From contig NZ_FSRK01000002.1 in assembly GCF_900141765.1 (NCBI RefSeq), positions 1 to 64,000 on the forward strand: DNA of 64,000 bases, in the 5' to 3' direction. Below the pieces are notes generated by a model that was given only the letters and a program-made list of their open reading frames with translations, ran no database searches and had not been told where the DNA came from. Origin of the DNA: Epilithonimonas zeae. Its GTDB lineage: Bacteria; Bacteroidota; Bacteroidia; Flavobacteriales; Weeksellaceae. The position numbers and the translations under genes were made by a program. The stretch's first letter is position 1. Each line of letters opens with the position of its first letter. Below are positions 1 through 64,000 of this stretch, in pieces.

Positions 1-90
1 GTTATATGTTATGTCAATGAACTTTGTTCTTTTCGCTTCATCAGGAATCTTAATCTGTCATCTTGTCCCTGATTTGCGAGTGCAAAAGTA
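1..90 (-). promoter_or_regulatory. Putative rRNA operon leader (gene body left of the window)
   Basis: Read on the minus strand, this stretch follows a consensus promoter and ends at the window edge with GTTCATTGACATA (about 10-22), which resembles the boxA/leader sequence before 16S rRNA in Flavobacteriia. No open reading frame lies in it. The rRNA gene would begin beyond position 1 and cannot be seen, so the assignment is an inference from the leader and the triple promoter behind it. Confidence 0.55.
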
Positions 91-114
91 AAAAGTTTTT
101 CCTAAACTACCAAA
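83..114 (-). promoter_or_regulatory. Tandem promoter P1 (minus strand)
   Basis: The minus strand carries TTTG (111-114), a 20-base spacer and TACTTTTG (83-90), a full match to the Bacteroidetes -33/-7 consensus. It is the promoter nearest to the putative rRNA leader. Confidence 0.75.
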
Positions 115-209
115 ACTTTTTTGAAGTTTTTTTTTAATTAACCACAAATCCGTTTTTAATATGTTTTTCACTCCTCTCCTGCGCTCCGAGATCTCTCGAT
201 TTCGGATTG

Positions 210-240
210 CAAAGATAAGCAATCTTTTTAATCCTACAAG
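210..240 (-). promoter_or_regulatory. Tandem promoter P2 (minus strand)
   Basis: The minus strand carries CTTG (237-240), a 19-base spacer and TATCTTTG (210-217). About 25 bases downstream is AGCGCAGGAG (176-185), which is repeated after P3, so P2 and P3 look like duplicated promoter units. Confidence 0.72.
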
Positions 241-336
241 CCTTTTCTTATTTTATATTTAATAATTTTTAAACCATTAAATACTTACTAATTATTAACC
301 TGTAACTCCTGCGCTGCTTATCTCTCAAAGCGGTGG

Positions 337-368
337 CAAAAGTAGACTTTCTTAACTCCCCTCGCAAA
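337..368 (-). promoter_or_regulatory. Tandem promoter P3 (minus strand)
   Basis: The minus strand carries TTTG (365-368), a 20-base spacer and TACTTTTG (337-344). The initially transcribed region contains GAGAGATAAGCAGCGCAGGAG-like sequence (306-326) shared with the region after P2. Confidence 0.72.
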
Positions 369-608
369 TATTAACCCAATTATTTAAACATCATATCTTT
401 ATTAAGCTGATTTGTAGAATGTTTAATTTTAATGTAATGCTTTATTATTAACAAAAGTATATTTCATTATAAATAAAACGGCTCTACAATATATTTTTAT
501 TCAGATGTTGAATGAATAATTACTTTTCAAATATTTGATAAAATTAATCCTGAAAAAAGGAATTTTTATAGCCTGATAAAAATTATTAGTCCTTGAATAT
601 TTAGAAGT
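369..608. other. AT-rich intergenic region without a recognised gene
   Basis: This stretch lies between the triple promoter and the terminator of the 660-1406 gene. It is very AT-rich with several short A/T runs. I see no credible reading frame, tRNA or strong hairpin in it. Confidence 0.6.
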
Positions 609-637
609 AAAAAAATGCAACCCTTTTGAGATTGCAT
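609..637 (-). terminator. Terminator of the beta-barrel protein gene
   Basis: On the minus strand ATGCAATC pairs with GGTTGCAT and is followed by a run of seven T. It lies just past the stop codon of the 660-1406 gene. Confidence 0.65.
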
Positions 638-659
638 TCTTATATAATATTAAGTAATT

Positions 660-1406
660 CTAAAACCTGTAGCCAAATGAGATACCGGATCTTACTCCCA
701 ACCACTTAGAATCTAAATCAATCACCGCCCCATTCGCATTCGTCATTACTTTATAATCAAATAAACTGATGTCTAAATCCTCAATGTCCTGCTTTAACTG
801 ATTCTGCTCGTAAGACGTTAGTGGTCTTGCAGATTTACCAGTAATTGTTCCCGTTGCACCGCCGTAGTGCCCTCCGATAAACCAAACATCTAAAACCCAA
901 TTATCTTTTCTACCTAACAACCATTGTGCACCAATCATCAAACCCACATTATTGGAATTTGTTTTCCCAGTGAATGCAATCGGAATTTTTTCTCCTGAAA
1001 CCGCCGGATCTTCCGATCTATAGTTATAGGTTAGATTATCTATGTTAAAATGTGAATATCTATAATACGGTGCAATATAAAAACCGTGACCATAACCACG
1101 ACCTAAATAAATTCTAGGTTCTAAAGTAAAATTGCTTCCGCCCATTTTTATATTATTTACATCCTCGTCTTTGATATATTCATCCACCAAAGGAACTTGC
1201 CCTGTTGGAATGAATCCATAGGAAACCTGAACTCCAATTCGTTTTGTAATCGTTCTCTCGTAAGCGAATTGATAATTCCTAAATATAATAGAAGTCAGGT
1301 TGACTTTTATTAGATTTCTTTTTTTGTCTTGATTATCAACATCTACTTCCTGAGATTTTGCAACAAATGAACAAATGAATGCCAGTGCAAATAATATCTT
1401 ATTCAT
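660..1406 (-). CDS. Outer-membrane beta-barrel protein, unknown function
   Basis: A 248-residue protein with an N-terminal signal peptide (hydrophobic core ILFALAFICSFV, cleavage near AKSQ). The rest is a series of short alternating amphipathic segments rich in Tyr, Gly and aromatic residues and ends in SFGYRF with a terminal Phe, as expected for an outer-membrane beta-barrel. It looks like the DUF3575/porin-like small barrel proteins common in Bacteroidetes, but the exact family is not certain. It stands alone on the minus strand with a TATATTTG element (1423-1430) in front and a terminator behind. The substrate or role cannot be told from the sequence. Confidence 0.75.
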   Translation of the reverse strand: MNKILFALAFICSFVAKSQEVDVDNQDKKRNLIKVNLTSIIFRNYQFAYERTITKRIGVQVSYGFIPTGQVPLVDEYIKDEDVNNIKMGGSNFTLEPRIYLGRGYGHGFYIAPYYRYSHFNIDNLTYNYRSEDPAVSGEKIPIAFTGKTNSNNVGLMIGAQWLLGRKDNWVLDVWFIGGHYGGATGTITGKSARPLTSYEQNQLKQDIEDLDISLFDYKVMTNANGAVIDLDSKWLGVRSGISFGYRF

Positions 1407-1468
1407 AACCTTTAGTTTTTACCAAATATATAAAATAATTGAATTATGAATAAAAAATTATATTTAAA

Positions 1469-1909
1469 CTATTTTGACTCTAAATTTGAAAAATAATTTT
1501 CGAGTTCACGTCTTTGTTTTGTTGTCAAATTAGCTTTGGGATGATAGCCAATATAAAAAGGGAGTGGCATTTGAAGGTTATGAACTGAACTTATGGTCTT
1601 CTCGATGGCATTTTGCTTAAGATCTTTATTATAAGTTCCCCATTCAGAAAAGTTAAGATGCTCTCGACCCTCATTAATATGATCTTTTATCGTCCATGAA
1701 ATTGGAGCGACATAAGCATAATTCGGATATTTGACTTCATTAGAATGACAATCGTAGCAGGCATTCTTCAAAATCGATTTGATATTCTCCGGCGTTTTAT
1801 AAATATCAACAAAATTATCGCGTTTATCAACAGCTTTGTTTTCTCTATCAATAGGAACCAATTGTATTGCCACAAAAACAACAGCTATCCAAAAAAATAT
1901 CTTTTTCAA
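1469..1909 (-). CDS. Haem-binding domain protein (Haem_bd family)
   Basis: A 146-residue protein with an N-terminal hydrophobic segment (residues 3-20) that acts as signal or membrane anchor. A single c-type haem site CYDCH (51-55) is followed by a NEVKYPNYAYVAPISW segment, which matches the Haem_bd family of Bacteroidetes in which an axial region with YPNY and W follows the CxxCH. The protein is expected to be periplasmic and to carry one covalently bound haem. Its start codon overlaps the stop codon of the upstream lipoprotein gene by four bases, so the two are translationally coupled. Its electron partner is not known. Confidence 0.82.
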   Translation of the reverse strand: MKKIFFWIAVVFVAIQLVPIDRENKAVDKRDNFVDIYKTPENIKSILKNACYDCHSNEVKYPNYAYVAPISWTIKDHINEGREHLNFSEWGTYNKDLKQNAIEKTISSVHNLQMPLPFYIGYHPKANLTTKQRRELENYFSNLESK

Positions 1910-3558
1910 TTCGTTGGCTGTTCATCTAAAGTTACATCCCAATTTTCATTGATTTCCCACATCGGACGGATATTAATCTTGGTCATACCATCTTTGCTTC
2001 CTGATTTTTTGAACAGATAAGCATCTTCTGCCAAAGTCTCATCTGCAAAATTGGAATTGTCCCAAGTCCCGTTTCCATTATTATCGACTAAAATCCTAAG
2101 TTTATAAGAAGCTGGTTTTAGATTAATAAATTTGACCTCCGATTGATCCGTATATCTTTGGTAAGCCACTTCGTTTTTATCATCCAGAAGCTGAATCCAA
2201 AATTTTTGATTTGGCAAATTAATAATACGCGCGGTAAAACTTCCGAATTCTTCCGGTTTTGCCACCTCAAAATCAAAACGAACACTTTCACTGGAACGAT
2301 TGAAGTACGAAGCTACTGTATTTTTCGGAACCGTTAATTGGTATTTTTTTCCTGTGATGAAATTAGATTTTACAATCACCTGCGTTGAGTCTAATTCTGA
2401 AATTCTTGCTGTGAAATCCTGAGCAATACTATCCGACTCCAGTTTCCAGTTTTCCGGTTGGATTCTATTAATAATATAATTAGAGGAGAATCTAAAATCT
2501 GTTTCCGGCGCCAGCTTATTAGAGAATGGATTAGCGATTGTCATTTCATCTTTCGCCGGTTTTTTATAAAAGACAGAAACCGTATCTTGTTTGGAATCTA
2601 TATCGTAAGAGAATTTGAGATTCTCGCTGACTGTAGCTCCGATATTTTCTTTCGCAGCATCAAACCAAATCCTTACAGAATCTGACCTTAGTTTGTGTGT
2701 GACTTTATAATCTGCAGGTTTTTCGCCAACTCTTTTTACAATTACTTTTTCAGGATCACCCTCGAAAGTCATTACAACACCGCCAACAGAAGCCGCCATT
2801 TCTTTATATCTGATTGCTTTCTTGGATGGAAAAATCTTAAGTTTCATTCCGGAAATACTTGACTCAAGATTAATTTCTTGTTTTTGAAAAGCAATACTTT
2901 CCTTTCCTAAATCATAAATAGAATTATTATTCTCATCATCAAAACCAATAATTCTATATTTTCCTGGCGTAAGATAATTCAGTTCAAAATAACCATCCGG
3001 ATCCGCTTTCGTTATGTAGTAAGGTTTTTGGCGATAGTTCATCGTGTCTTTTACCTGATAAAGTCCAATCACGAGATTTCGATCTTTCCCTTCTGAATTT
3101 TTTTCATTACCCAAAGCGTCCGATATAGTTCCGCTGATGTAAGTATCATCCAATTTTTCTCCTGTAGAAAAGGCAAAATTGAAATAAGGCAAAGGATTAC
3201 TCTCATTAAGATCCACCACCGAATTTCCGAAATTGAAATTATAAGTGGTGTTGGCTTGCAAAGTATCCTTCCATTCTATCTCCAAATATTTGTTCCCCAT
3301 AGAAGAAGGAATAATCTTGGTATACTGAATCGGAGGCGAAATAATGAGATTTTTACTGACGTCTTTCAACATAATATACTCATTAAAATCAATCCTCAGT
3401 TTTTTGAGATTTCTTGAAACATTGATTCTTGTTGTATCGATATTTGATCCTATCATTTGTGGAGGGATAGAATCTTTGGTGCCACCAACCGGCGAACCCA
3501 CTCTGGCACAACTTACCAAAACCAACGATGCAAAAAGCCAAAGAAGAAACTGCTTCAT
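1906..3558 (-). CDS. Big_5/Ig-like domain surface lipoprotein
   Basis: A 550-residue lipoprotein. The signal peptide ends in the lipobox LVSC with Cys17 as the lipidated residue. The following segment (about residues 25-130, SIPPQMIGSNIDTTRINV and then FNEYI) has the look of a bacterial Ig-like domain type 5 (Big_5), and further beta-rich regions contain NPLPYFNFAFSTG and a carboxypeptidase-regulatory-like fold (GYFELNYLTPGKYRIIGF). Proteins of this build are conserved in Flavobacteriia and have no established function. A TATTTTTG element (3615-3622) on the minus strand about 57 bases ahead of the start is a likely promoter for this gene and the coupled haem-binding gene. Confidence 0.8.
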   Translation of the reverse strand: MKQFLLWLFASLVLVSCARVGSPVGGTKDSIPPQMIGSNIDTTRINVSRNLKKLRIDFNEYIMLKDVSKNLIISPPIQYTKIIPSSMGNKYLEIEWKDTLQANTTYNFNFGNSVVDLNESNPLPYFNFAFSTGEKLDDTYISGTISDALGNEKNSEGKDRNLVIGLYQVKDTMNYRQKPYYITKADPDGYFELNYLTPGKYRIIGFDDENNNSIYDLGKESIAFQKQEINLESSISGMKLKIFPSKKAIRYKEMAASVGGVVMTFEGDPEKVIVKRVGEKPADYKVTHKLRSDSVRIWFDAAKENIGATVSENLKFSYDIDSKQDTVSVFYKKPAKDEMTIANPFSNKLAPETDFRFSSNYIINRIQPENWKLESDSIAQDFTARISELDSTQVIVKSNFITGKKYQLTVPKNTVASYFNRSSESVRFDFEVAKPEEFGSFTARIINLPNQKFWIQLLDDKNEVAYQRYTDQSEVKFINLKPASYKLRILVDNNGNGTWDNSNFADETLAEDAYLFKKSGSKDGMTKINIRPMWEINENWDVTLDEQPTN

Positions 3559-3614
3559 TATTAAATATGATGTTAGATTTTAGAAATTATACTAAAATCA
3601 ATTTTACTTAAGCG

Positions 3615-3622
3615 CAAAAATA
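3615..3622 (-). promoter_or_regulatory. -7 element before the Big_5 lipoprotein
   Basis: TATTTTTG on the minus strand matches TAnnTTTG. No properly spaced -33 TTTG was found, so this is a single-element call. Confidence 0.45.
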
Positions 3623-3695
3623 AGCAAACTTTGATACAAAATGCTTTCGTGAATTGTAAAGTAAGTTAAATTAAAAATAAAAATGAGTTTTAAAA

Positions 3696-4856
3696 TTAAA
3701 ACTCATTATAGATATACTTCAAAATATCTTTATCCGTTTCGGTGATTGCGATTTTTCTGCGTTCCATTGCTTTTTCTGCAACTTCATAAGATTTTTCGAG
3801 TTTGAATTTCTCATCGCCTTTCATTCCGCCCCAAGAAAAACTATCAACTAAGTTTGGCGGAAAACCGGACTTGAAAATATTAGCCGCAACACCGACAACT
3901 GTTCCTGTATTCAACTGTGTATTGATTGCAGTTTTGGAATGGTCACCCATTATCAGTCCGCAAAATTGCAAACCCGTATCTAGGAATCTTTTCTTTCTGT
4001 AATTCCAAAGTTTTACGGAAGCGTAATTGTTTTTTAGGTTGGATGAATTGGTATCCGCTCCCAAATTACACCATTCTCCAATCACAGAATTACCAACAAA
4101 ACCGTCGTGACCTTTGTTTGTATATCCGAAAATCACAATATTATTAACTTCGCCACCTACTTTTGAATGTGGACCAATCGTCGTTCCGCCATAAAGTTTA
4201 GTTCCAAGATTAATTTTAGAATCTTCACAAAGCGCTAATGAGCCTCGGATATTGGAGCCTTCCATAATCTCAGCATTTTTTCCAATGTAGATTTTTCCGG
4301 TTTTGCAATTGAGTGTTGAGAATTCTATTACAGCACCTTCCTCTATGAAAAGATTTTCGCTGTCGCCGATGAAACCATTCGTGGATGACAATTCCTGAGA
4401 TGTTCTGCCTTCCGTCAATAATTTGAAATCATAATCGATGGCTTTATCATTATAAGAAAAGATGTCCGTTGGTTTCTCAATAAAAAACAGTTTTTCGTGA
4501 ATGTCTGTCATTTTATTGATTTGATTCAGAGAGAAATTCTCCATATTGATATTCGCAACCAAAACTTCGTTTTCATAAACCAAAGCTTCGCCAGGTTGCA
4601 ATTCCTTGATTTGTTTCAAAACCTCATCAGACGGGAAGAAATTCGGAACAATGAAAAGACTTTGCTTTGGTTCCGGTTTTTTGAATTTGTCCTGAAGATA
4701 ATTTTCTGTGATGTAGAAAACCTCATCAATACCAAGCAATTTTTTCCATCTTTCTGAAAAAGTAAGAATTCCCATTCGCATTTCTGCAACTGGTCTTGTA
4801 AAAGTGAGTGGAAGAAAATCTTCCCAATATTGTGCGTCTGAGAATACAAGTTGCAT
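3696..4856 (-). CDS. GlmU-family sugar-nucleotidyltransferase-like protein
   Basis: A 386-residue protein of the GlmU-like family (TIGR03991) of Bacteroidetes. The N-terminal half resembles a degenerate nucleotidyltransferase (FTRPVAEMRMGIL near residues 18-31), and residues about 165-330 form hexapeptide repeats of a left-handed beta-helix (IGKNAEIMEG, GTTIGPHSKVGG, GNSVIGEWCNLGADTN). It probably handles a sugar-1-phosphate in cell-envelope precursor metabolism, but the substrate is unknown. The classical GlmU signature LAAGxGTRM is absent at the N-terminus, which separates it from true GlmU. It is transcribed with its own TATTTTTG element (4947-4954), which overlaps the tail of the L31 terminator. 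Confidence 0.8.
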   Translation of the reverse strand: MQLVFSDAQYWEDFLPLTFTRPVAEMRMGILTFSERWKKLLGIDEVFYITENYLQDKFKKPEPKQSLFIVPNFFPSDEVLKQIKELQPGEALVYENEVLVANINMENFSLNQINKMTDIHEKLFFIEKPTDIFSYNDKAIDYDFKLLTEGRTSQELSSTNGFIGDSENLFIEEGAVIEFSTLNCKTGKIYIGKNAEIMEGSNIRGSLALCEDSKINLGTKLYGGTTIGPHSKVGGEVNNIVIFGYTNKGHDGFVGNSVIGEWCNLGADTNSSNLKNNYASVKLWNYRKKRFLDTGLQFCGLIMGDHSKTAINTQLNTGTVVGVAANIFKSGFPPNLVDSFSWGGMKGDEKFKLEKSYEVAEKAMERRKIAITETDKDILKYIYNEF

Positions 4857-4946
4857 TTTTTAGATATTAGATGTTAGACTTTAGATTTTAGACAAAAGTG
4901 TTGGAAATCTAATTCCTCACTTAAAAAGTCTAATTTCTATCTTCAG

Positions 4947-4954
4947 CAAAAATA
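4947..4954 (-). promoter_or_regulatory. -7 element before the GlmU-like gene
   Basis: TATTTTTG on the minus strand, directly after the T-run of the L31 terminator, so terminator and next promoter are packed together. Confidence 0.4.
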
Positions 4955-4955
4955 A

Positions 4956-4987
4956 TAAAAAAAGCCTCTCGGAAATCCGAAAGGCTT
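4956..4987 (-). terminator. Terminator of the L31 gene
   Basis: On the minus strand AAAGCCTTTCGGA pairs with TCCGAGAGGCTTT and is followed by a T-run and TATT. It is a standard intrinsic terminator 25 bases after the stop codon. Confidence 0.85.
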
Positions 4988-5012
4988 TGATATTTGTACA
5001 AATTGGCTAAGA

Positions 5013-5264
5013 TTATTTAGCGAATTTTTTGTATTTATTCATAAACTTATCAACTCTACCAGCAGTATCAACTAATTTAGTTTTACCTGTGTAGAAAGGG
5101 TGAGAAGTAGAAGAAATTTCCATTTTGATCAAAGGATATTCAGATCCTTCGAATTCGATAGTGTCTTTTGTGTCAGCAGTAGATTTGCAAAGGAACATCT
5201 CATCGTTGCTCATATCTTTGAAAACTACTAATCTATAATTTTCTGGGTGTATGCCTTGTTTCAT
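5013..5264 (-). CDS. rpmE2: 50S ribosomal protein L31 type B
   Basis: An 83-residue ribosomal protein of the long, zinc-free type B L31 form. It has [17 protein letters not shown] at the start and [20 protein letters not shown] in the middle, which are conserved in this family. The CxxC zinc pair of type A L31 is missing and only one Cys is present. It is a monocistronic minus-strand gene with a consensus promoter ahead and an intrinsic terminator behind. The length is normal. Confidence 0.97.
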
Positions 5265-5337
5265 TTTCAGAAGTTTTAAAATTTAATATAATATGAGCAG
5301 CGGACTAATGGATCCGACAACTCTGGTTTTGAGGATG

Positions 5338-5368
5338 CAAAAATAGGAATTATTTTTTATTCTGCAAA
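5338..5368 (-). promoter_or_regulatory. Promoter of rpmE2
   Basis: The minus strand carries TTTG (5365-5368), a 19-base spacer and TATTTTTG (5338-5345), a full consensus match. It gives a leader of roughly 65 bases before the L31 start codon. Confidence 0.8.
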
Positions 5369-5466
5369 TATTTATTCTGAAAATCAAAAAAATAATGCCA
5401 CTTTAAAAAGACATTAACTTATTTTATAATTTTTATCAATTTTATATCAATAAATAAATATTTGTA

Positions 5467-5497
5467 TTGCATCTATAAAATTCTTTATATACTTTTA
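5467..5497 (+). promoter_or_regulatory. Probable promoter of the 5525 gene
   Basis: TTG (5467-5469), a 20-base spacer and TACTTTTA (5490-5497), one mismatch from TAnnTTTG. The 5525 start lies 27 bases further on. Confidence 0.5.
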
Positions 5498-5524
5498 TCC
5501 CGAACTAAAATTATATAAAAACTT

Positions 5525-6277
5525 ATGGCAATCTTAACTCGTGAGAATTATACCACTGCTATTAAAAGCTGGGCAGAAGTAAAATCAAATTATTCTGAAA
5601 TCCAAAACGTACTTTCACCAGAACAGGTTTTTATCTTGACTCGTGAACAAATCGAATGGTTTGATAAGGAAAACGAAGAAGAAACTTATTTCCGTGCAGA
5701 TATTGGTGTTTGGGAAAATAAATTAGCTTTAATATTAACACCTAGAGACAGTGCTGGTGCTGTAAAAACTTTAGATAATTATGAATATGCACCTCTGCAA
5801 TTTCTTGAAAGTGATCTTACTCTAAAACAGACCAAAACTTATACTGTAACTAGTACCTATACTCTGACAAAGGACTTAAGTAAAGGCAAAGAAGATTCTG
5901 ACATCGATTTTCCTATTATGGACAAACCTGTAACAGGACAGCTCAAAGCCGTAGACGAAATAGAGTCATGGAAAGAAAATGCAATGGATTATCTGCAAAG
6001 AGAATCTCTGGAGTTCAAAGGACAAAGGATTTTCCAAAGTTTCTATATCCCAAAAGCAGACTTATTACATGATAAAGAAAAGATGCACGATGTTGTTTGT
6101 GTTTTTGGGTTTAAATATTCTGAAGTTTACCAGAGATTATTGGCTACAATAATTTTTGTCAGCAATGAATTGGGGGCAAAAATTGGAACTCCTGGAGCTG
6201 TGTATGCAGTACAATCTGATCCTTCTAACACTTATGATTGGGTAAAACCATGTCCACCAGCTTGTTTAGGAGCTTAG
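5525..6277 (+). CDS. Hypothetical protein, 250 aa
   Basis: A 250-residue soluble protein that I do not recognise. It has no signal peptide or membrane segment. The N-terminal part is helical and acidic (SWAEVKSNYSEIQNVLSPEQ), the middle has a Thr/Tyr-rich stretch (KTYTVTSTYTLTKDL, about 103-117), and the protein ends with a proline/cysteine tail WVKPCPPACLGA. It opens a plus-strand locus that continues with a 7-TM protein after an 11-base gap, a sensor kinase and a response regulator, so it may take part in that signalling unit or be a cargo of it. The Cys-Pro-Pro-Ala-Cys tail could bind a metal or form a disulfide, which is a guess. Confidence 0.7.
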   Translation: MAILTRENYTTAIKSWAEVKSNYSEIQNVLSPEQVFILTREQIEWFDKENEEETYFRADIGVWENKLALILTPRDSAGAVKTLDNYEYAPLQFLESDLTLKQTKTYTVTSTYTLTKDLSKGKEDSDIDFPIMDKPVTGQLKAVDEIESWKENAMDYLQRESLEFKGQRIFQSFYIPKADLLHDKEKMHDVVCVFGFKYSEVYQRLLATIIFVSNELGAKIGTPGAVYAVQSDPSNTYDWVKPCPPACLGA

Positions 6278-6287
6278 CTATAAAATA

Positions 6288-6911
6288 ATGACAGAGTATT
6301 ATTATATAAGCGTTGGAATAAGCTACCTACTACTTATTACGGCTATTATTCTTTCAATAATAAAATACAAACAAACAATTCAAAATGAAAAATGGTATAT
6401 TTATTATATCATTTTTGTTTTTTGTATTGAATTGCTTTCTGTAGTTCTTCCTTTTTTTAAAATTAAAAGTAATTTTTTTCTGTATCAAATCTATATAGCG
6501 GGAGAATTTTTTACTGTTACAGGTATTTTTATCAAAAAATTGAATCTAAGCAAATATTCTTTTGTATTAACAGGATTATTTAGTTTATTCTTTATAACAG
6601 CAGATAGAGTTCTTGGCCAATATCAATATAACAATGATTATTCAAAAGCTATATCAAATATAATGATGATTGTTTTGATAGGATATTCCTTAATTCAGGA
6701 TATTAGAAATTTAAAGAGTAAAAGTTCATTTCAAGTTATTGATAAGACATATTTTTTCTATTTTACTGTAAGTCTTTTTATATTTATTCTCCAACACCAA
6801 CTTATTGAATTCCCATTTGAATATTTCTCAGCCATTTGGATTATAAATAATTTGATGGTTTGTGTCCTTTATAGCTTATTCATTAAAACATTTTTACAAT
6901 TAAAGAAGTAA
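6288..6911 (+). CDS. Polytopic membrane protein, candidate sensor partner of the kinase
   Basis: A 207-residue protein made almost wholly of hydrophobic segments: about seven can be counted (residues about 6-24, 34-56, 65-84, 92-106, 120-137, 154-170 and 180-200). No enzymatic motif is visible. Its stop codon lies inside the likely 5' end of the next gene, a histidine kinase that has a membrane anchor but no sensory domain. This arrangement suggests that the two proteins form a split sensor in which this protein detects the stimulus in the membrane. It is very AT-rich, even by the local standard. The function is inferred only from context. Confidence 0.75.
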   Translation: MTEYYYISVGISYLLLITAIILSIIKYKQTIQNEKWYIYYIIFVFCIELLSVVLPFFKIKSNFFLYQIYIAGEFFTVTGIFIKKLNLSKYSFVLTGLFSLFFITADRVLGQYQYNNDYSKAISNIMMIVLIGYSLIQDIRNLKSKSSFQVIDKTYFFYFTVSLFIFILQHQLIEFPFEYFSAIWIINNLMVCVLYSLFIKTFLQLKK

Positions 6912-6949
6912 AACTCAATATCATTTTTCTTGTTGTACTGATTCTCGTT

Positions 6950-7657
6950 TTGATAATCATCATATCGTTTATGTTATTAGCTTACAAAAGCTTTATCCAA
7001 AGAATTATTCAGGAAAAAGATTTGCAGTTTGAAGCAGAGATGGAACATCAGAAAGAACTAACACTGGAAAATATAAAAGGCCAAGAAGATGAAAGAAAAA
7101 GAATAGCAGTTTCTGTTCACGATGATATTGGAAATCGTTTGAACATCCTTTCTCTTTGGCTCAATAACCTGGAACCGGAAAACCAAGAAGCATCCAAAAA
7201 AGTGATTACCTCACAGATTACAGAGCTGATAGATTCCACAAGAAATATTTCCCACTCACTTTATCCTGTGAATCTGGAAAAATTGGGACTTGTTTTGTAC
7301 TTACAGGAATTAGTTACCAATCTGTCTCATAACATTAATCTAATATTGAATATTGATTACAAGTACGAGAAGAAAGATAATTTCACAGAAGTTCAGATTT
7401 ACAGAGTCATTCAGGAATTTACAACCAATGTTATCAAACATTCTAACGCTGATGAAGTGATTGTTTATATTAGAAATCATGAAAAATATCTTACAATGAT
7501 TTTGTCTGATAACGGACAAAGTTTTGATTACACCAAAGCCAACAAAGGAATGGGACTTAAAAATATAGAATCCAGAATTACTTCTGTGAAAGGTTTTTAC
7601 AAATGGAAAAATACAATTGGAAAAGGAAGCCGTTTAATTATTAATATCCCTAATTAA
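6950..7657 (+). CDS. NarL-type sensor histidine kinase with atypical start
   Basis: A histidine kinase of the HisKA_3 plus HATPase_c type. An N-terminal hydrophobic segment is followed by a charged linker, then the phospho-acceptor region with EDERKRIAVSVHDDIGNRL (His57 counted from the TTG at 6950), and an ATPase domain with TTNVIKHSNADEV as N box, LSDNGQSF as G1 and KGMGLKNIESR as G2. There is no periplasmic or PAS sensor domain. The start is unclear: no ATG precedes the membrane segment, and the frame stays open back to 6887, encoding KLNIIFLVVLILVL, which belongs to the membrane anchor. Initiation at TTG 6950 would halve that anchor; CTG 6938 or ATT 6899 are alternatives. It is followed by its response regulator after six bases. 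Confidence 0.88.
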   Translation: MIIIISFMLLAYKSFIQRIIQEKDLQFEAEMEHQKELTLENIKGQEDERKRIAVSVHDDIGNRLNILSLWLNNLEPENQEASKKVITSQITELIDSTRNISHSLYPVNLEKLGLVLYLQELVTNLSHNINLILNIDYKYEKKDNFTEVQIYRVIQEFTTNVIKHSNADEVIVYIRNHEKYLTMILSDNGQSFDYTKANKGMGLKNIESRITSVKGFYKWKNTIGKGSRLIINIPN

Positions 7658-7663
7658 TCTAAA

Positions 7664-8344
7664 ATGAGTGAAAAAATCAAAATAGCGTTGGTTGATGATG
7701 AGCAACTGATTCTGGAAGGTGTGAAAATGCTGCTTTCTGCAAAAGAAAATATTTCCGTGGACTTTATGGCAACAAGTGGTGCAGAAATATTAGCCCATTT
7801 GGAAACGCTTGAAGCAGATAATTTTCCAGACATTGCGATGGTAGATGTTCAGATGCAGCCAATGGATGGTTTTGAGTTGGTAGAAATTTTGAAAAAAAAT
7901 TATCCCAATCTTAAAATCATTATTCTTTCTTCCCATTACAAAAGCAGCGTTCTAGGATACATGATAAAATTGGGCGTTTCAGCTTTTCTTCCAAAGAATT
8001 CCAGTAAAACGGTTTTTATAGAAGCTATAGAAGCTGTTAACAAGAACGGGATGTACTTCACAAAAGAAGATCATCAGATGTTAAGCACTTATCTGAATTC
8101 TCCTGCGCGGAAAAAATCGCTTTTCGATAACGAAGAAACATTAACTGCCCGAGAAATAGATGTGGTGAAACTAATTTGTCAGGAAAAAACCAACCAACAA
8201 ATTGCAGATACACTCTTCCTAAGTCCTAGGACAGTGGAAAGTCACCGCCAAAGAATTCTTGATAAAATTGGTGCGAAAAATACAGTCGGGATTGTTATTT
8301 ATGCGGTTGTCAACGACATCTATTCAGTTCCTATTAAACTTTAA
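7664..8344 (+). CDS. NarL/LuxR-family response regulator
   Basis: A 226-residue two-component regulator. The receiver domain (about 5-125) shows the acidic pocket DDEQ, the phospho-acceptor Asp61 in AMVDVQMQPMDGFEL and the conserved Lys in FLPKNSS. The C-terminal LuxR-type helix-turn-helix (about 155-215) has LTAREIDVVKLICQEKTNQQIA and LSPRTVESHRQRILDKIGA. It lies six bases after the kinase gene and is its clear partner. Downstream of it, two genes carry the same motif at the same distance from their promoters, which are good candidates for its binding sites. Confidence 0.94.
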   Translation: MSEKIKIALVDDEQLILEGVKMLLSAKENISVDFMATSGAEILAHLETLEADNFPDIAMVDVQMQPMDGFELVEILKKNYPNLKIIILSSHYKSSVLGYMIKLGVSAFLPKNSSKTVFIEAIEAVNKNGMYFTKEDHQMLSTYLNSPARKKSLFDNEETLTAREIDVVKLICQEKTNQQIADTLFLSPRTVESHRQRILDKIGAKNTVGIVIYAVVNDIYSVPIKL

Positions 8345-8353
8345 TTTAAAATT

Positions 8354-8399
8354 CAGTATTTCTACGCTATCCTAATTTTCATTTTTGTTCTTTCTTTGG
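8354..8399 (+). promoter_or_regulatory. Candidate operator and promoter of the 8440 gene
   Basis: CAGTATTTCTAC (8354-8365) is followed after 26 bases by the -7-like TTCTTTGG (8392-8399). The same 11-base core lies exactly 26 bases before a -7 element at the 8975 gene. The position, just upstream of the -33 region, fits an activator site. Confidence 0.55.
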
Positions 8400-8439
8400 C
8401 ATAAGAAAACGTTAAAACAAATTAATCAACATTCATCTT

Positions 8440-8787
8440 ATGTCTTCTCCTTTGGAAATAATAAATTCTACGGATTATATCATCTCAGGCGAGGTGTCTT
8501 ATATGACTGTTTTTTGCTCCAATCATTATTTTTTTGTGAAAGCACACAGCAATTGGAAATCAGAAAAACGCGGCATTTGTCCAATTATTGAGGTTTCTGC
8601 AACCGTAAGAACACCAAGAGGACTTTTTGCTGCCCAGCCATATATTTCTATCGGAACCACTCATAGTCTGTTTGAAGTTGTACAGATCAGAGAAAATGTT
8701 TTTAAAGTATTGAGAGTGAGAAATTCAACCATTGAAAAATCAGCAATCCTCGACATTTACAATCCAACGTTTTTGGAAAAAATTTAA
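8440..8787 (+). CDS. Hypothetical protein, 115 aa
   Basis: A 115-residue protein that I do not recognise. It has no signal peptide and appears beta-rich, with many Val/Ile/Tyr strands (DYIISGEVSYMTVFC, YFFVKAHSNW, IIEVSATVRTP, FKVLRVRNSTI). The start at 8440 was chosen because it follows the candidate promoter by about 40 bases and is the first ATG in frame. It is monocistronic, closed by a terminator, and shares its upstream motif with the tail-collar gene, so the two are probably co-regulated by the neighbouring two-component system. Confidence 0.65.
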   Translation: MSSPLEIINSTDYIISGEVSYMTVFCSNHYFFVKAHSNWKSEKRGICPIIEVSATVRTPRGLFAAQPYISIGTTHSLFEVVQIRENVFKVLRVRNSTIEKSAILDIYNPTFLEKI

Positions 8788-8810
8788 AACCAACCAATCC
8801 ATACTTTTTT

Positions 8811-8844
8811 AGTCTCATCAAAATTTTTGATGGGGCTTTTTTTT
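8811..8844 (+). terminator. Terminator after the 8440 gene
   Basis: AGTCTCATCAAAA pairs with TTTTTGATGGGGCT and is followed by eight T. Confidence 0.8.
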
Positions 8845-8863
8845 GACTGAAAAAATAATGTTC

Positions 8864-8933
8864 GTAGAAATACTGAATTTAGATTTTAGTATTTTCTACT
8901 CTATCTCTTTTCTCCTAACTATTGTTACTTTGG
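8864..8933 (+). promoter_or_regulatory. Candidate inverted-repeat operator and promoter of the 8975 gene
   Basis: GTAGAAATACTG (8864-8875) and AGTATTTTCTAC (8888-8899) form an inverted repeat. After 26 bases comes TACTTTGG (8926-8933), one mismatch from TAnnTTTG. The right arm matches the site in front of the 8440 gene with the same spacing, which points to a shared regulator. Confidence 0.6.
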
Positions 8934-8974
8934 AATATCAAAAAACAAAATATTAATTATAAAAACAATTTATT

Positions 8975-9508
8975 ATGGAAGAGTACATTGGAATCATCAA
9001 GTTATTTGCAGGTAATTTTGCACCTAGAGGTTTTCTGCTGTGTAATGGTCAGATATTAAACATACAGCAGTATACAGCACTGTTTTCAATTTTAGGTACG
9101 AACTATGGTGGTAATGGTCAAACAACGTTTGCACTTCCCGATCTGAGACAAAAATTTCCAATAGGTACTAATAATACAACAGGAATAGGAGTTATCGGAG
9201 GTAATAAAACAGTTACCATTGGGGCGCAGAATTTACCTAACCTTAGTCTAAACCTAAAAGTTAGTAATACAGATTCAACGGCATCAGTTCCTGCTTCCGA
9301 TAGTTTCTTATCCATACCAGGAACTGTTAGCGGAAGAGATTTTATCCCATCTCTAGGATTTTCTGATGCAGCTACTCCAAATCTTGTGACAATGAATCCT
9401 CAATCTGTTACTTTGAATTCCACTAATACACCGATTGATATTACACCACCATCCGTTGCGTTGAATTATATTATTTGCGTTGAAGGAATCTATCCATCCC
9501 GCCCTTAA
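8975..9508 (+). CDS. Phage tail-collar domain protein (microcystin-dependent-protein type)
   Basis: A 177-residue protein of the tail-collar family. The N-terminal region (about 1-60) has the characteristic IGIIKLFAGNFAPRGFLLCN followed by GQILNIQQYTALFSILGTNYGGNGQTTFALPDLRQKFPIG. The C-terminal part is Ser/Thr/Asn-rich and beta-structured. Such proteins are either phage tail-fibre parts or, as free genes, secreted or cytosolic microcystin-dependent-protein homologues of unknown role. No other phage gene is near. It lies at the end of the two-component locus with its own promoter, and a terminator follows. Confidence 0.85.
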   Translation: MEEYIGIIKLFAGNFAPRGFLLCNGQILNIQQYTALFSILGTNYGGNGQTTFALPDLRQKFPIGTNNTTGIGVIGGNKTVTIGAQNLPNLSLNLKVSNTDSTASVPASDSFLSIPGTVSGRDFIPSLGFSDAATPNLVTMNPQSVTLNSTNTPIDITPPSVALNYIICVEGIYPSRP

Positions 9509-9567
9509 AATAAATAAGAACTAATAATCGTGAGAGACTAATAAAACATTCTAGTTAGTAAGTTAAG

Positions 9568-9597
9568 ACCACTTTTCAAATTTGAAGAGTGGTTTTT
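9568..9597 (+). terminator. Terminator after the tail-collar gene
   Basis: ACCACTTTTCAAAT pairs with TTTGAAGAGTGGT and is followed by five T. Confidence 0.8.
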
Positions 9598-9609
9598 AAT
9601 TTAATATAC

Positions 9610-9617
9610 TATTTTTG
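9610..9617 (+). promoter_or_regulatory. -7 element of the first LRR gene
   Basis: TATTTTTG matches TAnnTTTG and lies 26 bases before the ATG at 9643. A properly spaced -33 TTTG is not present. Confidence 0.5.
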
Positions 9618-9642
9618 CGCAATAAAGAATAATAACCAACTT

Positions 9643-10761
9643 ATGAAGACTATCTTTACATTACTTGCTGTAATAATATCATTTACTATTTCTGCACAAA
9701 CCGTGAATATACCTGATGCTAATTTTAAGGCTTATCTTCTTAACAACCCTCAAATCAATACTAATAGTGATAATGAAATACAGGTTTCTGAAGCTAGCAC
9801 AGCCACGCACATAAGTTGCCATTCTAAAAATATTTCTAATTTATCGGGTATCGAATATTTTGTAAATCTCAAAGTTCTCGAATGTTATAATAATAATTTA
9901 TCTACCCTTAATATATCAAATCTTTCTAACTTAATAGAGTTTGATTGTAATAAAAATAAATTAACTTCTATTGATACAACACAAAACAAAAAGTTAAAAA
10001 ATTTCTCTTGTTCAAACAACTTTTTGACAAACATAGATGTTAGTGAAAATACATATTTAGAGTATTTTAGCTGCAATGGCAACCAAATCTCCGAATTAAA
10101 TGTTAACCAAAATATTTTACTTTACTATTTACATTGTAATTCAAATCTACTAACACAATTGGATCTCAGTTTAAATAGTCATTTATATTTTATACACATT
10201 GGAAATAATAAAGTCTCCAATATAGATTTTTCTCAAAATCAGAATTTGGGAGAGATTTATGCACAAGGTAATTTATTAACTAATGTAGATTTAAGTCAAA
10301 ACAAAAAATTGATGATTTTTAAAATTGATAATAATCTCCTTAGTAATCTTAATATAAAAAATGGCTTTAATACTCTAATCACTGCACCAGATGAAGAATG
10401 GAATTTCTTTAGTTCAGTTAATAATCCAGATTTAAAATGCATCCAAGTTGATAATGTCAATTATTCCACAAGCAATTGGCCAAACAAAGACAGCTGGGCA
10501 AATTATAGTACAAACTGTAGTCTAGGTGTAGATGATGTGAAAAAATTGACTATCCAAATTTATCCAAATCCTGTAAAAGACACATTCATCATCAATACCA
10601 ACGATAAAATAGAAACTATTGAAATCTATTCTCAGACAGGACAACTTTTGAAAACTTCAAAATCAAAAGAAGTCGATATTTCTAATTTGCCAAAAGGAAA
10701 CTATCTAGTGAAAATCAAGACTGATAAAGATAATATTACTCAGAAAATTATTAAAGAATAA
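9643..10761 (+). CDS. Leucine-rich-repeat protein with type IX secretion tail
   Basis: A protein of about 372 residues. A signal peptide (MKTIFTLLAVIISFTISAQ) is followed by a conserved cap (VNIPDANFKAYLLNNPQINT) and about eight leucine-rich repeats of roughly 21 residues with a Cys or aromatic in the same position (LxxLxCxxNxLxxLDxSxN), like the cysteine-ladder repeats of internalin J. The last 75 residues are a T9SS sorting domain type A (IQIYPNPVKDTF, then LPKGNYLVKIKTD, ending in IIKE). It is expected on the cell surface or secreted. The start at 9643 was preferred to an upstream in-frame one because it gives the signal peptide and follows the promoter. A paralogue lies at 23776. Confidence 0.9.
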   Translation: MKTIFTLLAVIISFTISAQTVNIPDANFKAYLLNNPQINTNSDNEIQVSEASTATHISCHSKNISNLSGIEYFVNLKVLECYNNNLSTLNISNLSNLIEFDCNKNKLTSIDTTQNKKLKNFSCSNNFLTNIDVSENTYLEYFSCNGNQISELNVNQNILLYYLHCNSNLLTQLDLSLNSHLYFIHIGNNKVSNIDFSQNQNLGEIYAQGNLLTNVDLSQNKKLMIFKIDNNLLSNLNIKNGFNTLITAPDEEWNFFSSVNNPDLKCIQVDNVNYSTSNWPNKDSWANYSTNCSLGVDDVKKLTIQIYPNPVKDTFIINTNDKIETIEIYSQTGQLLKTSKSKEVDISNLPKGNYLVKIKTDKDNITQKIIKE

Positions 10762-10794
10762 AAAAAGCCTTTCAGATTTGAAAGGCTTTTTTTG
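10761..10794. terminator. Bidirectional terminator between LRR gene and paa cluster
   Basis: AAAAAAGCCTTTCA pairs with TGAAAGGCTTTTTT. It sits between two convergent genes, each of which ends within ten bases, and serves both strands. Confidence 0.9.
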
Positions 10795-10801
10795 TTGAAA
10801 A

Positions 10802-11557
10802 TTATTTATTCTTAAAACTATTAATCGCATTCACAGTAAAATCCGACAGAACCAGATTTCCACTGATTCCAGCTCTTTCCAATAACAAGTCATCCCAAAG
10901 CTCAGTTCCTTCCCAGAAGATTTCTTTCAGTTGAGACATTGCTTCTGGATTTGAACTTGCTAATTTCTCAGCCAGAATTTGGATCTCCGCATCCATTTCC
11001 TCTGGCGTTTCATAAACGTCTTGATACATATTTTTCTCTCTCGCCCATTCTGCCGAGTAAAATTCGGTCGCATTAATTGCTAATTGTGCAAAAGATGAAG
11101 TACCGATTTTCTTTTCTACAACTGGTCCAATCACGAAAGGTCCAATGCCAACAGCCAATTCACTAAGCTTTACAGAAGCATTTTCTGTGGCAAATGTGTA
11201 ATCCGCCGCACAAGCAATTCCTACTCCGCCACCAACAGCTTTTCCGTGGATTCTTGCAATGATGAGTTTAGGAGATTTTCTCATCGCATTGATAACATTC
11301 GCAAATCCAGAGAAAAATGTTTTCCCCGTTTCGAAGTCTTGAATCGAAATCAGTTCGTTGAAAGAAGCGCCTGCACAAAAAGCTTTTTCGCCAGCACTTT
11401 TCAGAATGATGACTTTTGCATCGTCATTTTGTCCAAGATTATTGATTTCTTCAACCAGATTTTTAAGTTGCGAACTCGGCATCGAGTTGCTTTGCGGATG
11501 AAAAAACTCAATAGTTCCTATTCCGTTTTCGATGGCTGATTTTACGTATGCTTCCAT
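10802..11557 (-). CDS. Enoyl-CoA hydratase/isomerase family protein (paa cluster)
   Basis: A 251-residue crotonase-fold protein, last gene of the phenylacetate cluster. The oxyanion-hole region is AFCAGASFNEL (60-70) and the second is GKAVGGGVGIACAADY (105-120). In classical hydratases two Glu residues act; here the first site is Gly113 (GGGVGIA instead of GGGxELA) and the second, Glu133 in LSELAVGIG, is kept. It is therefore more likely an isomerase or a divergent hydratase, for example acting at the PaaG or PaaF step. Only one crotonase gene is present in the cluster although the pathway uses two, so the second is probably elsewhere. The gene ends at a shared terminator. Confidence 0.85.
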   Translation of the reverse strand: MEAYVKSAIENGIGTIEFFHPQSNSMPSSQLKNLVEEINNLGQNDDAKVIILKSAGEKAFCAGASFNELISIQDFETGKTFFSGFANVINAMRKSPKLIIARIHGKAVGGGVGIACAADYTFATENASVKLSELAVGIGPFVIGPVVEKKIGTSSFAQLAINATEFYSAEWAREKNMYQDVYETPEEMDAEIQILAEKLASSNPEAMSQLKEIFWEGTELWDDLLLERAGISGNLVLSDFTVNAINSFKNK

Positions 11558-11648
11558 TTATTAATATTAAATAATTGAATTGTTAAAAGATTTAAAAAAT
11601 TATTAAATCGCAATCTTTTTTTTATTCTTTTCTCTTGTTTCTTAAATT

Positions 11649-13694
11649 TTATTCTTGATTAAGTTTCTTTACCATTGTCAAAATCGTAGCAATCGCGACA
11701 GTTTCTCCGGTTTCGTCGTAAACATCCACGAGCCATCGTACGATTCCTTTTGCAATATCGTCTTCGTCACGTTTTTCCTGACTGATTTTTTCTTTGCAGG
11801 TAAACTTCACGCCAATCGTCATTCCGGGATAAACAGGTTTCACGAAACGGCATTCGTCCAAACCGTAATTCAGCAAAACCGGACCTTTTCTCGGGTCTAC
11901 AAATAATCCCGCGGCTTTGCTGAGAATGAAATATCCATGCGCTACTCTGCCTTCGAAAATCGTTCCTTCCAAAGATGTCGCGTCCATATGTGCATAAAAA
12001 TTGTCGCCGGAAACATTGGCAAAATTGGTAATATCAGCTTCTGTGACCGTATGTTTTGCCGTGATGTAAGTTTCACTGACTTTCAGTTCTTCAAAATGCT
12101 TTCTGAATGGATGAATATTGTCCTCGAATTGTTTTCCACCATATTGATATTGTTGCGTAATGTTGGTCAAAGTCGTTGGTGAACCTTGAATCGCCGTGCG
12201 TTGCATATAATGAAGAACGCCACGCTTTCCGCCCATTTCCTCGCCACCTCCAGCTCTTCCAGGACCGCCGTGAACCAGCATTGGCAAAGGCGAACCGTGA
12301 CCTGTACTTTCTTTTGCACAATCGGAATTGAGAATCAAAATTCGTCCGTGCATCGATGCGGCTCCGATGACAAATTCTCTTGCAAAATCATCATCAGCCG
12401 TCACAACAGAACAGCAAAGCGAACCTTTTCCCATTCTCGCCAACTCAATAGCCTCATCGATATTATGATAAGGAATAATCGTGCTGACTGGCCCGAAAGC
12501 TTCAATATTATGGCAATCTGTATATTTGAAAGGGTCTGAATTAAGGAATAAAATCGGGGAAATGAACGCGCCTTTGTTTTTGTCCGCTCCTTTCACATCG
12601 AAATCGTCCAAATTTCCGAAAACAATTTCCTGCGTTTTGGACAATTCTTGAACTTTCTCGGAAACTTCCTGCACTTGGTCTTTATTTGCCAAAGCGCCCA
12701 TTCTCACACCTTCGACATTCGGGTCTCCGATGATAACGGTGGAAAGTCTTTGTCCAAGCGCAATCTGAACATCTTCGACCAAATTGACAGGAACCAAAAT
12801 CCTTCTCACCGCCGTACATTTTTGTCCAGCTTTGGTCGTCATTTCACGAACGGCTTCTTTGATGAACAAATCAAATTCCGCTGTACCTTGTTTTGCGTCT
12901 TCACCTAAAACCATTGCATTCAATGAATCCGCTTCCAAATTGAAAGGCACAGATTCTTCAAGAATTCTTGGATGAGACTTTAGCATTTTCCCTGTCGAAG
13001 CCGAACCTGTAAAAGTCACGACATCTTCGCTCGTCACACTTTCCAGAATTCCGTTGGCTGAACCACAAATTAATTGCAGACTTCCTTCGGGTAAAATTTG
13101 GGAAGCGATGATTTCTTTTACAACAACTTCGGTCAAAAAACTTGTTGCTGTCGCAGGTTTCACGATTGCCGGAACGCCAGCCAAAAGATTGACCGCAATT
13201 TTCTCCAACATTCCCCAAACCGGAAAATTAAACGCATTGATATGAATCGCAACTCCACGTTTCGGTGTGCAAATGTGATGACCGATAAATGTTCCTTCCT
13301 TGGAAAGCTTCACAGATTCGCCATCTATATAATAAGGTAAGTCGGGAAATTGTCTTCGAAGTGATGCATTCGCAAAAAGATTTCCGATGCCACCTTCTAT
13401 GTCAACCCAAGAATCTGCTTTGGTTGCGCCAGTTGCCCAACTCACTTTGTAGAAGGTATCTTTCTTTTCCAAAAGATGGAAAGCGAGTTTCTTCAACATC
13501 AAACCTCTTTCCTGAAAAGTGAGTTTTCGAAGAGCCGGACCTCCAATTTTTCTGGCGTAATCCATCATTTCAGCAAAATCCAAACCTTTGGAAGTCGCCG
13601 TTGCCACCAAATCGCCATTGATGGAGTTATATAAAGCCTGCCCTTCTCCCTCTCCTTTTGTCCATCTCCCGAGCGCGTAATTTTCTAGTTGCAT
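11649..13694 (-). CDS. paaZ: Bifunctional oxepin-CoA hydrolase / semialdehyde dehydrogenase PaaZ
   Basis: A 681-residue fusion enzyme that opens the oxepin-CoA ring and oxidises the resulting semialdehyde to 3-oxo-5,6-dehydrosuberyl-CoA. Residues about 1-520 are an aldehyde dehydrogenase domain with FTGSASTGKML, the general base region NLEADSLNAM and the catalytic Cys in KAGQKCTAVRR. Residues about 540-680 are a MaoC-type hot-dog hydratase domain with DITNFANVSGDNFYAHMD and FEGRVAHGYFILS. The length is that of the family. It sits between paaJ and the crotonase gene. The leader before the start codon contains a heptanucleotide tandem repeat. Confidence 0.97.
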   Translation of the reverse strand: MQLENYALGRWTKGEGEGQALYNSINGDLVATATSKGLDFAEMMDYARKIGGPALRKLTFQERGLMLKKLAFHLLEKKDTFYKVSWATGATKADSWVDIEGGIGNLFANASLRRQFPDLPYYIDGESVKLSKEGTFIGHHICTPKRGVAIHINAFNFPVWGMLEKIAVNLLAGVPAIVKPATATSFLTEVVVKEIIASQILPEGSLQLICGSANGILESVTSEDVVTFTGSASTGKMLKSHPRILEESVPFNLEADSLNAMVLGEDAKQGTAEFDLFIKEAVREMTTKAGQKCTAVRRILVPVNLVEDVQIALGQRLSTVIIGDPNVEGVRMGALANKDQVQEVSEKVQELSKTQEIVFGNLDDFDVKGADKNKGAFISPILFLNSDPFKYTDCHNIEAFGPVSTIIPYHNIDEAIELARMGKGSLCCSVVTADDDFAREFVIGAASMHGRILILNSDCAKESTGHGSPLPMLVHGGPGRAGGGEEMGGKRGVLHYMQRTAIQGSPTTLTNITQQYQYGGKQFEDNIHPFRKHFEELKVSETYITAKHTVTEADITNFANVSGDNFYAHMDATSLEGTIFEGRVAHGYFILSKAAGLFVDPRKGPVLLNYGLDECRFVKPVYPGMTIGVKFTCKEKISQEKRDEDDIAKGIVRWLVDVYDETGETVAIATILTMVKKLNQE

Positions 13695-13701
13695 AATTTT
13701 A

Positions 13702-13740
13702 TAGAATTTAGAATTTAGAATTTAGAATTTAGAATTTAGA
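13702..13740. repeat. Heptanucleotide tandem repeat (TAGAATT) upstream of paaZ
   Basis: Five and a half perfect copies of TAGAATT lie 8 bases before the paaZ start codon on the minus strand. Copy-number change would alter the distance or structure of the leader but not the reading frame. Confidence 0.9.
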
Positions 13741-13786
13741 TGAGAATAAATCTAACATCTAACTTCTAGCTTCTAATATCTTGTTA

Positions 13787-14992
13787 TTAAACTTTCTCAA
13801 TAATCACTGCAAAACCTTGTCCCAAACCAACACACATTGTTGCCAAGGCATATTTTTTATTTTGATTTTGAAGTTCATACATAGCGGAATTCAGGATTCT
13901 TGCACCACTCATTCCGAGTGGATGTCCGAGTGCAATCGCGCCTCCGTTTGGATTGATTCTGGAATCGTTGTCATCCAATCCCCAAGCTCTGATGCAGGCT
14001 AAACTTTGTGCTGCAAATGCTTCATTTAATTCAATAATATCAATATTGTTAAATGTCAATCCTGCTTTTTGCAATGCCAATTCTGCTGCTATTACAGGAC
14101 CAATTCCCATCAATCTTGGTTCTACACCGACAACTGCGCTTGAAACTATTCTTGCTTTTGGTATTAATCCAAATTCTTTAATCGCATTTTCCGAAGCTAA
14201 TAAATTAACTGCTGCGCCGTCATTCAATCCGGAAGCATTTCCGGCAGTGACTGTCCCGTCTTTTTTGAAAGCGGTTCTTAATTTTGATAAGCCCTCAATT
14301 GTTGTATCGCTTTTCGGGAATTCATCTTTATCGAAAATCAAATCTCCGCCTTTTCTTTGAGGAATATTTACCGAAACAATTTCCTGTGACAATCTTCCGT
14401 TTTCCTGAGCAACTTTCGCTTTCTGTTGAGAATTAAAGGCAAACAAATCCTGGTCTTCACGGGAAATTTGGTCACGCTCAGCCAAGTTTTCTGCTGTTTC
14501 ACCCATTGCGTCTACGCCGTACATTTCTTTCATTTTTGGATTGATGAATCGCCAGCCAAAAGTCGTGTCATAGATTTTCGCATCGCCTCCAAAAGGACTT
14601 TCTGATTTTGAAATCACCAATGGTCCGCGCGTCATATTTTCAACACCACCCGAAATCATCAAGTCAGCATCACCAACCTGAATAGCTCTTGCCGCACTAA
14701 TCGCTGCCGACAAACCCGAAGCGCAAAGTCTGTTGACCGTTTCGCCTGGAACGTGATAATCCAAACCGGAAAGCAAAGCCGACATCCTTGCGATATTTCG
14801 GTTATCTTCGCCAGCCTGATTGGCGCAACCTAAAACGAGGTCGTAGATTTTACTTTGGTCGATATTCGGGTTTCTTTCCAATAATTTTTTGATGACAAAA
14901 GCCGCCATATCATCGGGACGAACGGAAGATAAGCTTCCTTTCAGTTTTCCAATCGGCGTTCGGATGCCATCAATTATATATGCGTTGTTCAT
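13787..14992 (-). CDS. paaJ: 3-oxoadipyl-CoA/3-oxo-5,6-dehydrosuberyl-CoA thiolase
   Basis: A 401-residue thiolase that releases acetyl-CoA in the lower phenylacetate pathway. The nucleophilic Cys lies in ETVNRLCASGLSAA, and the other active-site elements are GGAIALGHPLGMSGAR (His) and ATMCVGLGQG (second Cys). The N-terminal NAYIIDGIRTPIGKLKGSL and the VDAMGETAENLA region are typical of the PaaJ/PcaF subfamily. It lies between paaH and paaZ, which supports PaaJ over PcaF. The spacing to paaH is about 35 bases. Confidence 0.95.
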   Translation of the reverse strand: MNNAYIIDGIRTPIGKLKGSLSSVRPDDMAAFVIKKLLERNPNIDQSKIYDLVLGCANQAGEDNRNIARMSALLSGLDYHVPGETVNRLCASGLSAAISAARAIQVGDADLMISGGVENMTRGPLVISKSESPFGGDAKIYDTTFGWRFINPKMKEMYGVDAMGETAENLAERDQISREDQDLFAFNSQQKAKVAQENGRLSQEIVSVNIPQRKGGDLIFDKDEFPKSDTTIEGLSKLRTAFKKDGTVTAGNASGLNDGAAVNLLASENAIKEFGLIPKARIVSSAVVGVEPRLMGIGPVIAAELALQKAGLTFNNIDIIELNEAFAAQSLACIRAWGLDDNDSRINPNGGAIALGHPLGMSGARILNSAMYELQNQNKKYALATMCVGLGQGFAVIIEKV

Positions 14993-15026
14993 TTTTTATG
15001 ATTGATTAATGATAATCGATAAATGA

Positions 15027-16184
15027 TTAATTATAGAATTTTCTATTTTGTTTTAGTAAGTTTCTGATAATCGGACTGCATCTGTAGCGGTCTTCGTGGT
15101 AGAAATTATAAAGTTCATCGAGTTCGTTCTGAAGATTTTCTAAACCAAATTCATCTGCCCATTTCAACAAACCTTTTGGATAATTCACGCCTTTTGTCAT
15201 TGCCAAATCGATGTCTTCTGCAGAAGCGATGTTTAAAGAATAAGCATCTGAAGCTTCGTTCATTAGCATTACCAAGATTCTTTTGAATATTAATTCTAAT
15301 AATTCCGGATTATCATTTGGTTTTGGTTGTTCAGCATTTTGAGAATAATCATAGAATCCTTTCCCTGATTTTCTTCCAAAATAGCCCGCTTCAAATAATC
15401 TTTTTTGAGTAAATGACGGTTTAAACTTCGGGTCGTAGAAAAATTCTTTGAACACACTTTCCGTCACTCGGTAATTCACATCGTGACCAATGAAATCCAT
15501 TAATTGAAATGGTCCCATTTTGAATCTACCCAAACTTGTCATTGCAAAATCAATAGTCACACAGTCAGCAATGCCTTCTTCCAAAATTCGAATCGCTTCT
15601 CCGTAGAATGGTCTTGCAACGCGATTCACAATAAATCCAGGTGTGTCTTTTGCAATTACCGGAAGTTTTTTCCAGCTTTCTACAAGACTTTTTACTTTTG
15701 AAACCAAATCTTTATCCGTCTGAACCGCAGGAATAACCTCAACCAAAGCCATCAAAGGAGCAGGATTGAAAAAATGAATGCCAATCACCCGTTCCGGTTT
15801 CTGACAAGCGGATGCAATGGAAGCAATGGACAACGATGAAGTGTTGGTTGCCAAAATACAATCTTCAGAAACCAGACTTTCCAATTTTTGAAACAAAACT
15901 TTCTTAATTTCCAAATCTTCAATAATGGCTTCGATGATTAATTCTGAATCTTTCAATTCTGATAATTTATCACTCAATCGGATATTATCGAAGTAAGTTT
16001 CTGCTTCTCCAAACGTCATTTTCCCTTTCTCAGCCAGTTTTTGAAAATGTGCTTCGAGATTTTGTCCGGCTTTTTCTACGGCAAGTGGATTGCTGTCATA
16101 CAACAAGACCTCGTTTCCGGCTGTTGCCAAAACCTGTGCTATTCCGCTTCCCATTGCGCCACTACCGACTATTCCTATTTTCAT
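15027..16184 (-). CDS. paaH: 3-hydroxyacyl-CoA dehydrogenase PaaH
   Basis: A 385-residue NAD-dependent 3-hydroxyacyl-CoA dehydrogenase. The N-terminal Rossmann fold has GIVGSGAMGSGIA, and the catalytic segment IGIHFFNPAPLMALVEVI contains the active His. A C-terminal 3HCDH domain (FKMGPFQLMDFIGHDVN) and a second half-domain near the end (AMTKGVNYPKGLLKWADE) follow, as in PaaH/PaaC enzymes. It oxidises the hydroxyadipyl-CoA type intermediate in phenylacetate breakdown. The family is usually longer in Gammaproteobacteria (about 475), so this is the shorter form. Confidence 0.93.
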   Translation of the reverse strand: MKIGIVGSGAMGSGIAQVLATAGNEVLLYDSNPLAVEKAGQNLEAHFQKLAEKGKMTFGEAETYFDNIRLSDKLSELKDSELIIEAIIEDLEIKKVLFQKLESLVSEDCILATNTSSLSIASIASACQKPERVIGIHFFNPAPLMALVEVIPAVQTDKDLVSKVKSLVESWKKLPVIAKDTPGFIVNRVARPFYGEAIRILEEGIADCVTIDFAMTSLGRFKMGPFQLMDFIGHDVNYRVTESVFKEFFYDPKFKPSFTQKRLFEAGYFGRKSGKGFYDYSQNAEQPKPNDNPELLELIFKRILVMLMNEASDAYSLNIASAEDIDLAMTKGVNYPKGLLKWADEFGLENLQNELDELYNFYHEDRYRCSPIIRNLLKQNRKFYN

Positions 16185-16295
16185 TTTTTATTGTAAAAAG
16201 TTTTTTCTTGTAAAAAGTATAATGTATAAAGTACAATGACTTTCCTTTTTATTTTTTCTAACTAATAACTGTTAACTGATTAACTTAAAAACTAA

Positions 16296-16781
16296 TTAAT
16301 GACATTTAAAATAATCAAAAGGCTCTTTGCAATCATCGCACTGGTATAAAGCTTTGCAGGCGGTGGAACCAAACTGACTTACCAAATGGGTGTGTTTTGA
16401 ACTGCAAAGCGGACATTCGACCTCATCTGTTTTTGAAAATAATTCGTCACTATTTTTTGAATAGACAGGTGGTGCGATGCCGTACGCTTTCAGTTTTTGT
16501 TTTCCGTCTTCAGTCATCCAATCGGTTGTCCACGCGGGACTCAATTGGTTTGTTATTTTAATATTGTTGAACCCTTTTTCAATCAGTTTCAATTTAATAG
16601 ACATATTAATCATTGATGTTGCCGGACAACCGGAGTAAGTTGGTGTCACAATTACTTCGATTTCGTCACCATTGAATCGCACATCGCGGATGATTCCCAA
16701 ATCCAAAAGATTGAGAACGGGAACTTCCGGGTCGGGAACTTCCTTCAGGATTTGCCAGATATCGTTTTCCGTGATTGTCAT
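16296..16781 (-). CDS. paaD: Phenylacetyl-CoA epoxidase subunit PaaD
   Basis: A 161-residue protein of the PaaD family, needed for maturation of the phenylacetyl-CoA epoxidase. The N-terminal part is a MIP18/DUF59 domain (EVPDPEVPVLNLLDLGIIRDV and TPTYSGCPATSMI). The C-terminal part is Cys-rich (CPLCSSKHTHLVSQFGSTACK, then CDDCKEPFDYFKCH) and is likely to bind zinc. It lies between paaC and paaH, separated from paaC by about 130 bases of a dispersed repeat. Confidence 0.95.
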   Translation of the reverse strand: MTITENDIWQILKEVPDPEVPVLNLLDLGIIRDVRFNGDEIEVIVTPTYSGCPATSMINMSIKLKLIEKGFNNIKITNQLSPAWTTDWMTEDGKQKLKAYGIAPPVYSKNSDELFSKTDEVECPLCSSKHTHLVSQFGSTACKALYQCDDCKEPFDYFKCH

Positions 16782-16800
16782 TATTTCTTGTAATTCCTTT

Positions 16801-16890
16801 TGAACGCAAAGTCCGCAAAGATTTTTTTTATCATTATTGAAAACATTTTTAAGTTCGCAAAGGCGTAAAACTCAGCTAAGAACTCAAAGA
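16801..16890. repeat. Dispersed GCAAAG repeat, copy before paaD
   Basis: The stretch begins with GAACGCAAAGTCCGCAAAG, followed by a T-run and TTTTTAAGTTCGCAAAGGCG. The same order occurs at 19350-19415 and 20762-20835. It lies 20 bases ahead of the paaD start codon. Confidence 0.75.
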
Positions 16891-16913
16891 TAATTTTATA
16901 TTAATACTTTAGT

Positions 16914-17669
16914 TTACCATTCCATATTAGGATAAGTGCGTTGCATTATTTGCATTTCTGCTAAGATGTAACCCATTTTCTCAGTATGTTTTCCGTCTTT
17001 TCCGCCTGTCAGTTTTCTTGATTTTTCGAAATCGATGGACAATGTTGCTTCGTTCAGTACTTCCAGAACTTTGGTTTCCCATTTGGTTCGGAAGGTTCTG
17101 ATGTCGGGGACGATGTTTTGTTCAATTAATTCTAATTCCCAGTTTGTCGGAATGAACATTTCGTCTGTGAAATCCACCAAATCATTGACTGACTTCTGGA
17201 TTCTGCTGTGGCTTTCTTCTGTCCCATCGCCTAGACGAATCATCCATTCACTGCTCCATTTTAAGTGATACGTCACTTCTTTCAAAGACTTTTCTGCGAT
17301 GGAAGCGAGTTTCAAATCTGAATGGTGTTTCAGTTCTGTCAATAATAAATGATGATAAGCATCAAAGAAAAACTGTCTCGCAATCGTGTCTCCGAAATGT
17401 CCGTTTTCTTTTTCTACTAACAATAGATTCTTAAACTCACGTTCGTTTCTGAGAAATGCCAAATCATCTTCGGTTTTTCCTTCATTCTGAATCTCTGTTG
17501 CATATTGATAATAGTTGGAAGATTCTCCCAGCAAATCCAATGCAATGTTTGACAAGGCAATATCCTGTTCCAAGACTGGACCTTTTCCGCACCATTCGCA
17601 CAAACGCTGTCCGAGAATGAGGCTTGTGTCTGCGAGATGCAGGAGATAATTGAGATAATTATTATTCAT
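16914..17669 (-). CDS. paaC: Phenylacetyl-CoA epoxidase subunit PaaC
   Basis: About 251 residues, the structural partner of PaaA in the epoxidase. It has the ferritin-like helical fold and the family motifs NYLLHLADTSLILGQRL, CEWCGKGPVLEQDIAL and QFFFDAYHHLLLTELKHHSD. It lacks its own catalytic di-iron role and stabilises PaaA. The start at 17669 (MNNNYLNYLL) fits related proteins best; an ATG 12 bases further upstream is also in frame. It is separated from paaB by a 200-base spacer with repeats. Confidence 0.95.
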   Translation of the reverse strand: MNNNYLNYLLHLADTSLILGQRLCEWCGKGPVLEQDIALSNIALDLLGESSNYYQYATEIQNEGKTEDDLAFLRNEREFKNLLLVEKENGHFGDTIARQFFFDAYHHLLLTELKHHSDLKLASIAEKSLKEVTYHLKWSSEWMIRLGDGTEESHSRIQKSVNDLVDFTDEMFIPTNWELELIEQNIVPDIRTFRTKWETKVLEVLNEATLSIDFEKSRKLTGGKDGKHTEKMGYILAEMQIMQRTYPNMEW

Positions 17670-17689
17670 TGTTTGCTTCAATTTTTATT

Positions 17690-17880
17690 GTCATTAGTGA
17701 CCACCCCGAATTTCAAATATTTTGAAATTCTCCCCCTCCAAGAGAGGGGAATTATAATGCTATTGAAAGCCTGTATTGAAGAGCTTTCAGAAAGCAAGCT
17801 TGCTACGAGGCAAGAGCAAGCTAGGTTTTGAGTCAAAGCAAGCTTGCTTTCTCTAATAAGTAAGCTTGATTTTTACAATT
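17690..17880. repeat. Palindrome-rich spacer between paaB and paaC
   Basis: The spacer holds TTTCAAATATTTTGAAA, CCCCTCCAAGAGAGGGG, and two exact copies of the palindrome AGCAAGCTTGCT (17801-17812 and about 17842-17853) with shorter relatives around them. No coding frame is credible. The hairpins would sit in the paaB-paaC transcript and may be processing or attenuation sites. Confidence 0.6.
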
Positions 17881-17889
17881 AGCTTCTTA

Positions 17890-18177
17890 TTACATATTTT
17901 TAACCTCCTCCGGAACGTGATAAAACGTCGGGTGGCGGTAAACTTTGTCCTCGGAAGGTTCGTAAAACGCTTCGGAATCATCAGGGTTTGTGGCGTGGAT
18001 ATGCTTGGATTCTACCACCCAAATGCTGACGCCTTCCATCCTTCTGGTGTAAACGTCGCGTGCGTTTTGGATTGCCATATCAGCATCAGCAGCATGGAGA
18101 CTGCCAACGTGCTTGTGGTCGAGGCCTTGTCTGCTTCTGATGAAAACCTCCCAAAGTGGCCATTCTGTATTTTGCAT
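17890..18177 (-). CDS. paaB: Phenylacetyl-CoA epoxidase subunit PaaB
   Basis: A 95-residue subunit of the phenylacetyl-CoA epoxidase that bridges PaaAC heterodimers. It opens with TEWPLWEVFIRSRQGLDHKHVGSLHA and has AADADMAIQNARDVYTRRMEGVSIWVV, both characteristic of PaaB. The length is that of the family. It lies between paaA and paaC in the usual gene order. Confidence 0.97.
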   Translation of the reverse strand: MQNTEWPLWEVFIRSRQGLDHKHVGSLHAADADMAIQNARDVYTRRMEGVSIWVVESKHIHATNPDDSEAFYEPSEDKVYRHPTFYHVPEEVKNM

Positions 18178-18243
18178 AATATTTCAGATTAGAGACGGAT
18201 AGATTAAAGATAATAGACTTTCATCTATCTGTTTATTATTGTT

Positions 18244-18366
18244 GATTTTATCGCAAAGGCGCAATATTTTTCTTTTTTGATTCTGTTTTAAGTCGCAAAC
18301 TATAAACTTCAATTAATTTTTGCGACTTATAACATTGACTTGTCACAGCACTTGCGCCTTTGCGTT
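18244..18366. repeat. Nested inverted repeat of the GCAAAG family between paaA and paaB
   Basis: TCGCAAAGGCGCA (about 18251) pairs with TTGCGCCTTTGCG near 18355-18365, and inside it AAGTCGCAAA pairs with TTTTGCGACTT. It fills most of the 197-base gap between paaA and paaB and shares the CGCAAAG core of the other paa repeats. Confidence 0.65.
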
Positions 18367-18374
18367 AGAAAACA

Positions 18375-19334
18375 TTAAACCGTTTTTCTGTTTTGTTCTT
18401 CTCTTGATTTTCTTTTCTCGTGGTAAGCGGTTGCGGCTTCTCTTACCCAGGCGCCGTCATCGAAGGCTTTTTTGCGGGTTTCGACGCGTTCTTTGTTGCA
18501 CGCGCCGTTTCCTTTGACGACTTTCCAGAACTCATCCCAATCGATTTCTCCGAATTCGTAATGTCCGGTTTCTTCATTGAATTTCAAGTCCGGGTCGGGG
18601 ATTGTCAAGCCCAGATATTCTGCCTGAGGAATGGAAACGTCTACGAAACGCTGTCTCAGCTCGTCATTGGTGAAGCGTTTGATTCGCCATTTCATCGAGA
18701 GTTCTGTGTTTCCGGATTCTGCATCTTTGGGACCAAACATCATCAACGTCGGCCACCACCAACGGTTGAATGCATCCTGAGCCATTGCTTTCTGCTCCGG
18801 CGAACCTTGTGCGAGTTTCATCATCAGTTCGTAACCTTGTCTCTGGTGGAAACTTTCTTCCTTGCAAATCCGAACCATCGCTCTGGCGTAAGGTCCGTAC
18901 GAAGCGCGGCAAAGCGGCACTTGATTCAGAATTGCAGCGCCGTCTACCAGCCAGCCGATTGCGCCCATATCTGCCCAGGTCAACGTTGGATAATTGAAAA
19001 TACTGGAATATTTTGCTTTTCCGGAATGCAAATCATTGATGGTTTCGTCTCTTGTTACGCCCAAAGTTTCGGCGGCGCAATAGAGATAAAGTCCGTGACC
19101 AGCCTCATCCTGAACTTTTGCCAGAAGGATTTTCTTTCGGTTCAAAGTTGGCGCGCGCGTAATCCAGTTGGCTTCTGGCAACATTCCTACAATCTCGGAA
19201 TGGGCGTGCTGAGAAATTTGACGAATCAGGGTTTTTCTGTACGCGTCCGGCATCCAGTCTTTTGGTTCGATGCGGATTTCGCTGTTTATCTTATTCTGAA
19301 AATGTTCTTCTAAATTGATTTCTGTTGTTTCCAT
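18375..19334 (-). CDS. paaA: Phenylacetyl-CoA epoxidase catalytic subunit PaaA
   Basis: A 319-residue di-iron oxygenase subunit that epoxidises the ring of phenylacetyl-CoA. The two iron-binding helices are seen as [17 protein letters not shown] and [13 protein letters not shown], each with the ExxH pattern. The helix before them has [14 protein letters not shown]. It is a little shorter at the ends than some homologues but contains all ligands. It lies upstream of paaB in a paaEABCD order with paaE separate by a repeat-filled gap. Confidence 0.97.
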
Positions 19335-19349
19335 TTTCTTTAATTTTAT

Positions 19350-19415
19350 TTGAACACAAAGCGCACAAAGTTTTTTTTATTACTAATTGTTTTAAGGTTC
19401 ACAAAGGCGTAAACT
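19350..19415. repeat. Dispersed GCAAAG repeat, copy before paaA
   Basis: GAACACAAAGCGCACAAAG, a run of eight T, then TTTTAAGGTTCACAAAGGCGTAAAC. It follows the same plan as the copies at 16801 and 20762 and lies about 16 bases before the paaA start codon. Confidence 0.75.
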
Positions 19416-19441
19416 TATATAAGAATTAATTTTAACGTTCT

Positions 19442-19520
19442 TTTGTCATTCCGTAGGAATCTAAATCGTTGAGATTGACTTCGTCGAACCACTTCGCTAG
19501 GTCTCCTACGGAATGACAAA
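19442..19520. repeat. Long inverted repeat (GTCATTCCGTAGGA family)
   Basis: TTTGTCATTCCGTAGGA (19442-19458) and TCCTACGGAATGACAAA (19504-19520) are perfect 17-base inverted arms around a 45-base loop. A degenerate relative lies at 38461-38511. There is no coding capacity. Confidence 0.85.
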
Positions 19521-19559
19521 CTTCTTGGTTATGACCTACTCTCGTTTTATACCGAATCT

Positions 19560-19664
19560 GCAGCCCGACTTGAACGGAAATCCTTTTTTGCTTTTACTCG
19601 TTTTCTATTGAAGACAAATCGTCTGCAAAAAAGATTGGGAGCGGAAGGCGGATTAAGCTGCCAT
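19560..19664. repeat. Imperfect inverted repeat, element family shared with 40258
   Basis: The left arm contains CGGAAATCCTTTTTTGC and the right arm GCAAAAAAGATTGGGAGCGG, with GCAGCC and GGATTAAGCTGCC at the outer ends. The arrangement and the inner TTTTTTGC/GCAAAAAA recur at 40258-40372. It looks like a small non-autonomous repeat. Confidence 0.65.
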
Positions 19665-19674
19665 AATTATTATT

Positions 19675-20757
19675 TTATTTAATATCAAAATTCACAACCA
19701 CTTCCTCCGACCTTGGATGCGCCTGACAAGATAAGATAAATCCTGCGGCAATCTCGTCCGGTTCGAGGGAATAATTGATGTCCATCACGACTTCGCCTTT
19801 TTCCAGTTTGCATTTGCAAGTGGCGCAAACACCGCCTTTGCAGGCGTACGGCAAGTCGGCTCCGTTTTGCAAAGCAGCGTCCAGAATGGTTGGGCCGTGG
19901 TAAGCTAAGTCTAATTTCAGAGCGGTTGCATCCAACTTGACCGTGACTTTACTAAATACATCATCCGATTTATTGATTGCGGATTCGTGTTCTTTTTTCT
20001 TTTCGGCTGAGGCTGCACTGAAGAATAATTCGAAGTGAATTTTCTTGGCATCCACGCCGGAACTGACCAAAGTGTCTCTCACGCCGAGAATCATTTCCTC
20101 TGGTCCGCAAAGGAAAACCTCATCGATTTTTTCTGCCGGAATGATATGATTAAGGAATGATTTTGATTTCTCAGAATTGATTCTGCCACTCAACAAATCG
20201 GCATCTGCAACCTCGCGGCTGAGAATGTGATAAATGCTGAGGCGTTCCATAAATCGGTTTTTCAAAGCTTCGATTTCTTCTTTGAAAATGATGGTTGCTT
20301 TGTTTTTGTTCCCGTAAATCAGAATGAACTGGCTTTGAGGCTCGTTTTTCAAAACTGATTTGATAATGGAAATAATTGGTGTGATGCCACTTCCTGCTGC
20401 AAAAGCAACGTAAGTTTTCTTGTTTTCGGGATTCAGTTCTGTGTAGAATTTTCCCATTGGAGGCATTACTTCCAAGACGTCGCCTTCTTTCAGGTTGTCG
20501 TTCATAAAAGAAGAGAACAGACCTTCGGGCACTTTTTTCACAGCGACTTTCAATTCGTTTTCGTGTGGACTTGCACAGATTGAATATGAGCGGCGAAGTT
20601 CCTCGTTGCCATTGATTTGTCGGAAAGTCAGGTATTGGCCTTGCGTGAATTTGAATTGTTCTGCCAATTCTGCAGGCACATCAAAACTCACGGAAACACA
20701 ATCCTGCGTTTCTTTCTTGACTTTTTTGACTTTTAATTGATGAAAATTTACTGACAT
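19675..20757 (-). CDS. paaE: Phenylacetyl-CoA epoxidase reductase PaaE
   Basis: About 360 residues, the electron-transfer subunit of the epoxidase. The order is a ferredoxin-reductase FAD domain (RRSYSICASPHE), an NAD(P)-binding domain (FAAGSGITPIISIIKSVL, FLCGPEEMI) and a C-terminal plant-type [2Fe-2S] ferredoxin domain with CKGGVCATCKCKLEKG and a last Cys in LSCQAHP. The start MSVNFHQLKVKKVKK was chosen over an ATG 24 bases upstream because it matches the family N-terminus. It lies downstream of the TetR gene and upstream of paaA. Confidence 0.96.
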   Translation of the reverse strand: MSVNFHQLKVKKVKKETQDCVSVSFDVPAELAEQFKFTQGQYLTFRQINGNEELRRSYSICASPHENELKVAVKKVPEGLFSSFMNDNLKEGDVLEVMPPMGKFYTELNPENKKTYVAFAAGSGITPIISIIKSVLKNEPQSQFILIYGNKNKATIIFKEEIEALKNRFMERLSIYHILSREVADADLLSGRINSEKSKSFLNHIIPAEKIDEVFLCGPEEMILGVRDTLVSSGVDAKKIHFELFFSAASAEKKKEHESAINKSDDVFSKVTVKLDATALKLDLAYHGPTILDAALQNGADLPYACKGGVCATCKCKLEKGEVVMDINYSLEPDEIAAGFILSCQAHPRSEEVVVNFDIK

Positions 20758-20761
20758 TTTA

Positions 20762-20835
20762 TTTAAACGCAAAGTGCGCAAAGTTTTTTTGATTTACTTT
20801 ATGTTTTTAAGTTCGCAAAGCCGCTTACGCTTAAA
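20762..20835. repeat. Dispersed GCAAAG repeat, copy before paaE
   Basis: AAACGCAAAGTGCGCAAAG, a T-run and TTTTTAAGTTCGCAAAGCCG follow each other. The repeat begins 5 bases before the paaE start codon and runs to the end of the TetR gene. Confidence 0.75.
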
Positions 20836-20845
20836 TAAGTTTTTT

Positions 20846-21445
20846 CTACTTATTTAAGCCAGTCATTAATAATGTTTTCAAATCATCTTCCAGTTCCTGT
20901 GGTGTGATTTCGCGGCTTGGTTTGTACCAAAGTTCAATCCACCTTAATGAAGATAACATTGTAAAAAGTGCGACGGAAACATTCATTTTTTTGAATTCGC
21001 CGTTTTGCATTCCTTGTTCTATGATGTTGGCAAAGCTTTTTTCATAGGATTTTCTGGTCTCTTTGTACTGTTCTTTCTTGTCATTAGACAAATATTTCCA
21101 ATCGTTATTCGCTACAGAAACTGAGGCCGAATCTTCGATAATCAATTGAACGTGAAGTCCGATGATGGCATTCAGTTTTTCCTGAAAAGTCTGGTTTGTA
21201 TTTTCGATTTCCTGAAGTTGCGAAATATATTGATTGGCAATTTTGAAACAAATCAATTCGAGAATTTCGTCTTTGGACTTGATGTGATTGTACATACTTG
21301 CCGCTTCCATTCCTACTTTTTCAGCAAGGTCGCGCATACTGGTTCCGCCGAAACCTTTTTCTTTGAAAAGCATTGCGGCTTCGGACAAAATTAATTCTTT
21401 CTTATTGATTTTGTTTTTCTTATTAATTATTAATTCCTTTATCAT
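20846..21445 (-). CDS. TetR/AcrR-family transcriptional regulator
   Basis: A 199-residue regulator with an N-terminal helix-turn-helix (KELILSEAAMLFKEKGFGGT, then SMRDLAEKVGMEAASMYNHI) and a ligand-binding C-terminal domain. TetR proteins of this kind (PaaR type) often repress phenylacetate genes and respond to phenylacetyl-CoA. The gene lies between the fused E1 gene and paaE on the same strand. The only strong palindrome in the cluster, AACTAACAAATGTTAGTT at 23679-23696, is the natural candidate for its operator. The effector is an inference. Confidence 0.9.
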   Translation of the reverse strand: MIKELIINKKNKINKKELILSEAAMLFKEKGFGGTSMRDLAEKVGMEAASMYNHIKSKDEILELICFKIANQYISQLQEIENTNQTFQEKLNAIIGLHVQLIIEDSASVSVANNDWKYLSNDKKEQYKETRKSYEKSFANIIEQGMQNGEFKKMNVSVALFTMLSSLRWIELWYKPSREITPQELEDDLKTLLMTGLNK

Positions 21446-21446
21446 A

Positions 21447-21515
21447 ATGTGTCACTCCTACGGAGTTCCTTTAAAATAAAATCGTTTTGCTACAAACCTT
21501 TCGCTCCTACGGAGC
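21447..21515. repeat. Short CTCCTACGGAG palindromes
   Basis: CTCCTACGGAG occurs twice in this gap, at about 21455-21465 and about 21507-21517, the second running into the end of the E1 gene. The core CCTACGG is also in the long inverted repeat at 19442-19520. Confidence 0.55.
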
Positions 21516-23597
21516 TTAGTACTTCAACAATTGTTCTATTTCTTTAATTAATTTCTGTGTGTTTGGCAACATCTCCTTTTCCAATTCGGAATTGATAGGA
21601 ATTGCAGGCAAATCTTTTGCGCCAACCACTTTTACTGGAGCGTCCAGATGTCTGAAACAATTGTCGTTGATTCTCGCTGCCAGACTTTGAGCAAAACTAT
21701 TATTCACAGGCTCTTCTGTCAAAACGATGCAACGGTTGTGTTTTTTAACACTTTCGAAAACGCGGTTTTCATCTAAAGGTGCGAGCGTTCTTAAATCAAT
21801 GATTTCGATTTGATTGTTAAATTCTTTTGCTGCATTCGAAGCCCAATAAACGCCCATTCCGTAAGTGATGATGGTCAACGTTGGTATATCTTTTTGATTA
21901 TTACAAAGTAAAACTTCTCTTGCTTTTCCAAACGGAATGATGTAATCTTCGTCCGGCTCAATAGTTTTTGCAGCTTCTGTTCCCTCGATTTTTGACCAAT
22001 ACAATCCTTTATGTTCCAACATTACGACAGGATTTGGGTCATAGAAAGCGGCTTTCATTAAACCTTTCAAATCTGCACCGGTTGATGGATAAGCGATTTT
22101 AATTCCTTTGATATTCGTCAAAACACTTTCAACCGAACTTGAGTGATAAGGTCCGCCACTTCCGTAAGCGCCAATCGGAACGCGGAGAATCATTGACACC
22201 GGCCATTTTCCATTAGACAAATAATAACTTCTGGAAACTTCCGTGAACAATTGATTTAGGCCGGGCCAAATGTAATCGGCGAATTGAACTTCAACAATTG
22301 GTTTCAGTCCAACTGCGCTCATTCCAACCGTTGAACCAACGATAAACGCTTCCTGAATTGGTGTATTGAAAACCCGTTTCTCTCCAAATTGTGCTGCCAA
22401 CGTAATCGCTTCACGAAAAACGCCGCCTAATCTCAATCCAACATCTTGCCCATATAATAAGGCTTCCGGATGTTTGGTCATCAATTCTCTGATGGCGAAA
22501 AGTGCGCAATCTACCATTACGGTTGGGATTTTTCCACTTGGGGCACGTTCTCCTTTTTCTTCGGTGATTGGCGTTGGTGCAAAATCGTGTTTGTAAGTGT
22601 CTTCAGGTTTTGGGTCTTCTGCCAGAATTGCATTCTCGAAATCGGTTCTTACGAGTTCTACAACTTCTTTTTCTATGGTTTCGACTTCAGAATCTTCTAT
22701 GCTGAATTCTGAAAGTTGATTTCTTAATTTGATTAATGGGTCATTCTTCGCACATTCTTCCAAATCATCGCGGTACCATTCTTTTCTGACGCCGGAAGTG
22801 TGATGATTTAACAATGGAACTTTGGCGTGAATCAGCATTGGTCGGCGTTCTTCACGAATTATTTTGATGCACTCTTTGACGGTTTCGTAGGATTTGATAA
22901 AATCTGTTCCGTCAATCGTTCTGGTTTCGATGCCGTTGAAACCGCGCATATATTCTGTGATATCTTGCGCTCGGATTTCTTTTGCATTTGCAGAAATGTC
23001 CCATTCGTTATCCTGAACCAGATAAAGAATTGGTAATTGTTTCAATGCTGCCATTTGAAAAGCTTCAGAAACTTCGCCTTCTGTGCAACTTGCATCACCG
23101 AGGGAACAAACTGCAATTGGATTTTCTTCAAGGTTTTCAGCAATTCCGGTTTCTTCTTTGTACTTTATTCCCATTGCAATTCCGGTGGTTGGGATGGCTT
23201 GCATTCCTGTTCCGGAACTTTGGTGGATGATTTTCGGAAAATCTTCTCGTCTTAAACTTGGATGGGCGTAGTAAGTTCTTCCGCCAGAAAATGGGTCGTC
23301 ACGTTTTGATAAAAGCTGAAGCATCAATTCGTAAGGCGTGATTCCTATTCCTAACAAAATAGAATCGTCTCTATAATAAGGACTCACGAAATCCTGAGGT
23401 AACAACTGCATTCCCAAAGCCAGCTGAATCGCTTCGTGTCCGCGGGAAGTGGCGTGAACGTACTTCGAAGTGATTTTTTTTTCCTGCTCAAACAAATCGG
23501 TCATCGTTTTTGCCGTAAACATCAGACGATAAGCTGATTTGAGTAAATCAGCCAGAGAAATTTCTTTGTTTAAAAAATGTCTTTTGGTCATTTCCAT
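21516..23597 (-). CDS. Fused alpha/beta 2-oxoacid dehydrogenase E1
   Basis: A 693-residue thiamine-diphosphate enzyme in which the alpha and beta subunits of a branched-chain-type E1 are joined. The alpha part (about 1-330) has SRGHEAIQLALG and the cofactor motif SLGDASCTEGEVSEAFQMAA ending in VQDNEWDIS. The beta part (about 350-693) has YGQDVGLRLGGVF, PYHSSSVESVL and EPVNNSFAQSLAA. Such fusions are common in Bacteroidetes and act on branched-chain or aromatic 2-oxoacids together with E2 and E3, which are not in this window. It heads the paa cluster, which suggests a role in making phenylacetyl-CoA from phenylpyruvate. Confidence 0.92.
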   Translation of the reverse strand: MEMTKRHFLNKEISLADLLKSAYRLMFTAKTMTDLFEQEKKITSKYVHATSRGHEAIQLALGMQLLPQDFVSPYYRDDSILLGIGITPYELMLQLLSKRDDPFSGGRTYYAHPSLRREDFPKIIHQSSGTGMQAIPTTGIAMGIKYKEETGIAENLEENPIAVCSLGDASCTEGEVSEAFQMAALKQLPILYLVQDNEWDISANAKEIRAQDITEYMRGFNGIETRTIDGTDFIKSYETVKECIKIIREERRPMLIHAKVPLLNHHTSGVRKEWYRDDLEECAKNDPLIKLRNQLSEFSIEDSEVETIEKEVVELVRTDFENAILAEDPKPEDTYKHDFAPTPITEEKGERAPSGKIPTVMVDCALFAIRELMTKHPEALLYGQDVGLRLGGVFREAITLAAQFGEKRVFNTPIQEAFIVGSTVGMSAVGLKPIVEVQFADYIWPGLNQLFTEVSRSYYLSNGKWPVSMILRVPIGAYGSGGPYHSSSVESVLTNIKGIKIAYPSTGADLKGLMKAAFYDPNPVVMLEHKGLYWSKIEGTEAAKTIEPDEDYIIPFGKAREVLLCNNQKDIPTLTIITYGMGVYWASNAAKEFNNQIEIIDLRTLAPLDENRVFESVKKHNRCIVLTEEPVNNSFAQSLAARINDNCFRHLDAPVKVVGAKDLPAIPINSELEKEMLPNTQKLIKEIEQLLKY

Positions 23598-23657
23598 ATT
23601 TAAACATTTGACATTCAGGTAATTAATTCAAATATCGAATTATGAATGTGATTTAAA

Positions 23658-23696
23658 CAAACTTACGCATTTTTATTTAACTAACAAATGTTAGTT
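23658..23696 (-). promoter_or_regulatory. Promoter of the paa cluster with TetR-type operator
   Basis: The minus strand shows TTTG (23685-23688), a 19-base spacer and TAAGTTTG (23658-23665). The 18-base palindrome AACTAACAAATGTTAGTT (23679-23696) has perfect 8-base arms and covers the -33 box, a standard place for a repressor. Confidence 0.78.
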
Positions 23697-23730
23697 AGTT
23701 TTATATTATTTAAAATTCAATAGAAAATTT

Positions 23731-23738
23731 TACATTTG
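23731..23738 (+). promoter_or_regulatory. -7 element of the second LRR gene
   Basis: TACATTTG matches TAnnTTTG; the ATG follows 37 bases later. The -33 element is not clear. The TetR palindrome lies about 35 bases upstream of it. Confidence 0.5.
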
Positions 23739-23775
23739 CAGCAAAAATTTGATAACCATTTAAATAAAACTAATT

Positions 23776-24906
23776 ATGAAGAAAACATTTGTTCTAACTT
23801 TAATTCTGGGAATTGCAAGTCTTATCAATGCTCAGATTGTCAATATTTCTGATGCTAATTTTAAAGCGTACTTGGTAGCAAATTCTGAAATCAATACAAA
23901 TGGAGATAGCCAAATACAAGTTTCGGAAGCTAATGCTTTCGCAGGCACGATTAATATTTATGATAAAGGCATTACCAACCTAACAGGAATAGAAGCATTT
24001 GTAAATATTACTGGTTTATCGTGTTATTCAGAATCAGGTAGTACGTTCCCAAACCAACTGACGAGTCTCGATATAAGTAAGAATACGAAATTAAAAACAT
24101 TATTGTGCTACGGCAACCTACTAACAAGTCTTGATGTAAGTAAAAACATAGATTTGATAACAATTTTTTGTTATGACAACCAACTTACAAATTTGGATGT
24201 AAGTAAAAATACTGAATTGTTACAATTATATTGCGGTAATAACCCATTAAAGACTTTGGATATTAGTAATAATTTAAAATTGATACAATTATATTGCTAT
24301 CAAAACCAACTAACAAGCTTAGATATAAGCAAAAATACAGCTTTAAAATATTTAAATTGCCAAATAAACCAATTGACAAATTTAAATATTAATAATATTA
24401 CCACATTAATGTATTTTTTTTGTTATGATAACCTATTGACAAGTTTGGATTTCAGTAAAAATACCAACTTACGTTGGCTTGAATGTTATAATAATAAATT
24501 GACAAATCTTATTCTGAAAAATGGGAATAATGAAAATCTGATATATATGTATAGTTATAATAACCCACAACTTAACTGTATAGAAGTTGATAATATTGCA
24601 AATGCCAGTTCTAATAGCGGTTGGCAAAAAGATGCAACAGCAAGTTATAACACAAACTGCATCTTAGCTGTAAACGATATTAATAAAATAGAAATTACAA
24701 TCTACCCTAATCCCGCAAAAGACATTCTCAATTTTTCACAAGATGTTTCAAATTTTAGAATTTCAGACCTTTCGGGAAAAGTTGTAAAACAAATTTCAAG
24801 TTCTGAAAAATCGATTAATGTATCAAAACTTGCAAAGGGCAATTACATTATATCTGGTAAAACAAAAACTGGGGAAACAATCAATAAGAAATTTATAAAA
24901 GAATAA
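23776..24906 (+). CDS. Leucine-rich-repeat protein with type IX secretion tail
   Basis: A 376-residue paralogue of the 9643 protein. It has a signal peptide (MKKTFVLTLILGIASLINAQ), the same cap (VNISDANFKAYLVANSEINT), then about eight leucine-rich repeats of 21 residues with a Cys at a fixed position (LTSLDISKNTKLKTLLCYGN and similar), and a T9SS type A sorting domain (EITIYPNPAKDILNF and KGNYIISGKTKTGE, ending KKFIKE). It is probably a surface or secreted binding protein. It is divergent from the fused E1 gene and shares the intergenic region with the TetR palindrome. A terminator follows. Confidence 0.9.
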   Translation: MKKTFVLTLILGIASLINAQIVNISDANFKAYLVANSEINTNGDSQIQVSEANAFAGTINIYDKGITNLTGIEAFVNITGLSCYSESGSTFPNQLTSLDISKNTKLKTLLCYGNLLTSLDVSKNIDLITIFCYDNQLTNLDVSKNTELLQLYCGNNPLKTLDISNNLKLIQLYCYQNQLTSLDISKNTALKYLNCQINQLTNLNINNITTLMYFFCYDNLLTSLDFSKNTNLRWLECYNNKLTNLILKNGNNENLIYMYSYNNPQLNCIEVDNIANASSNSGWQKDATASYNTNCILAVNDINKIEITIYPNPAKDILNFSQDVSNFRISDLSGKVVKQISSSEKSINVSKLAKGNYIISGKTKTGETINKKFIKE

Positions 24907-24925
24907 ATTATGCTTCTAAATATCT

Positions 24926-24954
24926 AATCCTTTCAGCTCTTGAAAGGATTTTTG
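24926..24954 (+). terminator. Terminator after the second LRR gene
   Basis: AATCCTTTCA and TGAAAGGATT form the stem, followed by a T-run. Confidence 0.8.
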
Positions 24955-25006
24955 CTTAATAACATTAAAATATCCTCGCCTTTACAAAATAAAAATTTAA
25001 ATTTTG

Positions 25007-25014
25007 TAGTTTTG
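25007..25014 (+). promoter_or_regulatory. -7 element before the beta-helix lipoprotein
   Basis: TAGTTTTG matches TAnnTTTG and lies 17 bases before the ATG at 25032. Confidence 0.5.
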
Positions 25015-25031
25015 AAGATTAAACAAGCTCA

Positions 25032-26420
25032 ATGAAAATTAAAATACTTTTGGGAATTGCATTTTGGTCACTTTTGTTATTAGCAGGCTGTAATCGTGAT
25101 GATATTTCGTTTGATGCACCAAGTCAATTGCTGCGTTTCTCTACTGACACGGTTTTTTGCGACACCGTTTACAACCAAATGCGTTCGGAAACTTATGCTG
25201 TAAAGGTTTACAATAATGAAAATAAGGATGTTCTCATTCCAAGAATTGCTTTGGAAGGCGGCAGTGGTTCACTTTACAGAATCAATGTAGATGGGAAAGT
25301 CGGAACAAGTTTCGAAAATGTGGCTCTGAGAAAGAAAGATAGTCTTTATGTTTTCGTAGAAATTGCGCCTATTGCATATGCTCCGGAGGCTATTGCCGAA
25401 GACAAAGTGGTTTTCAACACACCTGCTGGTGAACAGAAAGTGACACTTTTCTCCGTGGTTCAGGATGCAGAATATTTTATTAAAACCGATACAAATCCAA
25501 ATATCATTTCAGAAAATACAACCTGGACAAATAATAAAGCTAAAATCATTTTTGGAGATTTGACTATTGCTGAAGGTAAAACTCTGACAATGGAACAAGG
25601 AACAAAAGTCTATTTCCGAAAAAACAGCGGAATGAATTTTGCAAAAAAATCGATTCTTGATGTAAAAGGTGCTTTAGGCGAAGAAGTGATTTTCCGAGGT
25701 GATAGAAGTGATACCAAATACGATACTTTGCCAGCCAACTGGAACGGAATTAAAATGGAAGAAGGTTCTCTTCTTAATATGAATTATGCCAGAGTTTTTG
25801 GAGGGAATGTTGGCTTACAACTCAAAAAAAATACTGCAACAATTAATAATTCTATTTTTCATACATTTCAAAGTGTTGGCGTTTATGGAATACATTCCAA
25901 ACTTATAATGAACAATGTTGTGATGAACAACTGCGGTGAAGCTGACCTTGCGATTGCTGCTGGTGGAGATTATACACTTAATTATTGTACGATTGCTAAT
26001 TACTGGAATTTGAATCCTTCGATGTCTGCTTTGGGAATCTATGCAAGTGATATTTGGGAAAATGAAAATGGCGAACCTGAAATTGGAGATTTTAAATTGA
26101 ATGTCAACAATTCAATTATTTATGGAGATACTCCTGATATGATTTCAATTAATAAATCTAATGGAAATGTCTTAGCTTTTGAATATGAATTCAGAAATTC
26201 ATTATTGAAATTTACTTCTAATTCTGGTTTAACCATTGGTAATACTAATACCGCCAATGAAGACCCAAAATTCCAGAATTATTTTACTCAAAAAATGAAT
26301 CTTAGAGTTAAAGCTGATTCGCCAGCAAGAGGAAAAGGAGTTGGGACAAATAATGTTACTGCAATAGATATCGTTGGTAATCCTAGAAATGGTCTTCTCA
26401 CAATCGGAGCTTATCAATAA
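25032..26420 (+). CDS. Lipoprotein with right-handed beta-helix
   Basis: A 462-residue lipoprotein with lipobox LLAGC at residues 16-20. The N-terminal half contains Ig-like strands (RFSTDTVFCDTVYNQMRSETYAVKVYN), and from about residue 170 the sequence has the repetitive Asn/Gly-rich pattern of a right-handed parallel beta-helix (MNYARVFGGNVGLQL, INNSIFHTFQSVGVYG). It is conserved in Flavobacteriia next to a MazG-like gene and has no established function. Its stop codon overlaps the start codon of the next gene (TAATG). Confidence 0.85.
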   Translation: MKIKILLGIAFWSLLLLAGCNRDDISFDAPSQLLRFSTDTVFCDTVYNQMRSETYAVKVYNNENKDVLIPRIALEGGSGSLYRINVDGKVGTSFENVALRKKDSLYVFVEIAPIAYAPEAIAEDKVVFNTPAGEQKVTLFSVVQDAEYFIKTDTNPNIISENTTWTNNKAKIIFGDLTIAEGKTLTMEQGTKVYFRKNSGMNFAKKSILDVKGALGEEVIFRGDRSDTKYDTLPANWNGIKMEEGSLLNMNYARVFGGNVGLQLKKNTATINNSIFHTFQSVGVYGIHSKLIMNNVVMNNCGEADLAIAAGGDYTLNYCTIANYWNLNPSMSALGIYASDIWENENGEPEIGDFKLNVNNSIIYGDTPDMISINKSNGNVLAFEYEFRNSLLKFTSNSGLTIGNTNTANEDPKFQNYFTQKMNLRVKADSPARGKGVGTNNVTAIDIVGNPRNGLLTIGAYQ

Positions 26421-26746
26421 TGGAAATTACAACGCTACAGAATCAGGTTGATGAATGGATAAAAACCATCGGTGTCCGCTATTTCAATGAGTTGACGAAT
26501 ATGGCGATGCTGACAGAAGAAGTGGGCGAAGTCGCCAGAATCATTGCCCGAAGATACGGCGAACAATCTGAAAAAGAATCCGACAAGTCAAAAGATTTGG
26601 GCGAAGAATTGGCCGACGTTCTATTCGTAACTCTTTGTCTAGCCAACCAAACCGGAACAGATTTACAAGCCGCTTTCGATAAAAAAATGAAAGTGAAAAC
26701 AGACAGGGACAAGGACAGACATCAAAATAACCAGAAATTAAAATAA
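26420..26746 (+). CDS. MazG-like nucleotide pyrophosphohydrolase
   Basis: A 108-residue protein of the MazG-like all-alpha NTP pyrophosphatase superfamily. The metal-binding motif EEVGEVARIIARRYGE with a downstream DLGEELADVLFVTL (ExxD pattern) is complete. Such enzymes hydrolyse (d)NTPs to monophosphates and pyrophosphate as house-cleaning enzymes; the exact nucleotide is not known. It is translationally coupled to the beta-helix lipoprotein by a TAATG overlap. Confidence 0.92.
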   Translation: MEITTLQNQVDEWIKTIGVRYFNELTNMAMLTEEVGEVARIIARRYGEQSEKESDKSKDLGEELADVLFVTLCLANQTGTDLQAAFDKKMKVKTDRDKDRHQNNQKLK

Positions 26747-26802
26747 TTTGTACAATGTAATAATGTAGAATGAATTCACGAATTAGAATCATTAATACTT
26801 AA

Positions 26803-26810
26803 TACTTTTG
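26803..26810 (+). promoter_or_regulatory. -7 element before aroA
   Basis: TACTTTTG matches TAnnTTTG and lies 16 bases before the aroA start codon. Confidence 0.5.
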
Positions 26811-26826
26811 ACACCAATAAAGAAAA

Positions 26827-28047
26827 ATGATATTAAAAAAATCTGAATTAATCGATAATCAAAAAATCCAAATTACCGGTTCGAAAAGTATTTCGAACCG
26901 TCTTTTGATTTTAGGGAAATTGTTTGGGAATATTGACATGCTTAATCTTTCCAATTCTCAGGACACCACTTTGTTGAAAAAAGCTTTGGAATCTGATTCC
27001 GAAACCATTGATATTCACCACGCTGGAACGGCGATGCGATTTTTGACTTCTTATTATTCCATTTTTGAAGGCAGGAAAACCATTTTGACAGGTTCTGACA
27101 GAATGAAAAACAGACCAATCAAACCTTTGGTAGATGCACTTCAATCTCTTGGGGCTGACATCACTTATCTTGAAAAAGAAGGATTTCCGCCGTTGCAAAT
27201 CATCGGAAAGAAATTGCAGAAAAATTCGGTTAAAATTTCGGCCAATGTTTCCAGCCAATTTTTAACTTCTTTGATTTTAATTGGAGGAAAATTACAAAAC
27301 GGTTTGACCTTGGAATTGGAAGGCGAAATCACATCCCGACCTTATCTCGAAATGACTTTGAAAATCCTGAACGAAATTGGAATCAAATCTCATTTTGCAG
27401 AAAATAAAATAGAAATTGTTGCACATTCTGATAATTTCAGAACCGAACATTACGAGGTGGAAAGCGATTGGTCTTCTGCTTCTTATTTCTATTCATTGTC
27501 GGCGATTGGTAGAAAATCGATTACTCTGAAAAGCTATCATACACTTTCTCTACAAGGCGACAGCGTGATTAAAGAAATCTACTGGAAATATTTTGGAATC
27601 AACACCGTTTCTGATTATGCAGAAAACTCGATTTCATTATTACCTGAACCCGCTTTTGAATATCCTGAATTGATTTCTCTGGATATGAATGATTGTCCTG
27701 ACATTGCGCAAACCCTTTGTGTAACAGCAACGGCATTGAAAATTCCATTCATTATAACTGGACTTCATACTTTAAAAGTTAAAGAAACCGACCGACTGGT
27801 GGCGCTTCAAAATGAATTATTGAAAATCGGTGGAAAAACACATATCACAGTGGAAAAAATCGAATCTTGTGAATTTATTGAGCCAGAAGATAACATTTCT
27901 ATTGCGACTTACAACGACCACAGAATGGCAATGGCTTTTGCACCTTTTGCGTTGGTTAAAGAACTGAATATCGAGAACGAAGACGTTGTAGAAAAATCTT
28001 ATCCTGAGTTTTGGGAAGATTTTGCTGAAGTTTCAAAACCAATCTAA
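26827..28047 (+). CDS. aroA: 3-phosphoshikimate 1-carboxyvinyltransferase (EPSP synthase)
   Basis: A 406-residue enzyme of the shikimate pathway that transfers enolpyruvate to shikimate 3-phosphate. The substrate-binding motif GSKSISNRLLIL, the HHAGTAMRFLTSY region (corresponding to GNAGTAMR) and the C-terminal KETDRLVALQNEL and YNDHRMAMAFAP are present. It is at the short end of the family but complete. It opens a tightly packed plus-strand run of five genes ending in an Omp85-like barrel. Confidence 0.97.
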   Translation: MILKKSELIDNQKIQITGSKSISNRLLILGKLFGNIDMLNLSNSQDTTLLKKALESDSETIDIHHAGTAMRFLTSYYSIFEGRKTILTGSDRMKNRPIKPLVDALQSLGADITYLEKEGFPPLQIIGKKLQKNSVKISANVSSQFLTSLILIGGKLQNGLTLELEGEITSRPYLEMTLKILNEIGIKSHFAENKIEIVAHSDNFRTEHYEVESDWSSASYFYSLSAIGRKSITLKSYHTLSLQGDSVIKEIYWKYFGINTVSDYAENSISLLPEPAFEYPELISLDMNDCPDIAQTLCVTATALKIPFIITGLHTLKVKETDRLVALQNELLKIGGKTHITVEKIESCEFIEPEDNISIATYNDHRMAMAFAPFALVKELNIENEDVVEKSYPEFWEDFAEVSKPI

Positions 28048-28719
28048 ATGAAACATCTCTTTTCTTTCTTCACAATAACATTATTCTCAGTTCTCCAATC
28101 TCAGGAACTGAAGGATTTCATTATTCCAAAACGTTACGAGAAAATCTTGGAAACAAAAGGCGATCTGGACAAAGACGGAAAAGATGAAACAGTAATTATT
28201 TCCAATACTGATAAGATAATTAATACCATATCCAAAGGGCTTGAAAGAAAGTTATACATCTTAAAAAACATCAATGGTAAATTAAAAGTTTGGCAAGAGA
28301 ATTCTAATCTGCTCTTCGATAGTAAAGAAGGATTTTATCCAGAAAGCAATGAATTGGAATTGAGTATTAAAAATAATTGCCTAATCATTTTTCAATCTTA
28401 TTTTTCAAATTCTAGACATACTGTGACTTCAAAAAACACTTATAGATTCCAAAACGGTGATTTTTATCTGATTGGTGCTTTGGTTAAATTTGATGACACC
28501 TGCGAATTTAATTTCTCCAACGAAATCAATTTTTCAACTGGTAAAGTTATTATCGATGACCAATATTCTGAATGTGACAGCGGATACGAAAGAGAAGTTC
28601 CTAAAAATTACTATAAAGAATTCATTTACAAAATTCCCAAACTCATAAAAATGAGCGACTATAAAATGGGGAAAAATGAAATCAAAATTCCTAATTCAAA
28701 AAAATCATTTAACTTCTAA
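28048..28719 (+). CDS. Hypothetical secreted protein
   Basis: A 223-residue protein with a signal peptide (MKHLFSFFTITLFSVLQSQ). A DLDKDGKDETVIIS segment (about 40-53) is an Asp-rich Ca-binding loop as in FG-GAP/VCBS-type repeats. The rest is beta-rich with no further motif. It starts at the base following the aroA stop codon and stops one base before the SDR gene, so it is in the aroA operon. The function is unknown. Confidence 0.75.
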   Translation: MKHLFSFFTITLFSVLQSQELKDFIIPKRYEKILETKGDLDKDGKDETVIISNTDKIINTISKGLERKLYILKNINGKLKVWQENSNLLFDSKEGFYPESNELELSIKNNCLIIFQSYFSNSRHTVTSKNTYRFQNGDFYLIGALVKFDDTCEFNFSNEINFSTGKVIIDDQYSECDSGYEREVPKNYYKEFIYKIPKLIKMSDYKMGKNEIKIPNSKKSFNF

Positions 28720-29514
28720 ATGTCAAAAACAATCATCATCACAGGCGCATCATCCGGAATTGGATTTGCACTTGCAGAATATTTCGGGAAGAAAGGGAAC
28801 AAAGTTTATGGACTTAGCAGGAAATCTGTGAGTTCAGATTATTTCGTTTCGATTCCAACCGATATTACCGAAAAAGACCAAATCGACAATGCTATTTCTG
28901 AAATCCTGAAAACAGAAACCAGAATCGATGTGCTTATCAACAATGCCGGAATGGGAATGGTTGGTGCAGTTGAGGATTCAAGCAAAGAAGATATTACGAA
29001 GTTATTCAATCTCAATTTGATTGGCTCTGTACAAATGATGACGGCTGTTCTTCCGAAAATGAGAGAACAGAAATCCGGAAAAATCGTCAACGTTTCCAGC
29101 ATCGGTTCCGAAATGGGATTGCCTTTCCGTGGATTTTATTCTGCCTCCAAATCTGCTTTGGACAAAGTGACGGAAGCAATACGATACGAAGTTTACCCTT
29201 GGAATATCCACGTTTGCTCACTCCATTTGGGTGATATAAAAACGAATATTGCGGAAAATCGTGTAAAAACTAAAGTGTCTGAGCCTTACAGAAATGTCTT
29301 CGAGAAAGTCTATGCTTTGATGAATTCCCACGTTGGCGACGGAACCGAACCTTTTGATGTTGCAGTTTATGTTGATCAGCTTTTAGGAAAATCAAAATGG
29401 AAAGCGCATTATTATTTTGGCAAATTCGGACAAAAAATTGGTATTCCGTTGAAATGGATTTTACCTCAGAGTACTTATGAAAATCTGATGAAGAAATATA
29501 ATAAAATGGATTGA
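28720..29514 (+). CDS. Short-chain dehydrogenase/reductase
   Basis: A 264-residue classical SDR. It has the nucleotide-binding TGASSGIGFALAEYF, the NNAGMGMVG motif and the catalytic YSASK with Ser in VNVSSIGSEMG, so it is expected to be an active NAD(P)-dependent oxidoreductase. The substrate is not known. It lies without spacing after the previous gene in the aroA operon. Confidence 0.92.
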   Translation: MSKTIIITGASSGIGFALAEYFGKKGNKVYGLSRKSVSSDYFVSIPTDITEKDQIDNAISEILKTETRIDVLINNAGMGMVGAVEDSSKEDITKLFNLNLIGSVQMMTAVLPKMREQKSGKIVNVSSIGSEMGLPFRGFYSASKSALDKVTEAIRYEVYPWNIHVCSLHLGDIKTNIAENRVKTKVSEPYRNVFEKVYALMNSHVGDGTEPFDVAVYVDQLLGKSKWKAHYYFGKFGQKIGIPLKWILPQSTYENLMKKYNKMD

Positions 29515-29516
29515 TA

Positions 29517-30026
29517 ATGAAGAAATTACTTTTATTATTAATTGGAAGCTTATGTTTCGCACAGACATCCAATCAAAATCTAAATCGCGATCTGAATGCG
29601 ATGAAAAATTCTTTCCTAAAAAAGGATTTTGAAACATTCGTCGAATACATTTATCCAAAATCTTTTGAACTAACTGGAGGAAAAAGCAATACGGTGATGA
29701 TGATGAAAATGATGTACGCGAAAATGGGAAAAGACATCAGTATTCAAAGTTTGACTTATAAAAATCCTGGAAAATTCATTAATCAAAACAATGAAATCCA
29801 AGTTACCATTGATGAAGAAAGTGTTATTAAAACACCAAAAGGAACGAGTAGTAACAAGAATACTATGATTGCAATTTCCAGTAACAAAGGTAAAAACTGG
29901 ACGTTCATCAATACGCTAAATCAGTCCAAAGAAAATCTTATTAAAGCGTTTCCTAACTTGAGCAAAAAATTAGAAATCAAGTCCAATTCTACGATTCCGA
30001 AAGCCAATCCCAAAATCAAACAATAA
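29517..30026 (+). CDS. Hypothetical secreted protein, 169 aa
   Basis: A protein of about 169 residues with a signal peptide (MKKLLLLLIGSLCFAQ). The remainder has the appearance of a NTF2-like/DUF-type periplasmic fold (NRDLNAMKNSFLKKDFETFVEYIYPK), but no catalytic motif is seen. The ATG at 29517 is preferred to a TTG six bases earlier, because it gives the standard signal peptide. It follows the SDR gene by two bases. Confidence 0.75.
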   Translation: MKKLLLLLIGSLCFAQTSNQNLNRDLNAMKNSFLKKDFETFVEYIYPKSFELTGGKSNTVMMMKMMYAKMGKDISIQSLTYKNPGKFINQNNEIQVTIDEESVIKTPKGTSSNKNTMIAISSNKGKNWTFINTLNQSKENLIKAFPNLSKKLEIKSNSTIPKANPKIKQ

Positions 30027-30052
30027 TTAAAGTTGATTTCTGTTTCTAAAAT

Positions 30053-31735
30053 ATGCAAAATGATATTCTGAATGCAGTAAAATGGAATGACGAATCTCCA
30101 ACAAAAGATTCTTCGCTTCGTTACGCTTTGTTCAGATTTACAGTTTTGATTTCATTCTTCTTTTTTACATTTTCAACAGCGCAGAAAAAAGAATATTGGC
30201 TTATCGACAAAGAAACCAACGCAAAAAAAATCGTTTCCGATTCGGCGAAAGCTGTTAAGTTTCTGGATTCATTAACCGAGAATTCTTACTTTTTCACAGA
30301 ACTGAAAGACGTCAAAAAAATTGAAAACAGAACTGAAATCTATTATGACAAAGGTCCAAATTTCAACAAAGCCAATGTCAAATTTTCAGATTCTTTAGTT
30401 AATGATTTGAAGTTTCAAAAGAATGAGATTTACACAAAAAATTTAGATTCGCTTAAGAAGAATATCAATCAAAAATATCGGGACAAAGGTTTCGCTTTCA
30501 ATCGTGTCAAAACCAAATTCCAGAAAATGGAAAACGGAATTCCCTTAGTAAAAATCTCCGTTGTCACCGCTTCTCAGAGGAAAATTGACGGCATCGTTTT
30601 CAAAGGTTACACGCGTTTACCGAAACAATTCGTTAAGAATCTCAACAAACAATATCTTGGAAAAAACTATGATGACAAGAATTTGATTTCTATGAATCAG
30701 TCTTTGCAAAATCATCAATTTGTTTCGTTGGAAAAACCACCGCAGACATTATTTACCAAAGATTCTACACAGGTTTTTCTCTTTACCCAGAAACGAAAAA
30801 CGAACACTTTTGACGGAATGATTGGCTTCGGAAATGATAAAACCGAAAAATTCACAGTCAATGGAACTTTGAACGTTCAGATGAAAAATATGTTCAACAG
30901 TTTCGAAAGCATCGGTGTCTATTGGCAAAGAAATCCCGACAAAGGTCAGACTTTTGATATGCAAACCGATATCCCCTACACTTTTGGGAGCAATGTTGGT
31001 CTTAATATCAATGTCAATATTTTCCGTCAGGATTCCACTTTTGCGAATGTTAAATTTTTGCCCGCGGTTTATTATCATCTTTCGCCGAAGCAAAAACTCG
31101 GTTTGAAAGGAACTTTTGAATCATCTGCGATTCTTGATTCGCTTTATACGAGCGGTCGAGATTACAGCAAAAAAGGGATTGGACTTTATTATCAATTTCA
31201 GGAAGGGAGCGATATTCCGCTGTTCATCAACAAAAGTAATATCCGTGTTGAAGCCGATTTTCTGAAGACAACTTACGACGATACGCAGGAAAAATTTGAC
31301 CAAATCCGATACTTTTTATTTGCAGAGCACAACTTCAATTTGTCAGGAAATCACTTTCTCAACATCAAAGGAGAATCCGCTTTGCTCAGTTCAAAAAACG
31401 AATTATCTACAAACGAACTTTTTCGGTTTGGAGGCTGGAACTCGCTTCGGGGTTTCAACGAACAGAGTCTCGTTAGCGATTTTTACGCTTTTGCCGGTGC
31501 GGAATATCGTTATCTCGTAAATGACCAAGCCTTTTTCGATTTGTTTGCGCAATATGGGCAAATGTCCAACAAAGCTCTGGGAATCACGCCAAAACTCTAC
31601 AGTGTAGGCCTGGGGTTCAACTTTTTTCTTCCTGTTGGTTTAATGAGTTTTCAAATTTCCAACGGAAACGAATTCGGTAATCCTTTCAAATTCAACGAAA
31701 TAAAGATCCATTGGGGAATCCTCAGCAGGTTTTAA
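30053..31735 (+). CDS. Omp85/BamA-TamA family outer-membrane protein
   Basis: A protein of up to 560 residues. After a hydrophobic signal segment (FTVLISFFFFTFSTAQ) come one or two POTRA-like domains (about 50-230: YRDKGFAFNRVKTKFQK, IDGIVFKGYTRLPKQF) and a C-terminal 16-strand type barrel with LRGFNEQS near residue 450 and a Phe at the end (ILSRF). It is shorter than BamA and probably an outer-membrane translocation or assembly protein. The first 25 codons (MQNDILNAVKWNDESP and onward) do not look like a signal peptide and overlap a repeat-like stretch; a TTG at 30128 would give a proper one. Confidence 0.85.
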   Translation: MQNDILNAVKWNDESPTKDSSLRYALFRFTVLISFFFFTFSTAQKKEYWLIDKETNAKKIVSDSAKAVKFLDSLTENSYFFTELKDVKKIENRTEIYYDKGPNFNKANVKFSDSLVNDLKFQKNEIYTKNLDSLKKNINQKYRDKGFAFNRVKTKFQKMENGIPLVKISVVTASQRKIDGIVFKGYTRLPKQFVKNLNKQYLGKNYDDKNLISMNQSLQNHQFVSLEKPPQTLFTKDSTQVFLFTQKRKTNTFDGMIGFGNDKTEKFTVNGTLNVQMKNMFNSFESIGVYWQRNPDKGQTFDMQTDIPYTFGSNVGLNINVNIFRQDSTFANVKFLPAVYYHLSPKQKLGLKGTFESSAILDSLYTSGRDYSKKGIGLYYQFQEGSDIPLFINKSNIRVEADFLKTTYDDTQEKFDQIRYFLFAEHNFNLSGNHFLNIKGESALLSSKNELSTNELFRFGGWNSLRGFNEQSLVSDFYAFAGAEYRYLVNDQAFFDLFAQYGQMSNKALGITPKLYSVGLGFNFFLPVGLMSFQISNGNEFGNPFKFNEIKIHWGILSRF

Positions 31736-31806
31736 TTAATGATAAGTGATAAATGATTGTTAATACTAATAAGAATTTGAAAATCATTTATCAACCATCA
31801 CTTATC
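31736..31806. repeat. Imperfect hairpin of TGATAAATGAT words
   Basis: AATGATAAGTGATAAATGATT near the start of the gap pairs imperfectly with AATCATTTATCAACCATCACTTATCAATT. It lies between the Omp85 gene and guaB and may act as terminator, although it has no T-run. Confidence 0.5.
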
Positions 31807-31890
31807 AATTATTTAAATCGTCATCATTTCTCTGAATATTAATTATTTATCAAATAAATTATGATATTTTCAAATTCCATAAAAATAGCT

Positions 31891-31898
31891 TAATTTTG
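31891..31898 (+). promoter_or_regulatory. -7 element of guaB
   Basis: TAATTTTG matches TAnnTTTG, with TATTTTC 19-20 bases upstream in place of TTTG. The ATG follows after 14 bases. Confidence 0.6.
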
Positions 31899-31912
31899 CA
31901 AAGAAAGTAAAG

Positions 31913-33373
31913 ATGTCTATTCATAACAAAATTGTAGAGACAGCCATCACTTTCGATGACGTGCTTCTAGTCCCTTCTTATTCAGAAGTTTTACCTAATC
32001 AGGTTTCCTTAAAATCAAGACTTACAGACAAAATTTCGCTTAATGTTCCTATAGTTTCCGCAGCGATGGATACGGTTACAGAGGCTGATTTGGCAATTGC
32101 ATTGGCGAGAGTTGGCGGTTTGGGTTTTATTCATAAAAATATGACCATCGAAGAACAGGCAGCTCAGGTCAACAGCGTGAAGCGTTCCGAAAACGGAATG
32201 ATTGCCGACCCGGTAACTTTGTCAAAAGACCACACTTTGGCAGAAGCAAAGGCTTTAATGGCAGAATACAAAATCTCTGGTCTTCCTGTGGTTGACAAAA
32301 ATAATTATCTCATAGGAATCATTACCAACAGAGATGTGAAATATCAGGAAAACCTTGAGGTGAAAGTGGAGGAAATAATGACCAAAGACAACCTCATCAC
32401 TTCTGATAAAACCACGAATCTGGAAACAGCGAAAGAAATTTTGCTGAAAAACAGAATCGAGAAACTTCCAATTGTTGATAAGAAAAACAAACTCGTTGGA
32501 TTAATTACGATTAAAGACATTGACAATCAATTAGAATATCCAAATGCAAACAAAGACCAAAACGGCCGTCTTATCGTTGGAGCCGGAGTTGGTGTTGGTG
32601 AAGATACGATTGAAAGAATTACAGCCTTAGTAAAAGCTGGCGTTGACATCGTCGCAATTGATTCTGCTCACGGACATTCCAAAGGTGTTTTGGATAAAAT
32701 CTCAGAAATCAGAAAAACTTTCCCAGACTTGGATATCGTTGGTGGAAATATTGTAACAGCGGATGCTGCAAAAGATTTGATAAAAGCTGGTGCCAATGTT
32801 CTGAAAGTTGGTGTTGGTCCAGGTTCAATCTGTACAACAAGAGTTGTTGCCGGTGTTGGAGTTCCTCAATTATCTGCAATCTATAATGTTTACGAATTCG
32901 CTAAGAAGAAAAATGTAGCAGTGATTGCTGATGGTGGAATCAAACTTTCCGGAGACATTGTAAAAGCGATTGCAAGTGGTGCTGGCGCTGTAATGCTAGG
33001 TTCACTTCTTGCTGGAACAGATGAAGCTCCGGGAGAAGAAATTATCTTTCAAGGCAGAAAATTCAAATCTTACCAGGGAATGGGTTCTCTTTCTGCAATG
33101 AAACGCGGCGGAAAAGAGCGTTATTTCCAGAGTGAAGCCAAAAAATTTGTCCCAGAAGGGATCGAAGGAAGAGTTCCTCACAAAGGAAAATTAGAAGATG
33201 TAATTTTTCAATTAACTGGAGGACTTCGTGCTGGAATGGGCTATTGTGGTGCAAAAGATATTGAAGCATTACAAAAAGATTCAAAATTGGTAATGATAAC
33301 GGGAAGTGGTTTGAAAGAATCTCATCCACACGACGTCATCATTACACAAGAAGCTCCGAATTACTCTTTATAG
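31913..33373 (+). CDS. guaB: Inosine-5'-monophosphate dehydrogenase
   Basis: A 486-residue enzyme that oxidises IMP to XMP in GTP synthesis. The TIM barrel is interrupted by two CBS domains (about 95-205: [18 protein letters not shown] and [18 protein letters not shown]). The catalytic loop [20 protein letters not shown] with its Cys, and [15 protein letters not shown], are complete. The length is normal. It is a monocistronic plus-strand gene. Confidence 0.98.
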
Positions 33374-33574
33374 CTAATCGCTGATTTTTCTGAATTTGAA
33401 TTTTGGCTTAATAACTTTATTTAAGAAAATTCCTTTTGAGAAAGCAGATTTGAATTCATCAAAAATTTTCTGAGACACATTCAGATAATCATAGACTGCT
33501 CCGGATTGATAAACGATCCGGAGTATTTTTTTATCCTCTTGATAACTGTAATGATTGATAACTGACGAAGGCAT
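33374..33574 (-). CDS. KTSC-domain small protein
   Basis: A 66-residue protein of the KTSC family: it has MPSSVINHYSYQEDKKILRIVY, then YDYLNVSQKIFDEF and a basic C-terminus with KGIFLNKVIKPKFKFRKI, which are the K, T/S and C-terminal parts of the domain. It may bind RNA or act with tRNA ligase-type proteins, but this is not established. It is convergent with guaB: the two stop codons are adjacent. Confidence 0.85.
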   Translation of the reverse strand: MPSSVINHYSYQEDKKILRIVYQSGAVYDYLNVSQKIFDEFKSAFSKGIFLNKVIKPKFKFRKISD

Positions 33575-33652
33575 AATTTTTTAATTACAAAAAATATTCC
33601 CACAATCCATTAAAAAACAAAAACTTTGGTGTCAAGTTTGATGATAATTTTA

Positions 33653-33660
33653 TAATTTTG
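33653..33660 (+). promoter_or_regulatory. -7 element before the 33677 gene
   Basis: TAATTTTG matches TAnnTTTG and lies 16 bases before the ATG. Confidence 0.5.
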
Positions 33661-33676
33661 CAGCGTTATTAAACCA

Positions 33677-34024
33677 ATGAAGAAGACTACACTTTTCCCA
33701 CTATTATTCTTAACCGTTTTTGTTTTCGGAATGCTTTCTTTCACATCAAATAAGAAAGTAATTGCCGTTGTTTTTAACAAAGAAATGACTAGGCAAGACC
33801 TAATGAGCCTGCAGAAAAATCTAAAAGATAAGAACATCATTTTAGTATTTAACAAAATGAAATTTACCAAGAATAGGTTGAGTTATATCGATTTCAGTAT
33901 CGATTTTGGGGATGGTTTTTCAGGAACTTCAAAATCTGCCATTACAAAAAATACAGAAATAGGTTTTATGCGAGATTATAACGATAACGCTGAACAACCT
34001 TTTGTTGTCGGTAATTTAAAATAA
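33677..34024 (+). CDS. Small exported protein related to M56/BlaR1 C-terminal domain
   Basis: A 115-residue protein with a signal or anchor segment (TLFPLLFLTVFVFGMLSF). The rest (VVFNKEMTRQDLMSLQKNLKDKN to NRLSYIDFSIDFGDGFSGTS) is reminiscent of the small domain found at the C-terminal end of some M56-family peptidases of Bacteroidetes, in the pattern TRxDLxxLQKxLKxKxI. Here it occurs alone, with no peptidase or zinc motif. The function is unknown. It ends at a bidirectional terminator. Confidence 0.65.
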   Translation: MKKTTLFPLLFLTVFVFGMLSFTSNKKVIAVVFNKEMTRQDLMSLQKNLKDKNIILVFNKMKFTKNRLSYIDFSIDFGDGFSGTSKSAITKNTEIGFMRDYNDNAEQPFVVGNLK

Positions 34025-34055
34025 AAAAAGCTTCCTAACTTGGAAGCTTTTTTTT
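34023..34055. terminator. Bidirectional terminator
   Basis: AAAAAAGCTTCC and GGAAGCTTTTTT form the stem with A- and T-runs at both sides, between two convergent genes. Confidence 0.9.
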
Positions 34056-35139
34056 ATGTGTTATTCTGATTTCGTTTTGTTTCTTTTCTGATTTTAAGGT
34101 CATCTTCAAAATCATCGATTCGATAATCGGTCAATGAGTTTCCTTTTCTGATTTTCTCTTTAGAATAAAGCTTAAATTCGTTCTCCGTTTTTTCCAAAAG
34201 ATAATCGTAAGGTCCAACCGAAGAAATTAGTTTAATCAAAACCGGCGAAATTTCCAGACAGACAAATAATCCCATAATGAAACTTGCCGCCAAAGCAATG
34301 ATGGCTGAATTCTTTCCTAATTCATCCAAAGCCTGCAATCTCGCTGCAAAACCATTGAATTTATCTTCAACTCCTTCAGTCGATTTTCTTTCGGTTTCAA
34401 GATTAGAATAAACTTTCGAAATTTCTTTATCGAGATATTGCAATCTTTCCTGTTGTTGCTTTTGGTAATTTTCCAGGTCAGCTCGTTTTTGTTCTTTCAG
34501 TTCGGCTTTTCTTTTGGCATTAGTTCCGTAACCCACTTTTCCACTGGTTAAACCAGATTGCTTTCCAAGAATTTCTTTTTCTAATTCAACAGAAGCAGAA
34601 TCATAAGCCATCTGATAAGTTTTAATTTGATTTTGGATTTGTTTCTTTTCCAAATCAAAAGGTCCGGATTGTTGCAGAATTCTTCCACTCATTTCAGCCT
34701 GTAATTGTTTTTTATTCCTTTGAATAATCGTATTCAGTTGTTTGTTAACTTCTTTCTCAAAGATTTTTAATTCCAAAGGTTTTGAAATAATGATTCCCAG
34801 AAAAGTCGCTAAAATCAAACGCGGAATAGTCATCAAAATTTGATTCCACCAAGTTCCAGTTTTTTTGATTGAGGAAACAATATATCTATCAAGGTTGAAA
34901 ATCATCAACCCCCAAAGAATCCCGAATCCTACAGATGCCCAAAGATTATCGAAAACTGTAAACATTGCATATCCCGCAGACAACGTTGCAAAAATAGCAG
35001 TGAACAAAACGATACCACCGATTCCGGCAAACTTGTTCCATTCGGAAGGCGATTTTTTCAGCAGATGAATATTCCCTCCGGAACAAATCATCAGAAAATG
35101 CTGAAACCAATTCATTTTATGTGTGTTATTCTTTTTCAT
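34054..35139 (-). CDS. DUF4407 domain membrane protein
   Basis: A 361-residue membrane protein of the DUF4407 family. Residues about 35-110 contain three membrane segments (GIGGIVLFTAIFATLSAGYA, ASVGFGILWGLMIFNLDRYI, LILATFLGIIISKPLEL), then a long coiled-coil region (about 125-265) rich in Glu, Lys and Gln, and a final hydrophobic segment (SAIIALAASFIMGLFVCLEI). The motif FNLDRYIVSSIKK is characteristic. The function is unknown, and no partner can be named from the neighbours. Confidence 0.88.
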   Translation of the reverse strand: MKKNNTHKMNWFQHFLMICSGGNIHLLKKSPSEWNKFAGIGGIVLFTAIFATLSAGYAMFTVFDNLWASVGFGILWGLMIFNLDRYIVSSIKKTGTWWNQILMTIPRLILATFLGIIISKPLELKIFEKEVNKQLNTIIQRNKKQLQAEMSGRILQQSGPFDLEKKQIQNQIKTYQMAYDSASVELEKEILGKQSGLTSGKVGYGTNAKRKAELKEQKRADLENYQKQQQERLQYLDKEISKVYSNLETERKSTEGVEDKFNGFAARLQALDELGKNSAIIALAASFIMGLFVCLEISPVLIKLISSVGPYDYLLEKTENEFKLYSKEKIRKGNSLTDYRIDDFEDDLKIRKETKRNQNNT

Positions 35140-35259
35140 TTAATTACAATTCATCATAATTTGTCATTTAAAACGTTAATTTGTTACAAATAGTATTAGG
35201 CTTTGCCTAATAACTAAATCTGTACCAATTATTTTTATTCATATTAAATTTCTAGGTAC

Positions 35260-35267
35260 TATATTTG
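35260..35267 (+). promoter_or_regulatory. -7 element before the 35290 gene
   Basis: TATATTTG matches TAnnTTTG, 22 bases before the ATG. Confidence 0.45.
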
Positions 35268-35289
35268 ATGACAGATTTAAAAATATTTT

Positions 35290-35727
35290 ATGAAAAATCT
35301 ACTGTTCCTGACAGCTATTGCAATAGCTTCATTTTCGTGTAAGTCCACAATTAATCCAGACAATCTTCCAAAACCTCTTCCAGAAAGGCCAAAGGAAAAC
35401 CCGGATAATGCAAATCTGACACAGCAGGAAGCACAGGAAATGGAAAATTTGAAATCCGAAATTCTCACAATGGCGAAAAGTGAAAAATGCACCAATCCTG
35501 TTGATTGGAAATCAGTTGGTTTAGGTGTAAAAGCTTGCGGCGGCCCTGTTTCTTATATTGCTTATTCGTCAAAAATAGATGAAGCAAAATTTCTGGAAAA
35601 AGTCAATTTGTATAATCAGAAATCAACAGAGTACAATAAAAAATACAATTTGGTATCAGATTGTATGCTAGTAATGCCACCAGAAAAAATCGAATGTGAA
35701 AACGGAAATCCTGTTTTCAAATATTAG
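35290..35727 (+). CDS. Hypothetical lipoprotein
   Basis: A 145-residue lipoprotein with lipobox ASFSC (Cys17) and a following Pro-rich linker (NLPKPLPERPKENPDN). The mature part has four Cys residues (EKCTNP, KACGG, SDCM, IECENG), which suggests disulfides. It ends 11 bases inside the convergent YihY-family gene. The function is unknown. Confidence 0.75.
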   Translation: MKNLLFLTAIAIASFSCKSTINPDNLPKPLPERPKENPDNANLTQQEAQEMENLKSEILTMAKSEKCTNPVDWKSVGLGVKACGGPVSYIAYSSKIDEAKFLEKVNLYNQKSTEYNKKYNLVSDCMLVMPPEKIECENGNPVFKY

Positions 35728-36661
35728 AATCCGGATTCTGAGGCGTAATTTTTTGTGCTTCAGAATCTCTGTATAATTTTTCTTTGCTCCATTTAGCGTG
35801 TTTGGAAGGAATGATTGTATGCCCTTTTCTGTAAGTATAAATCTTGGTAAACTCAGCTCCAAAAAATATCAATTGACAAGAGTAATTGATCCACATCATC
35901 AATAGAATTACAGTTCCTGCTGCTCCAAAAATGGAAGTTGGCTTAGAAACATCGAAGTAGAAACTCATCAGCATTTTTCCAAGATTGAAAAGCAAAGCCG
36001 TAACAATTGCGCCAATCCAAACGGATTTCCATTTGATTTCTACATCGGGTAAAACCTTGAACATAAAAGCGAATAAAATAGTAACGATCGCTAATCCTAA
36101 AATAAAATTACTTGCCTGGATAATCACATAAGTTTCCAGTCCAAAATATTGAGTAATTAAATTATTTGCAAGTCCAATAGCAGAAGATAAAAGCATACTT
36201 ACGAGAAGAAGAAATGCGATAATAAGAATCATCCCCAGAGAATTAGCTCTATCAAGAATGAATTTTTGCCAAGCTTTTTTTGGAGCAGCTTCTACATCCC
36301 AAAGATTATTAAGCGCGCTTTGCATTTGAAAAAATAAGCTGGTGGCACCAAAAACCAAGGTTCCAACCCCAAGAGCTTTCATCCAGAAATTCTGTTTATC
36401 AACCATTGCACTTTTGATAATATCCTGAATGCTTTTTGCGCCGTCATAGCCCATTATACCTTGCAGTTGTCGGCGGATTTCACCATTCACAGCTTCTTCG
36501 CCAAAGAAATGTCCTGCAACCCAAATCACGATAATCATCAAACCGGGCAAAGAAAATATCGCATTGTAAGCCATACTTGCACTGTCTTTGGCTGCGGAGG
36601 AAGACATCCACTCACTGAAGGTTTGTTTTAGAACTTCCCAAAAAGAATTAAGTTTTTTCAT
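35717..36661 (-). CDS. YihY/virulence factor BrkB family membrane protein
   Basis: A 314-residue inner-membrane protein of the YihY/BrkB family. About six membrane segments can be seen (SMAYNAIFSLPGLMIIVIW, LGVGTLVFGATSLFFQ, LGMILIIAFLLLVSMLL, IIQASNFILGLAIVTILF, SVWIGAIVTALLFNLGK, TVILLMMWINYSCQLIFFGAEFT). The motif GATSLFFQMQSALNNLWDV is typical. The transported molecule is not known. The gene overlaps the 3' end of the convergent lipoprotein gene by 11 bases. Confidence 0.92.
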   Translation of the reverse strand: MKKLNSFWEVLKQTFSEWMSSSAAKDSASMAYNAIFSLPGLMIIVIWVAGHFFGEEAVNGEIRRQLQGIMGYDGAKSIQDIIKSAMVDKQNFWMKALGVGTLVFGATSLFFQMQSALNNLWDVEAAPKKAWQKFILDRANSLGMILIIAFLLLVSMLLSSAIGLANNLITQYFGLETYVIIQASNFILGLAIVTILFAFMFKVLPDVEIKWKSVWIGAIVTALLFNLGKMLMSFYFDVSKPTSIFGAAGTVILLMMWINYSCQLIFFGAEFTKIYTYRKGHTIIPSKHAKWSKEKLYRDSEAQKITPQNPDSNI

Positions 36662-36699
36662 TGCTTATTTTTCTTGGGAAATTCAATCTTTATACCAAC

Positions 36700-37218
36700 T
36701 TAGTCTTCTTTGTACCAGCTGGAGTATTTAACATAATTATTGGCGATTCTATCAATCTCGCCTGTAATCAGATTTTGAGACACATCCTTCACTTTTTTTG
36801 CCGGAACGCCAGCCCAGATTTCGCCTTCTTTGATGTGTGTATTAGCCGTTACCACAGCGCCTGCCGCAACAATAGAGTTACTTTCTACAATGCAGTCATC
36901 CATTACAATTGCGCCCATCCCAATCAGAACATTATCTTTTATTGTACAGCCATGCACAATCGCATTGTGACCAATCGAGACACTATTTCCAATTGTCGTC
37001 GGGCTTTTTTGATAAGTACAGTGTATCATCGCATTGTCCTGAACATTCACTTTATCGCCCATTTTGATGAAATGGACATCGCCTCTCAAAACTGCATTGT
37101 ACCAAATACTGCAATCTTTCCCCATCGTCACATCGCCGATAATCACAGCCGTTTCCGCCACAAAAGTATTTTCTCCAAGTTGAGGCGTCTTGCCTAAAAG
37201 TTCTCTAATAATTGCCAT
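36700..37218 (-). CDS. Gamma carbonic anhydrase family protein
   Basis: A 172-residue hexapeptide-repeat protein of the gamma carbonic anhydrase family. Left-handed beta-helix repeats span most of the length, and the metal-binding His residues lie in NAMIHCTYQ and SIGHNAIVHGC (His at three positions as in the family). A role as carbonic anhydrase-like or other metal enzyme is expected; activity cannot be claimed from the sequence. It is followed by the YihY gene about 38 bases later. Confidence 0.92.
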   Translation of the reverse strand: MAIIRELLGKTPQLGENTFVAETAVIIGDVTMGKDCSIWYNAVLRGDVHFIKMGDKVNVQDNAMIHCTYQKSPTTIGNSVSIGHNAIVHGCTIKDNVLIGMGAIVMDDCIVESNSIVAAGAVVTANTHIKEGEIWAGVPAKKVKDVSQNLITGEIDRIANNYVKYSSWYKED

Positions 37219-37261
37219 ATTTTCTATAATTGATGATTAATAAATGATAGTTGATTTTAAA

Positions 37262-37375
37262 ATAATTTTTTATTTGGGCGCCTTTATCCGTCCTCCACTC
37301 CCGCTTTTTTATTTTTCTTTGGAAAAATAAAAAGAGCTCCGTTCAGGCCGGGGCGCAGATTGGTCTTTCAAACCC
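37262..37375. repeat. GC-rich imperfect inverted repeat
   Basis: TTTATTTGGGCGCC... TCCCGCTTTTTTATTTTTC pairs imperfectly with GAAAAATAAAAAGAGCTCCG...GGGGCGCA. It is the only GC-rich patch in the intergenic region 37219-37526, which has no gene. A widespread flavobacterial intergenic element is likely. Confidence 0.55.
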
Positions 37376-37500
37376 AATTTCGACATTCACCTAGCCAAAA
37401 TCAAACCAATAGAAAAAATCGAAAATCCGCAAAGCTTCTCATAATCAAAACTTAACATAACATTGGGATTTATCAGCTTTTTTCTTCCACCAAATTACGA

Positions 37501-37508
37501 TAATTTTG
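37501..37508 (+). promoter_or_regulatory. -7 element before the NifU-like gene
   Basis: TAATTTTG matches TAnnTTTG and lies 18 bases before the ATG at 37527. Confidence 0.5.
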
Positions 37509-37526
37509 TAGTTCAATTTACTTAAA

Positions 37527-38405
37527 ATGCGAGAAATCATTATAGAACCTACGGAAAATAAAAAAGTGATGAAGTTCGTGACGGACTACACTTTGATTCC
37601 CGGTTCATTGGAATTAGACAGAGATTCTGATGTCTCTGAGATTCCGTTAGCTCAAGAGTTGTTTAATTATCCTTTCGTTAACAGAATTTTCATTACAGCC
37701 AATTTCATTGCGGTAGCAAAAGAAGATACTGTAGAATGGGAACACGTTGCAGAAAGTCTGAAGAACATCATCGAAGACGAATTGCTGGCGAACCCGAGAA
37801 TCTATCTTCAGAAAAGAAAAGAGATGTATCAAATCTATTCTGAGATGACACCAAATCCTGCTGTTATGAAATTCATTTCCAGCAAAATGCTGATGGATGG
37901 ATTCATCGAAGTTAAGACTCGTGAAGAAGCGGACGAAGTGCCTTTGGCCAAAGAATTATATGAAGCTTTTGATTTTGTGAAAGAAATCTATGTGAGCGAT
38001 AACTTTGTGGCGGTAACCAGAGATAGTCAGTTTGAATGGCACGAGATTATGAACCGAGTTCGTTCGTTCATCGCAGAATTTTTGCAGGCTGGAAAAACAA
38101 TTTCTAATGCAGAACCTCATCAGCACGAGAATCCTGTTTTGAAAATCATCAACAGAGAATATACGAATGACGAGCAGAAAATCAGCGACATTCTTAACGA
38201 ATATGTTGCTCCTGCAGTAGAAAACGATGGTGGAAAAATCTCTCTGATTGAATACGACGGAGAAAACAAAACCGCAAGAATGCTTCTACAAGGCGCTTGC
38301 AGTGGTTGCCCATCTTCCACAGCAACTTTGAAAAACGGCATCCAGAATATTCTGAAGCAATTTGTTCCTGAATTGGTGGAGAATGTGGAAGCTGTAAATG
38401 GATAA
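37527..38405 (+). CDS. NifU-family Fe-S scaffold protein with two Nfu_N domains
   Basis: A 292-residue protein. Two tandem N-terminal Nfu_N domains are visible: residues about 10-90 (VMKFVTDYTLIPGSLEL to FIAVAKEDTVEWEHVAESL) and about 112-195 (VMKFISSKMLMDGFIEV to FVAVTRDSQFEWHEIMNRV). The C-terminal NifU domain (about 215-290) has the cluster-binding CSGCPSS motif after MLLQGA. It assembles or transfers Fe-S clusters. It lies before hemH with a repeat-filled gap of 135 bases. Confidence 0.93.
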   Translation: MREIIIEPTENKKVMKFVTDYTLIPGSLELDRDSDVSEIPLAQELFNYPFVNRIFITANFIAVAKEDTVEWEHVAESLKNIIEDELLANPRIYLQKRKEMYQIYSEMTPNPAVMKFISSKMLMDGFIEVKTREEADEVPLAKELYEAFDFVKEIYVSDNFVAVTRDSQFEWHEIMNRVRSFIAEFLQAGKTISNAEPHQHENPVLKIINREYTNDEQKISDILNEYVAPAVENDGGKISLIEYDGENKTARMLLQGACSGCPSSTATLKNGIQNILKQFVPELVENVEAVNG

Positions 38406-38460
38406 TGGCTTCGAGAGCCTCAGTCTGACAATGTGTAAAAAGAATTAATTTAATCTTAAA

Positions 38461-38511
38461 TTTGTCATTCCAAAGAAATCTAGATAATAGAGATTCCTAC
38501 GGAATGGCAAA
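38461..38511. repeat. Degenerate copy of the GTCATTCCGTAGGA inverted repeat
   Basis: TTTGTCATTCCAAAGAAATCT and AGATTCCTACGGAATGGCAAA are imperfect inverted arms around a 9-base loop. The outer sequence is shared with 19442-19520. Confidence 0.75.
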
Positions 38512-38540
38512 TTTGCGTTTATTTCTAAAAATATATTATT

Positions 38541-39575
38541 TTGAATCAACCAGTTCATAACAAAAAAGGAATTCTACTCGTAAACCTCGGTTCGCCGAAA
38601 TCGACTGATGTAAAAGATGTAAAAGAATATCTGGACGAGTTTCTGATGGATGAAAAAGTCATCGATTACCGTTGGATTTTCCGAGCATTATTGGTTCAAG
38701 GGATTATCCTGAAAACCAGACCTAATAAATCAGCGGAAGCTTATAAAACCGTTTGGACAGATGAAGGTTCGCCTTTGATTGTGATTTCTAAGAATCTGCA
38801 GAAAGAACTTCAGAAATTAGTGGATGTTCCGGTTGGTTTGGGAATGCGTTATGCTGAACCATCGATACAGACTGGGATTCAGGAATTGGTTGACAAGGGC
38901 ATTACCGAAATCACTTTGGTTCCGCTTTATCCGCAATATGCAATGAGCACGACAGAAACTGTGATTGATAAAGCTGAGGAAGTCCGACTGAAATTCTTTC
39001 CGGATATCAAAATCAATTATGTTCAGCCGTTTTATAATCGAGAGATCTATATCGATGCTTTGGCGAAAAGTATTGGCGAAAAGTTGCCTCCAGATTTTGA
39101 TTTACTTCAATTCTCGTATCACGGCGTTCCGGAAAGACATATCTATAAAACCGACCCGACAAAGACCTGCAGTATGGACAACTGTTGCCAAAAAGATGAT
39201 CATCCGTCACATAAATTCTGTTACAGACACCAGTGTTATAAAGTCACAGAATTAGTTCGTGAGAAATTAGGTTTGCCTAAGGAAAAAGTCTTGGTCACTT
39301 TCCAATCACGATTGGGTAAAGACAAGTGGATGGAACCTTACACCGACGCTACTTTGGAAGGTCTTGGCAAGAAAGGCATCAAGAAACTGGCGATTGTTTG
39401 TCCGGCTTTTGTGTCCGATTGTCTGGAAACATTGGAAGAGATTTCTGTGGAAGGAAAAGAGATTTTCCTGCACGGTGGAGGCGAGAGATTCGATTATATC
39501 CCTTGTTTGAATGAGGATGCAGATTGGGTGAATGTCGTGAAGACTTTATCTGAAGAGAAATTAGCTCAGTTTTAA
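38541..39575 (+). CDS. hemH: Ferrochelatase, TTG start
   Basis: A 344-residue enzyme that inserts iron into protoporphyrin IX in haem synthesis. It shows the family motifs LLVNLGSPKST, GMRYAEPSI and FSYHGVPERH. The start codon is TTG at 38541: no ATG lies in frame near it, and the N-terminal GILLVNLGSP fits immediately after it. Residues 210-232 form a Cys-rich insertion with five Cys (TCSMDNCC and KFCYRHQC), which resembles the internal [2Fe-2S] site of some bacterial ferrochelatases. It lies before a DinB-like gene and after the NifU-like gene. Confidence 0.96.
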   Translation: MNQPVHNKKGILLVNLGSPKSTDVKDVKEYLDEFLMDEKVIDYRWIFRALLVQGIILKTRPNKSAEAYKTVWTDEGSPLIVISKNLQKELQKLVDVPVGLGMRYAEPSIQTGIQELVDKGITEITLVPLYPQYAMSTTETVIDKAEEVRLKFFPDIKINYVQPFYNREIYIDALAKSIGEKLPPDFDLLQFSYHGVPERHIYKTDPTKTCSMDNCCQKDDHPSHKFCYRHQCYKVTELVREKLGLPKEKVLVTFQSRLGKDKWMEPYTDATLEGLGKKGIKKLAIVCPAFVSDCLETLEEISVEGKEIFLHGGGERFDYIPCLNEDADWVNVVKTLSEEKLAQF

Positions 39576-39592
39576 TTTAGATTGCCTGAAAT

Positions 39593-40039
39593 ATGTTATC
39601 ACAAACTTTAAACTCACTTTTTGAAAGAGATTTGAATAAAGTGATTGATGAACTTAATCTTTATCAATCGGAGTCTAATATTTGGCAAGTTGAAGGGAAT
39701 ATTTCTAATTCGGCAGGAAATCTAGCTTTGCATCTTGTTGGGAATCTCAAAACTTATATCGGGAAAGAGATTGGGAAATTTGACTATGTGCGAAACAGAG
39801 ATTTGGAGTTTGCGGACAAGAATGTTCTGAGAGAAAAAATCGTTGCTGATTTGACTGATACGATTGCGATAATAAGAGATTCTTTGAAATCTGTATCAGA
39901 TGAAGATTTGAAGAAAGAATATCCACTTTTGGTGCTGTCGGGGAAAACTTCAACTGAATATTTTCTGGTTCATCTAGCCACGCATTTGAATTATCATTTG
40001 GGACAAATCAATTACCACAGACGATTGATAGAAAAGTAA
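39593..40039 (+). CDS. DinB-like (DUF1572) protein
   Basis: A 148-residue four-helix protein of the DinB/DUF1572 family. The conserved SNIWQVEGNISNSAGNLALHLVGN contains the first His, and HLATHLNYHLGQINYHRRL the remaining His residues that bind a metal in this fold. It may be a metal-dependent transferase, but the substrate is unknown. The start lies 17 bases after the hemH stop codon, which suggests co-transcription. Confidence 0.88.
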   Translation: MLSQTLNSLFERDLNKVIDELNLYQSESNIWQVEGNISNSAGNLALHLVGNLKTYIGKEIGKFDYVRNRDLEFADKNVLREKIVADLTDTIAIIRDSLKSVSDEDLKKEYPLLVLSGKTSTEYFLVHLATHLNYHLGQINYHRRLIEK

Positions 40040-40061
40040 TAGAAATTATCTTATCAAATAC

Positions 40062-40092
40062 AAACCACTTCAACTAGTTGAAGTGGTTTTTG
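40062..40092 (+). terminator. Terminator after the DinB-like gene
   Basis: AAACCACTTCAA and TTGAAGTGGTTT form a perfect stem with loop CTAG, followed by a T-run. Confidence 0.9.
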
Positions 40093-40257
40093 TTTGGGTT
40101 TAATAAAATTAATGATAAGGAAATATCTTGTGGTCAGATTAATCTGAAGGATTTGACAATTCAAAAATAATCCTGCATTGATTAGTTTTCTCTGGAACTA
40201 CAAAATTGGGGTTATTTCTGTTGAAAGGGAAATGTTGTTTTACTCTGCTGAAAACAC

Positions 40258-40372
40258 ATAGCCCTGATTGTAATGGAAATCCTTTTTTGCGTTTACTTTC
40301 GGATGTTTTGATTGACTAAATGTGATGCAAAAAAATATTGCAGCGAAAAGCAGATTCCCGGCTTCGAAAAGT
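40258..40372. repeat. Imperfect inverted repeat, second copy of the 19560 family
   Basis: The left part has TGGAAATCCTTTTTTGC and the right part GCAAAAAAATATTGCAGCG, as in 19560-19664 (there TTGAACGGAAATCC and GCAAAAAAGATTGGG). The rest of the gap 40093-40390 has no coding frame. Confidence 0.65.
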
Positions 40373-40394
40373 AATTTGTAAATTAAAAAAATAA

Positions 40395-40434
40395 AAAACC
40401 GCCCCAGTAATCTGAGACGGTTTTAATTTTATAA
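40395..40434 (-). terminator. Terminator of the M16 peptidase gene
   Basis: On the minus strand AAACCGTCTCAG pairs with CTGGGGCGGTTT, followed by T-rich sequence, right after the stop codon. Confidence 0.8.
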
Positions 40435-40443
40435 AAATTGTTA

Positions 40444-43176
40444 TTATTTCTTATTAAAATCTCCTGCAAATACAGAAGTCATTTTGTCTTCGCTGATGTA
40501 TTTTCTAAGAACATCATTCACTTGAGAAACTTTCAGTGCAGAAACTTTCGCTTCCAAAGCATCATACTCATCCAAAGATTGACCGTACTGAAGCTGAGAA
40601 TTAACCAATCCCATCAAAGTATTATCGTTTCCTAAACCTGTTTTTCTGGAGTTTAACCAAGATGTCAAATTGGATTTGAATTCTTCTTCTGTGAAACCGT
40701 CTTTCACTGCTTTATTAACTTCTTCTTTCAAAGCTTTGTTCACTGCATCTTTTTTGGTTGGGTTGAAGAACGCATACCAAGCCCAAGACGCTACATTGTT
40801 GTCAATAGGAATATTCACATAAGAACCCGCACCATAACTGATTCCTTCTTTCTCACGAAGTCTGGTCGGAATCCTTGCTGTTAAGAAACCACCACTTCCT
40901 AACATTTCGTTGGCAATAACGAAAGCTGGATAATCCGGAGATTTTCTGTCCATAGAGAAACTGATTTTTCCAACTGCAGCACCATTTTCTTTGTCCGGAG
41001 TCAGATAATCTTTATCTTGTTTTTTGGTTGCGAATAATTCTGGCTTGATGTATTCGTAGTTGGATTTGGAATTCCATTTTCCGAAAGTCGATTCTAATAA
41101 TGCAGCCGTCGTTTTTGTATCCACATCGCCAATTACAGAACCTACTCCATTATTACTTCCCAAGATTTTGTTATAGAAATCTACCAACTGTTCTCTCTTC
41201 ACTTTCTTGTTATTATCAATCTGTTCCTGCGTAGAAGCTGTATAATAGATGCTCTCTTTAGGATAATTTTCAGTGATTTTTTCGATTTCTGTAAAAGCGA
41301 TAGACTGAGGGTCATTCAAAGAACTTTCCAGATAGGTGTTGTACTCGTTTACAGTTTTTGCCAATTCTGCTTCCGGGAAAGTAGATTCGGTCAGGATTTC
41401 TTTAATTAATGACGTTACTTTTGGCAAACTGTCTTTGTAAGTGCTGAAGTTCACAAACAATGTCTGACCGCTGAACCCGAAATTGATGTTAGATTTCCAC
41501 TCATCCAACATATCTTGTATTTGTTCTTTGGTGTGAGACTTAGTTCCTGTTTTTAGAACTTGTGCCATTAGAGAACCTACATCAGATTTTCCGTTCAAAT
41601 CTTTAGCATTACTAACAGGGAATTTGAAACTTCCAAGAACCTTACCTCCTTTGATATCTTTTTTAATTAAGCCGTACTTCATTCCGTTGCTCAGTTTGCC
41701 TTCTGTCAAATTAGCTTTCAGATTTTTGATACTCGCTTCGAAAGGAGCTGCATCTTTTTCCAATGCTTTTCCTTTGTAATCTTTGGTCAAAGTGGCGATT
41801 TGGTCATCTGTATATTCTACATTTTTGACTCTTACCTCATCTTTTGAAGGAATAAAAACTCCAACTGTTCGGTTGTTAGTCTTGAAATATTTAGCAGCCA
41901 CTCTTTGGATATCTGCGGCTGTTAGTTTCTCCACCGTGTCACGATAAATCATTCCCAATTTATAGTTGCCAGCACCAACAATTTCTGTCAAATTAACAGC
42001 ATAACCAATTGTGTTATTCTTGATATTTTCTACTTGCTTAAGGATTTTCGCTTTTGCTCTTGCAACGTCTTGGTCTGTATATTTGATAGTGGCGATTTTG
42101 TCCAACTCGGCACGGAAATCATTCTCCGTTGTTTTTAAATCTTTATCAGCCGGAATATCCAAACCGAAATACATAAAACTCGCATCTCTCACCAATGGCT
42201 GATAAGCATAAACAGAAGCCGCTTTGTGAGAATCTATCATCGCTTTGTAAAGATAACCGGAAGGGTCAGCCGTTAAAATCTCCTGCAAAGCATCCAGCGC
42301 TGCATAATCTTTATCCGCATAAGGTGCAGTGTGATATAGTGCTCCAATCACTTTGCTGTCTCCTGCACGTTTCAGCTCTACAAAACGTTCGCCATCCTGA
42401 GCAGGCTCTACTGTATAAGGCGCATCCAAGACTCTCGCCGGTTTTGCAATCGTTGAGAAATACTGGGAAATATATTCCAAAGCTTTTTTCTCATCAAATT
42501 TTCCCGCCACAATTAAAGTTGCATTATCTGGCTGGTAATATTTTTCGTAAAATTTTCTCAGCGTCACCGCTTTTACTCTTTCTACATCTTCCTTGCTTCC
42601 GATGGTGCTGTTTCCGTAGTTGTGCCAAAGATAAGCTGCAGAAATAATGCGTTCCATCAAGACACCGCTCGGACTATTTTCCCCGATTTCAAATTCGTTT
42701 CTTACAACAGAAAATTCTTTATCAAGGTCTGACTGAAGAATCGTTGCGTTTATCATTCTGTCCGCTTCCATTTCTAAGAACCATTTTAAGTTCTCATCAT
42801 TAGAAGGAAAAACTTCATAATAATTGGTTCTGTCATACCAAGTTGTTCCGTTGGCATTTCCACCCTTGTCAGACAACATTTTCTTGATATCACCTAATTT
42901 TTTCGTGCTTTTGAACAACATATGCTCCAGCAAGTGAGCCATTCCTTTTTCGCCATAACCTTCGTGCTTGGAACCCACGTTATAAACGATATTTACAACA
43001 GCGTTACTTTGAGAAGGATCTGATAGCAAAAGCACTTTCATTCCGTTACTTAAGGAATATTCTTTGATTCCTTCGGTGTTACTTACAAATTTCGGAGTTT
43101 CGGCTTTTTGTGCAAACACAGGCGTATTAAGTCCTGCATAGAAAACGACTGCCGCAGTCAGTAGAAAATTTCTCAT
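40444..43176 (-). CDS. M16-family zinc peptidase (pitrilysin-like)
   Basis: A 910-residue exported metallopeptidase with signal peptide (MRNFLLTAAVVFYAGLNTPVFA). The first M16 domain carries the inverted zinc motif HLLEH (81-85) and the distal Glu in the following helix. The C-terminal half contains a second M16-like unit without the motif (GVGSVIGDVDTK region), as in two-domain pitrilysins. It probably degrades peptides in the periplasm or at the outer membrane. It is monocistronic, divergent from ruvC, and ends in an intrinsic terminator. Confidence 0.95.
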   Translation of the reverse strand: MRNFLLTAAVVFYAGLNTPVFAQKAETPKFVSNTEGIKEYSLSNGMKVLLLSDPSQSNAVVNIVYNVGSKHEGYGEKGMAHLLEHMLFKSTKKLGDIKKMLSDKGGNANGTTWYDRTNYYEVFPSNDENLKWFLEMEADRMINATILQSDLDKEFSVVRNEFEIGENSPSGVLMERIISAAYLWHNYGNSTIGSKEDVERVKAVTLRKFYEKYYQPDNATLIVAGKFDEKKALEYISQYFSTIAKPARVLDAPYTVEPAQDGERFVELKRAGDSKVIGALYHTAPYADKDYAALDALQEILTADPSGYLYKAMIDSHKAASVYAYQPLVRDASFMYFGLDIPADKDLKTTENDFRAELDKIATIKYTDQDVARAKAKILKQVENIKNNTIGYAVNLTEIVGAGNYKLGMIYRDTVEKLTAADIQRVAAKYFKTNNRTVGVFIPSKDEVRVKNVEYTDDQIATLTKDYKGKALEKDAAPFEASIKNLKANLTEGKLSNGMKYGLIKKDIKGGKVLGSFKFPVSNAKDLNGKSDVGSLMAQVLKTGTKSHTKEQIQDMLDEWKSNINFGFSGQTLFVNFSTYKDSLPKVTSLIKEILTESTFPEAELAKTVNEYNTYLESSLNDPQSIAFTEIEKITENYPKESIYYTASTQEQIDNNKKVKREQLVDFYNKILGSNNGVGSVIGDVDTKTTAALLESTFGKWNSKSNYEYIKPELFATKKQDKDYLTPDKENGAAVGKISFSMDRKSPDYPAFVIANEMLGSGGFLTARIPTRLREKEGISYGAGSYVNIPIDNNVASWAWYAFFNPTKKDAVNKALKEEVNKAVKDGFTEEEFKSNLTSWLNSRKTGLGNDNTLMGLVNSQLQYGQSLDEYDALEAKVSALKVSQVNDVLRKYISEDKMTSVFAGDFNKK

Positions 43177-43242
43177 GTTTTGATAGTTATTTTTAGGTTT
43201 CTAAATTTAATAACTTTGTATGAAAATATATTTTCTCTTTTG

Positions 43243-43271
43243 ATATTTATGAAAATCTTAACGTAATTTTG
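43243..43271 (+). promoter_or_regulatory. Promoter of ruvC
   Basis: TTTTG near 43238-43242, a 21-base spacer and TAATTTTG (43264-43271). The ATG begins only five bases after the -7 element, so the mRNA would be leaderless or nearly so. Confidence 0.65.
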
Positions 43272-43276
43272 CCGAT

Positions 43277-43831
43277 ATGTTAGTTGAAAAAGTCATTTTA
43301 GGGATTGACCCTGGAACAAGTATTATGGGTTTTGGAATTATTTCTGTAAAAGGGAGTAAAATGGAGTTGATAGCTATCCACGAATTAATCCTGAAAAAAT
43401 ACGATAATCATGAAACAAAACTTAAAGTTATTTTTGATAAGACCTTAGCTTTGATTGATGAATATCATCCTGACGAAACTGCTTTGGAAGCTCCTTTCTT
43501 CGGAAAGAATGTCCAGAGTATGCTAAAACTGGGAAGAGCTCAAGGCGTTGCAATGGCAGCAAGTCTCCACAGAAACATTCCCATCATCGAATATTCTCCC
43601 AAAAAAATCAAAATGGCCATCACAGGAAACGGAAATGCCAGCAAAGAACAAGTTGCAGGAATGCTCCAGAACCTTTTGAAACTGAAAGAATTCCCTACAA
43701 AATACCTTGATGCCTCTGATGGATTAGCGGTTGCAGTCTGTCATCATTTTAATTCTGGCAATATTTCCACTGATAAATCTTATTCCGGTTGGGATAGCTT
43801 TTTAAAACAAAATCCAGATAGGATTAAATAA
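43277..43831 (+). CDS. ruvC: Crossover junction endodeoxyribonuclease RuvC
   Basis: A 184-residue Holliday-junction resolvase. It begins with VILGIDPGTSIMGFG (catalytic Asp11), has ETALEAPFFGKN with the second acidic residue and DASDGLAVAVCHH with the last. The start at 43277 is fixed by homology to the family N-terminus. The promoter -7 element ends five bases before it. It is divergent from the M16 peptidase gene and precedes a helicase gene. Confidence 0.97.
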   Translation: MLVEKVILGIDPGTSIMGFGIISVKGSKMELIAIHELILKKYDNHETKLKVIFDKTLALIDEYHPDETALEAPFFGKNVQSMLKLGRAQGVAMAASLHRNIPIIEYSPKKIKMAITGNGNASKEQVAGMLQNLLKLKEFPTKYLDASDGLAVAVCHHFNSGNISTDKSYSGWDSFLKQNPDRIK

Positions 43832-43907
43832 TTTTCTTCACTCTTTCAATTTTTTTCTGTTTTCTTTAAACTTGATTCGTCTCTCCTGATTCTTTATCTT
43901 TGAATCG

Positions 43908-46034
43908 ATGAATGACTCTCTTTTTGAAATCGTAGAACACACCAACCGAAACATTTTTCTGACAGGAAAAGCAGGAACCGGAAAAACTACATTTCTAAAC
44001 GATTTTGTAAAAAAAACCAAGAAAAAACACATTGTAGTTGCGCCGACAGGAATCGCAGCTATCAATGCTGGCGGTGTTACTATCCATTCTATGTTTGGGT
44101 TGCCACTCAGAACTTTTCTTCCAACTACGGAAAGAATCGACCAAAATCTGGCGAACAATATTGCGGACCTGATGCCGCATTTCAAATACAGAAAAGACAA
44201 ACTCAAACTCCTCCGTGAAATCGAAATCATTATTATTGATGAAGCCTCGATGTTGCGAGCAGATGTTCTGGATATGATGGATTTCTCATTGAGACACGTT
44301 CGCAGAAATCAGCAGAAATTTGGAGGTGTTCAGATGTTGTTTATTGGCGATCTTTATCAGTTGCCACCTGTTGTGAGAGATGAATATATTTTATCAATGT
44401 ATTATTCTTCGCCATTTTTTTTCCACGCAAAAGCTTTGGAAGGCAGTAATTTCATCACGCTGGAATTGACCAAAGTTTATCGTCAAACCGATGAACATTT
44501 TCTCGAAATCCTTAATGCAATTAGAGATGGAATTACCGAAGATATTGACTTCGAAGCTTTGAACAAAAGATATCAGCCTGACTTCGACCCAAAAGATGAA
44601 GCCTACGTTTATCTCTGTTCGCATAACAAAATGGCGGACGACATCAATCAAAAAAAGATTAAAGAACTTGGCGGAAAATCTCATACCTACACTGCAGATG
44701 TTGTGGGAGAATTCAAGGAAACTCAATATCCGAATGATGAAGTTCTGGAGCTGAAAGTCGGTGCGCAAATTATGTTCATCCGAAATGACACCTCATCTGA
44801 CAAAAAATATTACAACGGAAAACTCGCTCAGATTTCTTATCTCGATGAAGATGAAATCTCGGTAATCCTTGATGGAAGCGAGGAAGAAATCACGCTAAAA
44901 GCGGAAACCTGGGAGCAAAAAAAATATTCTTTGGATGATGAAAAGAACATCAAGGAAGAAGTTTTGGGAAGTTTCAAACAGTTTCCGATTCGCTTAGCTT
45001 GGGCAGTTACGATTCATAAAAGTCAAGGTTTGACCTTTGATAGATTGATTATTGATGCAGGAAAAAGTTTTGCTTCCGGACAGGTTTATGTTGCGTTATC
45101 ACGTTGCCGAACTTTGGAAGGAATTGTCTTGAAATCTAAGATTACGCCTGAAGTGATTTTTTCCGACAAAAGAGTTTCAAAGTTTCAGGACGAGACGCAC
45201 GCTAATTCCAAAATCGAGGAAATCCTTAATGCTGAAAAATACGATTACAGCATTCAAAAAGTCATTAGAAGAATCGATTGTATTTGGTTTCAGTCCGCTT
45301 TGGAAAACTGGATGGTTATCAGCCGAAGCAGTAAATTCATTGATAAAGAAAAAGCAGATTATCTCTATCATTGTTTGAAAGCTGATATTGAAAATTACAT
45401 TACTATTTTCAAAAAATTTGAACGAATCTTAGTTCAGAAAACACAGAAATTCCTGCAAGGCGAGGAAGAATGGACCGAAATTGAAGTCAAAGCCAAAGGT
45501 GCTGTCAATTTCTTTTTCTCGAATGTGAATGAGAAAATATTTTCTCCGCTCAAGGATTTCTATTCCGAAACCAAAGGTGTAAAAGGTTTGAAAGCCTTCA
45601 ACGAAGATTTCCGTGTCTGGCTGGATGATATCGAAGATTATCTTAAGGATTTGAAAGAGGTTTACCTTTTGGAAACACCATTATTTGACAAAGAAAAAGA
45701 TGTGGAAGTTTCTATGGCAATCAAAAAAGTTCCGACGCACGTTTTGACTTATCAATTGTTTCAAAATGGGAAAACGGTTGCTGAGATCGCGAAAGAAAGA
45801 GGTTTGGTCAATTCGACTATTTTTGGACATCTTTCAAAGTATGCTGAGCAAAATCTTTTAGACAGAAATGACCTTCTGAGAATCTATCCAAAAAGTAAAG
45901 TTGAAGCTTTCGAAAAACAATTCAAAGCTGAGCCAAAAGAGAATATCAATGACTGGAAATCAGTTTTGCCTTCGGATTTTGATTATGGCGAGATTCGATT
46001 GATTTGGAATTATTTTTTGAATTTGAAGAAGTAG
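43908..46034 (+). CDS. PIF1-like DNA helicase with C-terminal helix-turn-helix domain
   Basis: A 708-residue SF1 helicase. Walker A is LTGKAGTGKTTFLNDF (about 18-33), Walker B is IIIIDEASML, and motif VI is YVALSRCRTLEG, with IHKSQGLTFDRL before it. The N-terminal part resembles PIF1/RecD2. The C-terminal region (about 600-690) has THVLTYQLFQNGKTVAEIA and NSTIFGHLSKYAEQ, a helix-turn-helix (HTH_40-type) domain. It may resolve G-quadruplex or recombination intermediates; the neighbouring ruvC agrees with this but the evidence is only positional. Confidence 0.92.
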   Translation: MNDSLFEIVEHTNRNIFLTGKAGTGKTTFLNDFVKKTKKKHIVVAPTGIAAINAGGVTIHSMFGLPLRTFLPTTERIDQNLANNIADLMPHFKYRKDKLKLLREIEIIIIDEASMLRADVLDMMDFSLRHVRRNQQKFGGVQMLFIGDLYQLPPVVRDEYILSMYYSSPFFFHAKALEGSNFITLELTKVYRQTDEHFLEILNAIRDGITEDIDFEALNKRYQPDFDPKDEAYVYLCSHNKMADDINQKKIKELGGKSHTYTADVVGEFKETQYPNDEVLELKVGAQIMFIRNDTSSDKKYYNGKLAQISYLDEDEISVILDGSEEEITLKAETWEQKKYSLDDEKNIKEEVLGSFKQFPIRLAWAVTIHKSQGLTFDRLIIDAGKSFASGQVYVALSRCRTLEGIVLKSKITPEVIFSDKRVSKFQDETHANSKIEEILNAEKYDYSIQKVIRRIDCIWFQSALENWMVISRSSKFIDKEKADYLYHCLKADIENYITIFKKFERILVQKTQKFLQGEEEWTEIEVKAKGAVNFFFSNVNEKIFSPLKDFYSETKGVKGLKAFNEDFRVWLDDIEDYLKDLKEVYLLETPLFDKEKDVEVSMAIKKVPTHVLTYQLFQNGKTVAEIAKERGLVNSTIFGHLSKYAEQNLLDRNDLLRIYPKSKVEAFEKQFKAEPKENINDWKSVLPSDFDYGEIRLIWNYFLNLKK

Positions 46035-46083
46035 TTTTATTTTAAACGCAAAGTCGCAAATAATTTTCAATTCAATAAAAAAG
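46035..46083. repeat. Partial GCAAAG repeat
   Basis: AAACGCAAAGTCGCAAA follows the helicase stop codon and repeats the opening of the paa-gap repeat family. It precedes a perfect hairpin. Confidence 0.5.
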
Positions 46084-46111
46084 AAAGTCGCAAAGTAAAA
46101 TTTGCGACTTT
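46084..46111. terminator. Hairpin between helicase and serS
   Basis: AAAGTCGCAAA and TTTGCGACTTT form a perfect 11-base stem. There is no long T-run, but it separates convergent genes and may end both. Confidence 0.65.
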
Positions 46112-46133
46112 AATATTATTAAAAGAATTCAAA

Positions 46134-47402
46134 TTAATTAATCAATTCAAATCTTGCGTATTCTGCAATTTTCTTTGGTAATTTGATTCCGTCTGGTGTT
46201 TGGTTATTTTCCAAAAGAGCAGCCATAATTCTTGGCAAAGCCATTGCAGAACCGTTCAGTGTATGAACCAACTGAGTTTTTCCATCACCTTTGTAACGGC
46301 ATTTCAAACGGGTTGCTTGAAACGTTTCGAAATTGGAAACAGAACTTACTTCCAACCATTTTTCCTGTGCTGCACTCCAAACCTCGAAGTCGTAAGTCAT
46401 TGCTGATGCAAAACCTGTATCGCCACCGCAAAGCCTTAATATCCTGTAAGGCAACTCCAAATCTTCCAAAATAGATTTAACGTGTTCTACCATTTCTTCC
46501 AAAACAGCATAAGAATTTTCAGGTTTCTCGATTCTTACAATCTCTACCTTTTCGAATTGGTGAAGTCTGTTCAAACCTCTTACGTGTGCACCATAACTTC
46601 CCGCTTCTCTTCTATAACACTGGGAAAAAGCGGTATTCTTGATTGGCAAATCTTTCTCGTCAATAATCACATCTCTGTAGATATTGGTCACTGGAACTTC
46701 TGCCGTTGGAATTAAATATAAATCATCTGCACCCACATAGTACATTTGTCCTTCTTTATCGGGCAATTGTCCAGTTCCGTAACCAGAAGCTTCGTTCACA
46801 ACGTGTGGAACGTTCACTTCCTGATAACCTGCATCTGTATTTTTGTCCAAGAAATATTGAACCAAAGCTCTCTGCAATCTAGCACCTTTCCCAAAATAAA
46901 CAGGAAAACCAGCACCAGCTACTTTAACGCCTAATTCAAAATCAATCAAGTTATATTTCTTAGCCAGTTCCCAATGCGGAATTGCACCTTCACCAAGACC
47001 ATCCACTGTTGTAGATTCGTAAACAATCTCGTTATCATCGGCAGAAACGCCGGCAACTACTTTTTCGTAAGGGATATTTGGGATTTGATAAAGAATATTG
47101 AGAAGTGTTTTCTCAGCTTCATTCAACTCATTTTGTAATTCTTTGCTGGACTCTTTGTATTGCGACGTTTGGGATTTGGCAGCTTCTGCTTCCTCTTTTT
47201 TTCCGTCTTTCATCAGAATTCCGATTTCTTTGGAGATTCTGTTCATTTCGGAAAGTTGTGAGTCTAGCTCAAACTGTAATCTTTTTCTTTCGTCGTCAGC
47301 ATTTACCGCTGCATCGACCAAATCTAATTCCTTGAAGTTTCTTTTCTTCAAGCCTTCCAAAACGCGCTCTTTGTTCTCGCGCAAAAAATTAACCTGTAAC
47401 AT
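46134..47402 (-). CDS. serS: Serine--tRNA ligase
   Basis: A 422-residue class II aminoacyl-tRNA synthetase. The N-terminal coiled-coil tRNA-binding arm spans about residues 25-105. The catalytic domain shows the family motifs LIPTAEVPVTN, FSQCYRREAGSYGAHVRGLNR (motif 2) and HTLNGSAMALPRIMAALLE (motif 3). The length is normal. A TAAATTTG element (47466-47473) about 65 bases upstream is a possible promoter. Confidence 0.98.
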   Translation of the reverse strand: MLQVNFLRENKERVLEGLKKRNFKELDLVDAAVNADDERKRLQFELDSQLSEMNRISKEIGILMKDGKKEEAEAAKSQTSQYKESSKELQNELNEAEKTLLNILYQIPNIPYEKVVAGVSADDNEIVYESTTVDGLGEGAIPHWELAKKYNLIDFELGVKVAGAGFPVYFGKGARLQRALVQYFLDKNTDAGYQEVNVPHVVNEASGYGTGQLPDKEGQMYYVGADDLYLIPTAEVPVTNIYRDVIIDEKDLPIKNTAFSQCYRREAGSYGAHVRGLNRLHQFEKVEIVRIEKPENSYAVLEEMVEHVKSILEDLELPYRILRLCGGDTGFASAMTYDFEVWSAAQEKWLEVSSVSNFETFQATRLKCRYKGDGKTQLVHTLNGSAMALPRIMAALLENNQTPDGIKLPKKIAEYARFELIN

Positions 47403-47465
47403 AGTTTGGTTGTTGGTTGATAGTATTTCGTTATCAGAATAATTATTCTAATTTTCTGACAATTG

Positions 47466-47473
47466 CAAATTTA
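47466..47473 (-). promoter_or_regulatory. -7 element of serS
   Basis: TAAATTTG on the minus strand matches TAnnTTTG and overlaps the stop codon of the upstream lipoprotein gene. Confidence 0.4.
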
Positions 47474-48004
47474 AGGATTTTCTTTGATGATTTCCACAAC
47501 ATTTCTCTGTCCTGGAACCTTAGTGAATTTTAATTCATTATTATACCAAAGTTTTGATATCTGAAAGAGCGAAGGTGTCCAGCTATATTCAATTCTTATA
47601 GTATCCACTCTATAATCAATATCAGTAACCTCGTCGACAACTTTAGAATAACGAATTAGAAAATTGGAATAATATATTTTTTCTTCTGGATTAGAGGTAA
47701 CTTCATCCTTCAATAGTCGGATAGCACCTGCTGGATAATCCATATAAACTACAGTATCTGCATCTTTCGGGAAAGTTTGTCCGGTAATGGGTTTATTAGC
47801 AGTAGTTTCGTCTAAGAGATCCAATAAAGTAACAGCAGAATAAGAACCATCAATTTTTGAGTTTAACAAATCTTGTCCATTAGTCGCGCTTTTAACATAA
47901 AGCATCAGAACCTGATCGATGACTTGTACATCATCTTCGTTATCTCCTCTGCAAGACAATAACAAAACAACTGCTGTTAAAATTATGGATATTCTTAGTT
48001 TCAT
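47471..48004 (-). CDS. Hypothetical lipoprotein of the glycan cassette
   Basis: A 177-residue lipoprotein with lipobox LLLSC (Cys18). No recognised domain is seen; the mature part is acidic and beta-rich. It lies after three surface-glycan genes, 18 bases past the Asn-synthase-like gene. A TATCTTTG element (48010-48017) on the minus strand ends five bases before its start codon, so it may be made also from a leaderless mRNA of its own. Confidence 0.75.
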   Translation of the reverse strand: MKLRISIILTAVVLLLSCRGDNEDDVQVIDQVLMLYVKSATNGQDLLNSKIDGSYSAVTLLDLLDETTANKPITGQTFPKDADTVVYMDYPAGAIRLLKDEVTSNPEEKIYYSNFLIRYSKVVDEVTDIDYRVDTIRIEYSWTPSLFQISKLWYNNELKFTKVPGQRNVVEIIKENP

Positions 48005-48009
48005 CTTTG

Positions 48010-48017
48010 CAAAGATA
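48010..48017 (-). promoter_or_regulatory. -7 element directly before the 48004 start
   Basis: TATCTTTG on the minus strand; the ATG at 48004 follows after five bases. A matching -33 is not seen. Confidence 0.45.
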
Positions 48018-48022
48018 GAATA

Positions 48023-49624
48023 TTAATACTTATATTTTTCCTGAATATACTCTATATACCAAGCACAAATTACTGCATTATAGGTTTTGAAATTTGTAAA
48101 TTCTTTTTTCCTTTTGGTTTCCAAATAGCTTTTCATGTTTTTAGTCAACTTTTGATAATAAGGCCAATCTGCATTATTCATTCTCTTCAAAACCATCTTC
48201 CAAGGAAAAAAATATCTAATAGAATCTTTTATTTTCTGAAGAAAAAATTGGAATCCGGAAACACTAAGTTCTTTTTTGTCAAAACTTATATTCTGAGGTT
48301 GGAAAAAGTACTTTTCTAAAACGTAATCATAAAGCTTTTTATTTTCACGGAATTCAAAAGGAACTTTTCTGTAAAACTCAACCAATTCTTTGTCCCAAAG
48401 AGGAAAATAAGTTTCGAAACCAAAATATAAAAATACCTGAGATGAGTGGAAAATAAATTTTGCTAATTTTTCCTGAATATCCCATTCTTCAACAGACATA
48501 TTAAAATCACCGGAGAAATATGATTTTGCAATTGGATCTAAACTTTGCTGAAGTCTTTGTTGAATTTGATGTTTTCTTTTATTATTCTTTTGAGTGAAAA
48601 TAAAATATTTGGATTCTATAAAAGCTGGAAGATTATGAAAATCAATATTATTTTTCACGGTTTTCTTCATATAACTTCCGCCCAAAAAATCGCCAGAATG
48701 TCCTGGTAAAAAAACAGAATTTTCAGGAATTAAATTTTTATTTTTAAGCTCAATCACTGCAAAATATTCCATCAAATAAGGCATTGAATAGCCATTTGCT
48801 GCAAAATCCAAATAATCTCGAAATGATTGATCTGACTGGATTTTTTCAATATCAATCTCAGTGAAATTTATAAAATGCCAATCATAGCCTAACTCTTCTG
48901 CTACTTTTCTACTAATTGGAACTTCCGGATTATCTTTTCCGTAAGTAAAACAAATTACTTTTTCATAATTCATTTTCTTCAATAAACTGACAATTAAGCG
49001 AGAATCATAACCGCCACTAAGAGGAACAACAGCAGTTCTTCCATTTAGAAATGATACTAATTTCTCTGCAACCTGCATTAAAACCTGTTCTGAATCTACT
49101 GCTAAATCTTCAAATGATTTTTCGAAGAAAGAATCAGTTATAAAGTTTTTGTATTGTGTTGCTTTTCGCTCAAGACTAGAGATTTTTAGAATTTGATTAG
49201 CGTTTGTTTTATAAATGTTTTTATCCAAAGTTTCATTAGACAAAACGAACCCAGCCGTTTCATATTCATCAACCGCAGGCTTATTGAAATCAAATGCATT
49301 TGTAAGATTCAAAATAGCTTCCCAATAATCTGAGATTACTATTCGATTTTTATTAATTTTATAGAAAAGAGGAAAAAAATTAACCGCATCGCTTACAAGA
49401 TAATAGTCGTTTTCAGAAACAACAATGAATGAAAACAGACCATTAACTTTTTTACAAATCTGTTCCAGAGAAACTGTTTGCAATTCTTTACTGATATAAT
49501 CAACAGCTTCTTGATTACGATAAAGATTGTGATTTTCATCAAAAAAATAACCTATGAAAGATAGGTTCTCATTTTGAATCCAAGAATAGGTATCATTACC
49601 TTTTAATAGAAGTTTAACTTCCAT
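48023..49624 (-). CDS. Asparagine-synthase-like protein without glutaminase Cys
   Basis: A 533-residue protein of the asparagine synthase B-like family. Residues about 190-480 form the synthase domain with the ATP-binding PLSGGYDSRL motif. The N-terminal part keeps the class II glutamine amidotransferase fold (SLEQICKKVNGLFSFIVVS) but residue 2 is Glu, not the catalytic Cys, so glutamine cleavage is not expected. It may adenylate a carboxylate on a surface sugar or lipid. It overlaps the next upstream flippase gene by 11 bases. Confidence 0.88.
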   Translation of the reverse strand: MEVKLLLKGNDTYSWIQNENLSFIGYFFDENHNLYRNQEAVDYISKELQTVSLEQICKKVNGLFSFIVVSENDYYLVSDAVNFFPLFYKINKNRIVISDYWEAILNLTNAFDFNKPAVDEYETAGFVLSNETLDKNIYKTNANQILKISSLERKATQYKNFITDSFFEKSFEDLAVDSEQVLMQVAEKLVSFLNGRTAVVPLSGGYDSRLIVSLLKKMNYEKVICFTYGKDNPEVPISRKVAEELGYDWHFINFTEIDIEKIQSDQSFRDYLDFAANGYSMPYLMEYFAVIELKNKNLIPENSVFLPGHSGDFLGGSYMKKTVKNNIDFHNLPAFIESKYFIFTQKNNKRKHQIQQRLQQSLDPIAKSYFSGDFNMSVEEWDIQEKLAKFIFHSSQVFLYFGFETYFPLWDKELVEFYRKVPFEFRENKKLYDYVLEKYFFQPQNISFDKKELSVSGFQFFLQKIKDSIRYFFPWKMVLKRMNNADWPYYQKLTKNMKSYLETKRKKEFTNFKTYNAVICAWYIEYIQEKYKY

Positions 49625-50882
49625 TCTTTTGTTTGTTTTTAATTTTATGTAAAATTAGTTTTATTTCTGACCTCGAAAATACAAAATCATTGATACTAAA
49701 GTGCGTCAATTGATAAAAATTCCAAAGTAAAATAATTGATGAAACACAATACGAAAGGGAAGTTACAATACAAACTCCTAAAATTCCTAATCTTGGAATA
49801 AGAAAAACAGAAGTGATAATTGTAACTATAAAACCTATAAATGATTTGATATTTAGAATTTTCAATTTGTTGATTCCGGCAAAATAGAACCCAACAATAT
49901 TGCTGACTGCAATCGCCAAAATCCCCGGTGATAAAACTAAAATGATCAGTTTGGTCTGTGAAAAATCTTTTCCAAAAATCCAAGTATAAAATTGAGCAGG
50001 TAAAAGCAAGACAACGCCAATAAATAAAGCTGTTGTTATGAAACTGATTTTGACCGATAGTTTTGTTTTGAGAATTAATCCTTCTTTATTCTCATCATTC
50101 AAAGCCTCCGAATATAAAACAAGTGCAAGACTTCTGCTGACTGTCCAAATAGCTTCAGAAAATGCAACACCCACAGAAAAAACACCGACACTAGCAATAC
50201 CTTTATAGTATTCTAAAAAATAAAATGAGACTCTATTATTAAGAAATTGTACAAATGCACTTAGTTGTGTTTTCCAACCATAGTTGAATAAATGAGTTAC
50301 TACTTCTTTTTCAAAAGAGATATTCCTTATGCTGCATCTTTTTAGAAGTCCTACAGAGCTTATCAAGAACAAAATTACAAAACAAAAAATCTGAGCCAAA
50401 AAGTAAGACTCGACGGTCATTATTTTCAGAAAAAATATAATCGCGAAAATAAAAACAATGTGGACCAACAACTGTAAAATGGCGTATAAATTATACAACC
50501 TAACTTCCTGTTTGCCAATAAAAAAATTAACATTAGCAGCCAATAATGACGAAAAAACAGAAAGTGGAATAAGATAGAGAAGATAATCTTGTTGATGGAA
50601 TAAACTAACAAGTAACGGAACGGATATACCTACCAATACAGACCAAATATAGGCATATCCTAAAAGCTTTTCTATTTTGTATTTGGATGCAAAATATGAC
50701 ACGCTACTTCCCGCAAAAATATTGCTAAAAAACACAACAATAGCAAGGTCCAAAGTCACAATAGAGATAGTTCCCTTCCCTTCGCTGCCCCACATATTGG
50801 TAGAAAAAATAATCAATCCGAAATTCAATATCAGCATCAAAAATCGGGAAACAAATGTTTCTGCTACTGCTTTATACTTCAC
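49614..50882 (-). CDS. Polysaccharide flippase (Wzx-like)
   Basis: A 422-residue membrane protein of the polysaccharide biosynthesis/MATE-like flippase family with about 12 hydrophobic segments (for example FLMLILNFGLIIFSTNMWG near the start, then WSVLVGISVPLLVSLF, and GIASVGVFSVGVAFSEAIW). It would move a lipid-linked sugar unit over the inner membrane. It overlaps the glycosyltransferase gene by four bases and the Asn-synthase-like gene by 11, so the three are one operon. Confidence 0.9.
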   Translation of the reverse strand: MKYKAVAETFVSRFLMLILNFGLIIFSTNMWGSEGKGTISIVTLDLAIVVFFSNIFAGSSVSYFASKYKIEKLLGYAYIWSVLVGISVPLLVSLFHQQDYLLYLIPLSVFSSLLAANVNFFIGKQEVRLYNLYAILQLLVHIVFIFAIIFFLKIMTVESYFLAQIFCFVILFLISSVGLLKRCSIRNISFEKEVVTHLFNYGWKTQLSAFVQFLNNRVSFYFLEYYKGIASVGVFSVGVAFSEAIWTVSRSLALVLYSEALNDENKEGLILKTKLSVKISFITTALFIGVVLLLPAQFYTWIFGKDFSQTKLIILVLSPGILAIAVSNIVGFYFAGINKLKILNIKSFIGFIVTIITSVFLIPRLGILGVCIVTSLSYCVSSIILLWNFYQLTHFSINDFVFSRSEIKLILHKIKNKQKNGS

Positions 50883-52006
50883 TTTTCAGATTGTTTTACA
50901 AAATCTACAAATGTTTGCTTAATTAGATTCCAATTGTATTTTTTTTCATAACTGGCTCTCGCATTTTTAGCGTGCTTGTCATAAAGACTCGGTTTCTCAG
51001 TATAATTTATAATCAAATCCGCAATTAATTCTGAGTTTTCAGGCTCAACCAAATATCCGAATTTTGAAACATCTATATGGTTTCTAATCGCTTTCAAATT
51101 GGTATAAATAACCGGCTTACCAGACGCAGCATAATAAAACAATTTGATTGGCAAAGAGTTGTTGTACTCAAAGTTTTTTTCTCTCAAATCAAAACAGATA
51201 TCTGCCTCAGAATACGAGCTTGTGAATGTTTCAAAACTTGTAGGTTTTACAATAGAGATATTTTCCCAAGCATATTTTTCTAAAAGTTGATTGAAATGTT
51301 TGGCATCAGAATCTCTTTTAGGTGCTCCAACAATTAAAATGGATATTTCTAAATCTGGCTTTCTTTTTCGTACTAAATCTATCGCTTTAAAAAAATTATC
51401 TATTCCATCTTCTTTAGAAATTCTTCCCGTGCAACAAAGCGTAATTTTATTTTTTGCAATTTGTTTGATATTCTTTTCAATGTAGATATCATCCGGATAA
51501 TAAGCCTGTGTTAGATTCTTTTTGAATGGAAACAAATACATCAAAGGGAATTTTTTAGAATCTTCCCCAAAAATAAAATGTGTACTCAGAAATCCTGCAT
51601 ACATCTGAATCAGAAAAAACTTAATCAGATGAAAAGGTTTCAATAGCCACGAATAGGGTTGTAACATTCTGAATGACGGATACCATTCTGTAATATCATA
51701 AATGATACTTGTTTTTTTTATTTTTTGGAATTTTCCCGCTGCAATAATAGCCAATGGCTCCGAACAAATAATGACATCTGGTTGAAAGTCGTTACAAATT
51801 TTAAGCAATATATCTTTTTTTTGCTTTGCTGATTGTTCTAAGATTGAATATGATTCGATTTCAATTCCATCAATAATGCCTTTGTAACCAGAAGACAAAC
51901 TGCAAATTTTCACCTCAAAACCCTTCTTTACAAGTTCTACTGCCTGATGATAAAAAATACGATCATCATTATATCTGTGTGCAGTTGTCAGGAAAAGAAC
52001 TTTCAA
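50879..52006 (-). CDS. Glycosyltransferase family 4 protein
   Basis: A 375-residue GT-B glycosyltransferase. The N-terminal domain has LFLTTAHRYNDDRIFYHQA, and the C-terminal domain has LCCTGRISKEDGIDNFFKA and KLFYYAASGKPVIYT with the E-x7-E-like site degenerate. It transfers a sugar to a surface-glycan precursor; donor and acceptor are not known. It is the first gene of the glycan cassette and overlaps the flippase gene by four bases. Confidence 0.92.
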   Translation of the reverse strand: MKVLFLTTAHRYNDDRIFYHQAVELVKKGFEVKICSLSSGYKGIIDGIEIESYSILEQSAKQKKDILLKICNDFQPDVIICSEPLAIIAAGKFQKIKKTSIIYDITEWYPSFRMLQPYSWLLKPFHLIKFFLIQMYAGFLSTHFIFGEDSKKFPLMYLFPFKKNLTQAYYPDDIYIEKNIKQIAKNKITLCCTGRISKEDGIDNFFKAIDLVRKRKPDLEISILIVGAPKRDSDAKHFNQLLEKYAWENISIVKPTSFETFTSSYSEADICFDLREKNFEYNNSLPIKLFYYAASGKPVIYTNLKAIRNHIDVSKFGYLVEPENSELIADLIINYTEKPSLYDKHAKNARASYEKKYNWNLIKQTFVDFVKQSEK

Positions 52007-52046
52007 AATTATGTTTTGAAATTAATTGAAAAGATGAATCAAATTA

Positions 52047-52532
52047 TTAAATTGACGATGCCCAGCTTCTGGCAAATGGCTGTAAAAAATGACTTAGAAA
52101 ATCCAAATAAGTATTTTTTGAAAAATCGAAAACTTCGATGTTTTTTGACAATTCGCCACTTCTGATTTTGGTTTTAAAGTCTGATAGTTTCAGGGTTTTC
52201 ACTTCTCCATTTTCTACGTAGCTGGCTTTCATTCTATCAAACAATCCAAGATCAAATTCGGCATCCAGTTCTCTCATTACTTTTCCCAGTGCATCAATAC
52301 TGCAGCCAGAAGCGGCTTCTTTCTCTTCATCAACACAGATGATAATGAACTGATTTTTTTCGATTTTGAAAGAAGAAGACAGTTCTTTTCCATGAGCTGC
52401 CCAATCGCTCAAGAAATCATATAGTTTCTCCGCAATTACTTTACTTTCTTTCGCGGTAAAAGGTCTTGACGCGGGATATATAATAACTCGGTAATCGTTT
52501 GTTTCTACAATACTGGATTCCTCGATTTTCAT
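52047..52532 (-). CDS. Conserved hypothetical protein, no ATPase motif
   Basis: A 161-residue protein conserved in Flavobacteriia beside Fe-S proteins. It has no signal peptide and no Walker A or B motif, although relatives are often labelled ABC transporter ATPase. Visible conserved features are VIIYPASRPFTAKES, IICVDEEKEAASGCSID and the C-terminal FLQPFARSWASSI. I cannot assign a function. It lies downstream of the Fe-S gene pair, separated from it by a terminator. Confidence 0.75.
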   Translation of the reverse strand: MKIEESSIVETNDYRVIIYPASRPFTAKESKVIAEKLYDFLSDWAAHGKELSSSFKIEKNQFIIICVDEEKEAASGCSIDALGKVMRELDAEFDLGLFDRMKASYVENGEVKTLKLSDFKTKIRSGELSKNIEVFDFSKNTYLDFLSHFLQPFARSWASSI

Positions 52533-52630
52533 AAGAAGGGATTTATTATTTACAAAATCACTTGACAGCGATTTTATCTATCATTTAAAAATATAAAATT
52601 ACGGATTTTTATTCAATTTTCTAAAAACGA

Positions 52631-52657
52631 AAAAACCTAGAATATTATCTAGGTTTT
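52631..52657 (-). terminator. Terminator of the Fe-S protein operon
   Basis: AAAACCTAGA and TCTAGGTTTT form the stem, with T-rich sequence after it on the minus strand. Confidence 0.8.
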
Positions 52658-52681
52658 ATATTTCAAAAAAAGTGTTTAGAA

Positions 52682-53467
52682 TTACAGATCTTCCGCTTCT
52701 GCCAAAAGTTCTACAATATCTTTGACTTCTACTTCTGTATTTTTATTGAAGTGCTTCACACCATCTGTCATCATTGTATTACAGAAAGGACACCCCGTAG
52801 CAATCACTTTTGGTTCGAATGAAAGCGCTTCTTCTGTTCTTTCGATATTGATGTCTTTATTTCCTTTTTCTGGTTCTTTAAACATCTGCGCCCCGCCAGC
52901 TCCGCAACATAATCCGTTGGTTTTGCAACGTTTCATTTCTACTAATTCTGCATCGAGTTTTTCCAAAAGCATTCTTGGCGCTTCATATTCGTCATTAGCT
53001 CTTCCAAGGTAACAAGGATCGTGGAATGTGATTTTTTTTCCTTTGAAACTTCCTCCTTCGATTTTCAATCGGCCTTCATTCATCAAATCTTTCAGGAATT
53101 GTGTATGATGCAAAACCTGATAATTCCCGCCAAGACTTGGATATTCGTTCTTCAAAGTATTGAAACAATGTGGGCAAGCTGTTACGATTTTTTTGACTTC
53201 GTAAGCGTTCAGTACTTCAATGTTGGTCAAAGCCATCATTTGGAAAACAAACTCGTTTCCGGCACGTTTTGCAGGGTCTCCCGTACAAGATTCTTCTTGT
53301 CCCAGAACAGCGAATTCTACTCCGATTTTATTCAGAATTTTGCAAAATGCACGTGTGATTTTTTTCGCACGATCATCAAAACTTCCAGCACAACCAACCC
53401 AAAAGAGAACTTCGGGAGATTTGCCTTCAGCAGCGTAATCTGCCATTGTTTTTATATTGAAATCCAT
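52682..53467 (-). CDS. HdrB-like Fe-S protein with two CCG domains
   Basis: A 261-residue protein with two Cys-rich CCG domains, as in the catalytic subunit HdrB or GlpC/LutA relatives. The second halves show FHDPCYLGRANDEYEAPR with CKTNGLCCGAGG, and VIATGCPFCNTMM. A first set is LFWVGCAGSFDDRAKK with IVTACPHCFNTL. It would bind one or two Fe-S centres and act with the membrane Fe-S protein encoded 50 bases upstream. The substrate is not known; in related bacteria the pair has been linked to electron transfer to quinones. Confidence 0.92.
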   Translation of the reverse strand: MDFNIKTMADYAAEGKSPEVLFWVGCAGSFDDRAKKITRAFCKILNKIGVEFAVLGQEESCTGDPAKRAGNEFVFQMMALTNIEVLNAYEVKKIVTACPHCFNTLKNEYPSLGGNYQVLHHTQFLKDLMNEGRLKIEGGSFKGKKITFHDPCYLGRANDEYEAPRMLLEKLDAELVEMKRCKTNGLCCGAGGAQMFKEPEKGNKDINIERTEEALSFEPKVIATGCPFCNTMMTDGVKHFNKNTEVEVKDIVELLAEAEDL

Positions 53468-53516
53468 TTGTTGTAAAATGTATTTTGTATTAATGTAAAT
53501 GTCCTTTACTTCAATA

Positions 53517-54833
53517 TTAATCGTTAGCCCAATTCAATCTGTCAGCTTGATTATATTGCCAAGGTGCGGCATTATTTTCGACGTTTGTCATCATTAAATT
53601 TAATTCTTGAGGAGCTGCGGATTGTTCCATTACCAAGAATCTTCTCATTTCGAAAATAATGGAAAGCGGGTCAATCAAAACAGGACAAGCTTCTACACAA
53701 GCATTACAAGTGGTACAAGCCCAAAGTTCTTCTTTGGTAATATAATCGTTCAGTAGCTTTTTACCATCATCAACAAACTTACCCCCGTTTTTATTAAGAT
53801 TTTTTCCGACTTCTTCCAGACGATCTCTGGTTTTCATCATAATCAATCTTGGAGACAATTTTTTACCTGTGATATTAGCAGGACAAACCGATGTACATCT
53901 TCCACATTCGGTACAAGAATAAGCACTCATCAATTGATGTTGATTCAAATCAAAAATATCTTCTGCTCCAAATTTTGAAGGAACTCCTACCTCGCCTTCT
54001 GCAGGAGCTGCATAAGGATCTGCATTCGGATCCATCATTAACTTGATTTCTTTAGTTACAGTATCCAGATTATTAAATTCCCCTTTTTTCTCAAGATTCG
54101 CAAACCAAGTATTTGGGAATGCTAAAATGATATGAAGATGTTTGGAATAATATAGATAATTCATAAAGAAAAGAATGCCAACAAAGTGAAACCACCAAGC
54201 CGATTTCTCAATAATATGAAGGGTTTCTAAACTGAAATTTCCAAAGAAAGGAAATAGATGTTTTGAGATTGGAAAGTTTGAACTAAAACGAGTTGAATCT
54301 GCATAGAAATCTGCTCCGTTCATTGTGAAGAAAGCGACCATCAAAGCAAACTCAATAATCAAAATCCAATTGGCATCTTGTTTTGGCCAACCGAATAATT
54401 CTTTCATCGTTAATCTTTTGACACCATAGAAATTTCTTCTGATGAAAAATACGACGACTGCTAAGACAACCAAAGCCGCTAAAATTTCTAAAAATCCTGT
54501 GAAAAATGCGTAGAAAGAATCTCCTAAAACACTTTGCAAAAATCTGTGCGTTCCAAAAATACCATCAATGATAATTTCTAATAACTCGATATTAATAATG
54601 ACAAATCCAACATAAACGAAAATATGCAAAATCCCTGCGATAGGACGTTTCACCATTTTGCTCTGTCCAAGTGCCACTCTGGTCATTATTGCCCAACGTT
54701 CCGCTTTTCTGTCGGTTCGGTCAATTTCTCTTCCGAGTTTTATATTGCGATATAATTCTTTCAGGCTTTTAGCAAACAAGCCGAAACCTGCAATCAATAA
54801 AATCAGAAATATTACATTGTCAATATATTGCAT
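53517..54833 (-). CDS. Membrane-bound 4Fe-4S protein (HdrC/GlpC-like)
   Basis: A 438-residue protein. The first 250 residues have about five or six membrane segments in the manner of a NarI/HdrE cytochrome-b-like anchor (VIFLILLIAGFGLFAKSL, ILHIFVYVGFVIINIELLEII, FFTGFLEILAALVVLAVVVFF, FHFVGILFFMNYLYYSKHLH). The C-terminal part has two 4Fe-4S sites, CTECGRCTSVCP and CTTCNACVEACP. It should pass electrons between the HdrB-like protein and the quinone pool. It lies four bases after the MlaD gene. Confidence 0.92.
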   Translation of the reverse strand: MQYIDNVIFLILLIAGFGLFAKSLKELYRNIKLGREIDRTDRKAERWAIMTRVALGQSKMVKRPIAGILHIFVYVGFVIINIELLEIIIDGIFGTHRFLQSVLGDSFYAFFTGFLEILAALVVLAVVVFFIRRNFYGVKRLTMKELFGWPKQDANWILIIEFALMVAFFTMNGADFYADSTRFSSNFPISKHLFPFFGNFSLETLHIIEKSAWWFHFVGILFFMNYLYYSKHLHIILAFPNTWFANLEKKGEFNNLDTVTKEIKLMMDPNADPYAAPAEGEVGVPSKFGAEDIFDLNQHQLMSAYSCTECGRCTSVCPANITGKKLSPRLIMMKTRDRLEEVGKNLNKNGGKFVDDGKKLLNDYITKEELWACTTCNACVEACPVLIDPLSIIFEMRRFLVMEQSAAPQELNLMMTNVENNAAPWQYNQADRLNWAND

Positions 54834-54836
54834 AGA

Positions 54837-55790
54837 TTATTTTTTATCTGCGTTTTTACCAAAAACCGAGAAGTTCACATATCTTTTCGGATTAGCTTTG
54901 AAATCTTCTACCAAAGCATTCAGGTTTTTAGAAGTCTTTTCAAGATTATTGTAAAGCTCTTCATCTTTCGCCAATTTACCAAGAGAACCTTCTCCGTTTT
55001 GTATGCCGGAAATAACGTTATTCAGTTTACCAGCCGTTTGGTTGAATTGGTCAATTGTTCCGTTCAATTTATCAATATCTACACGTTCTGCAACAGATCC
55101 AAATTTATCCAAAGTTTTGTTGGCTGTAACCATTGCATTGTTAGCATTAGCTACTACTTCGTGTAGACCTTTTTCGTTATTGGCAAGGATAGCATTTGTT
55201 CTGTCAGATGCGCCTTTGAAAGATTCGATGGTTCTGTTAAGATTTGACAACAACAATTTGATTTCTCTTCTATTTTGCTCATCGACAATTTTATTTGTAC
55301 TTGCTAAAGTTGAATCCAACTTCAGTAACACATTTGATAATTGATCTTTAACTGGTTTTACTTGGGAAGAAAGAGAGTTAAGCATAGACAATTGATAATT
55401 TCCTTTCAGCGTATCACCATCTTTGGCAATTCCTCCTCCATAAGCAAGGTTGATTTTCATTTCTTTTCCAGACATCAATCCTGGTTCAAAAATCTCTAAT
55501 GTAGAATTTTTTGAAAACTCAAAATTATCATCTATTGTCAATTTAACAACAAAATGTAATCTGCCATCTTTTGTAGTTATCGGTTTTATTTCATCTACTT
55601 GTCCTACCTTCAATCCATTTATAGAAACCGGATTGGAAACAGAAAGTCCTTCTACATTATCATACTTGGCATAGAAAGCATTATCTGTTGTGAAAAGGTT
55701 TTTACCTTTCATAAACTGATAAAGTACAACGAAACCAATTATGGCGAATATAGCGATTAATCCTGTTTTTAATTCTTTACTTAACTTCAC
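54837..55790 (-). CDS. MlaD-family lipid-transport protein
   Basis: A 317-residue MCE/MlaD protein. One membrane segment (LIAIFAIIGFVVLYQFM, about 11-27) is followed by the MCE domain with YDNVEGLSVSNPVSINGLKVGQVDEI, and then a long region of helix and coiled coil (about 145-300, with repeated Asn/Lys heptads). It would bind lipids in the periplasm as part of an ABC-type lipid transporter, whose other parts are not in this window. A TATATTTG element (55816-55823) lies upstream on the minus strand. Confidence 0.94.
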   Translation of the reverse strand: MKLSKELKTGLIAIFAIIGFVVLYQFMKGKNLFTTDNAFYAKYDNVEGLSVSNPVSINGLKVGQVDEIKPITTKDGRLHFVVKLTIDDNFEFSKNSTLEIFEPGLMSGKEMKINLAYGGGIAKDGDTLKGNYQLSMLNSLSSQVKPVKDQLSNVLLKLDSTLASTNKIVDEQNRREIKLLLSNLNRTIESFKGASDRTNAILANNEKGLHEVVANANNAMVTANKTLDKFGSVAERVDIDKLNGTIDQFNQTAGKLNNVISGIQNGEGSLGKLAKDEELYNNLEKTSKNLNALVEDFKANPKRYVNFSVFGKNADKK

Positions 55791-55815
55791 GTTTTATTTG
55801 GGTTTTACTAATTAG

Positions 55816-55823
55816 CAAATATA
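55816..55823 (-). promoter_or_regulatory. -7 element before the MlaD gene
   Basis: TATATTTG on the minus strand, about 25 bases before the start codon; it would serve the mlaD and Fe-S genes. Confidence 0.45.
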
Positions 55824-55911
55824 AGAATATTGGGTTTATAATTGATATAAATAAAAAACAACAAAAGCGACAATTATGCCGCTTTTGTTTATATTGATAA
55901 ATGTTGGGAAA

Positions 55912-58056
55912 TTATTGCTGAGCTGCCTTATCCCAAACTTCGATTCTAAAATCTTTGATGTTGGCATTATCCTGAAGACTCTTCAAGAATGCACCTGTAA
56001 ACTGCTGAGAGTTTTGCTGGTTGATAGATTCTGTAATCTGTTTGATATCACCTGGCAATTTGTTAGTTTTAACAGATTTTTTAACCACCAGATAAACACC
56101 TGTCATCCCTTCAACTGGCTGAGACAATTTGTTGGTTGCTACTCCAAATGCTGCACCAGCAACTTTAGGTTCCATAGCGCCATTTACAGCTGGGTTGAAC
56201 AAGTTAACATCTGCATTTCCTTTTGTAGTTCCAAATGCTTTCGCTGCTTGGTCAAGAGTAGAATATTTTCCTGCATTAATTTTTTCAATAATTTTCTTAG
56301 CAAGAACTTTATTTTTTACAATTGGCTCAATTTGGTCTCTTACCGTTTCCGGATCAGCAAGACCTTCATCCTGTTTTCCTACAACGTAAGCAACAATTCT
56401 GTCGCCTGTTCCTTCTACTGTGAAGATATCTGTATCTCCAATATTTCTTTTCTTATCGAAAGCCCAAGCAATCACATCGCCATCCTTGTCTGTGTTAAGA
56501 CCTGGAAGTGTTCCTTGGAAACGACCAACTGTTTTAGGATTATCAAATCTGTATTTGTTTTTCTCTGCTAAGCTTTTGAATTGATTGAAGCTTTTACCTT
56601 CAGTCTGTTGAATGAATCTTGTTGCCTGAGTAAGAACTTGATTTTCTGTTTTGTCAGAAGCTTTGATATTTTTAGCTAAGTGTGCAATTTTATAAGTCAT
56701 AGCACCACTTTTCTTATCTTCAACATTGATAATGTGGTATCCGAAAGCTGTTTCTTGTAATCCAGTCGCTCCTTTAGGATTATTTGCTAAAAAGCTTAAA
56801 TAGCCTGGTGCAAACTGACTTGCTGGAGTTGTCCAACCCACACTTCCGTTTCTTTCTACTGCATTTGGCTCATCAGACAATTTCAATCCGTCAGCAAATT
56901 TTGCAGGGTCAGCTTTGATTACTGCTAACAAACTATCTGCAGTTTTCTTCGCTGCTTCCTTTGTTCTGGTTGCTGTAGATCTTTCCGCTCCTTTATAACC
57001 AATCAAGATATGTTTTGACAATGTAGAATCAGAAGCTTTTTTATCTAGCAATTTAGACACTACATAAAGCGTTTGCTCTTTGTAAGGGCCAAAAGTTTGT
57101 CCAATAGCTGCAGTTGCAATTTTATCTTTCAGCTCAGCTGGCAATTGAGCTGGGCTTACATACTGAGGAATGAAAGGTACATCAGAATTCAATTCTACAA
57201 ACATAGAATCGTTCTTTGTATTTTGGAAATTTTCTGCTCCGTTAGAAGCATCAGTTCCTTTAAGGTATAATTTGTTGATTTCGTTTAAAGTTGCAGCATC
57301 ATCCTGAGCACTTGGTACAGCTGGGAAATATGCATAAGCCAAATTTCTGCTCGCAGCAGCTTTGAATCTTGTTGGATGCAATTTGATATAATCTGCAAGA
57401 TCTTGAGTCGTCACTTTTACGTTATTCTTTTTAGCGAACTCAAGGTAATCAACTTTTACAAAATCGATGTTTGCCATATCATCACGGAATTTGATCATCA
57501 ATTCAGCTTCTTTTTTGCTGGTTGTGATTCCTGAAGTCAGGTTTCCGAATAACATTCTGGCCATCATTCTGTACTCGATTGATTTTTTGTTTTTCAACCA
57601 ATAAGAATAATTTTCAGGACTAGTCGCTTGTGCTTTTTCTATTTCAGATTTAATTTCCTGAAGTTTGAAATTACCTTTCTCATCAAAATATTGTTGATTT
57701 TGAGCGAACATTGGATCATACTGCAATTGGCTCCAGAAAATATCATCCGTCAACTGAAGACCCATTTTTTCAAACTGCTGCTTGATTAATTTTGACTGTA
57801 CAAGAATCTGCCAAGCCTGCTCCTCAAGACCTTTTGTAGGTTGACCTTGCTGCTGAGCCTGTTGCTGCATGATGAATAACTGGTCGTTGTACTCATCTCT
57901 CGTGATATCTTCGCCATTCACTTTACCAAAAACGTTCGGGTTTTTTGAGAACATCTTATCAAAAGTATCTGCGTTGAAAAGAAACGACACCAACCCTAAG
58001 GCTATTACACCTAACAGAAGCCATGATCTCTTTCTAATTTCGCCTAAAATTGCCAT
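55912..58056 (-). CDS. PpiD-like periplasmic peptidyl-prolyl isomerase
   Basis: A 714-residue protein with an N-terminal membrane anchor (SWLLLGVIALGLVSFLF), a SurA-like chaperone region (FGKVNGEDITRDEYNDQL and on), a central parvulin domain (about 340-450: LSKHILIGYKGAERS, NAVERNGSVGWTTPA, ETAFGYHIINVEDK) and a C-terminal chaperone-like part. It helps outer-membrane proteins or lipoproteins to fold in the periplasm, as in PpiD. The length is close to the flavobacterial family. Confidence 0.95.
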   Translation of the reverse strand: MAILGEIRKRSWLLLGVIALGLVSFLFNADTFDKMFSKNPNVFGKVNGEDITRDEYNDQLFIMQQQAQQQGQPTKGLEEQAWQILVQSKLIKQQFEKMGLQLTDDIFWSQLQYDPMFAQNQQYFDEKGNFKLQEIKSEIEKAQATSPENYSYWLKNKKSIEYRMMARMLFGNLTSGITTSKKEAELMIKFRDDMANIDFVKVDYLEFAKKNNVKVTTQDLADYIKLHPTRFKAAASRNLAYAYFPAVPSAQDDAATLNEINKLYLKGTDASNGAENFQNTKNDSMFVELNSDVPFIPQYVSPAQLPAELKDKIATAAIGQTFGPYKEQTLYVVSKLLDKKASDSTLSKHILIGYKGAERSTATRTKEAAKKTADSLLAVIKADPAKFADGLKLSDEPNAVERNGSVGWTTPASQFAPGYLSFLANNPKGATGLQETAFGYHIINVEDKKSGAMTYKIAHLAKNIKASDKTENQVLTQATRFIQQTEGKSFNQFKSLAEKNKYRFDNPKTVGRFQGTLPGLNTDKDGDVIAWAFDKKRNIGDTDIFTVEGTGDRIVAYVVGKQDEGLADPETVRDQIEPIVKNKVLAKKIIEKINAGKYSTLDQAAKAFGTTKGNADVNLFNPAVNGAMEPKVAGAAFGVATNKLSQPVEGMTGVYLVVKKSVKTNKLPGDIKQITESINQQNSQQFTGAFLKSLQDNANIKDFRIEVWDKAAQQ

Positions 58057-58084
58057 TTTATATTATGTGTTTATAATCAGTTTG

Positions 58085-58092
58085 CGAAAATA
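58085..58092 (-). promoter_or_regulatory. -7-like element before the PpiD gene
   Basis: TATTTTCG on the minus strand, one mismatch from TAnnTTTG. Confidence 0.3.
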
Positions 58093-58154
58093 CATATTTT
58101 TAGCAGAATAGGAAAATTATTTGGATACATTTGTGAATGTGCAATATAAAATAA

Positions 58155-58182
58155 GAAAAACCTCTAGATTTAGAGGTTTTTT
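58155..58182. terminator. Terminator of the sigma-factor operon
   Basis: AAAAACCTCTA and TAGAGGTTTTTT form a stem with both A- and T-runs, right after the 58185 stop codon. Confidence 0.85.
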
Positions 58183-58184
58183 GT

Positions 58185-58784
58185 TTACTTATCGTTTTTC
58201 TTATCGAGAACTTTTTCCCGCATTTTTCCTTCCGTCTGGAATAATTTCAGAACCTGTTGTGGTGTAAGAATTTTTAAAAATTTATCAGCATAAGTTCTTC
58301 TGTTGTTTAGAAGTTGCTGACCAACATCAAAACTTTGATTAAGTCTTCTCGTAGCTTCTTCGTCCGAAAGATTTCCAATGTTATTTTCTACAAGAAATTT
58401 TTCTTTAATCTGCTTCTGATTAGTTTGATATTCAGCATAAAGCGCTTTGAACTCGTCTTGTTTATCTGCAGAAATATCAATATCATCGATGACGATATTT
58501 TCCTTCATCTTTTGTAGAAAAAGAGAACGTTCTTTTGTAGACATATTGTTCACCACTTCTCTTTTCTCCTGTGTATTCATACTTCTCCATTCGGAAGTTC
58601 TGGGAATATTGGTCTGTCTTTGCATAGTTCCAACTGGCGATAACGATGAAGAACTGCCACGCAAGCTAGAATTCGAACCCGAATTAGACCTTAAATTTGT
58701 AGTTCCGGATCTTCTGTCTTGTCCACTAACTGTGTGAGCAGAAAAGAATCCGGCAATTAAAATAGTCAATAACAATTTTTTCAT
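58185..58784 (-). CDS. Periplasmic Spy/CpxP-like protein of the sigma operon
   Basis: A 199-residue exported protein with signal peptide (MKKLLLTILIAGFFSAHTVSG). A Ser/Gly/Asn-rich region (about 25-55) is followed by a helical part with MSTKERSLFLQKM and ILTPQQVLKLFQTEGKMREK, which looks like the LTxxQ helices of Spy/CpxP-type periplasmic proteins. It lies 17 bases after the anti-sigma-like gene and may sense or buffer envelope stress. The match to Spy is by pattern only. Confidence 0.7.
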   Translation of the reverse strand: MKKLLLTILIAGFFSAHTVSGQDRRSGTTNLRSNSGSNSSLRGSSSSLSPVGTMQRQTNIPRTSEWRSMNTQEKREVVNNMSTKERSLFLQKMKENIVIDDIDISADKQDEFKALYAEYQTNQKQIKEKFLVENNIGNLSDEEATRRLNQSFDVGQQLLNNRRTYADKFLKILTPQQVLKLFQTEGKMREKVLDKKNDK

Positions 58785-58801
58785 TTCTCTCTATTTTGTT
58801 A

Positions 58802-59377
58802 TTAATTATAAAGATCAAGATAAACATCTTGCTCACTATTTCTATCCAAATCTTTCAATTGGTCTGGCGTAAAAGCCACTAAAACCTTCTCCACTTCTGA
58901 CTCAGATTTTCTTTTAGTTTCTACAGCGTAATCTTGTCGGTCGGTATTATTAAAAGATTTTGCATTAGAAACATTTACTTTAGCAGAAGCGATGTGATGA
59001 TTTTTAACATTTTGTTTTTTGATAACATCTGTATGATGATCTTCAGTCACAGTGCTATTTGCCAATTGTTCTGATGTATTGCTTTTAGGCTCATTAATAT
59101 TATAAACAGAATCTACAATTGGTTTTTGACTAGCAAAGCTTTGTGTTTCAGAAGAATTATCGAAGCCTAAAAACGCTGTAAGTCCTGCAATCAAAACTAC
59201 TGCAGCGGCAGCCATCCATTTGAAATTCAGAGAGAAAACTTTTGCTTCTTTCTGAACAACAGGAGTTTTCTCGCCAATAGCTTTCAAAATCACTTGATCC
59301 TGAAGCGTTTTGAAAAACTCATCCGAAGGTTCCGGATACGGTGTCTTTCTGTTCAGTTTTTCTATATCAATTTTCAT
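58802..59377 (-). CDS. Single-pass membrane protein, likely anti-sigma factor
   Basis: A 191-residue protein with one membrane segment (WMAAAAVVLIAGLTAFLGF, about 54-72). The cytosolic N-terminal part is short and has no classical zinc anti-sigma motif; the periplasmic part is Ser/Asn/Lys-rich with a DQLKDLDRNSEQDVYLDLYN tail. It lies directly after the ECF sigma gene, the usual place of its anti-sigma factor. The assignment rests on position and topology. Confidence 0.7.
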   Translation of the reverse strand: MKIDIEKLNRKTPYPEPSDEFFKTLQDQVILKAIGEKTPVVQKEAKVFSLNFKWMAAAAVVLIAGLTAFLGFDNSSETQSFASQKPIVDSVYNINEPKSNTSEQLANSTVTEDHHTDVIKKQNVKNHHIASAKVNVSNAKSFNNTDRQDYAVETKRKSESEVEKVLVAFTPDQLKDLDRNSEQDVYLDLYN

Positions 59378-59444
59378 TTGCTCTTATTTTATTTTTTTAT
59401 CAAATGAAATGTTAAAAACATTTCATCATTATTCTCTTATTATT

Positions 59445-60002
59445 TTAAAACTCTTCCGAGTAGTTGTCCTTTATATATTGTTCCACCTTATCTTTGGCGT
59501 AATGATAATTGGTCTTCAAAGTTCCGACAGACATATCTAAAATCTTCGAAATCTCTTCATAAGGCAAATCATCATAATAACGCATATTAAAAACCAATTT
59601 CTGCTTTTCTGGCAACGTCTGAATTGCTTTTTGGAGCAATATCATAATCTCTTCTCCATCTTTTCCGGCATTATCAGCGACTAGATTCTGCATATAATAT
59701 TCTGCATCTTCATCTGTCTTTCTCATCCGGTTCATTTTGTTGAGTTGCTGCAAAGCCTCATTGGTTGCAATTCTGTAGAGCCAAGTGTACAATTTGCTGT
59801 CACTCTTGAACTGGTGAATATTCTGATACGCCTTGATAAAAGTATCCTGTAAAACATCCTGAGCTTGGTCGTGATCCACAATCAATCGTCTGATATGCCA
59901 ATAAAGGCGACTCTGATAGATATCCATCATCGCGCGCAAACCTTTCTCTACAGTTTGAGGTGCAGTTAAAAGCTTTACAATTTCCTCATCCTTGAGCTTC
60001 AT
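59445..60002 (-). CDS. ECF RNA polymerase sigma factor
   Basis: A 185-residue sigma-70 family factor of the ECF type. Region 2 is seen as IRRLIVDHDQAQDVLQDTFIKAY to LYRIATNEALQQLNK, and region 4 as LPEKQKLVFNMRYYDDLPYEEISKILDMSVGTLKTNYHYAK. It would direct transcription for a stress or surface function under the control of the next two gene products. A TAACTTTG element (60038-60045) on the minus strand precedes it. Confidence 0.96.
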   Translation of the reverse strand: MKLKDEEIVKLLTAPQTVEKGLRAMMDIYQSRLYWHIRRLIVDHDQAQDVLQDTFIKAYQNIHQFKSDSKLYTWLYRIATNEALQQLNKMNRMRKTDEDAEYYMQNLVADNAGKDGEEIMILLQKAIQTLPEKQKLVFNMRYYDDLPYEEISKILDMSVGTLKTNYHYAKDKVEQYIKDNYSEEF

Positions 60003-60037
60003 TCAGATGTTTCGTTGTTTTGATTAAAAAATAAGAC

Positions 60038-60045
60038 CAAAGTTA
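60038..60045 (-). promoter_or_regulatory. -7 element before the sigma gene
   Basis: TAACTTTG on the minus strand matches TAnnTTTG; the -33 element is weak. Confidence 0.4.
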
Positions 60046-60129
60046 AATTATTTTTTCAATTTTCTCCGAAAACCTCAATCTAAAATCAAGCCTTTTCGAT
60101 TAATAAGTGGTTTCAATTCATCAAATTAT

Positions 60130-60137
60130 TACCTTTG
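60130..60137 (+). promoter_or_regulatory. -7 element directly before the DUF2520 gene
   Basis: TACCTTTG ends four bases before the ATG at 60142, which predicts a leaderless mRNA. Confidence 0.5.
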
Positions 60138-60141
60138 TTAG

Positions 60142-60891
60142 ATGCAAACAGTAATTATTGGTTCGGGAAACGTAGCTTATCATCTCGTGAAAGCTTTTAA
60201 GCAAAATAATATTGAAATTCATCAGATGTTTGGCAGAAATGAAGCTGAATTATTAAAAATTTCGACTGAATTCAACATTCCTTTTTCAACTAATCAATTG
60301 GAAGATGCAGAACTTTATATTATTGCCGTTTCCGATTCTGTCGTGGAAAATGTTTCAGAATTGATTAAAAATGAAAATGCACTCGTTGCTCATACTTCGG
60401 GTTCACTTCCAATGGAAATTCTGAAAGGTAATTACAGAAAAGCCAGTTTCTATCCTCTGCAGACTTTCTCTAAAACCAAAGATCTGGATTATTCCAAAAT
60501 TCCATTTTTCATTGAGGCTGAAAATCAGATTGATGAAAAATCATTATTTGAACTTGCTTCAATTATTTCTGAGAATGTCGAAACCTCAGACTATGAAAAG
60601 AGAAAATACATTCATCTGACAGCCGTTTTTGCCTGCAATTTCGTGAATCATCTTTTTGCAAGAGCTAAAGAAATTTCGGATTCTCAGAATTTAGATTTCA
60701 ATTATTTTATTCCGTTGATTGATGAAACTGTTGAGAAAATTCATCATCTGGAACCAAAATTGGCTCAAACCGGACCGGCAGTAAGACGTGACGAAAGAGT
60801 CCTGAAGCTTCACGAAGACTTGATTGCGGATGAAGAGCATTTGAAGATTTATAAACTGATGAATGAATCCATTAAAAAAATGTATCAATAA
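60142..60891 (+). CDS. Rossmann-like and DUF2520 domain protein
   Basis: A 249-residue protein. The N-terminal half is a Rossmann fold (VIIGSGNVAYHLVKAFK and LYIIAVSDSVV), and the C-terminal half is a DUF2520 helical domain (YPLQTFSKTKDLDYSKIPFF and HLTAVFACNFVNHLF). It is like a F420/NADP oxidoreductase or ketopantoate reductase-type fold, but its substrate is not known. The start lies four bases after a -7 element. Confidence 0.9.
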   Translation: MQTVIIGSGNVAYHLVKAFKQNNIEIHQMFGRNEAELLKISTEFNIPFSTNQLEDAELYIIAVSDSVVENVSELIKNENALVAHTSGSLPMEILKGNYRKASFYPLQTFSKTKDLDYSKIPFFIEAENQIDEKSLFELASIISENVETSDYEKRKYIHLTAVFACNFVNHLFARAKEISDSQNLDFNYFIPLIDETVEKIHHLEPKLAQTGPAVRRDERVLKLHEDLIADEEHLKIYKLMNESIKKMYQ

Positions 60892-60950
60892 TTCTGTAAC
60901 ATTTTCTATAATCTTACACTAATTATTTGAAAACAGAAAATATAGAAATT

Positions 60951-61847
60951 ATGAAATCTCTCAAAAAATTAGTCATTCTTCCTTTGTTATTATTAGGATT
61001 AATTGTTTCCGCACAAGAAACGGCCAACCGTTTCTTCTATGAACTGACATATAAACCGAAAAAAGATTCAACAAGATTGGATAAAGTAATGACAACGCTT
61101 GACATTGCTAAAGACAAATCGATCTATCAGGATTTCACTTTACCTGCACAAGATTCCATCATCAAATCTGCAGTTGAAGAAATGGAAAAAACAAAGACCT
61201 TCAAGGATATGTCCAAAATGATAAGATGGCCAAAGTTCTCCTATAAAATCTACAAGAATTATCCTGCAATGACAGAAATGTACGTTGACAGAATCAACAG
61301 AAATCTTTTTGCCTACGAGGAAAGTCTAAAATTTGATTGGAAAATCCTGACTGACAAAGAAAAAATTGGAACTTACAACACCCAAAAAGCTACAACTGAG
61401 TTTGGAGGAAGAAAATGGACTGCTTGGTTCTCAACTGATATTCCTTTCCAAGATGGACCTTACAAATTCTACGGATTGCCTGGGTTGATAGTAAAAATCG
61501 AAGACGATGAAAAAAATTACTCTTGGTTATTATCTGGTAACAAATCGGTGAAAGACTGGAAAGAATTCACTTACGCAGAAGAAGTTAATGCAAAATATGG
61601 GATGAGCAATGAGAAGAAAACGATTGCTAAAGATAAATTTGAAAAAGCTTATGCTGCCTTCAAACAAGATCCGATGGCAGAAGTAAGAACTCAGGTTCCA
61701 CAAAATATGCTTTCTATGAAAATGCCAGGAAGCGACCTTACCATTGGAGAAATGTTGAAGAATCAGGAGAAAATGCTAAACGATTTCTTCAAATCTACAG
61801 ACAACCCAATAGAAGTTCAACAGGTTATAGAGAAAAAGAAAAAATAA
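60951..61847 (+). CDS. GLPGLI-family protein
   Basis: A protein of about 298 residues of the GLPGLI family of Bacteroidetes, named after the motif that it carries as YGLPGLIVKIEDD. A signal peptide (LVILPLLLLGLIVSAQ) precedes it. The Lys-rich, strand-like body and GPYKFYGLPG are typical. The ATG at 60951 was preferred to a TTG 24 bases before, since it opens the signal peptide. The role of the family is unknown. A terminator follows. Confidence 0.9.
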   Translation: MKSLKKLVILPLLLLGLIVSAQETANRFFYELTYKPKKDSTRLDKVMTTLDIAKDKSIYQDFTLPAQDSIIKSAVEEMEKTKTFKDMSKMIRWPKFSYKIYKNYPAMTEMYVDRINRNLFAYEESLKFDWKILTDKEKIGTYNTQKATTEFGGRKWTAWFSTDIPFQDGPYKFYGLPGLIVKIEDDEKNYSWLLSGNKSVKDWKEFTYAEEVNAKYGMSNEKKTIAKDKFEKAYAAFKQDPMAEVRTQVPQNMLSMKMPGSDLTIGEMLKNQEKMLNDFFKSTDNPIEVQQVIEKKKK

Positions 61848-61852
61848 ACATA

Positions 61853-61880
61853 AAGCCGGAAATTAGTTTCCGGTTTTTTT
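61853..61880 (+). terminator. Terminator after the GLPGLI gene
   Basis: GCCGGAAA and TTTCCGGT form the stem with loop TTAG, followed by seven T. Confidence 0.85.
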
Positions 61881-61917
61881 ATGACAAACATCTTATTTAG
61901 ATTAATTTGAAATAAGC

Positions 61918-61925
61918 TATCTTTG
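61918..61925 (+). promoter_or_regulatory. -7 element of feoA
   Basis: TATCTTTG matches TAnnTTTG; the TTG start codon of feoA lies 19 bases later. Confidence 0.55.
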
Positions 61926-61944
61926 TAGTCCAAAAATTTTAGTC

Positions 61945-62199
61945 TTGCAAACAAAACACATCGATAAACTCTGTTGTTTTCCGAAAAATAAAATCGGGAA
62001 AATTCTTGGTTATGATAATGAAAACCTTCAGATGCCAACCAAAATCATCGAAATGGGATTGCTTCCAGAAACCACTTTCAGAGTTCTATATCAAGCTCCT
62101 TTTAACGGACCGCTTTACATAGAATACGGTTCGGATAAAACCAGAATCGCCCTGAGAGAAGCAGAAGCAAGATTTATTCAGGTAGAAGTTTCAGAATAA
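61945..62199 (+). CDS. feoA: FeoA-domain protein, TTG start
   Basis: An 84-residue protein with an SH3-like FeoA fold: KIGKILGYDNENLQMPTKIIEMGLLPET corresponds to the conserved GxxGxI..L..LGL region, and IALREAEARFIQVEV to the C-terminal strand. The start is taken as TTG at 61945, because the family begins just there and the first in-frame ATG (62033) would remove the fold. It is coupled to feoB by TAATG and supports the ferrous-iron transporter. Confidence 0.9.
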   Translation: MQTKHIDKLCCFPKNKIGKILGYDNENLQMPTKIIEMGLLPETTFRVLYQAPFNGPLYIEYGSDKTRIALREAEARFIQVEVSE

Positions 62200-64000
62200 T
62201 GCAGGACAAAAAGCAAAAACAAATTCTTTTGGTAGGGAATCCCAACGTCGGGAAATCCACAGTTTTCAATATTCTTTGTAACAGAAAACAAAAAACGGGA
62301 AACTATGCTGGTGTTACAGTTGCCAGCCATTCCGGAAATTACATTTACAAAAACGAGGAAGTCGAGGTTATCGATTTGCCCGGTTCTTACAGCATCTACC
62401 CGACTTCTGAGGACGAGGCTATTTTTTCACGTTATCTGATCCAGGAAGACTATTCCGGCGTTGTTTACATTGCTGATGCGATTAATATGAGAAGAAGCTT
62501 GCTTCTTTTTCAGCAGATTCAGGATTTGGGAATTCCTGTGATTTTGGTGGTCAATCAAGTGGATGAAGCCGAAAAACGAGGAATCAAAATTGATATTTCT
62601 AAGCTTTCGCAGATTCTTAATATTCCTGTTTTCGAAACAAACGCAAAACAAAATTTGGGAATAGAAACCGTTCGTGAAGCGGTTTTTAACAATAAATTCA
62701 AAATTGCGGAGACTAATTCTTTCGAAATTCCATTGGAACAGAAAGCCTTGGTTTACAAGGTTTCATCTAACACAACCGAGAAAAATCTCTATAAAATCTG
62801 GACACTTTTAGCTGCCGATACTTATCTTGGAAAAATTGAGAACATCCACGAAATCATCACGCAGGAAGATTCAAAATGCAGTGTTCCAAAGCGTTTACAA
62901 ATACAGGAAACGATAAGAAGATATCAAAATATTGATAAAATAACTTCTCAAATTACTGAGAAAAAACCTCAGTTAAAAGAATTACTGACGGAAAAATTAG
63001 ACAAAGTTTTAGTTCATAAAGTTTGGGGTTATGTCGTTTTCTTATTAATTCTATTATTAATTTTTCAAAGTGTTTTCTTCCTTGCAGAATATCCGATGAC
63101 TTGGATTGAGAATTTCTTCACTTGGTTGTCAGAATTTTCAGGCGAACGTCTTCCTGAAGGGCCAATCAATTCTTTGGTTTCCAGCGGAATTATTCCTGGA
63201 ATTGGTGGAATTATGGTTTTTGCACCACAGATTGGAATTTTGCTTTATTTCCTTTATCTTCTGGAAGATTCCGGATATATGGCGAGAGTTGTTTTCCTTA
63301 TGGACAGAATGCTTAGACCTTTCGGATTGAACGGAAAAAGTATCGTTCCATTAGTTTCCGGAACTGCTTGTGCAATTCCAGCGATAATGTCAACCAGAAA
63401 TATTGAAAACGTCAAAGAAAGATTGATTACCATTCTTGTAACGCCTTTTATGACTTGCTCTGCGAGGCTTCCGATTTACAGTATTATTATCGGATTGATT
63501 ATTCCTGACCAAAGTTTTTACGGCATCAAATACAGAGCAATTGCACTGATGATAATGTATCTGATAGGATTTTTGATGGCATTATTTTCATCATTTATTT
63601 TGAAAAGTTTCATCAAAACCAAAATAAAAAGTTTCCTGGTAATGGATTTGCCGACTTACAAAATGCCTTTGTTTGGATATGATTTTAAATTGGTTTTAGG
63701 TAAGGTCTGGGAGTTTATTTCCGGCGCTGGAAAAGTGATTTTCACTGTGAGTATTATTCTTTGGGCTTTGAGTTATTTTGGCCCGCCACAACATAAAGAT
63801 GAGATTTTAGCAACAGAATCTTCCCTTGACCATTCTTATCTTGGAAGAATCGGAAGAACGATGGAACCAGCCATTGCTCCGCTTGGTTACGACTGGAAAA
63901 TGGGAATCGGAATTTTGACAAGTTTTGCGGCGAGAGAAGTTTTCGTAGGAACTTTATCAACGCTTTACAGTCTGGACGATGAAGCTCCTGAAGGAAAATT
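62199..64000 (+). CDS. feoB: Ferrous iron transporter FeoB (cut by the window end)
   Basis: The first 600 residues of FeoB; the stop codon lies beyond 64000. The N-terminal G domain has VGNPNVGKST (12-21), VIDLPGSYS and VVNQVDEAEKRG, where the last stands for NxxD. The membrane part begins near residue 270 (WGYVVFLLILLLIFQSVFF) and contains the gate motifs SGTACAIPAIMSTR and MTCSARLPIY. It takes up Fe(II) across the inner membrane. The start overlaps the feoA stop codon (TAATG). Confidence 0.95.
   Translation, partial: MQDKKQKQILLVGNPNVGKSTVFNILCNRKQKTGNYAGVTVASHSGNYIYKNEEVEVIDLPGSYSIYPTSEDEAIFSRYLIQEDYSGVVYIADAINMRRSLLLFQQIQDLGIPVILVVNQVDEAEKRGIKIDISKLSQILNIPVFETNAKQNLGIETVREAVFNNKFKIAETNSFEIPLEQKALVYKVSSNTTEKNLYKIWTLLAADTYLGKIENIHEIITQEDSKCSVPKRLQIQETIRRYQNIDKITSQITEKKPQLKELLTEKLDKVLVHKVWGYVVFLLILLLIFQSVFFLAEYPMTWIENFFTWLSEFSGERLPEGPINSLVSSGIIPGIGGIMVFAPQIGILLYFLYLLEDSGYMARVVFLMDRMLRPFGLNGKSIVPLVSGTACAIPAIMSTRNIENVKERLITILVTPFMTCSARLPIYSIIIGLIIPDQSFYGIKYRAIALMIMYLIGFLMALFSSFILKSFIKTKIKSFLVMDLPTYKMPLFGYDFKLVLGKVWEFISGAGKVIFTVSIILWALSYFGPPQHKDEILATESSLDHSYLGRIGRTMEPAIAPLGYDWKMGIGILTSFAAREVFVGTLSTLYSLDDEAPEGK

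Follow-up and report, generated by a model that had tools for sequence, protein, structure and literature searches.

Organisation and conservation of the locus

The window (the whole 64,000-nucleotide stretch of Epilithonimonas zeae DNA analysed) contains a kinase–regulator pair preceded by two family-less genes and followed by two proposed output genes. The genes and features, all on the forward strand, are as follows:

5525–6277, +: U250, 250 aa, family-less; conserved body, variable C-terminal tail; proposed ligand precursor
6227–6241, +: NTYDW codons, adjoining the variable tail; 93 of 94 sequences fit NT(Y/F)D(W/Y/F)
6250–6875, +: polymorphic block, 65–78% nucleotide identity to the nearest relative; flanking stretches 87–99%
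6251–6274, +: variable tail codons, CPPACLGA in the window; 62 tail types among 94 sequences
6288–6911, +: TM7, seven-TM protein, 207 aa; proposed receptor
6899–6911, +: TM7/HK overlap ATTAAAGAAGTAA, 13 nt, with the proposed ATT start of HK and the TM7 stop
6899–7657, +: HK, histidine kinase of NarL type, short and singly membrane-anchored; start proposed at 6899, possible at 6950
7664–8344, +: RR, NarL/GerE-type response regulator, 226 aa
8356–8398, +: box GTATTTCTACGCTA upstream of U115, with TTTG after 25 nt
8440–8787, +: U115, 115 aa, family unassigned; proposed output
8864–8873, +: GTAGAAATAC, an inverted half-site preceding the COL box
8889–8932, +: box GTATTTTCTACTCTA upstream of COL, with TTTG after 25 nt
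8975–9508, +: COL, 177 aa, leaderless phage-tail-collar protein; proposed output

From 120 loci, L088 and L091 (without U250) and L098 (without all four genes) were dropped, and removal of identical copies from the remaining 117 left 93 distinct loci. The order U250-TM7-HK-RR was kept in all 93 distinct complete loci, mostly from Epilithonimonas and Chryseobacterium, and was found in two differing genomic contexts. An earlier note on this DNA had described the locus as a compact module and suggested comparing its gene order; its observation of the locus is confirmed, and TM7, kinase and regulator form one conserved unit. The host of this four-gene signalling system can be described as a soil-type bacterium. 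Upstream of U250 lies an 83-aa gene in Epilithonimonas, which we take to be rpmE2, and a 205–221-aa gene in Chryseobacterium (DUF5715 in the single one tested). In the loci inspected, the four genes had no recognised peptidase, modifying enzyme or exporter gene among them or as an immediate neighbour, and the operon strand between them carried no further gene in the compared loci, with the exception of a second U250 in one genome (FH1). This extra copy sits beside a residual TM7 end, and the two look like the leftover of a cassette exchange.

Among 197 genomes of the family, U250 was present in 61 of the 63 that carry TM7, and one genome (G132) has an intact TM7 and no U250. The 250-aa protein, left as an unexplained bystander in the earlier note, thus accompanies TM7 almost throughout, and its tail varies with TM7 (see below). 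U250 has a conserved body of approximately 235 residues that ends in an NTYDWxxPxPP motif, followed by a variable tail of 3–13 residues; no signal peptide was visible by eye. Searches of Pfam, NCBIfam and PHROGs with U250 and TM7 gave no usable relative, with all Pfam and NCBIfam models staying below cut-off, nor did PDB sequence searches yield one; for U250, the top PDB match was to a bromodomain protein (E 0.045) and was taken as chance. TM7 has seven hydrophobic segments in an averaged alignment (L096 and L177 left out), in agreement with its earlier description as a 7-TM protein lacking enzyme motifs. Two relatives are named 'YhhN-like protein'; at E<=0.1, none of 51 TM7 members matched YhhN (PF07947).

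In HK, HATPase_c exceeded its cut-off, HisKA_3 narrowly missed its own (21.6 vs 24 bits, E 0.0003), and the H-box reads VSVHDDIGNRL. By eye, the N-terminus shows a single hydrophobic stretch; no sensor domain was found, consistent with the kinase described previously as anchored and sensorless. The regulator that follows, as had been noted, contains Response_reg and GerE domains.

Proposed start of the kinase gene

The ATT at 6899 is in the HK frame and overlaps the TM7 stop (6909–6911). It was conserved in 91 of the 93 distinct loci, 73 of which had no NTG start at or before the TM7 stop. We propose that HK starts at this ATT and so overlaps the TM7 gene, but only as a proposal, because the other 18 ATT loci carry an NTG further upstream in the kinase frame and 36/93 loci carry one 5–9 codons past the TM7 stop. 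The first NTG of the HK frame in the window is a TTG at 6950, a start that appears less likely. Specifically, synonymous Thr/Leu codon changes occur in the kinase frame directly after the TM7 stop (10 loci, by eye), so the frame seems to be protein-constrained before 6950. A TM7-HK fusion produced by a -1 frameshift is a further, less likely alternative; the A preceding TT is kept although the TM7 codon at that spot varies, which favours the ATT start. The gene overlap claimed in the earlier note depends on the ATT start.

A polymorphic block covers the U250 tail and TM7

Compared with the nearest relative, the region from 5000 to 9700 was 87–99% identical at the DNA level, except for the one divergent block that comprises the last U250 codons and nearly the whole TM7 gene. 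The drop in identity begins at the tail, right after the conserved motif. For the same pair, dS was 1.78 for TM7 and 0.30 for HK, a contrast that points to allele replacement rather than fast in-place evolution. The two TM7 proteins are 67.8% identical, whereas 41 of the 53 matched window proteins exceed 92%. Some other window genes are as diverged as TM7, and surface-type genes (LRR-T9SS and a glycosyltransferase cluster) are among the divergent ones.

Partial Mantel tests, in which shared ancestry is only partly removed and fragments of broken G119 genes are included, associated the tail with TM7 given U250 body, HK and RR, both over all loci (r=0.25, p=0.001) and within Epilithonimonas (n=15, r=0.29, p=0.009) and Chryseobacterium (n=79, r=0.45, p=0.001). 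The tail was not significantly associated with whole HK (p 0.07–0.43). In Chryseobacterium, the tail correlation was 0.22 for TM7 residues 1–30, which lie nearest the tail, and about 0.40 for residues 31–120, which speaks against simple linkage decay; in Epilithonimonas, one of seven TM7 segments attained p<0.05. Linkage could partly account for two further correlations of the tail, namely with the adjacent C-terminal stretch of the U250 body (0.30 and 0.28 in the two genera) and, for Chryseobacterium, with the HK anchor (0.34). Additionally, mean identity in Chryseobacterium was 50% for the N-terminal U250 body and 57% for TM7, and mean tail similarity was 58% (by score); with the N-terminal body more variable than TM7 and tail similarity no lower, the tail does not stand out there. 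At one locus, in E. mollis (G138), the pairing is broken: the tail is the same as in G054 and G111, and TM7 is 51% identical.

TM7 and the HK membrane anchor covaried in Chryseobacterium (partial r 0.66), but not significantly in Epilithonimonas (0.12, p 0.19). The conserved unit with the kinase and the Chryseobacterium covariation support the earlier note's interpretation on this point.

Promoter box and output genes

The matching upstream motifs reported in the earlier note consist of TTTCTAC(G/T)CTA at 8359 and 8893, each with TTTG 25 nt further on. A strict form of this pattern (12–32 nt gap) has three occurrences in the whole genome, the third of which falls within a reading frame of 287 aa that looks ExbB/TolQ-like by eye. 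The box was found within 300 nt after RR in 82/93 loci. None of the 93 loci had a box within 300 nt upstream of U250, and hence there is no sign of positive feedback. Both the box and its 25-nt spacing are conserved upstream of U115 and of the COL-type genes. In Chryseobacterium, where the COL-type genes are located at other chromosomal sites, the box again precedes tail-collar genes as well as a Tle1-like lipase gene. This conservation makes it very likely that RR controls U115 and COL, and the suggestion that the regulator switches on both genes is accordingly well supported by the sequence comparison.

A relaxed pattern gave 32 matches in 23 Epilithonimonas genomes vs 54 for a reversed-pattern control. 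As the raw count does not exceed the control, the signal in this genus is positional: 21 of the 32 matches lay no more than about 1.3 kb past the end of RR, and a match was present in 15/16 TM7-positive vs 1/7 TM7-negative genomes. In 30 Chryseobacterium genomes there were 115 matches vs 38 for the control, including some recurring ones that resemble coding sequence; TM7-positive G450 had no match. The 20 box-bearing stretches fetched were chosen as promoter-like, so the target list is no unbiased census, and two of them (L299 and L300) contained no convincing gene. The inverted half-site was present at 72/109 sites. It may not belong to the regulator site, because the U115 box lacks it and, in Chryseobacterium, it falls on the terminator-like hairpin that follows RR.

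COL carries a Collar domain in Pfam searches. Close relatives (E<=1e-40) occurred in 39 of the 197 family genomes, every one of which carries TM7 (Fisher p 6e-25, kinship ignored), and six fetched Chryseobacterium relatives sit behind the same box. A prophage remnant tied to the locus was rejected as an explanation of COL, which is leaderless and has close relatives elsewhere in Chryseobacterium chromosomes. The genome's remaining three COL genes are next to one another on C1. A Tle1-like lipase signature was found beside RR in 74 of 79 Chryseobacterium-side loci, and 21/23 Epilithonimonas genomes lacked a close relative of the window COL, indicating that the linked outputs are not fixed.

A possible self-made signal and alternative explanations

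Starting from the gene order, the divergent tail/TM7 block, the tail-TM7 covariation, the TM7-HK overlap and the box common to outputs in two genera, we see roughly even chances that the locus encodes a two-component system whose sensor is split into TM7 and a separate HK, with the variable tail of U250 as the most likely ligand. The tail, alone or on U250, would be presented outside the producing cell and bind TM7, which would act on HK via the HK membrane anchor. HK would then phosphorylate RR, and RR would bind the GTA(T)TTTCTAC(G/T)CTA box and turn on U115 and COL in this genome; in Chryseobacterium, its targets would be leaderless proteins that include COL and a Tle1-like lipase. Differing tail/TM7 alleles would form separate communication groups, as with ComX pherotypes. 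Because U250 accompanies TM7 and its variable tail covaries with TM7, the signal is probably self-made rather than environmental. More tentatively, and with somewhat less than even confidence, we speculate that this is a Bacteroidota peptide-pheromone two-component system with exchangeable pherotypes, in which cells make their own signal as the tip of a 250-aa carrier and perceive it through TM7 as a stand-alone, GPCR-like receptor; the separate kinase gene would probably start at the conserved ATT, and the system would govern a few leaderless effector-like proteins.

The earlier note, whose interpretation as a whole is partly supported, had TM7 as the sensor; in one alternative to a self-made signal, TM7 senses an environmental cue. 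Alleles would then be swapped as ligands differ by habitat, and U250 would be a cytoplasmic or membrane-associated modulator whose tail docks TM7 from inside. This appears unlikely, though several observations agree with it: neither a signal peptide nor an exporter was seen for U250, its conserved body is unusually long for a mere leader, the box was not found upstream of it, and G132 has TM7 but not U250. What it leaves unexplained is why the short tail after a conserved motif varies with TM7.

A toxin tip and its adjacent immunity gene typically covary, and U250 could be a polymorphic bacteriocin-like protein to which TM7 confers immunity in the membrane, the two being inherited together as a cassette under the control of the adjoining HK and RR. 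The scar in FH1, the TM7 of G132 as an orphan immunity gene and the Tle1-like lipase among the outputs would all fit; nevertheless, we regard this as improbable, given that the tail is merely 3–13 residues long, that U250 has no family in Pfam, NCBIfam or PHROGs, and that a TM7 whose end overlaps the HK frame and which covaries with the HK anchor in Chryseobacterium fits a sensor better. Equally doubtful is escape from phages or predators using TM7, with the U250 tail varying merely as the edge of an exchanged block, as the likewise divergent surface-type genes of the window and the C-terminal U250 body that also follows the tail might suggest, since identity drops at the tail right after the conserved motif and, in Chryseobacterium, the strongest correlation is not with the TM7 segment closest to it.

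Comparison with known systems

We know of no comparable locus in Bacteroidota, and literature searches found none there. Pherotype-specific peptide signalling is described in Bacillus (PMC4408185). A review assigns peptides to Gram-positives and acyl-homoserine lactones, AI-2, DPO and pyrazinones to Gram-negatives, and notes Bacteroidetes homologues of some peptide-system proteins (Nis and CiaHR) (PMC8895600). If the self-made signal is correct, two common environmental genera would have kin-type communication groups, and the 62 tails would provide a natural series for receptor-ligand tests, together with a predicted regulon.

By analogy, the U250 tail/TM7 locus resembles the ComQXP and agr pherotype loci, and its pattern is one seen in systems by which bacteria use peptide signals to recognise kin. 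In ComQXPA of Bacillus (ComX pheromone, ComP sensor kinase and ComA regulator), a polymorphic block likewise extends over the signal gene and the membrane sensor between conserved flanks, a pattern clearest here in Epilithonimonas. ComA is a NarL-type regulator, as is RR with its Response_reg and GerE domains. The comQ groups are reported at 65–70% nucleotide identity (PMC4408185), close to the 65–78% of the block here. Unlike in ComQXPA, no ComQ isoprenyl transferase lies upstream of or beside U250, the precursor is a 250-aa protein instead of the product of a short peptide gene, kinase and sensor TM region come from two genes (proposed 13-nt overlap) rather than forming one protein, and the host is a Gram-negative member of the Bacteroidota whose U250 and TM7 have no Pfam/NCBIfam match above cut-off.

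The agr (AgrBDCA) and HPK10 peptide systems share a multi-TM receptor, a variable peptide end and co-diversification; however, no AgrB-type processing protein was seen in the locus here, the regulator is NarL/GerE instead of LytTR, and the kinase is of HisKA_3 type with a split receptor. The 7-TM signalling part recalls 7TMR-DISM (PF07695), which 3 of 51 TM7 members weakly match (best E 0.0027), but the window TM7 has no match at E<=0.1, its 207 aa leave no room for the extracellular DISM domain typical of those receptors, and there is no enzyme fusion. Finally, the HisKA_3 (slightly under cut-off) plus HATPase kinase and GerE regulator place the pair among NarL-type two-component systems, and short systems of this type also combine a short membrane-anchored HisKA_3 kinase with a GerE regulator; LiaS, for example, works with a partner membrane protein. 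The best NCBIfam matches of HK were MctS, UhpB and LiaS, yet all fell far below the family cut-offs, and the partner here is a lineage-specific 7-TM family with divergent alleles.

Conservation of the four-gene unit

Between an 83-aa gene upstream, which we take to be rpmE2, and a downstream neighbour that is presumably enoyl-CoA hydratase-like, the locus comprises the following genes:

5525..6277, U250, a 250-aa protein
6288..6911, TM7, a 207-aa seven-TM protein
6899..7657 (start proposed), HK, a short NarL-type histidine kinase with a single membrane anchor
7664..8344, RR, a GerE-type response regulator
8440..8787, U115, a 115-aa protein
8975..9508, COL, a phage-tail-collar protein
9643..10761, a leucine-rich repeat (LRR) protein with a T9SS sorting domain

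U250, TM7 and U115 had no family match above the cut-off. TM7 was present in 63 of 197 genomes of the family, belonging to 2 of 33 genera, and U250 accompanied it in 61 of the 63. At the order level, U250 was found in 33 of 296 genomes (2 of 90 genera). A scan of named genomes yielded 105 relatives, of which 80 were retained. Their titles name Epilithonimonas or Chryseobacterium, or in a few instances go no further than Weeksellaceae or Flavobacteriaceae. All four genes were present in 117 of the 120 loci examined, and the 93 loci left after removal of identical copies all had the order U250-TM7-HK-RR. The earlier note had proposed the 7-TM protein as the sensor of the kinase, and HK orthologues indeed co-occur with TM7.

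In Epilithonimonas, rpmE2 lies upstream and, in most loci, U115 downstream. In Chryseobacterium, the upstream neighbour is a 205-221-aa gene (DUF5715 in the single one tested), and a Tle1-like lipase signature, FDGTG, was found downstream in 74 of 79 loci (Pfam-tested in one). Because the surroundings differ between the genera, the conserved unit consists of the four genes.

Covariation of the U250 tail with TM7

At its C-terminal end, U250 has a conserved NTYDWxxPxPP segment (NT(Y/F)D(W/Y/F) in 93 of the 94 sequences) and, after it, a variable tail of 3-13 residues, which occurs in 62 distinct versions among the 94. CPPxC opens the tail in 77 of 79 sequences on the Chryseobacterium side and in 4 of 15 on the Epilithonimonas side; other tails include YPPYTTSPGG, EPPYNP and VPPYIPG. 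Two pairs of genomes with identical tails had similar TM7 proteins (G037-G144, 90%; G054-G111, 96%). As an exception, G138 carries the same tail as G054 and G111, but its TM7 is only 51% identical.

Partial Mantel tests that controlled for the U250 body, HK and RR linked the tail to TM7 in each genus; they gave no significant association of the tail with the whole HK. Additionally, the C-terminal part of the U250 body correlated with the tail in both genera. The HK membrane anchor correlated with the tail (0.34) and strongly with TM7 (0.66) in Chryseobacterium, and with neither significantly in Epilithonimonas, where the tail was mostly not significantly correlated with single TM7 segments (15 sequences). 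A constant body ending in a variable tail is seen most clearly in Epilithonimonas, because in Chryseobacterium TM7 is less variable than the U250 body.

In Chryseobacterium sp. FH1 (L083), a second U250, about 32% identical and with its own tail (EPPYRPGGGGFD), is flanked by an intact TM7 and, adjoining HK, by a remnant TM7 end, as would be expected from cassette exchange.

Divergence of the TM7 block

Compared with the nearest relative (G008), DNA identity across 5000-9700 was 87-99% per 100 nt outside a block at 65-78% that begins in the final codons of U250 and stops about 12 codons short of the TM7 end. Identity was also low at 4800-5000 (73-74%) and in the core of the LRR gene (about 9700-10500, 51-78%), both ends of which were at ~98%. 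For this pair, dS and dN were 1.78 and 0.22 in TM7 and 0.30 and 0.005 in HK. The high silent divergence suggests that TM7 is an old, different allele brought in, rather than a product of rapid evolution in place. Further pairs of genomes gave a like contrast: HK and TM7 were 96% and 48% identical between G129 and G095, and 98% and 54% between G095 and G078.

Comparison with G008 covered 55 window proteins and matched 53; 41 exceeded 92%, and TM7 (67.8%) was the fifth lowest. Besides TM7, identity was at or below 82% in two LRR-T9SS proteins, in members of a polysaccharide-type cluster, in a 223-aa protein and in a protein with a weak pectate-lyase-like match; TM7 is thus one of several divergent genes. 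The second LRR-T9SS protein (23776-24906) had its only match in the compared G008 stretch at the place of the 9643-10761 gene (35%). The polysaccharide-type cluster (47471-52006; asparagine synthase-like, weak Polysacc_synt and glycosyltransferase) was at 62-76%, with one member unmatched, and the 223-aa protein (28048-28719, no Pfam family) was at 69% between neighbours at 93-95%.

Start of the kinase gene

An ATT in the HK frame overlaps the TM7 stop in 91 of 93 loci across both genera. The overlap, at 6899-6911 in the window, reads ATTAAAGAA(A/G)TAA in 90 loci. An NTG at or before the TM7 stop was absent in 73 loci and lay further upstream in 18. NTG in place of ATT would put a TGA stop into the reading frame of TM7 and truncate TM7. 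The simplest reading is that HK starts at ATT, which would couple its translation to that of TM7.

Proposed mechanism and known systems

We propose that the U250 tail acts as ligand, TM7 as receptor, HK as transmitter and RR as switch. TM7 is probably oriented N-out and C-in, which the averaged charges fit; residues 91-120, the most variable TM7 segment in Chryseobacterium, would then include an outer loop. The way of working proposed here from sequence resembles that of the ComQXP and agr pherotype loci. However, the locus is a member of neither, because it has no ComQ and no AgrB, its sensor is split, and U250 and TM7 are unrelated to the proteins of those systems. No comparable locus was found in the literature searched, including the portions consulted of PMC4408185 and PMC8895600.

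Regulator box and proposed outputs

A candidate RR site, GTA(T)TTTCTAC(G/T)CTA followed after exactly 25 nt by TTTG, lies upstream of both U115 and COL. This box lies no more than 300 nt downstream of RR in 82 of 93 loci; the 300 nt before U250 contained it in none of the 93. Of 197 genomes, 39 had COL relatives (E<=1e-40), and every one of these was TM7-positive, a test inflated by shared ancestry. No box match with the usual GTTNNTTTG ending was found in the TM7-negative Chryseobacterium genomes G465 and G466, but the TM7-positive G450 gave no box match either. Predicted control of U115 and COL by RR, as the earlier note had it, is strongly supported.

Among 20 Chryseobacterium box stretches hand-picked as promoter-like, the genes behind the box encoded COL (6), a 133-138-aa protein of unknown function (5) and a 219-220-aa one (2). 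Behind it once each were U115, a CrtC-lipocalin protein, FAD amine oxidases, a 550-aa unknown protein, a Tle1-like lipase, a 275-aa protein (with a close T9SS-tagged relative in L286) and, by eye, an ABC-F-like gene; two stretches had no convincing gene behind the box. The outputs of the locus are leaderless. Three families of unknown function behind the box in Chryseobacterium (L285 344-757, L290 3051-3707 and L302 2012-3661) had no signal peptide visible by eye. In two relatives (L083 and L094), an LRR gene lies downstream of a regulator box.
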